Of a DNA stretch of 51,432 bases, positions 1 to 51,432 are shown in pieces. Every line of letters starts with the position of its first letter. The first letter of the stretch is position 1. The DNA comes from Gloeocapsa sp. DLM2.Bin57 (GTDB taxonomy: Bacteria; Cyanobacteriota; Cyanobacteriia; Cyanobacteriales; Gloeocapsaceae). The DNA is taken from the NCBI GenBank assembly GCA_007693955.1, contig RECR01000079.1:1-51432 (forward strand), given 5' to 3'. The translations under genes and the position numbers were made by a program. Under the pieces are notes generated by a model. The model was not told the DNA's origin. It saw only the letters and a list, made by a program, of their open reading frames with translations, and did not search any database.

Positions 1-49
1 CACGTGGCTACGGACCACGGTGTCGGGGGTTCGAATCCCTCCTGGCCCG
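1..49 (+). tRNA. trnR-ACG: tRNA-Arg(ACG), 3' part
   Basis: The window opens inside a tRNA. The anticodon stem CGTGG/CCACG encloses a seven-base loop with anticodon ACG at 10-12. A five-base variable loop, a T arm with GGGGG/CCCTC around TTCGAAT (30-36) and the acceptor strand CTGGCCC with discriminator G at 49 follow. No CCA is encoded. A run of T follows directly and may serve as terminator. The D arm and 5' acceptor strand lie outside the window. Confidence 0.93.
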
Positions 50-122
50 TTTTTTAGGTATATATGGTGCTAAACCTTTACTTTGAGTTCTGCGATTGCG
101 ATCTACTCAATAATCACTTCGG

Positions 123-368
123 TCAAAAAACACCTTGAAACCCTTTTTCCCGAGGGGCTTTTTGAGCAAAGGTTAGCAGTTTTGTATATCCATTTTTTGC
201 AGCAATCTTTTGAATTAAATAGTCAGAAAAATCAGCTTGCCCTTGTTCGTAGGATCTCAGGGCTTTGAGGCAAAAATCAAAATTTTCAATGTTAAAAGCC
301 GATACAGAGAGAATTGTCTGGAGAGTTGCCTGTCTATCGCTTTTGTCAATTTTAAGACAGGGAGACAA
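123..368 (-). pseudogene. VapC-type PIN-domain toxin remnant (C-terminal part)
   Basis: The 81 codons open to a stop match the C-terminal half of a PIN-domain RNase toxin: an F..CL.AL..Y..G.ADFSDYLI block, then a GYTKLLTF...AP segment ending in F. In family members the late segment usually reads TFDKKA; here it is TFAQKA, so an acidic metal ligand is missing. The N-terminal part with the first catalytic Asp (DTN motif) is absent; the upstream frame runs into a stop after about 14 codons, and the only start is a TTG. No antitoxin gene is visible next to it. I read this as a decayed toxin left beside tRNA-Arg. Its identity rests on the D-F-x-D-Y-L-I block and is moderately sure. Confidence 0.55.
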
Positions 369-463
369 AGTACGTAATACGTCTGAATGTTTTTAGGTTG
401 CATAAAACTAAAATGAGTACCCCTCCTCTTACCTCTTCCATGAATGCCTAATTTTTCAATCTT

Positions 464-1393
464 CTATTCTCTCTTCTCTGTGCGTAGCGCTATATTAGGA
501 CAATGTTGTACCAGGTAATAAGGTTTATCTTTGGTATATAGAGGGTCGAGAATACTAATATAACGACTAGTCATAATATTATGCCAATCTCTAGTAATTA
601 GTTGTAAAAATAGGGGCTGATCTGAGTTAAAATGCTTTTGGACTCCTAACCCTCTACGCATAAACAACCAGAGTAATTTTTTGACCTGCCAAAATAAACT
701 TGGTTGAGAGTATTTAGCATAAGTTTCTTGATAAAGTTGCTTATATTTTTCTTGTTTAACTAATAATTGTTGATATTCAGGAGAATCTTTACTTTCTCCC
801 CAGTTACGATAGTGATGAATAGCGATCGCTTTAGTATAGGCTAAATCATAACCTAGAAAGAGGACTTTAGCGGTTAAATCTGGATCTATTCCATAGTCGC
901 GAAATTCTTCAGAAAATCCTCCTACCGCTTTTAAAACTTTGGTGGGCAACATCCCCTGATTAACATTTAAAATACCTATACTAGATACACCCCCAATATA
1001 GGGACAATCTGCAAATGGACCTTGTTGATCTTGGGTTTTTAAGGCTACCATACCTAGATTAGGATTATCTTTTAAAATCTCAACCGCTACATCTAAACCC
1101 TGATTAACGATAACATTATCATCACTTAACCAACAAACATAGGGAGTATTAATCTTAGCAAAAACATCATTATAAGCTTTAGCTTGACCGAGTTTTTCAC
1201 CGACAAAAATAGGGATAATTGTTTCAGAAGCGATACTTTCTAAATAGGCTATTGTCCCATCTGTTGAACCTGCGTCGGTGATATAAACTTGATAAGGTGT
1301 GGCGGTTTCTGCTTGAATACTATCTATAGCTTTTTGCAGTAAATCTAATCGGTTATAAGTTCCTAAAACTATTGATAATTCTATGTTATTCAT
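464..1393 (-). CDS. family 2 glycosyltransferase
   Basis: This is a GT-A fold, GT2-type transferase of about 309 residues. The N-terminus has the nucleotide-sugar binding start LSIVLGTYNR and the DAGSTDGT segment, followed by a DxD-like WLSDDN near residue 93. It would transfer a sugar from a nucleotide donor, on the cytoplasmic side, during assembly of a surface polysaccharide. The ATG at 1393 overlaps the stop of the preceding gene as ATGA, which favours this start over a TTG two codons upstream. It is the last gene of a five-gene minus-strand operon. Its last codons (IALRTEKRE) are encoded by a dispersed repeat, GTGCGTAGCGCTATAT, found again at 6335-6350, so the present C-terminus may have been created by repeat insertion. 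The acceptor and donor cannot be told from sequence. Confidence 0.85.
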   Translation of the reverse strand: MNNIELSIVLGTYNRLDLLQKAIDSIQAETATPYQVYITDAGSTDGTIAYLESIASETIIPIFVGEKLGQAKAYNDVFAKINTPYVCWLSDDNVIVNQGLDVAVEILKDNPNLGMVALKTQDQQGPFADCPYIGGVSSIGILNVNQGMLPTKVLKAVGGFSEEFRDYGIDPDLTAKVLFLGYDLAYTKAIAIHHYRNWGESKDSPEYQQLLVKQEKYKQLYQETYAKYSQPSLFWQVKKLLWLFMRRGLGVQKHFNSDQPLFLQLITRDWHNIMTSRYISILDPLYTKDKPYYLVQHCPNIALRTEKRE

Positions 1394-2343
1394 AACCAAT
1401 TTTTCTCCGCAGTGCGATCGCTATCTTGATAATCTAGAGTTATTTTGTCGCGCAATTCTTGCCAATGGGGATGATAATAGATATTGTGCCAACGTTTGAG
1501 ATAGACATCGCGATCGTAGTCTAACACAGCATTATTACTTTGTCTGACTTCCTCAGAGGGGTCATAATAATGTTCAACAAAAGCCCCGGGACAATCTACA
1601 ATTTCATAACCATCTAACCACATTTTCAGACACAAATCACTATCTGCCTTATAAAAGATATACTGATTTTCTTCTACCCAACCTACTGTTGCTAAAGCTT
1701 CTCTAAGGTACATTCCGTGATTAATAGCTAATTTACCTCCTAGAGAAGTTTGTACATAGTATTGTTGTTCATCGGGCCAATTACGGAAATAAAAAGCGAC
1801 TCCACCCACTTGACGGTTAGCTTTTTCCATTTCTGCAAACTTATCTAAGCCAAGATTAACCGCATTAGGAAGTAAGAGACAATCATCGCTAATCATCAGG
1901 ATATACTTACCTTGGGCAATTTTAAAGCCCAAATTCATAAAATAACCCCAACTACGACGTTGGATAGGTTGACCGCGAAATTCACCGCGATTGTGCTGTA
2001 CAATAGTAATTATATCCTTTTGTTGGATTAACCATTCTAAAGCCCCATCAGTAGATCCGCCATCAATGACGATTATTTCATGGGGCACTTTAATCTGATT
2101 ATTACGAACACTATCGATCGCTTTTTCTAGGAAATTACGGCGATTATAACTACCAATCACCACAGACACCACCGCTTGACTTGGTCTCTCCATGACAGGT
2201 TTAATAAGTTGTTGTTGGGAACGTTGCTGGAAAACTTCCCGGCATTTTTGCCAATCCTCGGGTGATACAGGTGGTTTAGGGGCAAAAACCTGTTTAATCC
2301 TCCATTTTAAGCTACCCAAAAGCCCTAGATTCATCCTAATCAT
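1390..2343 (-). CDS. family 2 glycosyltransferase
   Basis: A second GT2-type enzyme of 317 residues. After a basic N-terminal tail of about 55 residues it shows the GT-A start VVSVVIGSYNRR, the IDGGSTDGA segment and a catalytic-site SDDC near residue 150. The C-terminal half has the W-VEE---F-YKADSDL segment that often carries the catalytic base in GT2 proteins. It probably adds a sugar to the same glycan as its neighbours. The start at 2343 overlaps the end of the upstream gene by eight bases, and an ATG three codons further in is also possible. The downstream GT2 gene begins on its stop codon (ATGA), so the two are probably translationally coupled. The proteins share only the family-wide motifs, so they are not a recent duplication. 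Confidence 0.85.
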   Translation of the reverse strand: MIRMNLGLLGSLKWRIKQVFAPKPPVSPEDWQKCREVFQQRSQQQLIKPVMERPSQAVVSVVIGSYNRRNFLEKAIDSVRNNQIKVPHEIIVIDGGSTDGALEWLIQQKDIITIVQHNRGEFRGQPIQRRSWGYFMNLGFKIAQGKYILMISDDCLLLPNAVNLGLDKFAEMEKANRQVGGVAFYFRNWPDEQQYYVQTSLGGKLAINHGMYLREALATVGWVEENQYIFYKADSDLCLKMWLDGYEIVDCPGAFVEHYYDPSEEVRQSNNAVLDYDRDVYLKRWHNIYYHPHWQELRDKITLDYQDSDRTAEKNWL

Positions 2344-4024
2344 CTATTCCTAATTTTTCAGCAGGATAAATAAAGGGAGACTCGGTGAGAATTCCTTCAC
2401 AGATAACATCTAAACCTGGGTCAACACTAGGTAATAATTGATCTAGATTAGCCACATTAATTCTATAGGGTGGTTTTCCAGGAACAGGCTGCATTAATTT
2501 TATAGGTATCATACGTCTAAAAAAGAAATGATAAGCGTATTTGCGCGCCCTCATCAAAGTTTCTGAGGTTAATTTTTGCTTAAGGGGTAAGGTATCGAGA
2601 GTAGTAAAATAAGCTTCAGGAGTAGGAGGATCAAGAGTAATTCCCTTTCCTTTAATCCAAGCTTCCCCACCGACGATTACAGGTATCCCAAAGCTAGTTA
2701 ACTCCACTCCTGTTTTAGTTCCATAGATAATCACCGAGTCACATTGCAACATCGCCGCGTAAGTACTAACGGGACTTTCTGGAGGGATAATAAAGACATT
2801 AGGGGGTAATTGAGACCAAACTTTGTTAATTTCGGGTAATAAAGGTTGTCGAGAAGGGAGAGTACCCCGAATTTCAGCCGGGTGAATCCGAATTAATAAT
2901 TGTAAATCCTGACGTTGAGAAAAATATTTAATCGTTGCTAATACCCAACTCAGCATATTGGGAAAAGCATTAGCCCGATAATGTAATTGTGCATCCCACA
3001 TAACATTAGTAAGTAAGCCAATGATGGGTTTTGTTAAATCTAAACCTATTTCTTGGGCTATTTTTTCTATCTCTGCGTCGGGTTTTTCGTGAAACCAAAT
3101 CCAATCACGACTCCCGGACCAACGACTACGAAGATAAGCGATAATTTGTGCTTCCATCGTCTCATTCCAGGGTAAGTCTGACCAAGTTTCTACTGGTTCT
3201 GATAACATCGTCTGATGATAAGTGTCGCCATGACTAAAGATAAAGCATTTTTTACGATAAGCTACATTCCAGTTAACTACCCTGACTGGTTGAATATCTC
3301 CATGGGGTTGACGACAAACCTCACCAATTATCCCATGGGGTAGATAAATACCATGATTAAAACAAGCTACCTCAAATTGATGTTGTTGTAAGAGATTATT
3401 AGTAGCCTGGGCTGTTAATATAGCACCTTCAAAATAACGGCGTACTATTACTTCGCTATGGGGTTCATTTTCCAGATTACCACTAGCAAAATAGCGTAAT
3501 GCACCAGCGTAGGCGTGTTCCCCAATTTGCCAATTATTTAAGCAATAAGCGGGAATTTCTGTTAGGGGTATAGTTTGGGCGATCGCTTTAGCTTTTTCCT
3601 TTTCTGTTTCACTTACCAACTCGCTATAGCGATGAATCTGTAACCCCAAAGGTTCATAAAATTTTCTTCCCGCTTGATAACAATCCTTACATTTAACCGT
3701 CTTTAACTGATAATTTTCGATAACCGTTTCAGGAATATCTATTTTTTGTAGATTCAAACAAGCGGGTAAAAATTCATCGCATAATAAAATATGTACTTTA
3801 GCCCCTCGCAGAGTCAATGCTACTGCTAAGAGACTTTCTGGTAGAGACATTGGTAAAAGTCCTCCCACAGAAGTAGCAATTAACACATCTGTAGTTGCTT
3901 TTTGTTTAGCTTCTTCCCAGAGAGTCGGATTAGTTGTTAATATTCCCTCCCAATCGGGCCAATTAACTACCTTAGTAGGTTCAGGTTTACGAATCAGAGA
4001 TTTTAATTTAGTCCATAGTGACAC
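2336..4024 (-). CDS. capsule polysaccharide synthesis-type protein (GT-B-like)
   Basis: The 562-residue protein resembles the capsule polysaccharide biosynthesis (KpsS/LipB-like) group, which uses a GT-B-type fold. Visible features are a Rossmann-like N-terminus that follows a SVGGLLPMSLPESLLAVAL stretch, a CKDCYQAGR cysteine pair, and a C-terminal nucleotide-binding-like half with LLIRIHPAE, PESPVSTYAAMLQCDSVIIYGT and TGVELTSFGIPVIVGG. The last pattern matches the donor-binding region of GT-B enzymes. It probably initiates or extends a surface glycan. The start is GTG (positions 4024-4022) with GGAG about eleven bases upstream; the upstream GT4 gene ends 15 bases away. The next gene starts before this one ends. 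The precise reaction is unknown. Confidence 0.7.
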   Translation of the reverse strand: MSLWTKLKSLIRKPEPTKVVNWPDWEGILTTNPTLWEEAKQKATTDVLIATSVGGLLPMSLPESLLAVALTLRGAKVHILLCDEFLPACLNLQKIDIPETVIENYQLKTVKCKDCYQAGRKFYEPLGLQIHRYSELVSETEKEKAKAIAQTIPLTEIPAYCLNNWQIGEHAYAGALRYFASGNLENEPHSEVIVRRYFEGAILTAQATNNLLQQHQFEVACFNHGIYLPHGIIGEVCRQPHGDIQPVRVVNWNVAYRKKCFIFSHGDTYHQTMLSEPVETWSDLPWNETMEAQIIAYLRSRWSGSRDWIWFHEKPDAEIEKIAQEIGLDLTKPIIGLLTNVMWDAQLHYRANAFPNMLSWVLATIKYFSQRQDLQLLIRIHPAEIRGTLPSRQPLLPEINKVWSQLPPNVFIIPPESPVSTYAAMLQCDSVIIYGTKTGVELTSFGIPVIVGGEAWIKGKGITLDPPTPEAYFTTLDTLPLKQKLTSETLMRARKYAYHFFFRRMIPIKLMQPVPGKPPYRINVANLDQLLPSVDPGLDVICEGILTESPFIYPAEKLGIDD

Positions 4025-4039
4025 GATTTAGTTATCTCC

Positions 4040-5131
4040 CTAAAGCTGTTGATATGCTTCTAAGGTTAGTTTAGCCGTTTTTTGCCAAGAGAATAGTTTA
4101 GCGCGTTCTTTGCCATTTTGGATTAATTCTTGACGCAGAGTGTTATCTTCTACCACTGTAGTTAAAGCTATAGCTAATCCTTCTACAGAATTAGTCTCAA
4201 AAAAGATAGCGTTATCTCCTACTACTTCAGGAAGAGAAGACACAGGAGAACAAATCACAGGACAATTACACTCCATCGCTTCTAATAATGGTAACCCAAA
4301 ACCTTCATAAGAACTAGTATAGACTAAGGCTACGGCTTGTTGATATAATGTTTTTAAGACTGTATCATCTCCAGCTAAATAGCTAAAATTATCTAGTAAA
4401 TTATGTTCGGCTATAAGAGTTTTTTCTGTACTGGTAAAATCACTTGTTCCCCCAAAACAAATTACTCGAAAGTTATTATTTAAATAATCATTTTGCGCAA
4501 AAGCTTTAACTAAAATCTCAAAATTTTTATACTTTGATCTCGTCCCCACGTATAAGAAGTAGGGTTTACCTTTATTTAATTCTGGTAAGGGTTTAGATAT
4601 AATTTCTCCGATACGTGTAGCCCAAGGAGTCAAGACAATTTTCTTTCTATCTACTGCTAGGATTTCTTCTAAATCTTGTTGGGTATTGAGGGAGTTAACT
4701 AAGATTAAATCAGCTTTAGCTACTAGTTCTTTTTTAGCTGCTATTTGGGGTTGAAATCTCGTTAAATCTGAGAGGAACTTTTCCAAAATCATGTCATGAA
4801 TAGTAATGACTAATTTTTGAGCCTTAACTACCTCTAACAAACTAGTATCATAATAACTAGGATGATATAATTCTTGTTGTTTACTAGTGAGGTTAAATAG
4901 TTGCCAACCAATTTGATTAAGTTTAGGTTGATTTCCTCCCGCAAAAGACCAATAACGACTCAATCGCTGTTGAAAGTCACTAATATCATAACCGTCTTTA
5001 TGCCAACCCCGATACCAACTTATCTCACAATCAGAAAATAGAGATAATTCTCGCATTAACTCCACAAAAATACGAGAAATTCCCCCGAATCTTTGCAGAG
5101 TGAACATAGTATGGTCATAGAGGATTTTCAT
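4040..5131 (-). CDS. family 4 (group 1) glycosyltransferase
   Basis: This GT-B fold retaining transferase of 363 residues shows the N-terminal start ILYDHTMFTLQRFGGISR with a glycine-rich loop, a linker around PWATR, and the C-terminal donor domain with FLYVGTRSKYKN. The E-x7-E pair of GT4 enzymes is seen in YEGFGLPLLEA, followed by CNCPVICSPVSSLPEVVGDNAIFF. It would transfer a hexose from an NDP-sugar during surface glycan assembly. The ATG at 5131 overlaps the sulfotransferase stop as TAATG, so that start is preferred to a TTG two codons upstream. It lies second in the operon, which is consistent with a role on the glycan that the first gene product sulfates. Confidence 0.88.
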   Translation of the reverse strand: MKILYDHTMFTLQRFGGISRIFVELMRELSLFSDCEISWYRGWHKDGYDISDFQQRLSRYWSFAGGNQPKLNQIGWQLFNLTSKQQELYHPSYYDTSLLEVVKAQKLVITIHDMILEKFLSDLTRFQPQIAAKKELVAKADLILVNSLNTQQDLEEILAVDRKKIVLTPWATRIGEIISKPLPELNKGKPYFLYVGTRSKYKNFEILVKAFAQNDYLNNNFRVICFGGTSDFTSTEKTLIAEHNLLDNFSYLAGDDTVLKTLYQQAVALVYTSSYEGFGLPLLEAMECNCPVICSPVSSLPEVVGDNAIFFETNSVEGLAIALTTVVEDNTLRQELIQNGKERAKLFSWQKTAKLTLEAYQQL

Positions 5132-6075
5132 TAACAAGTATATCCTAATTTAGCTAAATCAATCCCAATGATTTGGCTAGTTTTTTGATTACTTTCTTGA
5201 TAATAAGTCCCTACTGTTTCTTTAACATAGTTTTTAACTTTCTTTTCCACTGAATCATGGATTTTTTTAGGGATAAATGGGTCAGCAACTTCGGCTAGTT
5301 TATAATTTATTCTAAAGATTAAACTACTAAGATAAGAATTATTTCTCAGCAAAGATATAGGAGAATTAAGTATTCTTAAGATAGTTAACTTACCTCCCTT
5401 TAAACCAACGTTTTTAGTTTCTTCATTATTAATTTCTCGTTCAGATATTTTTAAAAAATTATAGATATTTTTAAAGAAAATGCTTTTATCTTTAATCAGT
5501 ATTTCTAGAGGTAAAACCAGAACATTTTCTGGAGTAAAAACCTGTTGATATTTCTCGATTAATTCGTCAAATTTAAGGTTTTCTAAATTACCTACAGTAG
5601 GATGTTTAGTGATATTTTTATCCCCAGTGTTAATAAACTCTTCGATAGTTAAACTATGTCCCATAATTAACATTTGTCTATAAGCTGAAACTAACATAGA
5701 CTTTTGTTCTCTAATCATAATTAGTACTTTGGCATTAGGAAACACACAGTGTAATCTTTCTGGTATTTCCCTAGGTAAAGAAGGAGTATAATTAGGAGGA
5801 GTGAAGAAAAAACAACCACTTAAAAACTCGTTAGAAAGAACGGGTATAAGTTGTTCATCTATTGTTGTCAAAGGAGGTAGGAAAAAATCAGCAGCAGCTG
5901 TTTGGGAAAAAACATCACAATTAATGAATAAATCAGTAGCTTTGTTACAGAGTCCTTCTTGATTTAACCAGGGAACGCAAAAACCAGTATTTTGATTATT
6001 AAAAATATCAGCTTGTAGCCAACTTGAAGCGGTTTTAGGATAACCAATATGAATTAGAAGAGGTAAATCACTCAT
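5131..6075 (-). CDS. PAPS-dependent sulfotransferase family protein
   Basis: The 314-residue protein has the two PAPS-binding signatures of sulfotransferases. Near the N-terminus, IGYPKTASSWLQ is the 5'-phosphosulfate loop with its lysine. In the middle, MIREQKSMLVSAYRQML matches the 3'-phosphate binding R and S pair. It should transfer sulfate from 3'-phosphoadenylyl sulfate to a hydroxyl or amino group, most probably of a sugar because four glycan genes follow. It has no signal peptide, so it acts in the cytoplasm. It is the first gene of the operon, with a plausible promoter ending about 30 bases upstream. Many cyanobacterial exopolysaccharides are sulfated; this operon is a candidate for making one. 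The acceptor is not known. Confidence 0.8.
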   Translation of the reverse strand: MSDLPLLIHIGYPKTASSWLQADIFNNQNTGFCVPWLNQEGLCNKATDLFINCDVFSQTAAADFFLPPLTTIDEQLIPVLSNEFLSGCFFFTPPNYTPSLPREIPERLHCVFPNAKVLIMIREQKSMLVSAYRQMLIMGHSLTIEEFINTGDKNITKHPTVGNLENLKFDELIEKYQQVFTPENVLVLPLEILIKDKSIFFKNIYNFLKISEREINNEETKNVGLKGGKLTILRILNSPISLLRNNSYLSSLIFRINYKLAEVADPFIPKKIHDSVEKKVKNYVKETVGTYYQESNQKTSQIIGIDLAKLGYTC

Positions 6076-6105
6076 TTAGATGTTCAACAAAGATAGTCAT
6101 CAATA

Positions 6106-6134
6106 TCTAAACACGCTTATTAAAGGTTTGTCAA
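6106..6134 (-). promoter_or_regulatory. predicted promoter of the glycan/sulfotransferase operon
   Basis: On the minus strand a perfect TTGACA (6134-6129) is followed after 17 bases by TTTAGA (6111-6106), about 30 bases before the sulfotransferase ATG. The -35 box overlaps an inverted repeat AATGC-TTTT-GCATT (6133-6146), which could be an operator. The -10 match is weak, so this is a prediction only. Confidence 0.35.
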
Positions 6135-6497
6135 TGCTTTTGCATTACAAAAAAATGATAACCATACCAGTTATGATCTAGCAGTACGCATCCGGAGTGT
6201 TTGACATTTTCAAGTCCTGAAACCTATATTAGGTGGAACGGTGGAACGGTTTTAGGTGCTGTTATTCCTATATATCATACTTTATGAATGCCTCTTGCCT
6301 TTTGCCTTCCTCTGCATGAGTGCATGAATGCAAGAGTGCGTAGCGCTATATGTAAGGTAAATGCCGAGAGGGCCTCTGATACAGATCTTCGATGACTAAC
6401 ATAATCATTTTTCCTAAACCTAAATCAGTGCTATATAAGATTTAGAAATCTGGCGCACCATGTGGCGTATCGCTTCGAAATCCTCTTCCTGCACTTC
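6135..6497. repeat. non-coding stretch with dispersed repeats
   Basis: No gene was found here. The stretch holds pieces of repeats seen elsewhere in the window. TAGCAGTACGCATCC...GACATT (from 6180) resembles the left end of the element at 51198. The block at 6230-6290 (TTAGGTGGAACGG...TTCCTATATATCATACT) has a close copy at 13202-13247. GTGCGTAGCGCTATAT at 6335-6350 is identical to 480-495. GGAACGGT occurs twice in tandem at 6236-6251. These look like dispersed intergenic repeats rather than regulatory sites of the neighbours. Confidence 0.55.
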
Positions 6498-6521
6498 CTA
6501 TGAGTTTTTTGATATAATTAA

Positions 6522-6594
6522 TACCCCCAAGGGAATTCGAATCCCTGTCGCCTCCGTGAAAGGGAGGTGTCCTAGTCCTCTAGACGATGGGGGC
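6522..6594 (-). tRNA. trnE-TTC: tRNA-Glu(TTC)
   Basis: Read on the minus strand, 73 bases fold as a full tRNA. The acceptor stem is GCCCCCA/TGGGGGT with a terminal G-U pair; the anticodon stem is CCTCC/GGAGG around CTTTCAC, giving anticodon TTC at 6558-6560. The T loop is TTCGAAT and the discriminator is A; no CCA is encoded. It closely follows the conserved cyanobacterial/plastid tRNA-Glu. Besides translation, this tRNA supplies the glutamate used for tetrapyrrole synthesis through glutamyl-tRNA reductase. Confidence 0.97.
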
Positions 6595-6614
6595 TTGTCT
6601 TGCACACCTTTATT

Positions 6615-6643
6615 AATATAGGCTATTTTAAAAAAGATGTCAA
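6615..6643 (-). promoter_or_regulatory. near-consensus promoter of tRNA-Glu
   Basis: On the minus strand a perfect TTGACA (6643-6638) and TATATT (6620-6615) are separated by exactly 17 bases. The predicted start, near 6608, lies about 14 bases before the mature tRNA 5' end at 6594. This fits a strong, constitutive sigma-70-type promoter for a stable RNA. Confidence 0.75.
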
Positions 6644-6667
6644 GAGTTTTGCTAAAAATTTTTTTGA

Positions 6668-7213
6668 TTATTTTCCGTGTCTCCATTGAGAGAGTAAAGC
6701 TTGAGTTTTCGGATCAAGACTGTTAACTAAAAAACGCCCTTTGGGGTTATTCCTAGGGCGATTTTTTCTTTTTACTTGAGAAGCAGTAGCTTCTACTTCT
6801 AGTTTAAATTTTTCTGCGGAAAACCATTCAGCACCATAACCAACCGCAGTTAGTCTCTGGGCTCGATCTGATGTAGCTACAATCAGACGAGGAATGGTAG
6901 GAAGATGAGCACGGCTAAAAGCTGCACAAATCCTCTCTATATAGGTGTCTGCTGTTTGAGCAAAAGCAGTATAATAAACCGATACATTTGCTCCATGTTG
7001 TTCTTTTTGTTTAGGTGTTCTCTGTAAATGAGAATCAAAGATAATCTCAGTTTTCAAACCCTGGTAAACGCTATAGTCAATGATGATGCCAATTAAATCT
7101 TGACGAGCTGATTCTAAACCATCGCGATCGCGTGTTCTCTGGAGATTTTGCCAAGCACCAATGATGTTGTAACCGTCAACTAAGAGCAACGGTTGTCTAG
7201 TTGAGTAATTCAT
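6668..7213 (-). CDS. NYN-domain ribonuclease, YacP/Rae1 type
   Basis: The 181-residue protein opens with LLLVDGYNIIGAW, the first acidic motif of the NYN/PIN-like fold, and continues with IIFDSH and a third acidic cluster ADTYIERI, then IVATSDRAQR. These four blocks hold the metal-binding Asp residues of the YacP family (PF05991), whose Bacillus member Rae1 cuts mRNA on the ribosome. The C-terminal tail is basic (KRKNRPRNNPKG), suited to RNA binding. It stands alone between tRNA-Glu and the ATPase gene. RNA cleavage is expected from the family; the target in cyanobacteria is not known. Confidence 0.82.
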   Translation of the reverse strand: MNYSTRQPLLLVDGYNIIGAWQNLQRTRDRDGLESARQDLIGIIIDYSVYQGLKTEIIFDSHLQRTPKQKEQHGANVSVYYTAFAQTADTYIERICAAFSRAHLPTIPRLIVATSDRAQRLTAVGYGAEWFSAEKFKLEVEATASQVKRKNRPRNNPKGRFLVNSLDPKTQALLSQWRHGK

Positions 7214-7274
7214 AGTATTTGCAGATTATATAATAGTTATTTAAAACTCTGATTCTGCAATCTTAACAAAAATT

Positions 7275-7952
7275 TTAGGATTCTAGAGCCGTAATTTGGA
7301 TCATGCGCTGTTTGAGGGGTTGAGGATCGCCTTGAGCGATCACACGACCATCTGCTAGTAAAAAAGCTCCGTCACAATAATCTAATTCTTCGAGACGATG
7401 AGTCACCCAAAGAGCAGTCAGACCATGAGTTTTAACTAAATTACGCACTCCGGCGACTAATTCTAACTGTGTATCCCCATCTAATAAAGCGGTAGGCTCA
7501 TCTAACAGTAAAACTTGACAATGACGAGCGATCGCCCCTGCAATAGCGATACGTTGTTTTTGCCCTCCACTGAGAGCGTAGATAGGGCGAGTTTCTAAGT
7601 GTAACAGATTAACTGCAGTGAGAGCCTCCCTTACCCTAGCTTGGGTTTGAGAGATAGATAAATTCTCCTCTACTAACCCAAAAGCGATATCAGCAGCTAC
7701 AGTAGGCATAACCAACTGATGATCGGGGTTTTGAAAGACAAAACCGAGGGGTTTAATAGTAGCCAACTCTCCGTGATCAGGTGTTAAAAGCCCACCCAAC
7801 AGACGTAATAAAGTTGATTTGCCACTACCATTATTACCCAACAGCATCCAAAACTCACCTTGAGGAACTTGTAAAGAACAAGAGTCTAACACCTTTGCTC
7901 CCTGATACCAACTGAAGCTGAGATTCTTAACTGTTATACCCGGATTTTTCAT
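7275..7952 (-). CDS. ECF-type ABC transporter ATPase (CbiO/EcfA-like)
   Basis: The 225-residue ATPase has a Walker A GNNGSGKST (residues 39-47), a Q-loop VFQNPDHQ near 72-79, the signature LSGGQKQR, Walker B LLLDEPTA and the switch His in WVTHRLEEL. The VFQNP-x-HQ form of the Q-loop is typical of energy-coupling-factor ATPases. It would power uptake of a vitamin or metal together with an EcfT membrane protein and an S component, none of which is next to it. A second, unlinked ATPase of the same type lies at 45320-45964. Plant chloroplasts have a similar split pair of CbiO-like proteins (ABCI10/ABCI11), so this may be the cyanobacterial counterpart; that link is inference. The ATG overlaps the upstream stop as TAATG, so the two genes are co-transcribed. 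Confidence 0.82.
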   Translation of the reverse strand: MKNPGITVKNLSFSWYQGAKVLDSCSLQVPQGEFWMLLGNNGSGKSTLLRLLGGLLTPDHGELATIKPLGFVFQNPDHQLVMPTVAADIAFGLVEENLSISQTQARVREALTAVNLLHLETRPIYALSGGQKQRIAIAGAIARHCQVLLLDEPTALLDGDTQLELVAGVRNLVKTHGLTALWVTHRLEELDYCDGAFLLADGRVIAQGDPQPLKQRMIQITALES

Positions 7953-8221
7953 TATTCTGTTACGGTAGCGAAGAAACCAGCCCCTCTACTAGCGTTAGCT
8001 GATCCTGATTTTTCTGACATAATTACCGCACTAATTTGATCGCTTAATATAGCGATGGTTTTATTAGGTTCTTTCTCACAATTAAGTTCAATTACCGTAA
8101 CCTCAGAACTTTTCATCGCTTCTAGCAATTGTTGGTAAAGAGATTGGGCTACTTCTGCTTCTTTTTTTTGCACAGAAAGAGGTAGGGGGCTATTTTTGAG
8201 CATTACATCGATTGTTAACAT
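7952..8221 (-). CDS. UPF0367-like small cyanobacterial protein
   Basis: This 89-residue soluble protein has a beta-rich start (MLTIDVMLKNSPLPLSVQ), an acidic helix (EAEVAQSLYQQLLEAM), ELNCEKEPNKTIAILSDQISAV and a flexible Gly/Ser tail. The pattern fits the small cyanobacterial UPF0367 family, whose function is unknown; I recognised it by eye, with moderate certainty. It is the first gene of a two-gene unit with the ECF-type ATPase and is divergent from psbD across about 198 bases. Confidence 0.6.
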   Translation of the reverse strand: MLTIDVMLKNSPLPLSVQKKEAEVAQSLYQQLLEAMKSSEVTVIELNCEKEPNKTIAILSDQISAVIMSEKSGSANASRGAGFFATVTE

Positions 8222-8270
8222 AGTTTAAAGTAACTCAACAGAGAAATTTTAGCTTTATTTGGTGAAAATT

Positions 8271-8299
8271 TTGACAATTCTTAAAATTTGGTCTAAGAT
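8271..8299 (+). promoter_or_regulatory. predicted psbD promoter
   Basis: TTGACA (8271-8276) and TAAGAT (8294-8299) are separated by 17 bases, giving a start near 8306 and a 5' leader of about 114 bases. A second match, TAAGAT shifted by five bases, lies just downstream. The match is good for a sigma-70-type promoter and fits the stand-alone transcription of psbD. Confidence 0.55.
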
Positions 8300-8327
8300 A
8301 AGATAAGTTAAGAAAAGTAAACAATTC

Positions 8328-8339
8328 TCACAATTGTGA
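8328..8339. promoter_or_regulatory. 12-bp perfect palindrome in the psbD leader
   Basis: TCACAATTGTGA is perfectly palindromic and sits about 22 bases after the predicted transcription start and 80 bases before the psbD ATG. It could be an operator for a dimeric regulator. The half-site TGTGA resembles the Crp half-site, but the orientation and spacing differ from the classical TGTGA-N6-TCACA, so no regulator is assigned. Confidence 0.35.
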
Positions 8340-8419
8340 TCTATTCTAATCAAAAATAGAAGCTTTGTGAGAGTTATTGCTATCCTATTTGTCCAAAAAT
8401 AAAACAAGGAAAACACTTT

Positions 8420-9478
8420 ATGACTATAGCAGTTGGACGTGTATCTCAAGAGAGAGGCTGGTTTGACTCAGTCGATGACTGGCTAAAACGCGATCGCTTC
8501 GTATTTATCGGTTGGTCGGGAATATTACTCTTCCCCTGTGCTTATATGGCTCTAGGTGGTTGGTTAACCGGAACAACATTTGTGACATCATGGTACACCC
8601 ACGGTTTAGCAAGCTCCTACCTCGAAGGTTGTAACTTCTTAACCGTAGCGGTATCGACTCCCGCAGACAGCATGGGACATTCTTTATTGTTCCTTTGGGG
8701 ACCTGAAGCTAACTGGAACTTCACCCGTTGGTGTCAATTAGGAGGATTATGGCCCTTTGTCGCCCTTCACGGCGCATTTGGACTAATCGGCTTCATGTTA
8801 CGTCAGTTTGAAATCGCTCGTCTAGTAGGTATTCGTCCCTACAACGCGATCGCCTTCAGCGGACCTATCGCCGTATTCGTCAGCGTCTTCTTAATGTACC
8901 CTCTAGGACAATCTAGCTGGTTTTTTGCGCCTAGCTTCGGAGTAGCAGGAATCTTCCGCTTTATCCTCTTCTTCCAAGGTTTCCACAACTGGACCTTAAA
9001 TCCCTTCCACATGATGGGAGTAGCAGGTATCCTCGGTGGAGCATTACTCTGCGCCATTCATGGAGCAACAGTAGAAAACACCTTGTTTGAAGATAGCGAT
9101 CAAGCTGATACCTTCCGCGCTTTCAGCCCTACTCAAGCAGAAGAAACCTACTCCATGGTAACTGCGAACCGCTTCTGGTCTCAAATCTTTGGTATCGCTT
9201 TCTCTAACAAACGCTGGTTACACTTCTTCATGTTGTTTGTCCCAGTAACTGGATTATGGATGAGTGCGGTAGGAGTAGTAGGATTAGGATTAAACCTAAG
9301 AGCCTATGACTTCGTATCCCAAGAAATCAGAGCAGCAGAAGATCCCGAGTTTGAAACCTTTTATACCAAAAACATCTTACTAAACGAAGGTCTAAGAGCT
9401 TGGATGGCTCCATTTGACCAACCCCACGAACAATTTGTCTTCCCTGAAGAAGTTCTACCTCGTGGTAACGCTCTGTAA
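8420..9478 (+). CDS. psbD: photosystem II reaction-centre protein D2 (stand-alone copy)
   Basis: The 352-residue protein is a full-length D2, the core subunit that with D1 binds the P680 chlorophylls, pheophytin, plastoquinone QA and the non-haem iron in the thylakoid membrane. Diagnostic stretches include [12 protein letters not shown] at the N-terminus, [13 protein letters not shown], the QA/iron helix around [26 protein letters not shown] and the conserved [11 protein letters not shown] end. The start has AGGA nine bases upstream. In most cyanobacteria psbD overlaps psbC; here no psbC follows. Instead a strong hairpin terminator lies 22 bases after the stop. That is the layout of the second, single psbD (psbDII) found in many cyanobacteria and often induced by high light. 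The psbD-psbC pair is presumably elsewhere. Confidence 0.97.
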
Positions 9479-9500
9479 AAACACTTTAAATAGTTAAATT

Positions 9501-9530
9501 AATAGCCCCTAAGTTAGGGGTTATTTTTTT
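9501..9530 (+). terminator. intrinsic terminator of psbD
   Basis: AATAGCCCCTA and TAGGGGTTATT pair over 11 bases (one G-U) around a three-base loop, directly followed by a run of T. It starts 22 bases after the psbD stop and separates psbD from the gene at 9578. Confidence 0.88.
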
Positions 9531-9577
9531 AAGGCTGGTTTGTGAGAAGATTAGATGTGAAGGTTCTCGATTAGCAA

Positions 9578-10114
9578 ATGAATTTAATCAAGTTTTTAAT
9601 TGTCATCCTCTGTTGTTTTTGTTTGATACAATCACCTGTATCTGCAGGTATCAATGATGATAACTATGATGGGAATATCTATATTCTCTACGCGGGTAAT
9701 GGTTCTTTAGTACCTCCTCGCTTGACTTTAGCTCAAACTCTAGAAAGGGAAATGCCCGCAGTGCTAGTATTCTACGTAGATGATAGTAGCGATTGCAAAC
9801 AATATTCTATAGTAGTCTCAAGAATACAAGAATTTTATGGTAGAGCAGCTAGCATCATTCCTGTAACCGTAGATGCCCTACCCCTAAAAGCTAACTATAG
9901 TCCCTCTGAACCAGGCTATTATTATCAAGGAGGAGTCCCTCAAACAGTAATACTTGATCAACAAGGTAAAGTAGTCTTCAACGCCCAAGGACAAATACCC
10001 TATGAAGAGGTAGATGATGTGCTTAGGAAAGTATTTGATTTACTACCTCGCTCCGAATCGGTACAATTAAAGCGTCGCTCATTTAATGAGTTTAATACCG
10101 AATTGACTAATTAA
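9578..10114 (+). CDS. thioredoxin-fold lumenal/thylakoid protein without CXXC
   Basis: The 178-residue protein starts with a Sec-type signal peptide (hydrophobic residues 5-18, likely cleavage after PVSA at 23), so it should act in the thylakoid lumen or periplasm. The rest looks like a thioredoxin fold: PAVLVFYVDDSSDCKQY lies where the WCxxC active site would be, and GGVPQTVILDQQGKVVF matches the cis-proline strand. Only one cysteine remains at the active site, so it cannot do the normal dithiol reaction. Cyanobacteria have a thioredoxin-like protein needed for photosystem I accumulation that looks similar; the match is from memory and only suggestive. It lies after psbD and one base before a HAD gene, with which it is probably co-transcribed. 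Confidence 0.6.
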   Translation: MNLIKFLIVILCCFCLIQSPVSAGINDDNYDGNIYILYAGNGSLVPPRLTLAQTLEREMPAVLVFYVDDSSDCKQYSIVVSRIQEFYGRAASIIPVTVDALPLKANYSPSEPGYYYQGGVPQTVILDQQGKVVFNAQGQIPYEEVDDVLRKVFDLLPRSESVQLKRRSFNEFNTELTN

Positions 10115-10115
10115 T

Positions 10116-10889
10116 ATGTTAATACTTGCTTTAGACTTTGATGGAGTCCTCTGTGATGGGATAGCTGAATATTTTTATAGTAGTAGGCTAGCCTATCAAA
10201 AGATTTGGGATAGTTTGGAAATTAACTCTCAACTTGAACCAGCTTTTAGGCGTTTACGCCCTGTTATTGAGACGGGCTGGGAAATGCCGCTGTTACTACG
10301 CGCTCTGACTTTGGGTATATCCGAAGCAAGTCTAGTAGAAAATTGGTCAGCAGTAAGTAAAGCAATAGTCACTCAAGAAAATCTAGATAAAGGGGCGATC
10401 GCCACGGCTTTAGATCAAGTACGCGATCGCCTAATTGCGTCAGATTTAGACAGTTGGTTAGCTTTACAGCGATTTTATCCTGGAGTAATCCATAAGGTCA
10501 AATCTCTACTCCAGGAAAGAGATATAGAGGTCTATATCGTTAGCACCAAAGAAGGACGCTTCATTAAAGCCTTACTAGAGCAAGTAGGAGTACAACTACC
10601 TCCTGAGTCAATTATTGGTAAAGAAATCAAACAACCTAAATACCAAACCCTAACCCAGTTGTTAGCTAAACATAACTGTCAACCTAGTCAGCTTTGGTTT
10701 GTCGAAGATAGACTCAAAGCCCTAGAATTAGTAGAACAACAGCCTAACTTAGAGGGAGTAGGTTTATTTTTAGCTACTTGGGGGTACAATACCCCCGCGA
10801 TGCGATCGTCAATAGCTAATCATCCCCGCATTAAACTGTTATCCCTAGAGGAATTTCAGAACTTAACTACCACAAACCCAATTAACTAG
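10116..10889 (+). CDS. HAD-superfamily hydrolase
   Basis: The 257-residue protein has motif [10 protein letters not shown] with the nucleophile and general-acid Asp at residues 7 and 9, motif II in IVSTKEG, a lysine for motif III around GKEIKQPKY and motif IV in [12 protein letters not shown] long helical cap lies between motifs I and II. It is most likely a phosphatase on a small metabolite; the cap does not tell me which. The gene starts one base after the upstream stop, so the two may be coupled, and its last 27 bases overlap the convergent pepA gene. Confidence 0.8.
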
Positions 10890-12341
10890 GGTACGCACAG
10901 GAAAACCCGTTGCCCCTGCATTATCTACTCCATTATCCTTATCAGCCCAAACAGGACCTGCAATATCGAGATGAACCCAGGGAGTTTCCTTAACAAATTG
11001 TTTGAGAAATAAAGCTGCGGTAATTGCTCCACCTGCACGAGGTCCTGTATTTTTCAGATCCGCTAGAGGAGATTTTAAGCCATCAAAATAAGCATCTTCT
11101 AAAGGCATTTCCCAGAATTTTTCCCCTGCTAAATCTGCTGCTGTCAGGATTTCTTGAGTAATTTCAGGAGCAGTACTCCATAATCCTGAGATATGATCTC
11201 CTAAAGCAACTACACAAGCACCTGTGAGGGTAGCTAAATCAACGATCGCATCTACCCCCAATTTTTCTGTATATACCAAGGCATCTGCTAAGGTTAAACG
11301 CCCTTCGGCGTCGGTATTATTCACCTCGATAGTTTTACCATTAGAAGCGGTAAGAATATCTCCTGGGTGCATGGCTTTACCACTAATCATATTTTCTGTT
11401 ACAGCTGTAATAAAATGTACCTCTACATCGGGTTTAAGTGCTCCAATCGCCAAAGCTGCTCCTAGAGTAGCACCTGAACCCCCCATATCCATCTTCATCG
11501 TCTCGATACCACTACCTACACCCTTGATATTTAAACCACCTGAATCAAAGGTTAAACCTTTACCAATAATCGCTAATTTCCGTTTAGGAGTACCTTGAGG
11601 TTTATAGGTAAGGTGAATAAATTTAGGGGGTAAATCTGAAGCTTTGGCTACCCCTAGAAAACTACCCATACCCAATTCTTCACATTCGGATTGTTCTAAG
11701 ATTTTTAACTCTAAACCGTATTCTTGAGCTATTGTTGTGGCTTTTTCAGCCATGGTTAAAGGATTAACTATATTAGCTGGCGCTGCTACCAATTCTCGGG
11801 CTAAAATCACCCCTGCGCAAATCTGTTGGGCTGTGGCGATCGCTTCTGGTTGTTCTCCTAATCCCAATAAGTCAACTTCGGTTAGTTTGAGATCTTCTGC
11901 GGCTTTTTGCTCTGATTTGAAGCGATCATCTTGATGTAGAGTTAAAATTATGCCCTCTGTGATTACTTGGGCGGTTTGAGAAGGGTTATCTTTAACGAAT
12001 GGTAAACTAATCCCAAGTTTTTTGATTTTCTCTGCTTTAGCTACACGGGCGATCGCTGCTGTGGCTCTTCTGAGAGTATCTAATGTTGCTTTATCTTTTT
12101 CCCCAAGACCTACTAAAATCAGTTTACGAATCGGACTTTTAGGGACCATACGAGTCACCGCTGTAGTATTACTCTTTCCTGTAAACTCTGTCTCAGCGAT
12201 TAACTCTTGAATTCCTCCTGCTAATTTACTATCTAATTGAGCTAATTCTGTAGTCAATTCTGTTTGATTTTCCCATAATCCTATGGCTAAAGCATCTCCA
12301 GTCCAATCAAGTTGAGGCGTTGTTGTTGTCTGAATTTGCAT
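10863..12341 (-). CDS. pepA: leucyl aminopeptidase (M17 family)
   Basis: This cytosolic M17 dizinc aminopeptidase cleaves N-terminal residues, especially Leu, from peptides. The C-terminal catalytic domain shows [15 protein letters not shown] with the first metal-binding Lys/Asp, [10 protein letters not shown], the family signature [14 protein letters not shown], and the conserved [19 protein letters not shown] near the end. The N-terminal domain is typical of the hexameric enzymes. The ATG at 12341 has AAGGAA nine bases upstream and is preferred to an in-frame TTG at 12365, giving 492 residues. The gene overlaps the convergent HAD gene by 27 bases and follows an uncharacterised gene by 35 bases on the same strand. 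Confidence 0.95.
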
Positions 12342-12376
12342 CTGTGCTGTTTCCTTTTTTCCCAATAATTTCGTCT

Positions 12377-13075
12377 TTATTGTAACAATTTAACGATTAT
12401 TTCGGGAATAGGTTGATTAGTCAAACAATACCAATGACAGGTATATAAATCTGGTTCTTGTACTCGTAAACTCGCTAAAGCAGGGGCTGCAGGAAAGGGC
12501 CAAAGTCGATTAAAGATAATCTCTCCGTCTTGGAGACTAAATTGTAACAAATACACCGCACTAGGAGCATCTAAATTACTTAAAAGCTGGTAAGCTAATT
12601 GATATAAAGGTTGACGTAATTGATCGGGTAAGTCAACGGGTTGTTCACAGGAATAGGGGATAACACCTTCACCGATAACTTCTCCATAGATAAATCCTTT
12701 GCTGGTGACAATCACAGGTAACCAAAAGTCTGAATATCCCGATTTCTCTGTGATGATTCTATACCCTAATTCTGTTGCTACCCACTGACGTAAACCGACT
12801 ACATTTTTACAACGTTGATATATTCTTTGAGCGGGAAAGACAAATGATTCTGGTAACTCTATAGTTAAAGGACAATAAATAGTCTCTTCTGGTTGAGGAG
12901 GTAGAGATTCTGACCATAAGCTAGCAGCTGCCATGATACAAATTTCTGTGTTAATCTTACTACTGTTAATCGCTTTTTTCAGAGAACTAACCATTGTTTC
13001 TGTTGCAGGTGAAATAGGTACTATTTTGCCTTCTTCCTGGATTTCTGCATTAATCACAATAATGGTTTTGTTCAT
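12377..13075 (-). CDS. uncharacterised cyanobacterial protein
   Basis: I do not recognise this 232-residue soluble protein. It has no signal peptide or membrane helix. The C-terminal part, [31 protein letters not shown], recalls the end of ATP-grasp enzymes such as PurK, where a Glu and an N-x-x-P-R motif hold metal and ATP; here the key Glu and Arg are not clear, so it may be a relic of that fold. It lies upstream of pepA on the same strand, 35 bases away, and may be transcribed with it. The start ATG follows a short spacer rich in C and T. Confidence 0.55.
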
Positions 13076-13160
13076 TCTCTGTGTTCACTCTCTCTACTAT
13101 TCTCCCTCTCTTATTTTAAGCTGCTTAAGGGCTTAATTTTACTTAAAATTTAACACACAC

Positions 13161-13308
13161 ACATGTTAAGAGGAAAGGAGGAACGGTTTAGGGGTTCGGT
13201 ATTAGGTAGAACGGTTGAATGGTGTTATTATTCCTATATATTATACTCCGAAGTCTCCCCGTCTCCTCCCTCTCCCCACACGAACCACACTCCCTCCTCT
13301 GTTCCCTA
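13161..13308. repeat. dispersed repeat with C/T-rich tail
   Basis: The block 13202-13247 (TTAGGTAGAACGG...TTCCTATATATTATACT) is a near copy of 6230-6290. The tail reads CTCCGAAGTCTCCCC, as at 51335-51356, followed by C/T-rich DNA up to the stop of the next gene. The spacer also has a small inverted repeat TTAACA...TGTTAA near 13150. No gene is visible. Confidence 0.55.
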
Positions 13309-14205
13309 TTATTTAGCTATCTCTTGGAGGTATTGATTGTACGCACGTCGAATGACATGGCGAGCTACTGTCTGAGTTCCGGTATGTTCCATAATATTAG
13401 TACTAGCATCAAGAAAAGCAGCTAGATAGTCTAACTTATCATCGCTTAATTCGACAAAACTGCTGAATTTATTCCCGAGCATTTGTTTATCTAAACCAAA
13501 TTTTTGAGTTAAGCCATCCATCCATGTACCTACACTATCAAAAGTGCGATCGATAAAATTCTGGGGATCTTGATCCGGTACTAAGTCTTTAATTACTCCT
13601 TTAGCAGGGTTATTGTCAAGTACCGATTTTTCTTCTGCATCGGTTTTAGCTTTAATTTTTCTTAAGAAATCAGGACCTAGAGGTAAAACAGCGTCAATAC
13701 TGACTAAAGCTACCATACGCATTAAGGCTTCATTACGGTAATTTTCTACCACAGTTTGACCAAATTTGAGAGGATTTAGGGTAATTCCGTTCATTTTCAT
13801 GTAAGCGATCAATTCTGTAGCTAGCTTCATTTTTAAATCGACGCTTTGCACTGTATCAGAAGCGGGAGTGAGTTTACTTATAAAGGGAATAAAACTAAAG
13901 GTATCCCCAATTTTATCAGCTAAAGCAGCAGCAGCGATCACTCTATCGGTTTTATCGATGGTTTGATATAACCAAATCGCCGTTTGATAGCCATTTTTTT
14001 TATCTTCGTACAATTCTATAGCTGTTTGACGAATCCTGGCGATTTTTTGGGGTTTCTCAATTTTGAGTTCAGACTGAATCATTTGGTCAAAATTAGTAAT
14101 ATTTTCCCATTGACCAGGTACAATAAAATCAAGTGCTTTTAAGACTTTGGTAGTTAGATTATCTTGAGGAAGTTCTTCTAAAAGTTCAACGATTGATTTA
14201 GTCAT
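13309..14205 (-). CDS. uncharacterised helical protein
   Basis: I do not recognise this 298-residue protein. It is rich in predicted helix, without signal peptide or clear membrane segment. The N-terminal part (residues 1-90) is charged; a middle block, ALADKIGDTFSFIPFISKLTPASDTVQSVDLKMK, is moderately hydrophobic, and the C-terminal part (LDYLAAFLDASTNIMEHTGTQTVARHVIRRAYNQYLQEIAK) is amphipathic. It stands between a repeat-rich spacer and crtW with its own start, and no operon partner is evident. No catalytic motif is seen. Confidence 0.6.
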   Translation of the reverse strand: MTKSIVELLEELPQDNLTTKVLKALDFIVPGQWENITNFDQMIQSELKIEKPQKIARIRQTAIELYEDKKNGYQTAIWLYQTIDKTDRVIAAAALADKIGDTFSFIPFISKLTPASDTVQSVDLKMKLATELIAYMKMNGITLNPLKFGQTVVENYRNEALMRMVALVSIDAVLPLGPDFLRKIKAKTDAEEKSVLDNNPAKGVIKDLVPDQDPQNFIDRTFDSVGTWMDGLTQKFGLDKQMLGNKFSSFVELSDDKLDYLAAFLDASTNIMEHTGTQTVARHVIRRAYNQYLQEIAK

Positions 14206-14251
14206 TTTCAGCTAAGATTACTTTTTTCTGAGAATCATTTTACCACTACTA

Positions 14252-14938
14252 TCAAGTATTACTAATTAGATCTGGTAATTTCCACCAGGGTATCTCGGGG
14301 TGATCATGATGTTCTTGATGGTAACCAAAATGGTAACAAGTAATTAATGACCAGAACATTGGTAGGTAAGTGCTTGTAACTTGATGATGACGATGCGGTA
14401 AAAAAGTACCAAAATAAAATAATTGTAATGAACTCAATAAAGATGGTAAGAAAATAAATAAGACTAGTTGAAGAAGGGCAATTTTGACTAGATAACTTAT
14501 TAAGCTAAAAATACTTATTAATAACCCTATTCTCCACCAACTCCAATAACCTTTAAAAAAGTGCCAATACCAAGCCCAAAATTGGCTATTTTTGCCATCG
14601 TGAAAATCAGGATCTAGTTCAGAAGCTGGATAATGATGATGTAACCAATGCTTTTCCCTGAGTTGATCATAGGCAAAACAAGCATATAATGAAACAGATA
14701 ATGAACCAATAAAATTATTTAACTTAAGATTACTAGGATAAACTAAACCGTGAATAGCTTCATGACCATTAATAAATAAACCAGTATATAAAAAAGTTTG
14801 CCACCAAATCCCTATCACAATTTGTAGTAGATTAAATCGAGAAAGATTACCCCGAAGAAATAATAATAGAGAACCTGACCATAATAAAATAATGATTAGG
14901 GCTATGATTATTCCTGAAAATTTATTAAATTGTCTCAT
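14252..14938 (-). CDS. crtW: beta-carotene ketolase CrtW
   Basis: This 228-residue membrane di-iron enzyme of the fatty-acid hydroxylase/desaturase superfamily adds keto groups to beta-ionone rings, yielding echinenone or canthaxanthin. The three histidine boxes are clear: HEAIH at 59-63, H97-WLHHH at 100-102 and CYHFGYHQEHH at 203-211. GTFLPHR and the WAWYWHFFKGYWSW stretch are typical of CrtW and separate it from CrtR hydroxylases. Four hydrophobic segments are visible. Keto-carotenoids are used, for example, by the orange carotenoid protein. The gene is monocistronic as far as seen. Confidence 0.9.
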   Translation of the reverse strand: MRQFNKFSGIIIALIIILLWSGSLLLFLRGNLSRFNLLQIVIGIWWQTFLYTGLFINGHEAIHGLVYPSNLKLNNFIGSLSVSLYACFAYDQLREKHWLHHHYPASELDPDFHDGKNSQFWAWYWHFFKGYWSWWRIGLLISIFSLISYLVKIALLQLVLFIFLPSLLSSLQLFYFGTFLPHRHHQVTSTYLPMFWSLITCYHFGYHQEHHDHPEIPWWKLPDLISNT

Positions 14939-15194
14939 ATTCTCCCTTATCTACTTTTACCCCTTATCTACCTTGTCTCACCTACATTCTAGCCTTATTG
15001 TCAAAAGCTATTTTTGTAAGCTAAATACAACTAAAAGTATTGCCCTAAAAATACTATTAACTTTTTTAAAATTTTATTGACTAATAATAAGATTTTCTAT
15101 TTATCAGTAATATTTCCTAGATTTCCTAGATAATAAGGTTAACTGGTTTAATAAAACAAAATTAATAAACAACTATAGGTTGTTGCTAATCTTT

Positions 15195-17144
15195 ATGTCT
15201 AGTCAACATCTATGTCCTTTTTGCGCTTCACCCCTTCTGTGTCAGATTATAGACGGGAATCTATCTTGGTATTGTCGTCATTGCCATTTAGAGATTCCCT
15301 ATGGTATTTGTCACGAAATTGGCGATCATAACCATACCCCAGATATTATAGCACAAGTTACTGATGATTCAGCATGGCAACTGCTAGGTAAAACCTGGAA
15401 AAAAACGGTGACAGACATCAAAGAAGCTCTTAACGCTGATCGAGTGATGTTATGGAAATACACCAAGACAGGTGAATTAAAAGTTTTAGAAGAAGCTCTC
15501 AACCCTGATTATCCTAGCATGAAAGATTGGATGATGGGACATTTTTTCACTAAACAAGAATTAAACGAATTTACGCAAGGAAAACTCCAAATTAATAGTC
15601 ATATTGAAAATTTATTAGAGTCTTTCTTTGAAGTTAAAGCTAAACTAGTAGCTCCAATCATTTTACCCGATGATCATCACGTTATGCCCAAACTTTGGGG
15701 ATTATTATTAGTTAATCACTGCGCTAAATCTCATCAATGGGAAGACTCAGAAATAAAACTCCTTTCTATTATCGCTAAACAAATTGGCGTCAATATTGAG
15801 CAAGTAGAGAGTTTTTATAAGTTAAAAACAGACTATCAAAAGCTAGAAAACAGTACCTGTGTAGAGCAACTAACAGGTTTAAAAAGTGCTTGTCAACTAG
15901 AAGGTTATTTGCAGCAAAAATGGCAAGAAATGACTCAATTAAAGCAACCTTTATCGATAATTATCGGTAAAATAGATGGTTGGGAAAAATATCAACATAT
16001 TTGGGGAGAACAAGATGAGAAAATTTGTTTTAAACAAATTGCTAGGGTTATTACTAGCACTTGTCAAGAGCAACCAAATTTAATAGTTAAAAATGAAGCC
16101 GAAGAATTTATCATTATTCTTCCTAGTCTTGATGGTGTAAAAGCTGTTAAACTAGCCGAAAAAATGCGTCAACAAGTACAAGCTTTACAAATTAAACTTG
16201 GTCAAAAAGAATATCTAACCATTAGTTTAGGGATAGCTAGTACAATTCCTCAGAGTGATACTCAAGCAGATACTTTACTACAAGATGCTCAAAACGCCTT
16301 AAATAATAGACAAAAACAAAGTAAAAATAGTCTAATTTTTAGTGAGTATAATAACCGAGAAAAACTCATAATTGAACCTGTCAAATCTAGTCCATGGGAA
16401 AACCTGAAGACATTTGATCAACTACAGGCTTATATGGCTTATTTTATTAGTAGAGGTAAAACAATTATTAGTCCTGTTTCTGGACCACTTTATTTTAAAG
16501 GGTTGGTTTATCAATATCGCGGTTATCATCAAGATTTTATAGCATTTTGGCAACAACTGCGTCAAAGAAAAGATTATTTAGAATTATATCTACAAGGAGA
16601 TAGATATCGTTTTAAAGACTTTTTAGATGGTTCTTTTTTTATAGGAGAATGTGCCCGCTGTAATCTGCCTATTCCTATTCCTGTAGCTTCAGCTTATGAT
16701 ATTCCTCATTGTGATTTGTGTAATAGTAGTAATCATATCGATGACGAATATTTAGTGAGGGTAATTGCGATAGCTCAACCTTTGACAGAATTATTACAAT
16801 TACAAAAACTATGTACTGTCAATCGAGTCTTTTTAAGCTGTATTTCTACACCAGAAGCGTTAACTCCTAAATTATGGGAAAATCCCCTAGATTTAATCTT
16901 AATTCACAGTCAAATACCTTCTGACTTAGCGAAAAAATGGGCAAAAAAAATCCGCCAAATACCTGCTTTAGTGAAAGTACCTATTGTTGCTCTGAGTAAA
17001 CAAGCAGGAAATGGGGTAAGTTCTGCTAATTATGAACAAGAATTGGCTAATTATCTACTTAATCCTCTTAATGGTAAACACTTAGCCGAGTACTTGCGAG
17101 AATTATCTAAGTATAAACAGGAGTTAAACTGGTTTCCTGCTTAA
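15195..17144 (+). CDS. zinc-ribbon, GAF, degenerate-GGDEF protein
   Basis: The 649-residue protein has an unusual domain order. Residues 7-30 form a zinc ribbon with CPFC and CRHC pairs. A GAF-like sensor follows, ending in WEDSEIKLLSIIAKQIGVNIEQ. Next comes a GGDEF-type domain (LTGLKSACQLEGYL...) whose signature motif is NEAEEFIIILP instead of GGDEF/GGEEF, so it probably cannot make cyclic di-GMP. A second Cys pair module, CARC and CDLC, follows, then a receiver-like segment (LDLILIHSQIPSD...VPIVALSK) with no clear phospho-acceptor context. It may act as a sensor that binds a nucleotide or protein. The ATG at 15195 is preferred to a TTG five codons upstream. It ends one base before the convergent ABC exporter gene. 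Confidence 0.75.
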   Translation: MSSQHLCPFCASPLLCQIIDGNLSWYCRHCHLEIPYGICHEIGDHNHTPDIIAQVTDDSAWQLLGKTWKKTVTDIKEALNADRVMLWKYTKTGELKVLEEALNPDYPSMKDWMMGHFFTKQELNEFTQGKLQINSHIENLLESFFEVKAKLVAPIILPDDHHVMPKLWGLLLVNHCAKSHQWEDSEIKLLSIIAKQIGVNIEQVESFYKLKTDYQKLENSTCVEQLTGLKSACQLEGYLQQKWQEMTQLKQPLSIIIGKIDGWEKYQHIWGEQDEKICFKQIARVITSTCQEQPNLIVKNEAEEFIIILPSLDGVKAVKLAEKMRQQVQALQIKLGQKEYLTISLGIASTIPQSDTQADTLLQDAQNALNNRQKQSKNSLIFSEYNNREKLIIEPVKSSPWENLKTFDQLQAYMAYFISRGKTIISPVSGPLYFKGLVYQYRGYHQDFIAFWQQLRQRKDYLELYLQGDRYRFKDFLDGSFFIGECARCNLPIPIPVASAYDIPHCDLCNSSNHIDDEYLVRVIAIAQPLTELLQLQKLCTVNRVFLSCISTPEALTPKLWENPLDLILIHSQIPSDLAKKWAKKIRQIPALVKVPIVALSKQAGNGVSSANYEQELANYLLNPLNGKHLAEYLRELSKYKQELNWFPA

Positions 17145-17145
17145 A

Positions 17146-18888
17146 TCAGCGAGAAAACTGTTGAGCATGGAAACTAGCATAACGTCCTTGTTGGGCTAAT
17201 AATTGTTGATGAGTACCTTCTTCAATTATACGCCCTTTTTCTAAGACTAAGATGCGGTTAGCGCGTCTAACAGTGGCTAAACGGTGAGCAATGACAAAAA
17301 CAGTCCGATTATCCATAATGCGCTCTAAAGCTTCTTGTACCAAGGTTTCAGACTCAGAATCTAGAGAAGAAGTAGCCTCATCTAAGATTAAAATACGTGG
17401 ATTACGGAAAATAGCACGGGCGATCGCCAATCTTTGACGTTGTCCACCAGAAAGATTAACCCCTCTTTCCCCAACATAAGTATAATAATTCTGAGGAAAT
17501 TCGGAAATAAATCCATGAGCATTAGCGATTTTAGCAGCATATTCTACATCAGCTAAATCGAATTTACTATAACCAAAAGCAATATTATCAGCGATCGTAC
17601 CTGAAAAAAGAATCGTTTCTTGAGGTACGACTCCTATTTGACTGCGTAAGCTTTCTAGGGTAACCTGGGAAATGTCAATATTATCAACTAAAATTTCACC
17701 ATCACTAGGGTTATAGAAACGCAAGAGCATATTAATAATAGTCGTTTTACCCGCACCAGAAGAGCCCACTAAAGCGATCATTTCTCCTGGTTCAACGCTA
17801 AAATTGAGATTATTTAAAACCCTTTGATGAGAATCATAAGCAAAACTGAGGTTATGATATTTTACCCGACCTTTGATAGGAGGTAGGGTAATTGCTTCTG
17901 GTTGATCAAAGACTTGGGGTTGAATCGCGAACAATTCAAAAATGCGATCTACAGAAGCCTCACCCTGTTTAAAATCATTATAATTATTGGTAGTAATCGT
18001 AATGGGGTCAATTAGCATAAACACAGCGGTTACATATACAATAAAATCAATTACTGTAAAATCAGTATTGGCTATCAGTAGAGTTGCTAGGAAGAATAAA
18101 AGGATTACACTCATTCCCTCTAAAAAACCTACTAGCACCAACTGAAAAGCCTTAAATTTTTCCCTTAACATACTAATCTGACGATTTTCTTCAGCTTCAC
18201 GCTCAAAACGTCCTATTTCGTACTCATGAGCGTTAAAAGCCTGAATTAATCGCATACCACTAAAAACTTCTGTTAGTAATGAAGATAAATTAGAAGTACT
18301 TCCCTGACTACGTCGCGCAAATTTTAATAACTTTGCCCCAAAAACAGTAACCAATAAAGCCATTAAAGGGGCTACAACTAAAACCGCTAGAGTTAAGTTC
18401 CAATTCAGGTAAAACATATAAGTCAAGACAGCGATTATTTGTAAAACAGAAGGGATAAATCTGTGGAAAAGTTGGTTAATCACCTCCCCAATGCGATCGA
18501 CGTCTTCAGTAAGTCGATAGGATAAATCTCCCGTTTTACTCGCAGCAAAATAATCTAGACTCAAACTATGTAAGTGACGATAAACATTAACGCGAAGATC
18601 CCTAACGGTTTGGAGAGCAACTTGAGCCATAAATACATCTTGACCATATTGTACCAAAGCTCGAATAAACAGAATTAAGGCCCCAATTCCGGCGACTTGC
18701 ATCATCCCTTGGATATCTTTATTACCAATATGTTTACTGATATCTCCCACTAACCAAGCTAAAGCTGGCCAACCTAGGGTAAATATAATAGTACAAGCAA
18801 ACCCCTTGAATAAAGTACCTAATTGAGGACTTATATAAGGAATCAGTAGAAGATAATTAGATTGCTTTTTTTTGAGTTTTTCTGTCAT
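17146..18888 (-). CDS. ABC exporter, fused permease-ATPase (MsbA/MDR type)
   Basis: The 580-residue protein is a half-size ABC exporter: six transmembrane helices in the first 310 residues, then an ATPase domain with Walker A GSSGAGKTT, a Q-loop VPQET, the signature LSGGQRQRLAIARA, Walker B ILDEATSSLD and the switch IAHR. It would work as a homodimer in the plasma or thylakoid membrane, exporting a lipid, peptide or drug. The substrate is not shown by the sequence and no accessory protein is nearby. Spacing to the divergent reductase gene is 87 bases. Confidence 0.9.
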   Translation of the reverse strand: MTEKLKKKQSNYLLLIPYISPQLGTLFKGFACTIIFTLGWPALAWLVGDISKHIGNKDIQGMMQVAGIGALILFIRALVQYGQDVFMAQVALQTVRDLRVNVYRHLHSLSLDYFAASKTGDLSYRLTEDVDRIGEVINQLFHRFIPSVLQIIAVLTYMFYLNWNLTLAVLVVAPLMALLVTVFGAKLLKFARRSQGSTSNLSSLLTEVFSGMRLIQAFNAHEYEIGRFEREAEENRQISMLREKFKAFQLVLVGFLEGMSVILLFFLATLLIANTDFTVIDFIVYVTAVFMLIDPITITTNNYNDFKQGEASVDRIFELFAIQPQVFDQPEAITLPPIKGRVKYHNLSFAYDSHQRVLNNLNFSVEPGEMIALVGSSGAGKTTIINMLLRFYNPSDGEILVDNIDISQVTLESLRSQIGVVPQETILFSGTIADNIAFGYSKFDLADVEYAAKIANAHGFISEFPQNYYTYVGERGVNLSGGQRQRLAIARAIFRNPRILILDEATSSLDSESETLVQEALERIMDNRTVFVIAHRLATVRRANRILVLEKGRIIEEGTHQQLLAQQGRYASFHAQQFSR

Positions 18889-18975
18889 CTAGCTTAAAGA
18901 AGATAATCAAGCTTTAGTTAAATGTACCTTATCTTGGTTATAATCAGGAGCAGCAACAGTTAAAATGAGCTTCCA

Positions 18976-20397
18976 ATGGTTGATTATGACCTAGTAGTTA
19001 TTGGCGGAGGATCGGGAGGACTAGTAGTCGCGAGTGCTGCGAGTCAACTCAAAGCTAAAGTCGCTTTAGTGGAAAAAAACCGCTTAGGGGGAGATTGTCT
19101 CTGGTATGGATGTGTACCTAGTAAATCCCTAATCCACGCTTCCCGTGTCGCTTATACAGTTAATCAGAGTCATCGTTTTGGTATTAACAACCCTAACCCT
19201 GAGATTAATTTTACTGAGGTTATTAATTACGTTCAAGAAGTTATCTCAACTATTGAACCCCAAGACTCCCCCACTAGATTTGAAAATCTCGGAGTAGAGG
19301 TGATCTTTGGTTCGGGGAAATTTATTAACTCTCAAACCTTTGTTGTTAATCAGCGTCAACTCACCGCTAGAGCTTTCGTCATAGCTACTGGTTCACGTCC
19401 CGCTATTCCCCCCATTCCTGGACTGGTAGAGGCGGGTTATCTGACTAATGAGGAGGTTTTCTCACTCACTAACCCTCCTTCTTCTTTAGGGATTATTGGG
19501 GGAGGTCCAATTGGTTGTGAATTAGGACAAGCTTTGCATCGTCTCGGGATTAAAGTTACTATTATTCAGTCTGATGCACAACTTTTAAGTAAAGAAGAAC
19601 CCGAAGTAGCTAGAGTTGTTGAAGAACAATTACGCCAAGAGGGTATAACTATCCTTAAAGAAACTCGGGTTAAACGGGTTAATCTGGTTAATGGACAAAA
19701 AGAGTTAGTTACTGATTCTACTACTATTACTGTAGATGCTATTCTGGTGGCTACAGGACGTCTCCCTAACCTAGAATCCCTAGATTTACCTAGCGCGGGA
19801 GTAGAATTTAACCAAGATGGGATTAAAGTTAATCGGAAATTACAAACCACTAACCGGAAAATTTACGCTTGTGGTGATGTGATTGGAGGTTATCGTTTTA
19901 CTCATGTAGCTGCTTTAGAAGCTACTGTGGTGATTAAAAATGCTCTGTTTTTACCCTTGAGTAAAATAAACTATCGAGTTATACCTTGGGCGACTTTCAC
20001 TGATCCTGAAGTAGCTAGGGTTGGTTTAGGTGAACAAGAAGCGCGTCAACTCTATGGTAATGATGTCTATATCTTAAAACATTCATTTGCAGAAGTCGAT
20101 CGCGCTCAAACCGAAGGGAATACCTCGGGATTTGTTAAGATTATTACTAGGAATAATGGCGAAATTCTCGGAGCACATTTAGTAGGTCCTCAAGCTGGAG
20201 AATTAATCGCCGAAATCGTTTTAGCTATGTCTAATGGTTTAAAAATCTCGGCTTTGAGTGGTATTCATATTTACCCTACTTTAGCAGAGGTTAATAGTAA
20301 GGTTGCACTTAGTTTGACTAAAGAAAAATATTCTCAAAATTTATTGATACAAAGATTTTTAAAGCATTTATTTACTTGGCTTCGTCGTTTAAATTAG
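18976..20397 (+). CDS. FAD-dependent disulfide oxidoreductase (MerA/Lpd-like)
   Basis: This 473-residue class-I pyridine nucleotide-disulfide oxidoreductase has the FAD-binding GGGSGG at the start, the redox-active disulfide in GGDCLWYGCVPSKSL, an NADPH-binding GIIGGGPIGCELGQAL, the second FAD motif IYACGDVIGGYRFTH and the C-terminal catalytic H-x-Y-P-T (IHIYPT). It looks like proteins often annotated as mercuric reductase in cyanobacteria. The N-terminal metal-binding domain and the C-terminal Cys pair that true MerA needs are both absent, so mercury reduction is unlikely. It could reduce a disulfide or quinone; the substrate is unknown. Its end overlaps the next, convergent gene by 26 bases. 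Confidence 0.85.
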   Translation: MVDYDLVVIGGGSGGLVVASAASQLKAKVALVEKNRLGGDCLWYGCVPSKSLIHASRVAYTVNQSHRFGINNPNPEINFTEVINYVQEVISTIEPQDSPTRFENLGVEVIFGSGKFINSQTFVVNQRQLTARAFVIATGSRPAIPPIPGLVEAGYLTNEEVFSLTNPPSSLGIIGGGPIGCELGQALHRLGIKVTIIQSDAQLLSKEEPEVARVVEEQLRQEGITILKETRVKRVNLVNGQKELVTDSTTITVDAILVATGRLPNLESLDLPSAGVEFNQDGIKVNRKLQTTNRKIYACGDVIGGYRFTHVAALEATVVIKNALFLPLSKINYRVIPWATFTDPEVARVGLGEQEARQLYGNDVYILKHSFAEVDRAQTEGNTSGFVKIITRNNGEILGAHLVGPQAGELIAEIVLAMSNGLKISALSGIHIYPTLAEVNSKVALSLTKEKYSQNLLIQRFLKHLFTWLRRLN

Positions 20398-20764
20398 CAT
20401 CTTCCCTGATTAAGAAAAGACGCAGTTCACTAGGATCTACTTTGACAGTATATCTCTTAATTAAAGATTGAGATTGTTGAGCATCAAAGTAATAGCTAAA
20501 TTCTTGGTTTAGTTGATTTACTCTGGTTTGGGTGTCTTGAATCTCTGCTTTTACTTCTTGTAATTTAGCTTGTTGGGATAAATAATAAGGAACTAATCTG
20601 ACTAAACTAGCAGTAGTTATTAAGGTTAAAATAGTATTAACAAATAATTTAGCGCTGACTTCTTTAGCTAAAGCTTTTTGCGCTTGACTTTGTTGATCAT
20701 AGCTTCTACGTCTTTTTTGCTTGGGTTTTTCGGGAGGTAAGGACCAAGGTTGCTGTGCGTTCAT
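20372..20764 (-). CDS. small single-span protein with coiled coil
   Basis: I do not recognise this 130-residue protein. Residues 1-40 are Pro/Lys/Gln-rich and basic (cytosolic), one hydrophobic span runs at about 42-65 (NTILTLITTASLVRLVPYYL), and a coiled coil (QAKLQEVKAEIQDTQTRVNQLNQEF) follows, with a short tail ending in acidic residues. The layout, single span plus coiled coil, resembles FtsL/FtsB/DivIC division proteins, but there is no decisive motif. It is downstream of psaM on the same strand, about 120 bases away, and overlaps the oxidoreductase gene by 26 bases. Confidence 0.6.
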   Translation of the reverse strand: MNAQQPWSLPPEKPKQKRRRSYDQQSQAQKALAKEVSAKLFVNTILTLITTASLVRLVPYYLSQQAKLQEVKAEIQDTQTRVNQLNQEFSYYFDAQQSQSLIKRYTVKVDPSELRLFLIREDANLNDEAK

Positions 20765-20856
20765 TGTAAGGTAGTTGATGTGTGTGAGAGATTCTAAACA
20801 ATCTTTTAACCATAGTTAATTAATCTTGTCAAGTTGTTTAAAACATCAACCTTGAG

Positions 20857-20876
20857 GGAGGGTTGATTAACCCTCC
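20857..20876 (-). terminator. hairpin after psaM
   Basis: GGAGGGTT and AACCCTCC pair over eight bases around a four-base loop, 10 bases after the psaM stop on the minus strand. No clear U-run follows, so it may be a stabilising 3' hairpin or a Rho-independent terminator of weak form. Confidence 0.5.
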
Positions 20877-20886
20877 TGGAACTCAA

Positions 20887-20982
20887 TTATTTATATAGTT
20901 CGGTAGATAAACGGAAAGCTAAAATTGCGGGAATTAAAGCTACCACTAAAGCAACGTAAACTTGGGTATCTGATATAGCCAT
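20887..20982 (-). CDS. psaM: photosystem I subunit XII (PsaM)
   Basis: A 31-residue protein is encoded on the minus strand. It starts MAISDTQVYVALVVALIP and ends LSTELYK, the classic PsaM pattern: one transmembrane helix with a short soluble N-terminus and the conserved T-E-L-Y-K end. PsaM sits at the trimer interface of photosystem I near PsaB and PsaI. AGGAG lies seven bases before the ATG, an unusually clear ribosome site. The gene is too short for a standard gene caller. It follows a hairpin-rich leader and precedes the single-span protein gene. Confidence 0.93.
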   Translation of the reverse strand: MAISDTQVYVALVVALIPAILAFRLSTELYK

Positions 20983-21102
20983 GGCTAAACTCCTAATGAA
21001 AATATTCTTCTGATACATTTAGGCGATAAAACACGACACAAAGCCGTATTTTACCAGCAATAGCTTTTAAGTATTTCTACTCAAAAGGAGGTATCCCTCA
21101 AA

Positions 21103-21240
21103 GCTAGAAAAACTTTTCTAGCACTTCCTGTTTGACAATTTTACGTCTGGGGAGACGTTGAGAAAGCTTTTTAATAACAAGTCTTGGGCTAAAAGCACTC
21201 CCACTTGTTTTAGCGCCTCAAGCACGGTGCAATACCGATC
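21103..21240 (-). ncRNA. candidate structured RNA or psaM leader
   Basis: This non-coding block has four strong hairpins in about 140 bases: GCTAGAAAA/TTTTCTAGC (21103-21122), ACGTCT-GGGG-AGACGT (21143-21158), GCTAAAA/TTTTAGC with a 13-base loop (21188-21214) and CGGT/ACCG (21225-21237). A promoter-like pair ends about seven bases upstream on the minus strand. Downstream, at 21086-21100, the minus strand reads GATACCTCCTTTTG, resembling the anti-Shine-Dalgarno end of 16S rRNA. It could be a small regulatory RNA or the 5' leader of psaM. It matches no RNA family that I can name; it lacks the marks of 6S, tmRNA, SRP RNA or RNase P RNA. The strand is inferred from the promoter. Confidence 0.4.
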
Positions 21241-21246
21241 TTTTTA

Positions 21247-21275
21247 AGACTATCACATTTTAAGGATTTAATCAA
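21247..21275 (-). promoter_or_regulatory. predicted promoter for the structured RNA/psaM transcript
   Basis: On the minus strand TTGATT (21275-21270) and TAGTCT (21252-21247) are 17 bases apart, which would start transcription near 21240, just before the first hairpin. The -10 match is weak, so the call is tentative. Confidence 0.3.
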
Positions 21276-21390
21276 TAATGTCTTTAAAATGTTTCGTTTT
21301 ACCGATAAGTAGCTTAAATTTAAGATTAGAGTCAGCTCTATAATTAGCTAATCTTCCCAGCAATCTTGACAAGACGTAACAATTTAGCTA

Positions 21391-22041
21391 TTAAGTGCCA
21401 AAAGCGCGATCGCCTGCATCTCCTAACCCAGGAACAATATAACCCCGACTGTTAATCCCTGGATCAATCGTCGCTGTATAAATTTGTAAACTTGGATAAG
21501 CTTGACTAAGACTTTGCAGTGCAGGTGGCGAAGCAACTACAGAAACAATACGGATTAAGTCGGGATCAACTCCACGACTAGTGATTTCTGACATCGCTGT
21601 CATAATTGAACCTCCTGTGGCTAACATTGGCTCTAAAATTAACACCCTAGTCTCACTCTTAAAAGTATCAGGAAGTTTATTGAGATAACAACTAGGTTGT
21701 AGGGTTTCTTCGTCTCTGACTAACCCTAGGTGATAAATAGAAGCTAAGGGTAATAAACTTTGTGCACCTTCTAGGATAGCTAAACCTGCTCGTAAAATGG
21801 GGACAACTGCGATGGGAATTTCAGGATTAATCAGGGTAGCTTCCGATTCACTCAGAGGGGTTTCTACGGTAGTTTCTAGGGTGGGTAACCAGTGACGGGT
21901 AGCTTCATAGGTTAACCAACGTCCTAATTCATTCATCGCAGTTTTAAATAGTATTGAAGGAGTAGAACGATCGCGCGCTACTGCTAACCAGTGTTTAATT
22001 AATGGGTGTTCGGGTACATAAACCCTTAATTGTAAACTCAT
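21391..22041 (-). CDS. upp: uracil phosphoribosyltransferase
   Basis: The 216-residue enzyme converts uracil and PRPP to UMP in pyrimidine salvage. It shows the N-terminal stretch VYVPEHPLIKHWLAVARD, the PRPP-binding LEPMLATGGSIMTA and the uracil-binding C-terminus GYIVPGLGDAGDRAFGT. The typical DPMLATGG reads EPMLATGG here, a conservative change. It begins six bases after the stop of the AddB/UvrD-like gene upstream, so both are probably co-transcribed. About 410 bases separate it from psaM. Confidence 0.95.
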   Translation of the reverse strand: MSLQLRVYVPEHPLIKHWLAVARDRSTPSILFKTAMNELGRWLTYEATRHWLPTLETTVETPLSESEATLINPEIPIAVVPILRAGLAILEGAQSLLPLASIYHLGLVRDEETLQPSCYLNKLPDTFKSETRVLILEPMLATGGSIMTAMSEITSRGVDPDLIRIVSVVASPPALQSLSQAYPSLQIYTATIDPGINSRGYIVPGLGDAGDRAFGT

Positions 22042-22047
22042 AATAGT

Positions 22048-24084
22048 TCATTGTGATATTTTATAAATCAATGGTAACAACGGACCTGACTGTTCTGAAC
22101 CATTGATATTTAATTCACTATGACATAAATAGATACCCTCGGTTGCTCTTGCTTGTAAATCTTGAAAAATTCTCTCTAGTCTCTCTGTATCTAAGTCTGA
22201 TTCTGCTTGGGGGTTGGGGGAACGCCAAAATAAGGGGGCACCCCATAACATCGCTGAACCACCTTTACTCCATAAGGGAGATCCTATATCTAACCAAAAT
22301 TGCCAACGGTGTTGACTACCAAGGGAACGATATTGAAAAATCGTCGCTAGTGTTATCTTACCCTGTTCATTACTAGTTACTAACCTAGGATAGGGGTTAG
22401 CGGTGATAGTCTCACTACCTAAGAGTTGCCTAAAATCAGCGATAGTTTCTGTTAAACTTCTTCCTTTAGTTTCATTTTCTCTCAAACGGCGATCGACTTC
22501 CCAATAATGTTGTGCTGTTTCTACAAACTTTCTTAAGACTGCTAGTTTCTCGTAGTTGAGATCTTCTCTATTACGAAAGAAATCTGCTATACCTTGATTA
22601 ATTATCCCGATTGGGGTAATTTTTTCCCTCTCTACCCGTTGCTTTTGTTGACTAATCCAGTTAATTATACCTTCATAACCATAAGTAGCGCGCGCACCGA
22701 GACGATCCCAACGGGGAAAAACCTCTATTGGCAATAATTTGGGGTTATCTGGATCTACTTGATAACAATAATCAGCTAGTAAACCTGCTCTGACTGGATC
22801 TAGATTAGAGCTGATTACTACTAACATCTCGGCGATCCCGAAGGGATCCGCTTCGCGGCAGGCTTCTGTCTTGATTAAAGTTCCTAAACTCGGATATACT
22901 AACCCTAAGAGAGTTAATAAAGCTCTTACCACGGGGGAACTACTCAGGGGACGTTGTTCGTTTAGAGCTTCTACAGGTATCTGATGATGAGATAAGATTT
23001 CTATCAAAGTATAACGCCCTATTTCGTCTAAACCTGGTGCTATAACCGCTATTTCTCCTGGTTTTACCCCTTCTTTAGTTACTTTGGTGATAATTATTGC
23101 ACTGACTTGACGTAATAATTCTGCTCTAGAAGTTGTCTGTATTAGTCGCCAACGCTCAGAAAGTTGATGTTCGTATTTGTCTTCTAAAGATACAATCTCA
23201 TAGGGAAACTCCCTTTCTAATTTTTCTTGAACACAGCGATCGCTCAAACCTTGTAAATATTCTGGATCTGCATTTAACCCTTGTCTCACCTGACCAGCAG
23301 GATTATAAGTAAATATACCTGCTTTACCTTGCTCTAACCAAAATTCTAATAAGTCTCTAGCAATAGCGGGATAATCATCTAAATCATCAGCAAAAATAGC
23401 CTCATATTTAGTTAAATATTGGCGATATTCCTGCTGAGGTAATAAATAAGACCAATATAAATCATAAATCAACCCATAGGTTAATAATCCTCTTTCTAAA
23501 CACCACTGACGCCAATTTAATAACAACTTACCAATTAATTCTGGTTCGATTATTAGAGAGGAGTCAAAACCCTGATTAACTATTTCGGGAATACTCTCTA
23601 ATGGTGTACCACTAGCTCCCGCTAATTGTAACAAATCTAAGAGACGACGTACTAGACGTGATTCACCCCCCATTAGTTGTTTTTGCTCTAAACTCAGGTA
23701 AGGACACCATAATAAAGTCGCTAATTCTTGTTCTGTCTCAGGACGAAGTCTTAAGGGGAATTGAGGTTTTAGCTGTAGGGGTTTTAATAATAAGGGCCAA
23801 AATAAGATTAATTGCTCACTAATAAAACCTAGAGGTGTTTTACACAGTACAGGGTAACTACCACCAACAGCGTTAGAGAGTTCCTCGGTTAAATGATTGC
23901 GTCGTTCACTATTGCTAGCTAATACTAATGCAGTACTAGTCAATGGTTTTAAACGACTTTGAGGTGAGTTTTTGCTAGAATCATAAGCTAGTTTCTTATT
24001 TACCCAATTTTGGAATTCTTTGACTAAGCGCGTAGTTTTACCACTGCGACTTGTTCCACTAATCCACAGACAAGAATCAGACAT
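22048..24084 (-). CDS. AddB/UvrD-like P-loop protein
   Basis: The 678-residue protein has a Walker A GTSRSGKTTRLVKEF near residues 9-20 and an acidic Walker B-like IFADDLDDYP near residue 230. The N-terminal third looks like an SF1 helicase-type ATPase fold, and PVVRALLTLLGL and YTLIEILSHHQIPVEAL resemble UvrD/AddB helicase segments. It lacks clear full helicase motifs and the C-terminal iron-sulfur nuclease Cys of AddB, so it may be an inactivated structural partner of a recombination complex. Residues about 408-418 (READPFGIAE) are encoded by a palindromic repeat inserted in frame (22831-22860). It is divergent from pxcA, 19 bases away, and probably co-transcribed with upp. Confidence 0.65.
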   Translation of the reverse strand: MSDSCLWISGTSRSGKTTRLVKEFQNWVNKKLAYDSSKNSPQSRLKPLTSTALVLASNSERRNHLTEELSNAVGGSYPVLCKTPLGFISEQLILFWPLLLKPLQLKPQFPLRLRPETEQELATLLWCPYLSLEQKQLMGGESRLVRRLLDLLQLAGASGTPLESIPEIVNQGFDSSLIIEPELIGKLLLNWRQWCLERGLLTYGLIYDLYWSYLLPQQEYRQYLTKYEAIFADDLDDYPAIARDLLEFWLEQGKAGIFTYNPAGQVRQGLNADPEYLQGLSDRCVQEKLEREFPYEIVSLEDKYEHQLSERWRLIQTTSRAELLRQVSAIIITKVTKEGVKPGEIAVIAPGLDEIGRYTLIEILSHHQIPVEALNEQRPLSSSPVVRALLTLLGLVYPSLGTLIKTEACREADPFGIAEMLVVISSNLDPVRAGLLADYCYQVDPDNPKLLPIEVFPRWDRLGARATYGYEGIINWISQQKQRVEREKITPIGIINQGIADFFRNREDLNYEKLAVLRKFVETAQHYWEVDRRLRENETKGRSLTETIADFRQLLGSETITANPYPRLVTSNEQGKITLATIFQYRSLGSQHRWQFWLDIGSPLWSKGGSAMLWGAPLFWRSPNPQAESDLDTERLERIFQDLQARATEGIYLCHSELNINGSEQSGPLLPLIYKISQ
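22831..22860. repeat. in-frame palindromic repeat inside the AddB/UvrD-like gene
   Basis: Two adjacent hairpins, GATCCC-GAA-GGGATC (22834-22848) and CCGC-TTC-GCGG (22848-22858), lie within the coding sequence and add about ten residues without breaking the frame. The form (GATCC core with GCTTCGC arm) resembles palindromic repeats dispersed in many cyanobacterial genomes. Confidence 0.6.
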
Positions 24085-24103
24085 TGTTCACTAATTAATT
24101 TCT

Positions 24104-25315
24104 ATGCAATTTCCCAATGTTATTAATAATACTAGACAATGGTTGGCTAATAAACCCTATCGAGCTTTAGAGGAAGCTTACCAGTCTATTTTAATCGTTA
24201 AAGCAATCGAATCGGATCATTTTAATAATAAAAAAGTTTCTCATAACTCTAGTAATTATAGTGAGAGTGTTTTACGTTATTTTGATAAGGAGATTAAGCG
24301 TCATCTCAATTTTGCTCAAGTTCGTCTGAATGAATTCCAAATGAGCAAAGCTTTTAGTAAAATTAATAACGCTAAACAAGATCCTGATAATTACGAAGTT
24401 TTAGAAAAACTTAAATTAATTGACTATTACCTCCTCCGCTATCGGGGAATATCTCCTCTTAATCTTAACACAAGTTTAACGGTAATTAAACCAAAATTTG
24501 AATCAAAAGCTAATCAAACTAGTGTTCTACCACGTTCTTTTTTAACAACTTTAAAAAGACTGAAACAACAAATAGATCCTCAGTCAGAACAAACCGAAGA
24601 ACAAGTCTTAAATAAATTCCGTAGCTCTCGTTACAAAGCTTATATATCGGTTAGATTCTTTTTGCTTTTAATTATTATTCCCTTATTGACTCATCAAATT
24701 ACTAAACAGTTCTTTATTTACCCTCTAGTAGAAAGATATAGTGTCAATCATGAAGAAGTATTGTTTCTTAATTATGAATACGAGGAAGAAGCCTTTAGAG
24801 AGTTGCAAACCTATGAAGAAAGACTACATTTTCAAGAACTGATGGGGACAAGAAGCAAACTATCAGAAGAACAAAAAGAAGAACTCTTAGAAATAAAAGC
24901 CCAAGAAATCGCTAGAGAATATCAAAATAAAGGTACGAATGCTTTAGCTAATGTTTTTGCTGATCTTTGTTCTTTGATTGCGTTTATTTTAATGTTAGTG
25001 ACTAGTAAAAAAGATATAGCGGTTGTTAAATCTTTTATGGATGATGTTGTTTATGGATTAAGTGACTCAGCTAAAGCCTTCTTAATTATTCTCTTAACAG
25101 ATATTTTTGTTGGTTACCACTCTCCCCATGGTTGGGAAATAGTTTTAGAAAGAATCGCTGAACATCTAGGTTTACCGGAAAATCGCGAATTTAACTACTT
25201 GTTTATCGCTACCTTTCCCGTTATTTTAGATACTATCCTCAAATATTGGATCTTCCGCTATTTAAATCGTATTTCTCCTTCAGCGGTGGCAACTTATCGT
25301 AATATGAACGAATAA
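24104..25315 (+). CDS. pxcA: proton extrusion protein PxcA (CemA family)
   Basis: The 403-residue membrane protein belongs to the CemA/PxcA family, needed in cyanobacteria for light-driven proton release and pH homeostasis. The N-terminal half (residues 1-180) is charged and soluble. Membrane spans follow at about 186-203 (YISVRFFLLLIIIPLLTHQI) and in ALANVFADLCSLIAFILMLV, FLIILLTDIFVGYHSPHGWE and FLFIATFPVILDTILKYW-type segments. The conserved end, KYWIFRYLNRISPSAVATY, is diagnostic. It starts 19 bases from the divergent AddB-like gene and ends 19 bases before menB, so it may be co-transcribed with menB. Confidence 0.9.
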   Translation: MQFPNVINNTRQWLANKPYRALEEAYQSILIVKAIESDHFNNKKVSHNSSNYSESVLRYFDKEIKRHLNFAQVRLNEFQMSKAFSKINNAKQDPDNYEVLEKLKLIDYYLLRYRGISPLNLNTSLTVIKPKFESKANQTSVLPRSFLTTLKRLKQQIDPQSEQTEEQVLNKFRSSRYKAYISVRFFLLLIIIPLLTHQITKQFFIYPLVERYSVNHEEVLFLNYEYEEEAFRELQTYEERLHFQELMGTRSKLSEEQKEELLEIKAQEIAREYQNKGTNALANVFADLCSLIAFILMLVTSKKDIAVVKSFMDDVVYGLSDSAKAFLIILLTDIFVGYHSPHGWEIVLERIAEHLGLPENREFNYLFIATFPVILDTILKYWIFRYLNRISPSAVATYRNMNE

Positions 25316-25334
25316 AGGATAATTGTAAAAATCT

Positions 25335-26168
25335 ATGACAACACAATGGCAGATAGTTAAAACCTACGCAGACATACTCTATCATAAACAAGATGGTATC
25401 GCCAAAATCACCATCAATCGTCCCGAAAAAAGAAACGCCTTTAGACCAAAAACCGTTTGGGAACTCTATGACGCTTTTTGTGACGCTAGAGAAGACCAAA
25501 GCATAGGAGTAGTATTATTAACTGGCGCAGGTCCACACACCGACGGTAAATACGCCTTTTGTTCGGGAGGAGATCAAAGCGTTAGGGGAACAGGTGGATA
25601 TATCGACGAAGAGGGAACACCTCGTCTCAACGTGTTAGATTTACAACGCTTAATTAGATCCATCCCTAAAGTAGTTATCGCCTTAGTCGCGGGTTACGCC
25701 ATTGGTGGAGGTCACGTCTTACACTTGATTTGTGATTTGACCATTGCTGCAGATAACGCTATTTTCGGTCAAACAGGACCAAAAGTGGGTAGCTTTGATG
25801 GTGGTTTTGGGGCGAGTTATTTAGCGAGAATAGTAGGACAAAAAAAAGCGAGGGAAATTTGGTTTCTCTGTCGTCAATATAACGCCCAAGAGGCTTTAGC
25901 TATGGGTTTAGTTAATACCGTTGTCCCCGTAGAACAACTAGAAAGCGAGGGAATTAATTGGGCTAAAGAAATACTTAGCAAAAGTCCCATCGCTATCCGT
26001 TGTCTCAAAGCAGCTTTTAACGCCGATTGTGATGGTCAAGCAGGTTTACAAGAGTTAGCAGGTAACGCTACTCTACTCTATTATATGACCGCAGAAGGTG
26101 CAGAAGGTAAACAAGCTTTTCTGGAAAAACGTCCCCCAGATTTTCGTCAATATCCTTGGCTTCCTTAG
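25335..26168 (+). CDS. menB: 1,4-dihydroxy-2-naphthoyl-CoA synthase
   Basis: The 277-residue crotonase-family enzyme closes the ring of O-succinylbenzoyl-CoA in naphthoquinone synthesis; in cyanobacteria the product is phylloquinone, the secondary acceptor of photosystem I. Signatures include the N-terminal [15 protein letters not shown], the oxyanion-hole stretch [22 protein letters not shown] and [40 protein letters not shown] and the C-terminal [14 protein letters not shown]. It lies between pxcA and thioredoxin on the same strand; the gaps are 19 and 47 bases. Confidence 0.95.
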
Positions 26169-26215
26169 CTGCTAATTTTTGTTAAAATGTAAAAAAAACT
26201 ACCTAAATACTTATC

Positions 26216-26539
26216 GTGAGTACCGTACAAATAATCGAAGATTCAGCCAACTTTCAAGAAGTAATCAAATCAGAACAACCAGTCTTGGCTTACTTTTGGG
26301 CTTCTTGGTGTGGTCCTTGTCGCTTAGTATCTCCCTCCATTGAATGGGTGAGTAAAGAATACGGCGATCGCGTTATAGTGATTAAACTAGAAATAGACAA
26401 AAATCAAGCAGCTGTCGCCCATTGTCAAGTAGAAGGAGTACCAGCTTTAAGATTATTTAAAAATGCAGCTATAATTGCTACTCACGAAGGGGCGATCACT
26501 AAACAACAATTACAAGGGTTTCTTGAACCCTATATCTAA
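26216..26539 (+). CDS. trxA: thioredoxin
   Basis: The 107-residue protein has the redox-active WCGPC in ASWCGPCRLVSPS, the cis-proline segment EGVPALRLF and the usual fold size of a cytosolic thioredoxin. It would reduce protein disulfides with electrons from thioredoxin reductases. The start is GTG at 26216. Several thioredoxins exist in cyanobacteria, so the isoform type (m, x, y) is not settled. Just four bases separate its stop from the aminotransferase ATG. Confidence 0.88.
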   Translation: MSTVQIIEDSANFQEVIKSEQPVLAYFWASWCGPCRLVSPSIEWVSKEYGDRVIVIKLEIDKNQAAVAHCQVEGVPALRLFKNAAIIATHEGAITKQQLQGFLEPYI

Positions 26540-26543
26540 TCAA

Positions 26544-27716
26544 ATGAAATTTGCACTTCGTTTAGATAACCTGCAAAATAACGTTTTTGCCGATATGGAT
26601 CAGGCTAAAGCCCAAGCCCAAGCTAAGGGTAAAACTATTATTGACCTTTCCCTTGGCTCTTCTGATTTATCTGCACCTACAGAGGTAATCAAAGTAATAG
26701 CCCAAGCTTTACCCGATTCTAACACTCACGGTTATCTACTCCATCGCGGTACACAAGCATTTAGACAAGCTGTGGCATTATGGTATAGCAATAGGTTTGG
26801 AATAGCAATTGACCCCGAAACAGAGGTTCTACCCCTGATTGGGTGTCAAGAAGGAACAGCCCATTTACCTTTAGCTATCCTTAATCCTGGAGATTTCGCC
26901 CTCCTACAAGATCCAGGTTATCCCTCTCACTCAGGAGGCGTATATCTCGCAGGTGGTCAGGTTTACACTATGCCTCTATTAGAGGAAAATAAGTTCTTAC
27001 CTATATTTAAGGATATACCATCTACGGTACTAGCTCAAAGTAAAATGATGATTTTGAGTTATCCCCATAATCCTACCACGGCGATCGCCCCACTGGATTT
27101 CTTCAGCGAAGCTGTAGATTTTTGTCGTCATCACGATCTAGTCTTAGTCCACGATTTTCCCTACCTAGATATGGTTTTTGACGAAAATATCTCTGTTCCC
27201 TCGATTCTTCAAGCAGATCCTCACAAAAGCTTGAGTATCGAGTTTTTTACCTTTTCTAAATCCTATAATATGGGAGGTTTTCGTATCGGCTATGCCATTG
27301 GTAACCCCCAACTTATCCAAGCTTTAAAGAAAATCAAAGCAGTTATCGACTTTAATCAGTATAGCGGTATTCTCCAAGGGGCGATCACAGCTTTACAAAG
27401 TCCTCCTGCTATTATTCAAGATACGGTTAACACCTTTCGACGTCGTCGGGATTTTCTGGTCAACGCTTTACAGCAAATCCATTGGGATGTACCTACACCC
27501 TCTGCTACCCTCTATCTCTGGGCAAAATTACCCGAGCCCTGGACTACAGATTCTGTCGGCTTTTGTACTTCTTTAGTAGAATCTACAGGAGTCGCCCTTT
27601 CTCCCGGGTTGGGTTTTGGTAAGTCAGGAGAAGGTTATGTCCGTTTTGCTTTAGTTACACCAGAAGCTACCCTTCAAGAAGCAGTCAATAAAATCGCTCA
27701 ATTTATCCTGGTATAA
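26544..27716 (+). CDS. class I/II PLP aminotransferase (LL-DAP/aspartate type)
   Basis: The 390-residue PLP enzyme belongs to the aspartate aminotransferase fold family. Visible are SLGSSDLSAPTEVIKVI, GCQEGTAHLPLAILNPGD, LSYPHNPTTAIA and the PLP-lysine stretch FSKSYNMGGFRIGYAIGNP. It resembles cyanobacterial proteins annotated as LL-diaminopimelate or aspartate/alanine aminotransferase; the exact substrates are unsure. The ATG at 26544 lies four bases after the thioredoxin stop and is preferred to a start 23 codons upstream that would overlap it. A small hairpin, ACTTCT-TCG-AGAAGT at 27726-27740, lies after the stop. Confidence 0.85.
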   Translation: MKFALRLDNLQNNVFADMDQAKAQAQAKGKTIIDLSLGSSDLSAPTEVIKVIAQALPDSNTHGYLLHRGTQAFRQAVALWYSNRFGIAIDPETEVLPLIGCQEGTAHLPLAILNPGDFALLQDPGYPSHSGGVYLAGGQVYTMPLLEENKFLPIFKDIPSTVLAQSKMMILSYPHNPTTAIAPLDFFSEAVDFCRHHDLVLVHDFPYLDMVFDENISVPSILQADPHKSLSIEFFTFSKSYNMGGFRIGYAIGNPQLIQALKKIKAVIDFNQYSGILQGAITALQSPPAIIQDTVNTFRRRRDFLVNALQQIHWDVPTPSATLYLWAKLPEPWTTDSVGFCTSLVESTGVALSPGLGFGKSGEGYVRFALVTPEATLQEAVNKIAQFILV

Positions 27717-27748
27717 ACCTTCTTTACTTCTTCGAGAAGTATAAAACC

Positions 27749-28591
27749 ATGAAAATTATTGAACACACCTCCAGAAAACTTGTACTTAAAGAAGAAAGTG
27801 CTCCTACTGTTTTGTTCCTGACTTTTCATTCTTTGTTGTGTGCATTATTTTTAGCATCTATTATATTACTTGGGAACTCAGGAGTGGAAACTATAACCTG
27901 TAGGAAATTATACATAGCGCAAGCTGACTGTACTTTAGAGTATTCTAAACTCATGGGACGTATTTCAACTCAACCACGACTTATGACTGGAGTCAAAGAA
28001 GTTATCGTCAAGGAAAAAACTGATAGTGAAGATGACAGTGTTCATTATGTTATTTATTTATCAGGAAGTCAAGGTAATTATCAATTACAGAATAATTCTC
28101 CAACAGATGCTAATAAGTTAAATCATTTTATTAATAATCAAAACCTTAGTAATCAAAATCAGCCATTAGTTATAAAAAATGATAATCTTCGCCAAACCTT
28201 AAATACAGTTAGTACATTATTTTATTTGATTTTATTTCTATTATTGCTCGACTTATGGTGTATTTTTAATTTTATAGTTAAAGAAATGATAATTTTTGAT
28301 AAAAATAAGAATATTTGTCAAGTAGTTATTATTAAGAATTTAAAGAGAACACACAAAATAGCTAAGGAGTTTTTCCTTGAGCAAATTCAGAAAGTTGTTA
28401 TAGAACTTGAAAAAAATATTCATGGCCCTGATATTTACGTTTTATACCTAATTTTACCCGATGAAACAAAAAAACGAATAGATTCTTCCTTCTCATCAGA
28501 AGAAGAAGAAGTAGTAGTAGTAGTAGAAGTAGAAACAATTGCTAGAACTATCACTGATTTCTTGGGAATAGAATTAAGAAAAAATTACTAA
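27749..28591 (+). CDS. tandem membrane-protein family, single-unit copy
   Basis: This 280-residue protein has a one-unit layout. It starts with IIEHTSRKLVLKEE, then a hydrophobic span (residues 20-43), a loop with two Cys blocks (VETITCRKL and ADCTLEYSKLMGRISTQPR), a GSQGNY motif, a second span (about 150-178), FDKNKNICQVVIIKNLKRT, LEQIQKVVIELE, YLILPDETKKRID and the end TDFLGIELRKNY. I know no function for this family. It is followed 13 bases later by a paralogue carrying two such units. Codons 251-262 are a (GAA)4(GTA)5GAAGTAGAA tract that its relatives lack. It follows the aminotransferase gene by 32 bases. Confidence 0.75.
   Translation: MKIIEHTSRKLVLKEESAPTVLFLTFHSLLCALFLASIILLGNSGVETITCRKLYIAQADCTLEYSKLMGRISTQPRLMTGVKEVIVKEKTDSEDDSVHYVIYLSGSQGNYQLQNNSPTDANKLNHFINNQNLSNQNQPLVIKNDNLRQTLNTVSTLFYLILFLLLLDLWCIFNFIVKEMIIFDKNKNICQVVIIKNLKRTHKIAKEFFLEQIQKVVIELEKNIHGPDIYVLYLILPDETKKRIDSSFSSEEEEVVVVVEVETIARTITDFLGIELRKNY
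28499..28534 (+). repeat. in-frame GAA/GTA trinucleotide tract
   Basis: Four GAA codons, five GTA codons and GAA-GTA-GAA encode EEEEVVVVVEVE within the 280-residue membrane protein. Paralogous units have only SSDEEQVEK or SELEVEK here, so the tract is an expansion that could vary in length by slippage without frameshift. Confidence 0.8.
28562..28591 (+). repeat. 30-bp exact direct repeat, copy 1
   Basis: The last 30 bases of the 280-residue gene, up to and including the stop, are identical to 29982-30011, the last 30 bases of the next gene. They encode LGIELRKNY plus stop. The identity suggests recent duplication or gene conversion of the 3' ends. Confidence 0.9.
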
Positions 28592-28604
28592 CAAGGATTT
28601 CTTT

Positions 28605-30011
28605 ATGAAAATTATCGAACACACATCTGAAAAACTTGTACTTAAAGAGTATGGAAATGTCTCTATTACTTATTTTTTAATGTTCATAAATGCTTTTATA
28701 GTACCATTTCCATTCTTCTTTATTATTTTTCCTGTTGCTTCTTTTATTAGGTCTTGGACTTCAGGAGTAGTAACCACAATACTATTATCTTTTTTGACTA
28801 TTCTTTATCTGATATTTATAGTATATGCCAACCTTTGGTGTATTAATAAATACTTTCAAACAGTTATACATTTCGATAAAAATAAGAATATCTTGCAAAT
28901 ATTTATAATTAATGAATTCAAAAAAACACAGAGAATAGAGAAAGAATTTTTCCTTGAGCAAATTCAGGAAGTTTTGATAGAACCTGAAAAAGATAGTGCT
29001 GGAGATGAAACTTATTATCTCTACCTAATTTTACCTGATGGAACAAGAACAGAAATAGACTCTTCTTCAGATGAAGAACAAGTAGAAAAAATTGCTAAAA
29101 CTTTAACTGATTTCTTGAGAATAGAATTAAGAAAAAATGGCTTAGTAGAAAAAAAGAAAACATTTAGAGAAGGAAAAAAAACATTCATAGAAATAACCGA
29201 ACATACATCCAGAAAACTTGTATTTAGAGAAAAAAGTTTCTCATTCCCACCTGTTGTGTTTCTGGTTATACACACAATTGTATCTATTTTAGTATTGTTG
29301 TTAATAATCATGCTTTGGCGCTCAGGAACAGAAACCATAACCTGTCAAAAACTTAACCCAGAACGAGTTGACTGTACTGTAGAATATTCTAGACTCATGG
29401 GTCTTATTTCAACTCAACCAAGACTGATTACAGAAGTTCAAAATGCCAGAGTTGCCAGAACAAATCTTAGCTCAGGTGAGAATTTTTATCATGTTATTTA
29501 TTTATCAGGAAGTCAAGGTGATTATCCACTAGAAAGTTATCACTTCCTAACAAACGCTAACAAGTTAAATCACGAGTTAAATGATTTTATTCATAATTCT
29601 TTTCGTCAGGAAAAACTACTCTTAATTGGTAATGATAATTTTGCCACTAGTGTCTTAAAATTGTTAATAGTTTTTCTCCTAATTTTCTCCTGTATAGATT
29701 TTTTGTTCATTAAGCATTGGTTGTTTAAAAAGTTTTTCATTTTAGATAAAAATAAGAAGATGTTTCAAGTAGCTATTATTAATTCTTTAACGCAAAAACA
29801 AAAAGTATGTCAAGAATTTTTTCTTGTTCAACTAGCGGTTGTCATGGAACGTGAAGAATATAGTGATGGCAATAAAAGTTATACATCTTTTCTGGTTTTA
29901 CCTGATGGGACAAAAAAAGAGATAAATTACTCTACATCTGAACTAGAAGTAGAAAAAATGGCTAAAACCTTAACACATTTTTTGGGAATAGAATTAAGAA
30001 AAAATTACTAA
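28605..30011 (+). CDS. tandem membrane-protein family, two-unit copy
   Basis: The 468-residue protein contains two units of the same family as its upstream neighbour. Unit 1 (about residues 1-180) opens IIEHTSEKLVLKEYG and ends LTDFLRIELRKNG but lacks the Cys-rich loop and the GSQG motif; its two spans are close together. A short linker follows, then unit 2 (about 196-468) opens ITEHTSRKLVFREK and keeps the Cys loop (ETITCQKL, DCTVEYSRLMGLISTQPR), GSQGDY, span 2 and the end LGIELRKNY. The protein thus came from duplication plus loss of the loop in unit 1. Four membrane spans are expected. The function is unknown. It starts 13 bases after the first gene and its end overlaps the convergent sspA gene by 18 bases. 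Confidence 0.78.
   Translation: MKIIEHTSEKLVLKEYGNVSITYFLMFINAFIVPFPFFFIIFPVASFIRSWTSGVVTTILLSFLTILYLIFIVYANLWCINKYFQTVIHFDKNKNILQIFIINEFKKTQRIEKEFFLEQIQEVLIEPEKDSAGDETYYLYLILPDGTRTEIDSSSDEEQVEKIAKTLTDFLRIELRKNGLVEKKKTFREGKKTFIEITEHTSRKLVFREKSFSFPPVVFLVIHTIVSILVLLLIIMLWRSGTETITCQKLNPERVDCTVEYSRLMGLISTQPRLITEVQNARVARTNLSSGENFYHVIYLSGSQGDYPLESYHFLTNANKLNHELNDFIHNSFRQEKLLLIGNDNFATSVLKLLIVFLLIFSCIDFLFIKHWLFKKFFILDKNKKMFQVAIINSLTQKQKVCQEFFLVQLAVVMEREEYSDGNKSYTSFLVLPDGTKKEINYSTSELEVEKMAKTLTHFLGIELRKNY
29982..30011 (+). repeat. 30-bp exact direct repeat, copy 2
   Basis: This is the second copy of the 30-bp sequence at 28562-28591, again ending exactly at the stop. Part of it (29994-30011) also overlaps the end of sspA on the other strand, so the repeat provides the last sspA codons. 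Confidence 0.9.
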
Positions 30012-31148
30012 TTTAATTGCTCTCTCAAGAATTATACTTGCTTGGTGGATCTCCTCCTCAGTGGTAAACTTGCCAATACCAATGCGTAAAGCGCCATCGA
30101 TAACTGCTTCAGGTAATCTCATTGCTCGTAAAACATGGGAAGGACTCGGGACACCTGATGTACAAGCAGCGCCCGTAGAAATAGCTAATTGAGAACGAAT
30201 TCGCGCAATAACTGCACTATTAGGAATATTTGGTACAGAAATATGCAGATTTCCTGCGAGACGATGGTTAGTGTCACCATTGACCACTAACTCAGGAATA
30301 TTACTTTGTAAGTAAGCTTGTAACCTATCCCGCTTAGAGGCGATCGCCCTCTCATCCTCCTCCATTTCTAATTGACGTAAGCGACAAGCTTCCCCTAAAC
30401 CCACAATACCAGGAACATTGAGAGTACCCGATCGCTTCCCCTGTTGATGACCCCCACCATAAATAATCGGTTCGAGACTATAACCTTTTTTCACCACTAA
30501 TGCGCCAATTCCTTTAGGACCATAAAATTTATGAGCAGAAATACTTAAATAAGTTATCCCCCAATCGCGAAAATTAAGAGGAATTTTACCTACTGCTTGG
30601 GAAGCATCACAGAGAAAAGGAATATGATATTTTTGGGCAATTTGACTGATAGTGGCGATCGGGTAAATATTGCCAATTTCGTTGTGAGCAGCCATAACAC
30701 AAAGTAGATCAAGACCTTGTTGACAAACAGTCTCCAGGTGTTTTAAATCTATTCTCCCTAATTGATCTACTTTCAGATAAATAAGTTCAGCTAGTCCTTT
30801 TTTTTGCAACATTACACAGGTATCTATTACCGCTTTATGTTCTAAAGGAGAAAGAGCAATACGGGATAGTTTTTGAGGAGATTTGCTCCTGATTGTACCC
30901 TGGATAGCTAAATTAAGACTTTCAGTTGCACCATCGGTAAAGATAATCTCTTTCGGTGAAGCGTTGATTAAATCAGCTATATACCCACGAGCAATTTTAA
31001 CCGCTTTTTCGGCTTCATCACCATAGGTATGATCAATACTGCTAGCATTACCAAAAGCAGTAGTTAGGTAATAGAGCATTAATTGAGCGATTCTCGGGTC
31101 AACTGGAGTAGTTGAATGATAATCAAGATAGATAGGATTAGTTGTCAT
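29994..31148 (-). CDS. sspA: cysteine desulfurase (SspA of the Ssp system)
   Basis: The 384-residue PLP enzyme takes sulfur from cysteine as a persulfide. It shows PLP-contacting H104 (SPLEH), D181 (LCDASQ), the Schiff-base lysine K207 (SAHKFYGPKG), and the catalytic C329 in STGAACTSGVPSPSH. It belongs to the IscS/NifS group. Its ATG overlaps the stop of the PLD-type gene as ATGA, and it ends the Ssp operon, so I assign it as SspA, the sulfur donor to SspD. IscS paralogues for Fe-S cluster building look alike, so a double role is possible; the operon position is the argument. Its last 18 bases overlap the convergent membrane-protein gene. Confidence 0.85.
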   Translation of the reverse strand: MTTNPIYLDYHSTTPVDPRIAQLMLYYLTTAFGNASSIDHTYGDEAEKAVKIARGYIADLINASPKEIIFTDGATESLNLAIQGTIRSKSPQKLSRIALSPLEHKAVIDTCVMLQKKGLAELIYLKVDQLGRIDLKHLETVCQQGLDLLCVMAAHNEIGNIYPIATISQIAQKYHIPFLCDASQAVGKIPLNFRDWGITYLSISAHKFYGPKGIGALVVKKGYSLEPIIYGGGHQQGKRSGTLNVPGIVGLGEACRLRQLEMEEDERAIASKRDRLQAYLQSNIPELVVNGDTNHRLAGNLHISVPNIPNSAVIARIRSQLAISTGAACTSGVPSPSHVLRAMRLPEAVIDGALRIGIGKFTTEEEIHQASIILERAIKLVIFS

Positions 31149-32077
31149 ATGCGATAGAAAATTTCAGAGTGATTAGGAATAGAAACACCATAGCGATCGG
31201 GCAAATAATATAGTAACCAACGCATTAAGGTTTGCCAGTTTCTTTGAGGGTTAAAATCAGGCAAATTTTGACAAGGAAGAGAAGCCAATAAATTACAAAT
31301 AGCCCCAAATCTTTGTGGAGTTTTGACAAAAACATCTAGTTGCTGAATAATTGGTTTTTGCAATAAAAGTGCTCCAATATAATCTTTAAACGCTGTTTTC
31401 GAGAGACCAGAAATAATAGCCAGAGAACTTAAATCCCTTTCTGCAGCTTCACGAGCAATGGTAGTTAAATTATCCCAATCTCCACAATAAGCTAGATAAA
31501 GTTCTTCAGGATTTCTCAGTTTAGGTAGCCAAGCTTCTGAAGGAATAGTAGAAATTGTTGACTCAATAACTAACTGATTTACAGCTAAAGGAATAGTCAG
31601 GTTTATGTCTTTTAATTTAACTATCATTTCTTGAAAAGAATCAAACCAATCCTCAGTCACTTCTAGAGCACCTGTAAATAATTCCTGTTCAAAGTCTTGT
31701 AAATAAGGCTCATTAGTGGACAATTGAACCAGCAGTTCTAAATTAGCTAAATTAGCTAAACCTAGTCCTTTTGCAGTTAAATTAGCTGAACCCACTAAAC
31801 ATCGCTGATCAAAACTATAATATTTAGCGTGTAAATCACTTTTGAGCCACAAAGAAGCAGTGGGGTAAGCTTGAATTACTTGCCATATTTCTAAGTCACA
31901 AACTCCTGTTAAGATATCTTCAGGTAGCCATCTTGTTACACAGTCAATCTTGATTCCTGGATTGAGATAACTAAAGATTTGTTTTAAGACAGATACTTTA
32001 ATAAAAGGAGCAGCGAGAATAACTTTTCTTTGGGCATTTTTACTTAAATTTTCGATTTTTTGCCACAGTAAACTCAT
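31145..32077 (-). CDS. sspH: PLD-type nuclease of the Ssp system (SspH by order)
   Basis: The 310-residue protein has one phospholipase-D-type HKD motif, H83-A-K85-YYSF-D90, with the downstream VGSANLTAKGLG (S97, N99) that completes it. A second HKD motif is not seen, so it would act as a dimer. Proteins of this type cut DNA in several restriction systems. It lies two bases after the Hsp90-like gene and overlaps sspA as ATGA. In the known sspBCD-sspFGH cassette the last three genes form the restriction module that damages unmodified DNA; the letter H is given by gene order and needs checking. Confidence 0.75.
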   Translation of the reverse strand: MSLLWQKIENLSKNAQRKVILAAPFIKVSVLKQIFSYLNPGIKIDCVTRWLPEDILTGVCDLEIWQVIQAYPTASLWLKSDLHAKYYSFDQRCLVGSANLTAKGLGLANLANLELLVQLSTNEPYLQDFEQELFTGALEVTEDWFDSFQEMIVKLKDINLTIPLAVNQLVIESTISTIPSEAWLPKLRNPEELYLAYCGDWDNLTTIAREAAERDLSSLAIISGLSKTAFKDYIGALLLQKPIIQQLDVFVKTPQRFGAICNLLASLPCQNLPDFNPQRNWQTLMRWLLYYLPDRYGVSIPNHSEIFYRI

Positions 32078-32079
32078 AC

Positions 32080-33903
32080 CTATGCTTTATTTTCTAAAAA
32101 CCTTCTAGCAATTCTTCCCCAATCAATTCGGGTTTCTTGAACTTTATTTTTACGTTCGCCATCTGGTTGTTCATCTTCGTATCTTGCCCAAGCCATTAAT
32201 AATAATTCTAACCCATCTAAAGCATTAACTAATCGAGAACGCAAGGTTTCTAAATCATCTGTTTCTACATCTTTTTCTAAAAGATCTACTAAATTGTCAT
32301 AAGCAGGATGATCGGTATTTAACGTAATAAGGATTACCCCACCTCTTGGTTTAACAGAGAAAAAAGCTGGACTGTCAAGATACCCTTTGGCAAATTGATA
32401 TTTTAAGCCATTTTCTACTGTAGTTGCTGCTAATAACTCCGCTTGTTTTTCACTGATTCCCTCTTCTAGTAAAGTTTCTTTAATTACTTGTTTGCGTTCT
32501 TCTTGAGGTAAGTTTTCATCTTGATCACTTTTACCTTGATAACCTTCTGATTTACGTTCTTTCGTAACGCTTGTAGCTATTTTTTGCGGTTTATAGGGAT
32601 CATGGCGTTTTTCACCGCTACGAGTTCCTTTAGTTTGTGCTTTTAATAAGCCACGAATTATCCTTAATTGACTATTAATTTTATGGGCTATTTCTAGCAG
32701 AGGTTCTTTGGGATCTTCATTCTGTTGTAACTCTTCTTTAAGTTTACTAAAACTCTGAGCATCATCTGATAAAGACTTAATATCTGTCTGCAAAATCTCG
32801 GTAAAATTTCGTGCAGATTGTTTATTATTAGTAACTCCGAAAAGATCATCAAGACTTGGAGGAAATTCTACTTCAACCCCCCACCATCTTTCTGTTGGTT
32901 CATAACCATTAGTTACTCCTGTATCAAGTTCTAATTCTCTACCTGCACGCACAATAGAAATACCAATATTTTTCTTAGCGTGTTTTCCATAAGAGGTACT
33001 ACCTGGATTAGAACCTGATTCAGTTTGACGCGCTTCTTCTTTAGCATAGGAAAAACGCACTTTAACCTCATGTTGTTTACCTTTAAAGTTAACAGCAAAA
33101 GTCGCTTCATAACAAGTATCACCCTCCCAAGGTTGGAACATCGCTTGATTATCAAAAGGAGGAGGACAAGAGGTTTTTTCCATTAAATAACCAGGATCAT
33201 TAGGTAGGGCATTTTTTTCGTAAATTATCTTATTTACATCGTCTAAATCAAAGGCTACCATCCGAATATTGACTTGATTATTATTGATAAATTTACGATA
33301 CATTCTCCCGATTAAAAGTTCAGAATTATCGATAATTGCTTTGCCTGTTCGCCATAGACAACGATCTATTTGTGACCAGACTATTAATGTGCCAGTTTGA
33401 CCAAAATGATTACCAACTCGATACCAGATATTAGGAATTGGTTTATAAATAGGTTCAGGAACTTCGCTCATTTGTTGCCTATTAATTTCATCTAAATCAA
33501 GGTAAGTATAGAGAGCATTTTCTACCCCATTTTGCCATGACCAAACGTTTATCCGTTGACATTGAGAAATAGAAGAAGAAGGTAAACCCATACCAAAACG
33601 TCCAATACCTGTATGTTTACTTTCCTCTAAATAAGTTCCGTTGCCAAATTGAAGAGCAAGGCGTAAAATTTTAGCATCCATACCACAACCATTATCTAAA
33701 ACAGCGATTTGGTCAATTCGAGGACGCTTTCTTTGTTCAATCTGTTGTTTCTTTTCTCCACAGAGTAATTCTACTTGAGATGCTCCGGCTTGAATAGCGT
33801 TATCGATCAATTCTGCTAAAGCGTAAGCCGCATTTTTATAGCCATTATCACGCATCGCTTGGATTACTAGATGAGGAGGGACGATATTATGAAAGTTAGT
33901 CAT
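32080..33903 (-). CDS. sspG: Hsp90/GHKL-type ATPase of the Ssp system (SspG by order)
   Basis: The 607-residue protein begins with a GHKL ATPase domain: N-box ELIDNAIQAG at 31-40, G1 box LDNGCGMD at 69-76 and G2 GRFGMGLPSSS at 101-111. A long middle region follows, with a charged linker about residues 370-450 and a C-terminal part with KGYLDSPAFFSVKPRGGVILITLN, resembling the non-ATPase part of other defence GHKL proteins. It is not a chaperone Hsp90, since the middle and dimer domains differ. GGAG lies nine bases before the ATG. It sits between the helicase gene (47-base gap) and the PLD gene (2-base gap). The letter G rests on order. Confidence 0.78.
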   Translation of the reverse strand: MTNFHNIVPPHLVIQAMRDNGYKNAAYALAELIDNAIQAGASQVELLCGEKKQQIEQRKRPRIDQIAVLDNGCGMDAKILRLALQFGNGTYLEESKHTGIGRFGMGLPSSSISQCQRINVWSWQNGVENALYTYLDLDEINRQQMSEVPEPIYKPIPNIWYRVGNHFGQTGTLIVWSQIDRCLWRTGKAIIDNSELLIGRMYRKFINNNQVNIRMVAFDLDDVNKIIYEKNALPNDPGYLMEKTSCPPPFDNQAMFQPWEGDTCYEATFAVNFKGKQHEVKVRFSYAKEEARQTESGSNPGSTSYGKHAKKNIGISIVRAGRELELDTGVTNGYEPTERWWGVEVEFPPSLDDLFGVTNNKQSARNFTEILQTDIKSLSDDAQSFSKLKEELQQNEDPKEPLLEIAHKINSQLRIIRGLLKAQTKGTRSGEKRHDPYKPQKIATSVTKERKSEGYQGKSDQDENLPQEERKQVIKETLLEEGISEKQAELLAATTVENGLKYQFAKGYLDSPAFFSVKPRGGVILITLNTDHPAYDNLVDLLEKDVETDDLETLRSRLVNALDGLELLLMAWARYEDEQPDGERKNKVQETRIDWGRIARRFLENKA

Positions 33904-33950
33904 TGAGTTAGTCTCCTAAATAAGTTGAAAATTGTTTAATTAGTTAAATA

Positions 33951-35555
33951 TCACCAAACATCTTCCCAATTGTGAAAAGCCTCTGCTACTGAACTAAAAC
34001 CTGGTAATTGAGGGTCAATAACCGTAACAATTTCAGCTGTAGCGTTTCCTCCTGCTTTGACACCTCGAATCGCCCTCCCTACCATCTGACTGTAGAGTAC
34101 CAGGGATTTAGTAGGACGCGCGATAATAGCAGCACTAGTTTTAGGTGCATCAAAGCCTGTAGTTAAAACACCATAGTTACACAAGATTTTGGGTTGTTTA
34201 GTTTCGTCTTTAAAGCTATTAATTAGCTGTTCTCTTTCTGGTTTGGGGGTATTTGCAGTTAGACAATTAGCGTCAAATCCTCTCCACCGTAAAATTGAAC
34301 TGATCAGATGGGCGTGTTCAACAGAAATAGTAAAAACGATGATTCGTTGATGATATTGGGCTAATTTTTCTACTGTCTGAATAATGCTGAGGTTGCGTTG
34401 TTCATCTTCTGCTAAGGAATTAAGAATAGATGGAGGGATGTCTAATGCTGTCTTAATTTTATTTAAGTCTCGTGGACTAAGTTTGATACCTGTTGTAGAT
34501 AATAAGGGACGATAATTAACTTTAGCTAAATATTGTTGGTCAACTAGATAATCGATGGGGTTTGGGTATCCTTCAATCTCTAAAGTAACTTTTTGTTTAG
34601 CGAAGAATTTAGCTAATTCTGCATCTTGATCAATATCTACCCAACTGCGTCCTGGAGTAGCGGTTAATCCTAATAAGCCTGTGTTTTCATAGGGGATAAC
34701 TAAAGCATCGAGTACTAGTTTATAAGTTTGAGCGAGCGCTTGATGGGCTTCATCGATGACAACTAATGAACAACTTCTCCCTAGTTGATTGATAAAATTA
34801 ATACTTTTTTTAAGAGCGTTATAAACTTTAGTTAATCCTGCTACAATTAGACCATCTTGGGCTTGTTCTAAGTCTAAATTATAGCTACTCCAAAAACGAT
34901 AAGTAGAAATAGTTCGATTGCCTAAAAAACTCCAGGCTTTTTGAAATTCTGTGACTGCTTGTTCACATAGTTCCTCACTATATGCTAACCAAATTACTAG
35001 GGTTGGTTCATTATTTCTAAGGTGATCTGCTATGATATTCATGGCGGTACGAGTTTTTCCTGCACCTGTAGGTAAATGAAGTAAAACACGACGAGGAAAT
35101 TTACTTAAATAGTTTTGAACTTTTTTAGCTGCTTGTCTTTGATGAGTAAATAAAGCATAGTTAGGAGTATTTTCTTGGGTTGATGGTATTGTTATGGTAT
35201 TTTTTTCTTGAGGATAATTAGCTATCTCAAAAAAGTTTAATAAGTATTTTTTGCTTTCTGATTTATCCTTAATTGTCAGTTTTTTTAAAGCTAGATAGTC
35301 ATTTTTAGCTTGAGGTGCATTTAGAAGAACAGTAAGTATTTTTCCTTGTTCAGGAGTGATTAAATCAAACAGTAAGTCCCGCTTTTTTTTAGACAGTAAA
35401 AGTTGTGCGGGAGTATAAAGAGTTAATAAAATTTCTCTTAGTTTACTAGGGTTTAAATCAGGTTCTAAAAGTTTCAATAGTTTAAAAGTTGCATTCCCTA
35501 ATAATTGCTGTAATGTCTTTTCATCTGCTTTCAGCAGTAAATCATTAAAGTTCAA
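33951..35555 (-). CDS. sspF: DEAH-box superfamily 2 helicase of the Ssp system (SspF by order)
   Basis: The 534-residue protein has a helical N-terminal domain (1-135), then SF2 helicase motifs: Q-region THQRQAAKKVQ, Walker A LPTGAGKTRT (K167), DEAH at 268-271, TAT of motif III near 298-300, and the C-terminal motif VI VGRAIRG. It would move on DNA and feed nuclease partners. The start is TTG at 35555, decided by a strong AAGGAG six bases upstream; there is no better ATG nearby. It begins 11 bases after the sspD stop. The letter F follows from the order sspBCD-sspFGH. Confidence 0.8.
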   Translation of the reverse strand: MNFNDLLLKADEKTLQQLLGNATFKLLKLLEPDLNPSKLREILLTLYTPAQLLLSKKKRDLLFDLITPEQGKILTVLLNAPQAKNDYLALKKLTIKDKSESKKYLLNFFEIANYPQEKNTITIPSTQENTPNYALFTHQRQAAKKVQNYLSKFPRRVLLHLPTGAGKTRTAMNIIADHLRNNEPTLVIWLAYSEELCEQAVTEFQKAWSFLGNRTISTYRFWSSYNLDLEQAQDGLIVAGLTKVYNALKKSINFINQLGRSCSLVVIDEAHQALAQTYKLVLDALVIPYENTGLLGLTATPGRSWVDIDQDAELAKFFAKQKVTLEIEGYPNPIDYLVDQQYLAKVNYRPLLSTTGIKLSPRDLNKIKTALDIPPSILNSLAEDEQRNLSIIQTVEKLAQYHQRIIVFTISVEHAHLISSILRWRGFDANCLTANTPKPEREQLINSFKDETKQPKILCNYGVLTTGFDAPKTSAAIIARPTKSLVLYSQMVGRAIRGVKAGGNATAEIVTVIDPQLPGFSSVAEAFHNWEDVW

Positions 35556-35566
35556 TTAATACTCCT

Positions 35567-36367
35567 TTACAAATGACAGATTAAACAGGGTAATTCCTCA
35601 TCTTCTGTTTCTAATACTTGTTCTAATGCTTCTGCTAAAGGTCGATTGGGTGTGGCTTTTTGTTCACGTTGCATCGCTTTTTCATGGTTAGCGATAATTT
35701 CTTCTTTTCTTTGCAAAAGTTCTAGTAAGGTTTCCCCTTCTGTCCAAGTATAGGTTCTCCCGTCTTTGTGATTTGATTCATATTCAACCGCTTGGGCGAA
35801 TAAGTCGGGGTGTTCTTGGGCTAACATCACCCATTCATACTTGCGTTGAAAGAAGCAGAAATAACAGCCTGAACGACTCCTCCAGCGATAGTAATCGGGT
35901 AAACCAATGCCACTATCTTCGAGTAAGCGAATAATATCGGCTTTAACTAATCCTCTTTCTTTAAAGGGAAATACTGGTTTAATGTTGGGTTTGGTGGAAA
36001 TATACCCTTCTCGATTTTCATCAGCGCGAATACCAATATAACTAATGGCTTCATCTTCTCCTACAAAATCTTCTAGGGGTTTGATTTTCATTTTGACTGT
36101 ACACCAGCGCATCTTAGGAGATGGTAATAAACCATCATGAATGGCTAACCAATGATCAAAACCTCTTTCTGCACTTAAATAGTGAATTTTGATACCTAAT
36201 CTAGCTTTGAGACGATCCAGAAATTCATATGTCTCTGGTAATTCTTTATGAGTGTCACAAAAAAAATATTCCATCTCGGGAATTTCTTTATGGAGTAGAA
36301 TAGCTAAGGCTGCGCTATCCTTCCCACCTGAAATACCTAGTAAATGTCTGACTTTTTGCTTTGGCAT
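35567..36367 (-). CDS. sspD: PAPS-reductase family sulfur transferase SspD
   Basis: The 266-residue protein is an ATP-pyrophosphatase of the PAPS reductase/DndC type: PP-loop GISGGKDSAALA (residues 11-22), FFCDTHKELPETY, and the Cys set RWCTVKMKIKP plus GCYFC that probably bind a [4Fe-4S] cluster, with a C-terminal CLICHL. In the Ssp system it activates DNA and passes sulfur from SspA onto the backbone. I choose the ATG at 36367 because family members start just before the PP-loop; a TTG at 36421 would add 18 residues and has no better ribosome site. It lies 332 bases after the Rpn pseudogene, so it may depend on its own promoter. Confidence 0.87.
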   Translation of the reverse strand: MPKQKVRHLLGISGGKDSAALAILLHKEIPEMEYFFCDTHKELPETYEFLDRLKARLGIKIHYLSAERGFDHWLAIHDGLLPSPKMRWCTVKMKIKPLEDFVGEDEAISYIGIRADENREGYISTKPNIKPVFPFKERGLVKADIIRLLEDSGIGLPDYYRWRSRSGCYFCFFQRKYEWVMLAQEHPDLFAQAVEYESNHKDGRTYTWTEGETLLELLQRKEEIIANHEKAMQREQKATPNRPLAEALEQVLETEDEELPCLICHL

Positions 36368-36489
36368 TGAAAATAATTGTTTTTCACTTATAACTGTATT
36401 ATTCCCGAAAAAGAGAACCAATTAACAGTTTTACCAAAAAAATTTAGAAAATTTCATATACCCTACTTTTTAGCTGAATTAAATAACTA

Positions 36490-36625
36490 AGGGTGTGACA
36501 GGACGATCAATTTCTCAAGGGATTATCAGGGCTGTACTCTGGTTTCCTCAACGCCCAAACTAAATATAAGCGAGCAACATACTCGCACTATAAGTATAAA
36601 TACTGAAAAAAATCCCCGACACCCT
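36490..36625. mobile_element. MITE-like 136-bp inverted-repeat element (putative)
   Basis: AGGGTGT at 36490-36496 is matched by inverted ACACCCT at 36619-36625, with imperfect extension inward (GACAGG versus CGGGGA). Inside is a hairpin GCGAG/CTCGC and no open reading frame. The position between a decayed Rpn gene and sspD, and the TA next to the left end, suggest a MITE. No clear target duplication was found, and the perfect arm is only seven bases, so confidence is low. Confidence 0.3.
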
Positions 36626-36699
36626 ACCTCAACCAGCAACTTTTGCCTTCAGATACAAGATCTAAGTTAACCTCAGAAGACCAAGTTTTTTTGGGCTGA

Positions 36700-37546
36700 T
36701 TAATTTTGCTTCAACCAATCAACTAAATCCTCTTGAGTGTTAAAATCTAACAAAGCTTCTCCGAGACTTTCTAATTTTTCTACACTAAGACTATTAATTT
36801 GTGTGGTTAACTCTTCAGAAATTTCCCCTAGACGTTTTTTTAGTAATTTGAGAATTAGGTTAGCCGCTTCTTGTTGTAACCCTTGTTGTAACCCTTGTTG
36901 TAAACCCTTAGCTTCGCCGATCGCTTCTATTTCTTGATAAATTACTGATTCTTTCATAATCTCTTCCTTCAATAATCTCTTTATTGTCATTGTATCTAAA
37001 ACCAAACCTGCAATAATTGCTGTGGATGCTGCTAAATTATTTCTTTCTCTAGTATCTGTTATGGTTTCAATTCTTTTAGCTACCGTCTCCAATACCTGTT
37101 CAGGATTTTTTCCCCCTGATAAAACCGCAAAAGGTAGTAATCCAGGGGAGTTTAATAAATCTGTTGTTGGTATTTCCCATAGACGAATCACATTATACTG
37201 ATGTTGCATTTTCAGGTAATTGAAAGTATCTTTCTTGACTAATTCCGAGTTAGTCTGACGCAGATAGATTACTACCTGATAAATCCGTTTTTGTGGAAAA
37301 AGACGATAAATCCTCAAGAAGTAGTCAGCCATAGGAAAGGGAATATTATCACTAGCTGAGGTTTGAAATTCAATGTGGAGTATAATATCTTCCGATTGTA
37401 AAAAGATTAAACTATCGGCGCGAATTGGTTCTACATTAAGTTCAGCTTTGTTGAATTTCTGTCAGAGATATAGATTCACCTATCAACCATTGGGCTAAAT
37501 CCCTACTAAAGTTTTTAGCCAGGAATTTACAGATATCGTCATACAT
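36700..37546 (-). pseudogene. frameshifted Rpn-family nuclease (DUF4351)
   Basis: The gene starts at ATG 37546 with MYDDICKFLAKNFSRDLAQW, typical of Rpn (PD-(D/E)XK-like, transposase-associated) proteins, but the frame ends at TGA 37444-37442 after ISLTEIQQS. The family sequence continues in the next frame: ELNVEPIRADSLIFLQSED, LHIEFQTSASDNIPF, MADYFLRIYRLFPQK, NSPGLLPFAVLSGGK and a C-terminal DUF4351 with three tandem GLQQ repeats (EAKGLQQGLQQGLQQE). A single-base indel close to 37445-37462 explains the change. In the shifted frame, the catalytic-type IRAD and EFQ blocks are intact. It sits between sspC and sspD on the same strand. Proteins of this family promote recombination, so it may have come in as an insertion. 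It is probably inactive. Confidence 0.8.
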
Positions 37547-37583
37547 TTAGATTGGGAATGAGTGGGGTTTAGGTTTAATAAAT

Positions 37584-40500
37584 TCAATTCCTTTGAGACT
37601 CTTTGTCTTGTTTTGCTGACTGATTATTTAAGATCCTTTCGGTTAACCCTGCTAATACTCCTTGGCGGATTTGTTCATTATCGGGCAAGATATTTAAAAT
37701 TTGCTCAACATATTCTTCGATTGTATCTCGATTCGTATTATCAACCCAAACCAGACGATGAATTTCTTCTCCATCAGGATTAGTAACAGTGATTCGCTTA
37801 CTATTAAATCCAACATTTACATTGGTTAAATTATTTGTTTCATCTTGCAATGCTTCTATATTCTTAAATCGGCGCGCTAAATCTGCTAACTTAATCTCAA
37901 AAGCGGTTACATTTTCATCTGTCCATGATTCAGGGGGTTTATCTGCTATTACCATGAGTAAAGCTTCTAACCATTCGCTATCAGATTTATCCTCATCCAG
38001 GGCAACTTGAACAAAACTTCTTAAATTACGTTCTATACATTTTCCTGCTAAATATTTTGCTCTAAATCGTAAATCTTCCCTTAACTGTGTTTCCTTACTT
38101 CCTACCCCAAAAGCATCATACAATAAGCTTTGAGAGTTGCTTAATAACTTTTCGTAAGCGGTATAAATTTCTCGTAAGGCTTTAGTTAATCTGCTACGGA
38201 GAGTTTTAGCAATTTCTTGATCATGATGATCTTCTCTAGCAATTGGGGCTAAATTACAAGCAAGAGGAAGCTGAGTAAAGATTAATTCATCGGGTTCAAT
38301 AGTTTGTTGTAAGGCTTTGAGTACCGCTAATGCTTCCTTGCTTAATTCCTGAGTTTGTCTAGTGTAAGCAGGAAGCTTTTTAACAAACTGATAAAGAGGA
38401 GTTACCACGGTTAATAGGGTTGCATTGCGCAATTTTCCTGTTTTTTTCAGGTTAGGGTTACGTAAAATAGACTCTAATTCTTTAAAAACTGCTGAACGTA
38501 AACCGACAACTTCAAAATATTTGACCGCAAAACGAGAAGGATCTTTTACCAGTAACTCAAAATGTTCTACTCCTAGCACAGGAATAAATGTCCCGTCTTG
38601 ATAAACGCCAAGATCATCGATATGATCAAGAACTACTGCTGCAATTAAAATAGGAATTGCCCCTTGTTTAATACCATAAGGAGGTTGTGCGAGTAAATCA
38701 GAGATTTTATCTAAAGTTTGGGGTTTATCAACTGCATTGGTACAAAAATCATCGATCGCTTGCCAAAATGAATTAATTCCTGATGAAGGTTCCGGAGAAT
38801 GGATACCCCAAGAGTTAAGCGAAACTTGACGATGAATACCCGTATCTGCTAAAAGTGAATAATAGATACTAACTTCAGGTCCATAACCTGATAAACCTAA
38901 CCTTTCCTTTTCGGGATGTTCAATCATCGCTGTGATTAATTCTCTTCTTGCTTTTGTACCTTGAGAGGTTAATTCACGGCGATTTATCAACTCATTCCAG
39001 ATAATGGGTGTTTGGTGATAAACTTGGTCACAGACATGAGATAAAGTTAAGTTAAACTCAGCGATCGCTTTGAAGGTATATTGTTTTCCTTGTACCCAAC
39101 TAGGGTTAGGATTCAGGGAAAAATCAAAAGCTTGAGTTAAGATATCATCTAGCAATTGTTCTGCTTCTGTGACTCGATAGCGTACCTCTTTTCTAGCTAC
39201 TCCGTCTGTTTGCAACTCAGGGTAATGAGACTGAATCTTCTTTAAAACCGCATATTCAAGAGTGCGAATGCGTAGTAAATCTAACTTATCCCCAATCACT
39301 AATAAAAACGGTTTACCATCAGCTGTATTCACGGGAACATGATCAGGATTTTGTTCACTCAACCAATAACCGATTAAACCATCACTTTCTGGACTATTTA
39401 ACTGCAACTGGTTTAAGTTTTGACTATGATCTAGATAACGTCGTTCAAAGTAGCGTAATGTACCTGTTTTATAGCTATGACGTTGAGCAATTAAAGGATT
39501 AAGAGGACGTAAACTGGTTAATAATTCCACTAAAGATCCCCTTGCTTGGGCGATTTCTGTACTAACCGCGCTATCAACGTTAAAATCAGATCCTTGCCAG
39601 ATTCTCAGTTCGTCTAACTGTCTAAAATGGGTTATAATGCCTTTTGTGAGTAAATCATCAATTACAATACTCCAATACTCCCGTTGTTGGTAATCTGTGG
39701 GACTATCACACATGGCTAAGGTTACCAATTCACGGGTTGCCCGATTTGCACCAGTAGTGGTGATTAAGTTTAAAATACCAATAACCTTTAAAACTCGTAA
39801 GCTATCAGGTTCTAAACTTTTAGAATCGGTGATTAAATCTTGGATTTCTACCCATCGCTGTAAATTAGGACGATTTGCTAACCCTACTCCCACTGCTTCA
39901 ATAAAATAGTCATAGACTCTATCTAGTTTAAGGGTAGGGAAAGGTTCATGATCAATGGTGGTTTCAGTGAGAAAGTTTTTAAAACTAAAAGGTTCACTAC
40001 TGGTAAGAAATGTAAACAATGAGCGATCGTTTTGGGCGAAACGCTGACACAGAGTAGGTAAAGCTAAAGCGGAAACAGGATGTAAAGGGTAAACCTTGAA
40101 TAATATTTCTTGAGTTATTTCTTCTCCTTTCAGCACATTTTTTAAGCTATTAAACCATTCTCCGGCGGTATTATGAATCGCGCATTGAAAGCCTTCAGCT
40201 TGGGTTTGATCAATCCCTTGTCCGATTAGTCGCATCATCGCTGAAGTTGACTCAGTAAAAGGGATATCTTCAAAGCGACCTTGTATTTTTGCCCATTCGT
40301 TACGCTGAATTGTCGCTAATCTTTGACTATAATCAGCAAAAGCTTGATGGAGGATTCCTAGTAGAAAAACGGGATAATCATGATCTTTGGGTAATTCTGA
40401 GATTTGTTGTAATAAATATAAATCTTCTGCGCCTTGGTTATAAGAAGCATATTCTAAACTTTTACCTAATTCATCAATAATTATAAAAATCCCTGCTTTT

Positions 40501-41069
40501 GAGGCTTTAGCGAGTTCTTGAATAACTCTGAGTACATCTTGACTAGGAATCTGATTACCTGTGCTGATTTTTTGAGTTAAATCTGTTAATTTAGTGATAA
40601 TGGGGATGTTTTGGCGTTCTGCCGCTGTCCAATAGCTTTCTATTCCCCTATTTAAAGCGCGAATGATGGTATGAGTGATTGACTCTCTTTCTGCTGTTGC
40701 TACTGCGCGCAGATAACCACCTGGGGGTAAACTTTCAGCTAAGGTTTGATAGTCTTGACTCGCTTCTCCTAATGTCTGCTTGGCAATTTCTAAAGCTTTG
40801 TTACGTAATTGATGATTCTCTTGAGTTAACAGAGATGCTAAAAATTGCGCTAAGGCTGATTTTCCTGTACCATAGACACTAGTAATCGTCCAAGCGCGGT
40901 TTCCTTCCTGAGATTGCAGACCATTAATGATGCGTTTTAGGGTATTTATAGCCCTTTCAGTGGGAATATACCCTTTTAGCATCTCTAAGCTATCGATATC
41001 GCGTTCTAGGTTGACAGAACGAGCATAACGACGGTTAATAGTAATGTATTGAGAGAGGTACTTACTCAT
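37584..41069 (-). CDS. sspC: SspC, large P-loop ATPase of the Ssp system
   Basis: The 1161-residue protein has Walker A GTGKS at 67-71 (SVYGTGKSALA) and Walker B IFIIIDELGKS with D199/E200, of the AAA/DEAD-type ATPase kind found in SspC. In the Ssp system SspC is an ATPase needed, together with SspB and SspD, for single-stranded phosphorothioate modification. The remaining 900 residues show no motif that I recognise but are rich in helix. The start lies eight bases before the sspB stop, so the two are translationally coupled. The Rpn pseudogene begins 37 bases after its stop. Confidence 0.82.
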   Translation of the reverse strand: MSKYLSQYITINRRYARSVNLERDIDSLEMLKGYIPTERAINTLKRIINGLQSQEGNRAWTITSVYGTGKSALAQFLASLLTQENHQLRNKALEIAKQTLGEASQDYQTLAESLPPGGYLRAVATAERESITHTIIRALNRGIESYWTAAERQNIPIITKLTDLTQKISTGNQIPSQDVLRVIQELAKASKAGIFIIIDELGKSLEYASYNQGAEDLYLLQQISELPKDHDYPVFLLGILHQAFADYSQRLATIQRNEWAKIQGRFEDIPFTESTSAMMRLIGQGIDQTQAEGFQCAIHNTAGEWFNSLKNVLKGEEITQEILFKVYPLHPVSALALPTLCQRFAQNDRSLFTFLTSSEPFSFKNFLTETTIDHEPFPTLKLDRVYDYFIEAVGVGLANRPNLQRWVEIQDLITDSKSLEPDSLRVLKVIGILNLITTTGANRATRELVTLAMCDSPTDYQQREYWSIVIDDLLTKGIITHFRQLDELRIWQGSDFNVDSAVSTEIAQARGSLVELLTSLRPLNPLIAQRHSYKTGTLRYFERRYLDHSQNLNQLQLNSPESDGLIGYWLSEQNPDHVPVNTADGKPFLLVIGDKLDLLRIRTLEYAVLKKIQSHYPELQTDGVARKEVRYRVTEAEQLLDDILTQAFDFSLNPNPSWVQGKQYTFKAIAEFNLTLSHVCDQVYHQTPIIWNELINRRELTSQGTKARRELITAMIEHPEKERLGLSGYGPEVSIYYSLLADTGIHRQVSLNSWGIHSPEPSSGINSFWQAIDDFCTNAVDKPQTLDKISDLLAQPPYGIKQGAIPILIAAVVLDHIDDLGVYQDGTFIPVLGVEHFELLVKDPSRFAVKYFEVVGLRSAVFKELESILRNPNLKKTGKLRNATLLTVVTPLYQFVKKLPAYTRQTQELSKEALAVLKALQQTIEPDELIFTQLPLACNLAPIAREDHHDQEIAKTLRSRLTKALREIYTAYEKLLSNSQSLLYDAFGVGSKETQLREDLRFRAKYLAGKCIERNLRSFVQVALDEDKSDSEWLEALLMVIADKPPESWTDENVTAFEIKLADLARRFKNIEALQDETNNLTNVNVGFNSKRITVTNPDGEEIHRLVWVDNTNRDTIEEYVEQILNILPDNEQIRQGVLAGLTERILNNQSAKQDKESQRN

Positions 41070-41952
41070 AATAATGATCGAGAATCTCCTTAGCTAATTG
41101 TAAAGGATCATCAGCTTGGAAGGATAGTTGAATTAAGCCTGCGGTATCTGATAAAGTAATTTTGGGATTATCTCTAGCTACCTTCTCAATGGCTGAACAT
41201 AATGCTTCTTCTGTTAGTTTAAATACTCTTCCCGGACTTCCGACATCATAGAGTAACCGAGAAATATTTAAGGTTTTAGCACCAGAATGATCAAAACTGG
41301 AATATTCTAAACAGGTAGCGACGATAATGTCTGCGGGTAAAGTGGTTTTTGCACCAATACGGAAAGTATAACGCTTTGCTTCTCCCGCGGTATGAATCAA
41401 CCCTAGTTGACTAAAAGGACAATCAATGGAATCCTCAATTAATCCTTTGCTTGAAGTTTGTTGAACATACATCCGCAAAATGCAGGAAATATCTTTATTT
41501 AGGGATGAATCTGCGGTTATTTTGCCTAAATTCTCTTGATATGACTTTAAACCTTGTGTTAAGTCTTGTTCGTAAAATTCTCCTCCTCGAAATAAATTAA
41601 AGGTATAATACCAAGCAGCAGCTTGACAAGTTGGTTTTAATAAATACCAGTGGAGTAACCATAAAGAAGCAGGATTTTCTAAATAGGGATCATAACCTTG
41701 ATCACTGAGTAATTGGTTACCAAATGGGGTGGGTTGATCATTTTCGAGAACTTTAAAAGCGTGACACCAATAACGGATGGATCTAACCATATTTTTACCT
41801 ACTCCTAACCGTAGGGGTGCATTATCAGCGTTAAAAATGCTGGAATCTTCACTAGCTAAGTCAAATCCTTTTTTTAACCATCCGTAACGAGTGTGGAAGG
41901 TTTCATGTCTAGCAAATATAGGGGTAACAGGTGTAATAGGAGTTACAGTCAC
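41062..41952 (-). CDS. sspB: SspB, DUF4007-type DNA nickase
   Basis: The 296-residue protein matches DUF4007: FARHETFHTRYGWLKKGFD (about 12-32) near the N-terminus, followed by LGVGKNMVRSIRYWCHAF (51-68) and NPASLWLLHWYLLKP. DUF4007 is the SspB family, whose members nick DNA in the Ssp system. The start is GTG at 41952 with no strong ribosome site; the first 11 residues, VTPITPVTPIF, are a Thr/Pro repeat and may not be part of the conserved domain. It is the first gene of the operon and follows the b-type cytochrome by 61 bases; the leader has no obvious promoter. Confidence 0.85.
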   Translation of the reverse strand: MTVTPITPVTPIFARHETFHTRYGWLKKGFDLASEDSSIFNADNAPLRLGVGKNMVRSIRYWCHAFKVLENDQPTPFGNQLLSDQGYDPYLENPASLWLLHWYLLKPTCQAAAWYYTFNLFRGGEFYEQDLTQGLKSYQENLGKITADSSLNKDISCILRMYVQQTSSKGLIEDSIDCPFSQLGLIHTAGEAKRYTFRIGAKTTLPADIIVATCLEYSSFDHSGAKTLNISRLLYDVGSPGRVFKLTEEALCSAIEKVARDNPKITLSDTAGLIQLSFQADDPLQLAKEILDHYYE

Positions 41953-42013
41953 GAAAGTTAATCTAGTGGTTATCTATAATTGATTTATAGCACAAAAAAG
42001 ATAATTTATAACT

Positions 42014-42688
42014 TTATTTTAACCAAGAAATAACCCAGGCAGCTAGGATAATTATTAAGACTATCCCCTCTAATAGCTTAAATAAATTGTTACTAGAAGT
42101 TCGACTTAATATATTTCTGATTTGCCAATGGCGAGGATTATCCACAGGACGAAAATGCCAATCAATTATAGATAATAATAAAGGCGTTGAACCTATTTTA
42201 ACAATCATGAGCAAATGAAGCAAAATAAACAATACCATAATTAACCAAGAGAGTAAATGGGCATAATACCAAAAATGATTTAATTCTCCTTGAGGTAGCC
42301 ATTTTTCAGACATCATTTTACCTGAAAACAAGGCAAAACTAAGAGCAAAAATTATTGAAGTATTAACTAAACGATGTAAGGTGTACCACCAAAGAGGCTG
42401 ACCAATTTTATGACTAATTTTAGGGACAAAATCAGATTGAATTAACTTTTTATGACCCCGTCGAAAAACATAGATAACTAATAGAGGAAAAACTAATAAA
42501 GCCCATAATCCAAAAGTACCATGAATACCCTCAATAGCTTCGTACTTAGGTAGATTAATTCTACCCCATCGCCCATCATAAGTGTCATAAGTCCAAAAAG
42601 CAGTAATAATAGCTAGAATAACAAATATACCGTTTAGACCATGTAAAATTCTTAAGATTAATGGTTGGTAAGGAAGAGAAGGTTTCAT
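42014..42688 (-). CDS. cytochrome b561/b6-type membrane protein
   Basis: The 224-residue protein has about five hydrophobic spans and well-placed histidines for two b-haems: ILHGLNG (H15), IEGIHGTFG (H55), YTLHRLVN, YYAHLLSW and LLHLLMI. It resembles the cytochrome subunit of nickel-iron hydrogenases and cytochrome b561. It would carry electrons across the membrane; the partner is unknown. The gene begins three bases before the Uma2 gene's stop, so the two may be coupled. Confidence 0.78.
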   Translation of the reverse strand: MKPSLPYQPLILRILHGLNGIFVILAIITAFWTYDTYDGRWGRINLPKYEAIEGIHGTFGLWALLVFPLLVIYVFRRGHKKLIQSDFVPKISHKIGQPLWWYTLHRLVNTSIIFALSFALFSGKMMSEKWLPQGELNHFWYYAHLLSWLIMVLFILLHLLMIVKIGSTPLLLSIIDWHFRPVDNPRHWQIRNILSRTSSNNLFKLLEGIVLIIILAAWVISWLK

Positions 42689-42691
42689 AAT

Positions 42692-43252
42692 TTAAAATTG
42701 GATGTCTTCATAAATATCGTTTAATAAACAATCAAATTTAACTGTCTCTAATCTTACTCTGTCTCCACTACCATAAACCGATAATAACCATTGATTTTGG
42801 GAGTTTCTCCGAAAAGATTCCAGACAAGGTTGTTTTTGACTGATTAAGACATATTCTTGCAAAGATTCTAGCTGACGATAATCGGCGAATTTATCTCCTC
42901 TGTCAAAAGCTTCTGTTGTTTCTGATAATATTTCTATGATTAAACAAGGATAAAGTAAAAAATTAGCTAAACTGCGATCGCTCTCATCACAACTAACTAT
43001 TACATCTGGATAATAATATGTATTGAGAGATTCTATTTTGACTTTAGTATCAGATATATAAGTGCGACAACCCGTACCCCGAAGATGATTTTTAAGTAAA
43101 CTAGCTATATTCAAAGCAATCAGTACATGATTATTACTTGCTCCCGCCATAGCATAAATTATACCTTGTCTATATTCGTGTTTAACTTGACTGATAGACT
43201 CTTGCAAAAGATATTCTTCTTCTGAGATAAAACGGGAATTAGCGAACATCAT
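42692..43252 (-). CDS. Uma2 family nuclease-like protein
   Basis: The 186-residue protein is typical of the Uma2 (DUF820) family, common in cyanobacteria and related to PD-(D/E)XK nucleases. Blocks: FISEEEYLLQESISQVKHEYRQGIIYAMAGAS, HVLIALNIASLLKNHLRGTGC, the acidic D in YYPDVIVSCDES, and CLIIEILSETTEAFDRGDKFADYR with its E/K pair. The family is often linked to mobile DNA, but its function is not settled. It lies three bases upstream of the cytochrome gene and one base after the nblS stop, in the same direction. Confidence 0.9.
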   Translation of the reverse strand: MMFANSRFISEEEYLLQESISQVKHEYRQGIIYAMAGASNNHVLIALNIASLLKNHLRGTGCRTYISDTKVKIESLNTYYYPDVIVSCDESDRSLANFLLYPCLIIEILSETTEAFDRGDKFADYRQLESLQEYVLISQKQPCLESFRRNSQNQWLLSVYGSGDRVRLETVKFDCLLNDIYEDIQF

Positions 43253-43253
43253 C

Positions 43254-45224
43254 TTAAATTTTAGCTTCTGTACATTCTTCTACTTCAGTTTTCACGGTAG
43301 TATATTGTTGATAACCAACTAAATCAAACCAAAAAGTTGTACCAACGCCTACTTCACTAATTAAATGAATCGTCGTGTTATGTTTATCAATAATATTTCT
43401 GACAATGGAAAGACCTAAACCCGTTCCCTCTAAAGTATGAACACGATTTTCTACACGGAAAAAGCGATCAAATATTGCCTCTTGATCCTCTTGATCTATA
43501 CCAATACCAGTATCAGAAACCTCCACTCTCACTAGGGGTTTTTCTACAGTTTGCACTCGATAAGCGCGTATAGTTACTTGACCACCAGATTTAGTAAATT
43601 TTAAAGCATTCCCCACTAAATTAGTCAATACTTGTAATAACAAGTCATAGTTACCCCAAACACAGAGTAATTGTGGTTCTATTTCTTGGGTTAAATTAAT
43701 TCCTTTATCTTTAGCGTTGAGTTGATAAGTTCTCAGAGTTTGTTCAATCAACTGTCCTAAATCGATCGCGTCAAATTGATAAATTTTAGAAGATTCTAAA
43801 CGGGATAAATCTAACACATCATTCACTAAACGACTTAAACGATCCGTTTCATGATTCGCCGTTTCTAAAAACTCTCGACGCTGATTTTCTGTTAAATCTT
43901 CCCCATATTCAAATAAAGTCTCAATAAAGGATTTTATATTAAATAAAGGTGTTCTTAACTCGTGGGAAACATTACTAATAAATTGACTTTTTGCTTCGTT
44001 GAGTTCTACTTCTTTAGTAATATCTTGCACCGTCATTGCTACCCCTTTAGTAACTTCCCGATATTGATCTAAAACTTGGGTTAATAACACTCGTAAACTT
44101 CTTTTATGAGGATGATTCAGGGTAATGCGAAACTCGCCACTCGTAGGGGTAACTGTTGCTATATCTGTCGCTTCTGGTTGGGTATGAGTGATGGTGTCAG
44201 AGGCTATTTTATCTAAGGTATCTTGTAACTGATTGGTTAATTCTTCAGGAAGAAAGTTGATGACGTTTTTACCAATTAAATTCAGATTATCCCAACCAAA
44301 AATTTGTCTAGCTGTATCATTGACTAAAATCATATTGAGATTAGTATCGATTAAAACAGCTCCATCGGCGATCGTCCCTACTAAGGTTTCTAATTTAGCT
44401 TTTTCTGCGGTTAATTCTTCGATATTTTGTTCTTCGTAACTCTCTAATTTCTCCGCCATTTCGTTAAAACTAATGATTAATTCTCCTAATTCCCCTCCCA
44501 GGGGTAGATTAATCCTTTGTTTGAAATTACCCGCGGTAATATTTTTAACCCCTACTAATAACTCTTTAATAGGTTTGGTAATGGTTAAAGCGTTGAAAAC
44601 AGCACCCAAAATAACCATAGCCCAAATGGAAATAAATACAGCAATAGTTACATCTCGGGTTAAATTAGAAGAGATAACCATTTTGGGATTAGGATTAATA
44701 CCAATAGCTAACACCCCTAAGTATCTTCCTTCGTGATTTAAGGGGACAAAAACATCAGTAATTTGACCATTAGGGGTTAAATGTTGACGCACTAAGGGAA
44801 AATCGGAATGTTCCTCGTAATTAGGGGGTAATTGAATTCTTCTTTCGATTCTTAATGAATTCCTGACTTCTTGATCAGAAAAAGGAATACCATAGAAAAT
44901 CCTCCCCTGTTGATCAGCGTAGAGAATGTAACGCACACTAGATGTACTTCCAAAAAAGCGACTGGAAAATCTCGCTACCTCTGTTAAGTTGTCTTCTGCA
45001 ATCAAAGGGGCTACATTGGCTGAGAGTAATAACCCCAAATCTCTCCCAAAACGAGTATCATTGAGACGAGCGTCTTGTTGAATACTATTAACAGCCCAAA
45101 AGGTCAATCCACTCATAACTAGAGAGACAACGAGTGTTGCAGCCGCCATGAGTTTAGTCTGAAGGGTAAATTCAGACCACCAACGTCTGATAATTTCTTG
45201 TACGTTTTGTAGTAAATCTAACAA
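43254..45224 (-). CDS. nblS: sensor histidine kinase NblS/Hik33 (DspA)
   Basis: The 656-residue membrane kinase has two transmembrane spans (about 25-45 and 190-212), a periplasmic sensor between them, a HAMP linker (TKPIKELLVGVKNITAGNF), a PAS domain (about 280-400), the phospho-acceptor His H421 in NVSHELRTPLFNI, and the ATPase boxes LTNLVGNALKFTKSGG, SDTGIGIDQEDQEAIFDRFF and GTGLGLSIV. Domain order, size and the AAATLVVSLVMSGLTFWAVNS span match NblS/Hik33, the kinase of cyanobacteria that responds to high light, cold, salt and nutrient stress with RpaB. The start is TTG at 45224; no clear ribosome site lies upstream. Confidence 0.9.
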   Translation of the reverse strand: MLDLLQNVQEIIRRWWSEFTLQTKLMAAATLVVSLVMSGLTFWAVNSIQQDARLNDTRFGRDLGLLLSANVAPLIAEDNLTEVARFSSRFFGSTSSVRYILYADQQGRIFYGIPFSDQEVRNSLRIERRIQLPPNYEEHSDFPLVRQHLTPNGQITDVFVPLNHEGRYLGVLAIGINPNPKMVISSNLTRDVTIAVFISIWAMVILGAVFNALTITKPIKELLVGVKNITAGNFKQRINLPLGGELGELIISFNEMAEKLESYEEQNIEELTAEKAKLETLVGTIADGAVLIDTNLNMILVNDTARQIFGWDNLNLIGKNVINFLPEELTNQLQDTLDKIASDTITHTQPEATDIATVTPTSGEFRITLNHPHKRSLRVLLTQVLDQYREVTKGVAMTVQDITKEVELNEAKSQFISNVSHELRTPLFNIKSFIETLFEYGEDLTENQRREFLETANHETDRLSRLVNDVLDLSRLESSKIYQFDAIDLGQLIEQTLRTYQLNAKDKGINLTQEIEPQLLCVWGNYDLLLQVLTNLVGNALKFTKSGGQVTIRAYRVQTVEKPLVRVEVSDTGIGIDQEDQEAIFDRFFRVENRVHTLEGTGLGLSIVRNIIDKHNTTIHLISEVGVGTTFWFDLVGYQQYTTVKTEVEECTEAKI

Positions 45225-45319
45225 GGTTGATTAAAGTCAAGTTTAGTTAAATTTGTCTTCATATATTATTAATTATAATATCATCAAATTAGGGGAAAAT
45301 ATATCTTAACTTCTTAGTA

Positions 45320-45964
45320 ATGCTTTATTTAAAGAATATATCTTATCATCCTGTGGCTAGTCCTACTCCTATTCTGAACAATGTCAGTCTAGAATTAGCC
45401 CCCCAACAACTAGGCTTGATTGTCGGTGCTAGTGGTTCGGGTAAAACCACACTTTTAGAAATACTAGCGGGTTTGGCTACTAAGAGTAAAGGTCAAATTT
45501 TCTGGCGCACTCAAGAGTTAAACTCAACTGAGTTGCAACAACTTAGCGGTATTGTTTTTCAATTTCCTGAACGTCATTTCTGTGGTAGCACTATCTTTGA
45601 AGAATTGCGTCTAGGTCATCCTGAAATACGTAGAGAACAAATCGCTCAAGTACTTACAGAGGTCAGTCTGGATCATCTCTCTTGGGAAACTTCCCCCCAT
45701 TCTCTCAGTGGTGGACAACAACGACGTCTCTCTTTAGCTGTACAATTGATTCGTCAACCCAATATTCTCTTACTCGATGAGCCTACAGCGGGTTTAGATT
45801 GGTCAATGCGACGACAGTTGACTAAGTTGTTGGCTAAGTTAAAACAACATTGGACTCTATTAGTAGTTAGTCATGATGTTAATGATTTTTTGGCGATCGC
45901 TGATCAATGTTGGGAAATTAAACAAGGCGTGTTAACTCAAGTTTCAATAGTAACTAATGGATAA
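45320..45964 (+). CDS. ECF-type ABC transporter ATPase (second)
   Basis: The 214-residue ATPase has Walker A GASGSGKTT, Q-loop FQFPERHF, the signature SLSGGQQRR, Walker B LLLDEPTA and switch H in SHDVNDF. The FQFPE Q-loop resembles that of an ECF ATPase. Together with the gene at 7275-7952 it forms an unlinked pair that could be the A1/A2 ATPases of one ECF transporter, like the pair seen in chloroplasts. It overlaps rsmG by eight bases; 95 bases separate it from the divergent nblS. Confidence 0.8.
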   Translation: MLYLKNISYHPVASPTPILNNVSLELAPQQLGLIVGASGSGKTTLLEILAGLATKSKGQIFWRTQELNSTELQQLSGIVFQFPERHFCGSTIFEELRLGHPEIRREQIAQVLTEVSLDHLSWETSPHSLSGGQQRRLSLAVQLIRQPNILLLDEPTAGLDWSMRRQLTKLLAKLKQHWTLLVVSHDVNDFLAIADQCWEIKQGVLTQVSIVTNG

Positions 45965-46625
45965 ATTACCTGAACTCGATTTAATTTGGGAGCAAACTTT
46001 GGGTTGGTTACCTACTCCCTATCAAAAACAAAAGTTTCAACAACTTTATGAAGGGATTTTAGAGGGTAATCGTCAATTTAATTTGACACGAATTACTAGT
46101 CCTCGGGATTTCTGGGAAAAACACCTCTGGGATTCTTTAGCAGGGGTAATCTCTCCTTCTTTCCCAACTGTTCAACCTTTACAAGTTATCGATATTGGTA
46201 CAGGTGCAGGTTTTCCTGGTATCCCTATCGCCATCGCTTTTCCCGATTGGCAAGTTGCTTTACTCGATTCTACCCGCAAAAAAGTTAATTTCCTGAATAA
46301 CCTCTCTCAACATTTGAGTTTAACTAATGTAACGGCGATCGCCTCTCGCGCTGAAGAGTTAGCCAAAGACAAACAATATCAAAATTTTTATGATTTGGCT
46401 TTAATCAGGGCTGTAGGCTCAGCTACTGTCTGTACAGAATATACTTTACCTCTACTTAAAACTGGAGGTCAAGCTATTCTTTATCGCGGTTTTTGGTCCG
46501 AAGAGGAAAATAATGAATTACTCAAAACTTTAACTAGTTTATCTGGTAAAATCGAAACAATACAAGAATTAACAACACCTTTGAGTCAGAGTACTCGTCA
46601 TTATCTTTGGTTGCGTAAACTCTGA
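45957..46625 (+). CDS. rsmG: 16S rRNA (guanine527-N7)-methyltransferase
   Basis: The 222-residue enzyme uses S-adenosylmethionine to methylate G527 of 16S rRNA. It shows the N-terminal helices with NRQFNLTRITSPRDFWEKHLWDSL and the SAM-binding VIDIGTGAGFPGIPIAI, then LLDSTRKKVNFLNN and LIRAVGS. These are clear RsmG (GidB) signatures. It starts within the ECF ATPase gene, so it is probably translated by coupling. A hairpin (46658-46680) follows its stop. Confidence 0.95.
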   Translation: MDKLPELDLIWEQTLGWLPTPYQKQKFQQLYEGILEGNRQFNLTRITSPRDFWEKHLWDSLAGVISPSFPTVQPLQVIDIGTGAGFPGIPIAIAFPDWQVALLDSTRKKVNFLNNLSQHLSLTNVTAIASRAEELAKDKQYQNFYDLALIRAVGSATVCTEYTLPLLKTGGQAILYRGFWSEEENNELLKTLTSLSGKIETIQELTTPLSQSTRHYLWLRKL

Positions 46626-46657
46626 ATTTTCAAAACTTTTGTTAATTTTTGTTTCAA

Positions 46658-46680
46658 AAGCTAATACATTGTGTTAGCTT
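46658..46680 (+). terminator. hairpin after rsmG
   Basis: AAGCTAATAC and GTGTTAGCTT pair over ten bases (one G-U) with a three-base loop, about 33 bases after the rsmG stop. It is a likely terminator or leader hairpin; the following T-run is weak (AATTGTTAAAA). Confidence 0.55.
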
Positions 46681-46793
46681 AATTGTTAAAAGATATATAG
46701 AATCGGTTGCAGTGTTTGTTTTATTTATTCCCACAGGCTTGTTTCCGACCTCTAGAATCTTGACGGTTATTTTTTAGAGTTTGGAGACTGAAT

Positions 46794-47093
46794 ATGTCAA
46801 TCTACGTTGGAAACTTATCCTATGACGTCACTCAGGAAGATCTTAAAGACGTCTTTCAAGATTATGGTACAGTAAAAAGAGTCTATTTACCTACAGATCC
46901 TGAAACTGGTAAAATGCGAGGTTTTGGTTTTGTAGAAATGGAAACTGACGAAGAAGAAGAAAAAGCTATTGAAACCCTTGATGGGGCAGAATGGATGGGT
47001 AGAGAAATGAGGGTTAATAAGGCTAAACCTCGGGAAAATCGCAGTAATAGTGGTGAAAGTCGTCGCAATAGCCGTCGTCCTTCTTTTGAATAA
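46794..47093 (+). CDS. RRM-type RNA-binding protein (Rbp)
   Basis: The 99-residue protein is a single RRM domain with RNP2 IYVGNL (residues 3-8) and RNP1 RGFGFVEM (about 42-49), and a short basic tail rich in Ser and Arg. Cyanobacterial Rbp proteins of this size bind mRNA, and some are cold-induced or guide photosynthesis mRNAs to thylakoids. A GGAG lies eight bases before the ATG, and a 168-base spacer with a hairpin precedes it. A terminator follows the stop. Confidence 0.92.
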   Translation: MSIYVGNLSYDVTQEDLKDVFQDYGTVKRVYLPTDPETGKMRGFGFVEMETDEEEEKAIETLDGAEWMGREMRVNKAKPRENRSNSGESRRNSRRPSFE

Positions 47094-47094
47094 A

Positions 47095-47125
47095 TTAAGT
47101 TGGGGACTAAAGCGCCCCAATTTAA
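47095..47125 (+). terminator. terminator of the RRM gene
   Basis: TTAAGTTGGGG and CCCCAATTTAA pair over 11 bases (one G-U) around a nine-base loop, starting two bases after the stop. The strong stem fits a terminator, though no long T-run follows. Confidence 0.7.
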
Positions 47126-47182
47126 CTATGGATGCTCGTAAAGTTGTCAGACTGAAGGAAGCGGGTTAGGAAGTGGGAACAA

Positions 47183-48352
47183 TTATCCATAAACTCTCCC
47201 ACGCCATTGGCGAGGAATTTGACGAGCAGAGAGAAAAATTCGCCACCAAGCTAAGCAATCAGCTAGAGGAGAGAGCCAAAACCACCAAGAAAGATTAGCA
47301 TAAGATTTGGTAATAGAAATAGTAATTACTAAGCGTAAAATAATTAAAAACAGGTTAAGCGCAAAAAGAGCCATCAGAGTGGGAAAACTCAACCCATAAC
47401 TCAATAAAATGGCACAAAAGATTAAAATAGGAATAGGTAGAGCTTGAACATTAGCTAAAAGCCAAAGATCAGACCAAAGAGATTGGGGAGAGCAAGCATC
47501 CTTGAGATCAAGCGATCGCCCCCATTCTTGCCAAGTTTCCTGGAAACCCTGATACATTCTCACCTTAATTAAATTAGAGCCGTCAGCGAAGCCCACGCGA
47601 TAACCAGCGGCGGCAATATAACGAGCTAGAGTAACATCATCACAAAAAGAACTAGCAGCGCTTTGGTAACCCCCTACAGCCTCTAAAACTGAACGACGAC
47701 AGAAAAAACATTGTCCATTAGCCATAATGCGCTCAGGAATGGTTTCACCGCCTCCAGGGCTAAAAGCACGATAGAGTAGAGTTACCAACAAAGCGGGTTG
47801 TAACCACCATTCTAAGGGATATTCTAGGACAAATTGAGGAGCCAGAGTAATCAAGTCATAACCTTCTCTTTCAGCAGTAGTAATTAAACTAGCTACCAAA
47901 CCGGGTTGAGGTTGGGTATCAGCATCAATACCCAAAATCCAGGTACTTTTAGGAGAACTAGCTAAAAAGCCATTATGTAAAGCCCAAGGGCGACCGATCC
48001 AACCCGTAGGTAAAGGAGGATCATTAATTAAACGGAAGCGGGGATCTTTACGTTGAGCTTGTTTAACCTTTTCGGGAGTGCCGTCCTGAGAATTACTATC
48101 TACAAAAATAATCTCTCGTACTTCGTAACTTTGGCGAGTTAACCCCTCTAAACAGGGATTTAGACGTGCAGCTTCATTGAGAGTAGGAACTACTATACTC
48201 ACCTTTGCCAACTGTTCAGGTGTAGGATTTTGGGGTTGGAGAGGAGGTTGACGCCTTAACCCTGGTAGCAGACGAGACAGCAGAATCAGGGTAGCAATTC
48301 CCTGAGATACTAATAAAATTAGGCAAATCGCCCCTAAGCTTATTTGACTCAA
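47183..48352 (-). CDS. cruG: CruG-like glycosyltransferase
   Basis: The 389-residue membrane GT2 enzyme has one N-terminal span, the GT-A core VSIVVPTLNEAARLNPCL and VDSNSQDGT, GIDADTQPQPG, FCDDVTLARY and several C-terminal spans. It resembles the cyanobacterial 2'-O-glycosyltransferase CruG, which attaches a sugar to myxol in myxoxanthophyll synthesis; the match is from memory, so moderate. In many cyanobacteria cruF lies next to it; here it does not. The start is TTG at 48352, because an in-frame stop lies just upstream and there is no ATG. The gene stands alone, convergent with the RRM gene. Confidence 0.68.
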   Translation of the reverse strand: MSQISLGAICLILLVSQGIATLILLSRLLPGLRRQPPLQPQNPTPEQLAKVSIVVPTLNEAARLNPCLEGLTRQSYEVREIIFVDSNSQDGTPEKVKQAQRKDPRFRLINDPPLPTGWIGRPWALHNGFLASSPKSTWILGIDADTQPQPGLVASLITTAEREGYDLITLAPQFVLEYPLEWWLQPALLVTLLYRAFSPGGGETIPERIMANGQCFFCRRSVLEAVGGYQSAASSFCDDVTLARYIAAAGYRVGFADGSNLIKVRMYQGFQETWQEWGRSLDLKDACSPQSLWSDLWLLANVQALPIPILIFCAILLSYGLSFPTLMALFALNLFLIILRLVITISITKSYANLSWWFWLSPLADCLAWWRIFLSARQIPRQWRGRVYG

Positions 48353-48453
48353 TGATTCACTCTAAACTATAATGTGACCAATGGTTGAAGGGGCACAAAC
48401 AATGTACCCCAACAGCATTATTGAGCTTATCCTAAGCCAAAAGGTACTTTTAG

Positions 48454-50958
48454 TCAACCTTGACTTGTTTCTACTGCGGCTATTTCTAAGAGAGTTTTCA
48501 GCACTGAATCAGGGTTTAAACTGATAGAATCAATACCCAATTCCACCAAGAAGCGCGCAAATTCAGGATAGTCACTAGGTGCTTGACCACAAATACCGAT
48601 TTTACGTTGATTAGCTTTAGCTTTAGTAATCACCATTTCAATCATAGTTTTAACCGCGGCGTTACGTTCATCGAAAATATCAGCAACTAAAGCAGAATCG
48701 CGATCCAACCCGAGGGTAAGTTGTGTTAAATCATTAGATCCAATGGAGAAACCGTCGAAGATTTGGCTAAATTCATCAGCTAGGATAACATTGCTAGGTA
48801 TTTCGCACATGACATAGACTTCTAAGCCATTTTCACCGCGTTTTAAGCCATGTTTAGCCATTTCTGCTAGTACTTTTCGTCCTTCTTCAGGAGTACGACA
48901 GAAAGGAATCATCGGGATAACGTTGGTTAAACCCATCTCATCGCGCACACGTTTGAGAGCAAGACATTCTAACCCATAGGCTTCTCGATATTGTTTATCG
49001 TAATAACGTGATGCACCACGCCAACCAATCATGGGGTTTTCTTCTGTGGGTTCAAATTGTTTACCACCTAAAAGATTAGCGTATTCGTTACTCTTGAAGT
49101 CAGACATTCTCACTACGACGGGTTTGGGATAGAAAGCAGCGGCGATCGCGCCTACACCTTGAGCTAATTTATCGATAAAGAAATCGGTTTTCACTGGATA
49201 ACCAGTAGTTATCTTTTCTATTTCTTGTTTAGCTAGTTTATCCTCAAGTTGGTCAAAATGTACTAAAGCTAGGGGGTGAACCCGAATATGGTTAGCGATG
49301 ATAAACTCTAAGCGAGCTAAACCTACTCCATCACAGGGAATAGAAGCAAGACTAAAAGCTTCTTCGGGATTACCTACGTTCATTAAAATTTGAGTACGGG
49401 TACGTGGTAGGTTATCTACAGCGGTTTCGAGGATTTCAAAGGATAATAAACCTTCATAGACTTTACCTTCCTCACCTTCAGCGCAGGAAATAGTAATCTC
49501 ATCCCCTGTATTTAGTACTCCTGTGGCGTTGTTACAACCAACGATCGCGGGTATTCCCATTTCCCGAGCGATAATCGCCGCGTGACAAGTTCTTCCCCCT
49601 TGATTAGTGACGATCGCGCTAGCTTTTTTCATGATCGGTTCCCAATCGGGGTCAGTTTTATTAGTAACGAGTACTTCTCCTGCTTGGAATTCGCCGATTT
49701 TATCTACATCGAGGATAACACGAGCTTTACCCTGACCAATCATTTCTCCTACTGCTCTACCTGTGACTAGAATTGGGCTAGTTTCTTTTAATTGGTAGTT
49801 TTTCAGTACGGTACTAGATTTACGAGATTGTACTGTTTCTGGACGGGCTTGGACGATAAATAATTGGTTAGTTTCACCATCTTTAGCCCATTCAATATCC
49901 ATCGGGCTGTAAACACCGCGAATTTGGGAATAATGATCTTCAATGATACAAGCCCATTTAGCTAGTTGCAGTACTTCTTCATCATTGATCGCGTATTTAT
50001 CTCGTTCTGAGACGGATACAGGTACGTTTTTAGTTTGTTTACCTCCACCTAGGTCATAAATCATTTTGATTTCTTTACCACCTAGACGTTTTTTGAGGAT
50101 AGGGCGATAACCTTGATTAAGGGTGGGTTTAAAGACAAAAAATTCATCGGGATTAACTGCACCTTGAACCACTGTCTCTCCTAAACCATAGGCTGCGGTG
50201 ATAAAGACGGTGTTATTAAATCCTGTTTCCGTGTCGATAGAGAACATTACCCCTGAACTAGCTAAATCTGAGCGTACCATTTTTTGCACACCTACAGAAA
50301 GAGCTACTTCAAAATGGTCAAAACCTTTACTAGTGCGGTAAGAAATCGCCCTGTCTGTGAAGATTGAGGCAAAACATTTATGACAGGATTCAATAACGTT
50401 ACTAACTCCGTGTACGTTGAGATAGGTTTCTTGTTGCCCTGCGAAGCTAGCATCTGGTAAGTCTTCTGCTGTAGCGCTGGATCTTACTGCTACATCTGTA
50501 TTATAACTAAGTTGTTGACAGTAGATTTTTTCTTCTGCGGTTAATCCTGGACTGATTTTTGGTTCTTCCCCATAACGTCTGCAGAGGTTAAAATAAGCCG
50601 TAGCGATCGCCGCTTGTAATTCTTTAGGGAAAGGTGTATTGAGCATCATCGATCGCGCTTGTTTACCACGTTCCCTGAGATTATTTACGTCTTCGATATC
50701 TAAATCAGAGAAGAGTTGACGTAATTGTTTTTCTAGTCCTGCTTTTTTGATAAAATAGCGATAAGCATAAGCTGTAGTAGCAAACCCTGTCGGTACGTTA
50801 ATTCCTTTGGTGATTAATTGTCTGATCATTTCCCCTAGGGAAGCGTTTTTACCACCTACCAAGGAGATATCTTCTAATCCTACGTCTTCAAACCAGAGTA
50901 TAAAAGCGTTGTCTTTTGTTTTGCTCGCAGTTGCTTCACTACTAATAGTATTTACCAT
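48454..50958 (-). CDS. ppsA: phosphoenolpyruvate synthase
   Basis: The 834-residue enzyme makes phosphoenolpyruvate from pyruvate and ATP. Visible: the N-terminal ATP-binding start LVGGKNASLGEMI, the mobile phospho-histidine domain GGRTCHAAIIAREMGIPAIVG with the catalytic His, and the C-terminal PEP-binding domain ending GICGQAPSDYPEF with the catalytic Cys. The ATG has AGGAG 12 bases upstream. It stands alone, 101 bases from cruG on the same strand. Confidence 0.95.
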   Translation of the reverse strand: MVNTISSEATASKTKDNAFILWFEDVGLEDISLVGGKNASLGEMIRQLITKGINVPTGFATTAYAYRYFIKKAGLEKQLRQLFSDLDIEDVNNLRERGKQARSMMLNTPFPKELQAAIATAYFNLCRRYGEEPKISPGLTAEEKIYCQQLSYNTDVAVRSSATAEDLPDASFAGQQETYLNVHGVSNVIESCHKCFASIFTDRAISYRTSKGFDHFEVALSVGVQKMVRSDLASSGVMFSIDTETGFNNTVFITAAYGLGETVVQGAVNPDEFFVFKPTLNQGYRPILKKRLGGKEIKMIYDLGGGKQTKNVPVSVSERDKYAINDEEVLQLAKWACIIEDHYSQIRGVYSPMDIEWAKDGETNQLFIVQARPETVQSRKSSTVLKNYQLKETSPILVTGRAVGEMIGQGKARVILDVDKIGEFQAGEVLVTNKTDPDWEPIMKKASAIVTNQGGRTCHAAIIAREMGIPAIVGCNNATGVLNTGDEITISCAEGEEGKVYEGLLSFEILETAVDNLPRTRTQILMNVGNPEEAFSLASIPCDGVGLARLEFIIANHIRVHPLALVHFDQLEDKLAKQEIEKITTGYPVKTDFFIDKLAQGVGAIAAAFYPKPVVVRMSDFKSNEYANLLGGKQFEPTEENPMIGWRGASRYYDKQYREAYGLECLALKRVRDEMGLTNVIPMIPFCRTPEEGRKVLAEMAKHGLKRGENGLEVYVMCEIPSNVILADEFSQIFDGFSIGSNDLTQLTLGLDRDSALVADIFDERNAAVKTMIEMVITKAKANQRKIGICGQAPSDYPEFARFLVELGIDSISLNPDSVLKTLLEIAAVETSQG

Positions 50959-51197
50959 GATTTGTTGCTGCTCCTTCGCTTTTTTGTTACGATATTTTAT
51001 TAAGTTTTTTTACAATGCCTTGACTTTATATCCCTTATCCTATCAAGACATTTTCAGTGGTTTCTTACTATTTAGAAACGATATTTAAGCTTTTCTATTC
51101 TTATTTTAACCCTGAATTAATTGCCAGAGTAATTATATTTACAAAACAACAAATTTAGGTGTAACGGGGTTAGGGGTTAGGTTTTATTGTTTCTATG
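50959..51197. other. ppsA upstream region, no gene seen
   Basis: This AT-rich stretch holds the ppsA leader and no open reading frame that I would defend. I see no promoter with good -35 and -10 boxes at proper spacing. A degenerate copy of the TTAGGTG-ACGG-GGTTAG repeat (as at 6230 and 13202) lies at 51153-51185. Confidence 0.5.
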
Positions 51198-51302
51198 TAT
51201 AGCAGTACTCACATTAGTTAGGACATTCTAAAATCGTGAAACCTAGACGTAGCAAGCCTCTTACTCCTGTCTCCTGTCTCCTGACTCCTGGGTACTGCTA
51301 TA
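51198..51302. mobile_element. MITE-like 105-bp element with 11-bp inverted ends
   Basis: TATAGCAGTAC at 51198-51208 is perfectly matched by the inverted GTACTGCTATA at 51292-51302. The inner left part (TCAC...GTTAGGACATT) resembles the partial repeat at 6180. It holds a heptamer tandem repeat and no gene. A partial form occurs in the spacer at 6180-6215. Confidence 0.55.
51263..51290. repeat. heptanucleotide tandem repeat (STRR-type)
   Basis: Four units of the form (A/T)CTCCTG run in tandem over 28 bases. Short tandemly repeated heptanucleotides are typical of cyanobacterial intergenic DNA and are prone to copy-number change. Confidence 0.85.
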
Positions 51303-51432
51303 ACATACTCAGAAGCTCCCTACTCCCCCCGTCTCCGAAGTCTCCGAAGTCTCCCCCTCTCCCCCTCTCCCCATCTCCTCACAGGTGTAGGTTTTTGACA
51401 ATGAGATTCTGGCGAAGGTGAGACAAGGAAGA
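51303..51432. repeat. C/T-rich low-complexity repeat at the window end
   Basis: Tandem GTCTCCGAA (51331-51348, two copies) and runs of CCCCTCT (51353-51372) give an almost pure pyrimidine strand. The same CTCCGAAGTCTCCCC is found at 13247-13261. The open reading frame running through it is not real. Confidence 0.7.

What the first reader, a model, noticed from the sequence alone, without database searches (positions are those of the whole stretch)
29994..41952. Single-stranded DNA phosphorothioation defence locus (Ssp: B-C-D-F-G-H-A) in a cyanobacterium
Seven minus-strand genes are a DUF4007 protein, a large P-loop ATPase, a PAPS-reductase type sulfur transferase, a DEAH helicase, a GHKL ATPase, a PLD nuclease and a cysteine desulfurase. 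The order fits the known sspBCD-sspFGH cassette (single-stranded phosphorothioate modification plus a restriction module that damages unmodified DNA), with sspA added at the end. Seen: domain motifs, order and overlaps. Known: the SspABCD-SspFGH system. Inferred: letter assignment of F, G and H by order, and that it is active.
Basis: partly seen in the sequence, partly recalled or inferred. Interest (0 to 1): 0.85.

Follow-up and report, generated by a model that had tools for sequence, protein, structure and literature searches.

The report
Sulfur-DNA marking with an undescribed cutter
A cyanobacterium carries the known genes that put sulfur marks on its own DNA, but next to them sits not the known partner but a different, widely shared set of predicted DNA-attacking proteins (a DNA motor, a clamp-like ATPase and a nuclease), a candidate for one of the missing partners of this defence system.

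Summary
The seven genes are real and at the stated coordinates; a broken eighth ORF lies between SspC and SspD. Four are the phosphorothioate (PT) modification set SspB, SspC, SspD, SspA. The other three are not SspFGH: PADLOC's SspF/G/H models strongly hit a true SspFGH but nothing here. They are a RadD-like SF2 helicase, a MORC/MutL-like GHKL ATPase and a single-HKD PLD nuclease resembling SauUSI's. Helicase and GHKL recur beside Ssp genes in ten phyla (nine with PLD): SspB, C or D lies in the fetched stretch of 64 of the 80 closest genome loci, 38 of 44 with full flanks, in either orientation. Three loci have a BrxP-type sulfurtransferase instead. One plasmid holds SspABCD, true SspFGH and a helicase-GHKL-endonuclease set together. 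SspB-C-D co-vary tightly, as do helicase-GHKL; the two halves only weakly. I propose an undescribed restriction partner of SspABCD. None of ten paper searches showed it, but paraMORC-helicase-nuclease systems are known since 2008 and that paper's figures could not be seen. Activity, and how it depends on PT, are untested.

The parts
41062..41952 (-). SspB (DUF4007), predicted DNA-recognition/nicking subunit of PT modification
   Evidence: PADLOC SspB E 1.1e-120; Pfam DUF4007 E 6.3e-101; PDB 6juf SspB E 1.7e-56, residues 12-296
37584..41069 (-). SspC, large P-loop ATPase (BrxC relative)
   Evidence: PADLOC SspC E 0, BrxC E 2.5e-140; G67, G69, K70, S71 each in 95% and D199, E200 in 97% of 63 sequences
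36700..37332 (-). Rpn/DUF4351-family ORF in the SspC-SspD gap, probably a frameshifted remnant; not thought to be part of the system
   Evidence: Pfam DUF4351 E 1.3e-23; TIGR01784 matched only from position 86 and under its cut-off; family-like start lies in another frame by eye
35567..36421 (-). SspD, ATP-pyrophosphatase/sulfurtransferase
   Evidence: PADLOC SspD E 2.4e-115; PAPS_reduct E 2.2e-15; S31, G32, G33, S36 and Cys107/186/189/279/282 in all 66 sequences of at least 230 aa
33951..35555 (-). RadD-like SF2 (DEAH) helicase/translocase, first gene of the restriction trio
   Evidence: ResIII E 3.3e-23; RadD model E 2.2e-39, under its cut-off; alignment profile hits PDB RadD 6jde E 1.3e-39; GxGKT, DEAH and QxxGR intact in 79 of the 80 homologues of at least 450 aa; 12 shorter ORFs not counted
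32080..33903 (-). MORC/MutL-like GHKL ATPase (paraMORC type), second gene of the trio
   Evidence: HATPase_c_3 E 1.4e-21; profile hits MORC2 E 5.3e-8; AF2 model pLDDT 85.5, pTM 0.68; match to MORC3 Z 22.6, rmsd 3.9 A, 313 aligned; ATP-site motifs conserved
31145..32077 (-). PLD-family nuclease with a single HxK(x)4D(x)6SxN-type motif, third gene of the trio
   Evidence: PLDc_2 E 1.8e-6; AF2 model pLDDT 93.2; residues 1-153 match SauUSI nuclease domain Z 17.1, rmsd 2.1 A, 141 aligned; H83, K85, S97, N99, N112, E114 in 65 of 65 sequences of at least 230 aa
29994..31148 (-). SspA/DndA-type cysteine desulfurase, sulfur donor
   Evidence: PADLOC DndA E 1.6e-136 and SspA E 2.4e-135; K207 and C329 in 50 of 50 sequences of at least 330 aa

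Best explanation
The locus is a PT-based restriction-modification system: a standard SspABCD modification module joined to an undescribed restriction module (helicase, MORC-like GHKL ATPase, PLD nuclease). Shown here: gene content, intact active sites, wide linkage to PT-modification genes, variation of the nuclease, and two separately co-varying modules. Inferred modification route: SspA takes sulfur from cysteine, SspD activates and transfers it, and SspB with SspC picks and nicks the site so that one strand receives a PT. Inferred restriction route: the SF2 helicase tracks along duplex DNA, the GHKL ATPase closes on it as an ATP-dependent dimer clamp, and the complex licenses a PLD dimer to cut. 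PT marks on host DNA most likely block this step, so that unmarked phage or plasmid DNA is cut.
For: SspBCD/A identity. SspB, C or D above 30-70 bits lies in the fetched stretch of 64 of the 80 closest genome loci, 38 of 44 with at least 9 kb on both sides. In a draw of 291 cyanobacterial genomes, 15 match the GHKL protein and 10 of these over its full length; those 10 are all among the 30 genomes with an SspC match (hypergeometric 3e-11), 9 of 10 within about 13 kb by the listed coordinates, the tenth on another contig. The other 5 (partial, 30-35% identity) have no SspC match. In Treponema L024, Clostridiales L102 and Anaerolineae L086 the trio pairs with SspB/SspC plus a BrxP-type sulfurtransferase, so the common factor is PT chemistry. 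Nuclease variation: GmrSD protein and no PLD beside a full-length helicase and GHKL (L062, L065, L127), a PADLOC 'Effector/Endonuclease' protein (L022), PLD fused to GHKL (L080). Loci with SspBCD have a PLD, HNH or GmrSD gene in 37 of 38, loci without in 1 of 6. Mantel r 0.93 SspB-SspC, 0.88 helicase-GHKL, 0.36 SspC-GHKL. The PLD fold is closest to the restriction nuclease SauUSI.
Against: No experiment shows defence or PT in any of these strains. The 80 loci were picked from 316 by GHKL similarity and many are related, so the hypergeometric, Fisher and Mantel values are inflated. 16 of 80 genome loci show no SspB/C/D; ten of these have short flanks, but six have full flanks, and 5 of those 6 genomes have no SspC match at E 1e-10: helicase-GHKL can exist without PT genes. 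20 of 30 cyanobacterial SspC genomes lack a full-length GHKL match. The weak cross-correlations are still above shuffles (p at most 0.005), so the halves are not fully independent. The HNH variant is doubtful as a nuclease swap: in 9 of its 10 loci only helicase residues from about 178-193 on are found, i.e. without the Walker A region. Two distant plasmid relatives (24-26% identity, L025, L026) have neither trio nor Ssp genes. The protective direction rests mainly on the nuclease/SspBCD co-occurrence, and L080 keeps a fused PLD without SspC.
Confidence: 0.7

Rival explanations
1. PT-activated version: as with SspE or PbeABCD, the trio is silent without PT and is switched on by PT-marked host DNA.
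For: SspE needs CpsCA PT (PMC8092258) and PbeABCD needs PT to act (PMC6459918, passages); PbeA also combines PLD and helicase domains, and the helicase's best PADLOC hit is PbeA, over the helicase part.
Against: Full-flank loci lacking SspBCD mostly lack a separate nuclease gene too (5 of 6, one of these with a fused PLD), which fits a nuclease that is harmful without PT better than one silent without PT. These loci are few and related.
Confidence: 0.35
2. The trio is a known SspFGH under another guise.
For: Three genes linked to sspBCD, as in the sspBCD-sspFGH cassette.
Against: PADLOC SspF/G/H models hit true SspFGH strongly and the window trio not at all; both sets coexist in one locus; an SspH model finds nothing in the window's genome.
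Confidence: 0.02
3. The trio is an independent defence unit (paraMORC type) that merely shares a defence island with SspABCD.
For: GHKL + SF2 helicase + nuclease units were described, with methylases, in 2008 (PMC2292703); weak correlation of trio and Ssp distances; helicase-GHKL pairs without PT genes exist.
Against: Linkage to PT genes in 38 of 44 full-flank loci, and in ten phyla over all loci, including BrxP-type PT genes, with operon-like packing in the window. Among 110 of 142 unlabelled neighbouring ORFs of 200-900 aa in the 64 Ssp loci, the only families matched by more than three members are HNH_4 (10), GmrSD_N (8), Methyltransf_23 (8) and HTH_3 (8); no DNA-methylase family is among the 25 shown of 140. 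One plasmid locus (L021) does have an annotated N-6 DNA methylase beyond an IS3 gene.
Confidence: 0.2

Closest known systems
SspABCD-SspFGH (Vibrio anguillarum FF-93, PMC8092258)
   Same: SspBCD modification core with a cysteine desulfurase; three-gene linked restriction module
   Different: Restriction genes unrelated by profile: helicase/GHKL/PLD instead of Walker-A SspF, SspG and FtsK-like SspH
DndCDEA-PbeABCD (haloarchaea, PMC6459918, passages)
   Same: PT system whose restriction part combines an SF2 helicase and a PLD domain
   Different: PbeA fuses both and pairs with SMC-like PbeC and Dnd genes; here helicase and PLD are separate and pair with a GHKL ATPase and Ssp genes
paraMORC restriction-modification operons (Iyer 2008, PMC2292703)
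   Same: GHKL+S5 ATPase beside an SF2 helicase and a nuclease, HKD nucleases included
   Different: Described with DNA methylases; the text has no 'phosphorothio', 'PAPS' or 'desulfurase'. By eye the window protein misses the strict MORC motif at one position (E323). Figures were not seen; legends name Anabaena variabilis and Nitrococcus mobilis, both of which carry the trio beside Ssp genes here (L018, L130)
SauUSI and CglI/NgoAVII
   Same: PLD nuclease coupled to an SF2 helicase-like ATPase (PMC7913695, passages); PLD fold match Z 17.1 to SauUSI and 12.2 to NgoAVII R-protein
   Different: Those carry target-recognition domains; here a GHKL ATPase is added and PT genes are linked
BREX type 4
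   Same: Shares SspB/DUF4007, BrxC/SspC and a PAPS-reductase sulfurtransferase (PMC12839542, passages)
   Different: No PglZ or BrxL hit among the eight window proteins scanned; PglZ/BrxL not tested in the BrxP-type loci

Membership tests
SspABCD PT modification | SspB, SspC and SspD genes in one cluster | tested here: met
   PADLOC E 1.1e-120, 0, 2.4e-115; cluster order
SspABCD PT modification | Cysteine desulfurase SspA or IscS supplying sulfur | tested here: met
   SspA/DndA E about 1e-135; K207 and C329 conserved in 50 of 50; SspA versus DndA label not separable
SspABCD PT modification | Single-stranded PT in genomic DNA | not testable with these tools
   Needs LC-MS or PT mapping
SspFGH restriction module | SspF, SspG and SspH homologues | tested here: not met
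   No SspF/G/H hit at E 1e-3 for GHKL and PLD, none in the 25 of 28 rows shown for the helicase, while the same models hit true SspFGH; no SspH match in the genome
SspE restriction | SspE (DUF262-DUF1524) beside SspBCD | tested here: not met
   No GmrSD/DUF262 hit among the operon proteins; the one GmrSD_N protein elsewhere in the genome scores PADLOC Orf5 710 bits against SspE 60 bits
PbeABCD | PbeA with PLD and helicase in one protein, SMC-like PbeC | tested here: not met
   PbeA hits are to the helicase protein only; PLD is a separate gene; no SMC-like hit among the eight proteins in Pfam
MZA | MzaB with the other Mza proteins | tested here: not met
   Only residues 11-137 of the GHKL protein match PADLOC MzaB; NCBIfam 75 bits against a cut-off of 850; no other Mza name among the rows shown
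paraMORC restriction systems | GHKL plus S5 ATPase module with SF2 helicase and nuclease neighbours | tested here: met
   MORC3, SMCHD1 and MutL matches over about residues 1-430 (Hsp90 and topoisomerase VI also at Z 18-19); helicase and PLD adjacent
paraMORC restriction systems | DNA methylase partner | tested here: not met
   No DNA methylase gene among the eight operon proteins scanned (one weak MTase_II row, 18 bits, belongs to SspD); PT genes take that place
DISARM | DrmA, DrmB and DrmC | tested here: not met
   Only a weak DrmC (PLD) hit, 21.4 bits against a cut-off of 133; no DrmA/DrmB among the rows shown

The most novel reading that the evidence does not exclude
A distinct class of PT restriction: a MORC-like clamp ATPase and a RadD-like translocase form a constant core that reads PT status and hands unmarked DNA to an exchangeable nuclease (PLD, GmrSD or other). 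It combines with Ssp-type or BrxP-type PT writers and accounts for a substantial share of the SspBCD loci reported as lacking a restriction partner.
Probability: 0.45. Interest if true: 0.85.

Novelty: new variant of a known kind. Interest (0 to 1): 0.7.

Why it matters
The SspFGH paper found neither SspFGH nor SspE beside 2,211 of 2,678 sspBCD loci and proposed either unknown partners or true orphans (PMC8092258). A conserved, phylum-spanning module with intact active sites is a concrete candidate for one of those partners. In the cyanobacterial sample its GHKL gene is in 10 of 30 SspC genomes; SspFGH-type genes showed in 3, plus one weakly, of the other 20. It would also link MORC-like ATPases, which in eukaryotes act in silencing of methylated DNA (abstracts listed), to PT marks. 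Trichormus variabilis ATCC 29413 carries the whole set on a plasmid, so it can be tested.

Tried and rejected
SspFGH reading: rejected. SspE, Pbe, MZA, DISARM readings: rejected by profile. Lipid-acting PLD: thought unlikely, because SauUSI stands about 3 Z above the rest; the next rows mix nucleases (Nuc, NucT, BfiI) with non-nucleases (FAM83B, phosphatidylserine synthase), so this is not proof. HNH as a clean nuclease swap: weakened on recheck. The HNH cluster has 10 loci; 9 have no PLD found (2 of these, L067 and L069, end at the contig edge) and their helicase ORFs are 138-369 aa long; L076 has a PLD but no helicase match. I lowered the novel case from 0.5 to 0.45 for this. Empty-site comparison with the same-genus genome G121: inconclusive, because matching flank pieces lie on different contigs; a second same-genus genome is 77% complete. 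Neither has the GHKL gene, which suggests an accessory locus but does not prove transfer. C-terminal parts of the PLD protein (after 154) and of the GHKL protein (after 430) were barely tested by the fold search; no claim made. Helicase-GHKL pairs without PT genes in Chloroflexi and Microcoleus are unexplained. DpdE/F, Cas3 and UvrB hits of the helicase were taken as generic SF2 similarity.

Search for print: ten PMC searches. Subscription papers and most preprints are not held, and figures are not; only 40 of 51 papers and only 20 of 63 were listed. The 2008 paraMORC figure may already draw part of this gene set. A description elsewhere is possible.

Dropped before counts: 236 of 316 GHKL relatives were not kept by the scan. 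Of 51 plasmid records with a match I opened 10: 8 have the helicase-GHKL pair with Ssp genes (Agrobacterium's Ssp genes seen), 2 distant ones have neither. Motif counts leave out ORFs under 450 (helicase), 540 (GHKL) and 230 aa (PLD, SspD), and L025/L026. The Mantel test used 47 dereplicated of 50 loci with all six genes. One search scanned 110 of 142 eligible ORFs.
Full report
What is there. The window is contig C79 of a 3.45-Mb genome. It is a cyanobacterium: contigs of genomes that the tool puts in the same order agree in length and match position with Geminocystis sp. NIES-3709 and Anabaena sp. 4-3 records. All seven genes in the finding exist as given, on the minus strand, with overlaps or gaps of a few to 47 bases, except for a 1.2-kb SspC-SspD gap. 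That gap holds an eighth ORF (36700-37332, Rpn/DUF4351), probably a frameshifted remnant.

Modification half. PADLOC gives SspB, SspC and SspD as best hits with E from 2.4e-115 to 0; the desulfurase scores SspA and DndA about equally. SspB matches the solved SspB 6juf over residues 12-296. SspD keeps its nucleotide loop and five cysteines invariant in 66 homologues, SspA its conserved C329 in 50 of 50. This half is a standard SspABCD set.

Restriction half is not SspFGH. I read parts 1-3 of 5 of the defining paper (PMC8092258): besides a Walker A motif in SspF and an FtsK/SpoIIIE-like end of SspH, its three genes showed no significant homology to annotated genes. PADLOC models for SspF, SspG and SspH scored a true set on an Agrobacterium tumefaciens plasmid at E 2.8e-237, 5.9e-219 and 0 and gave no hit to the window's GHKL and PLD proteins, nor in the 25 of 28 rows shown for the helicase. 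That plasmid carries SspABCD, true SspFGH and a helicase-GHKL-endonuclease set in one stretch, so the two are separate partners. In that copy the helicase has lost its DEAH and other motif residues.

What the trio is. The helicase is RadD-like: an alignment profile hits PDB 6jde at E 1.3e-39. The GHKL ATPase profile hits MORC2 at E 5.3e-8. Its model (pLDDT 85.5, pTM 0.68) matches MORC3 (Z 22.6, rmsd 3.9 A, 313 aligned), SMCHD1 (Z 21.8, rmsd 4.3 A, 338 aligned) and MutL (Z 19.3, rmsd 3.8 A, 301 aligned) over about residues 1-430; Hsp90 and topoisomerase VI also reach Z 18-19. The PLD protein's first 153 residues (model pLDDT 93.2) match the nuclease of SauUSI (Z 17.1, rmsd 2.1 A, 141 aligned), then Nuc (14.3), NucT (14.3), FAM83B (14.2), BfiI (13.6) and, lower, NgoAVII R-protein (12.2). 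Active-site residues are intact: 79 of 80 helicases of at least 450 aa; 90 of 96 GHKL proteins identical at 11 key positions, five more differing only at G72 and one degenerate second copy; PLD H83, K85, S97, N99, N112, E114 in 65 of 65, the motif aspartate in 50 of 65.

Distribution. A scan with the GHKL alignment found 316 relatives in genome contigs; the best 80 were kept. Annotated with profiles built from the window and plasmid loci L017-L024, 64 of 80 have SspB, SspC or SspD (above 50, 70 or 30 bits) in the fetched stretch, 77 the helicase and 55 a PLD; of the 44 with at least 9 kb on both sides, 38 have SspB/C/D. Of 5 contigs from the viral collection, 4 do. By record titles, loci combining Ssp genes with helicase and GHKL come from Cyanobacteriota, Armatimonadota, Pseudomonadota, Bacteroidota, Chloroflexota, Acidobacteriota, Bacillota, Actinomycetota, Myxococcota (one locus, L110, without PLD) and, on a plasmid, Spirochaetota; the phylum labels are mine from the names. 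In the 64 loci with SspC (60 genome, 4 viral), SspC lies upstream on the same strand in 41, downstream on the opposite strand in 18, otherwise in 5. Of 10 plasmid loci opened, 8 have helicase-GHKL with Ssp genes and 2 distant ones (24-26% identity) do not.

Cyanobacterial sample. Of 291 genomes of the phylum, 15 match the GHKL protein at E 1e-10; 10 of them over the full length. 30 match SspC at E 1e-30, some only in fragments. The 10 are a subset of the 30 (p 3e-11 if genomes were independent); 9 of 10 pairs are within about 13 kb on one contig by the listed coordinates, and the tenth lies on another contig. The 5 partial GHKL matches have no SspC match. In the other 20 SspC genomes my profiles (single-sequence for SspF/G/H) find SspFGH-type genes in L146, L154, L155 and weakly L163.

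Modularity. In 47 dereplicated loci with all six genes, distance matrices correlate strongly inside SspB-C-D (0.73-0.93) and for helicase-GHKL (0.88), but only 0.29-0.46 between the halves, still above shuffles (p at most 0.005). PLD follows helicase and GHKL only moderately (0.55, 0.42), hardly more than it follows the Ssp genes (0.36-0.46). The nuclease varies: L062, L065 and L127 carry a GmrSD protein and no PLD, L022 a protein matching a PADLOC 'Effector/Endonuclease' model over its first 96 residues, L080 a PLD domain fused to the GHKL protein, Planktothrix L017 a DUF2779 gene as well as PLD. A cluster of ten HNH_4 proteins, mostly Nostoc, looked like another swap, but in nine of these loci only the helicase from about residue 178 on is found, so the Walker A region is missing, and the tenth (L076) has PLD but no helicase match; they may be rearranged or decayed. 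DndB-like genes recur as accessories. In L024, L102 and L086 the sulfurtransferase is BrxP-type, so the trio follows PT chemistry and not one Ssp lineage.

Other neighbours. Of 142 unlabelled ORFs of 200-900 aa in the 64 Ssp loci I scanned the 110 longest with Pfam. Only HNH_4 (10 members), GmrSD_N (8), Methyltransf_23 (8) and HTH_3 (8) matched more than three; no DNA-methylase family is among the 25 shown of 140. Two Methyltransf_23-type proteins scanned earlier scored below cut-off; their role is unknown.

Exceptions. 16 genome loci show no SspB/C/D, ten of them on stretches with short flanks. Six have full flanks: three Anaerolineae/Chloroflexi (L101, L105, L131), Microcoleus L073, a Pleurocapsa MAG (L080) and Halobacillus L107. 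Five of these genomes have no SspC match at E 1e-10; Halobacillus has a distant one elsewhere. A PLD, HNH or GmrSD gene is present in 37 of 38 full-flank loci with SspBCD (31 PLD, 4 HNH, 2 GmrSD; L059 has none) and in 1 of 6 without (Fisher 3e-5); counting the PLD fused in L080 makes it 2 of 6. The loci are few and related, so this only leans toward a nuclease that needs PT protection.

Mechanism. Modification follows the published Ssp scheme. For restriction I infer a helicase that tracks on duplex DNA, a MORC/MutL-type ATP-gated dimer clamp, and a PLD dimer that cuts when PT is not sensed. Precedents: SauUSI couples a PLD nuclease dimer to an SF2 motor (PMC7913695, passages); paraMORCs sit with SF2 helicases and nucleases in restriction systems (PMC2292703, parts 1-2 of 4 and passages). 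The direction of PT dependence is the least certain step: SspFGH attacks unmarked DNA, while SspE and PbeABCD need PT.

Novelty. The parts are known kinds; the combination, as far as ten searches of held papers show, is not described. Passages found by the terms given in PMC10853773, PMC12839542, PMC12707154, PMC10952713, PMC8011034 and PMC12137116 do not describe it. A caution: figures are not held, and the 2008 paraMORC legends name Anabaena variabilis and Nitrococcus mobilis, which both carry this trio beside Ssp genes (L018, L130), so the helicase-GHKL-HKD part may have been drawn there; the text has no PT, PAPS or desulfurase. I file it as a new variant of PT-based restriction-modification that may answer part of the open question of the partnerless sspBCD loci.

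Noticed in passing
L142 (NZ_CP039925.1 344000-375500): One Agrobacterium plasmid locus holds SspABCD, true SspFGH and a helicase-GHKL-endonuclease set whose helicase has lost its DEAH motif.
   Followed up: partly
L097, L101, L105, L111, L131: Five Chloroflexi-type MAGs carry a helicase-GHKL pair between the same two conserved flanking ORFs (five-member clusters), with no nuclease or PT gene found; possibly a domesticated pair.
   Followed up: partly
L073, L075, L077, L079: Microcoleus-group loci have helicase-GHKL with no PLD or Ssp gene in the stretch; a 202-aa protein follows in L073 and L077.
   Followed up: no
L057, L060, L061, L063, L064, L066-L069: Nine cyanobacterial loci have an HNH_4 protein exactly where the first ~178 residues of the helicase are missing: a shared rearrangement or decay of the helicase.
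   Followed up: partly
L090, L093, L103, L106, L108, L110, L120, L122, L125 and others: A 13-member cluster of large proteins, some with a weak Methyltransf_23 match, recurs near Ssp-trio loci; unknown accessory.
   Followed up: no
window 36700-37332; L057, L060-L065, L067, L069: Rpn-family genes recur in or near the SspC-SspD gap of cyanobacterial Ssp loci, on the opposite strand in those nine, as if that gap were a landing site.
   Followed up: no
L137-L140 (IMG/VR contigs): Contigs filed as viral carry SspABCD together with helicase, GHKL and PLD, which suggests mobile carriage or misfiling.
   Followed up: no
L096 4030-12540: Rhodoferax MAG with two GHKL genes and two helicase genes around one PLD, beside SspC and SspD.
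   Followed up: no
L167 1477-3456 (G000 contig C37): The window's genome has a GmrSD-type protein elsewhere that scores highest with PADLOC Orf5, then HEC-06, far above SspE.
   Followed up: partly
L156, L157, L163: Divergent relatives in the phylum sample carry SspABC with a low-scoring sulfurtransferase; L156 and L157 have a helicase scoring only 30-35 bits, L163 low-scoring SspF/G-like genes.
   Followed up: no
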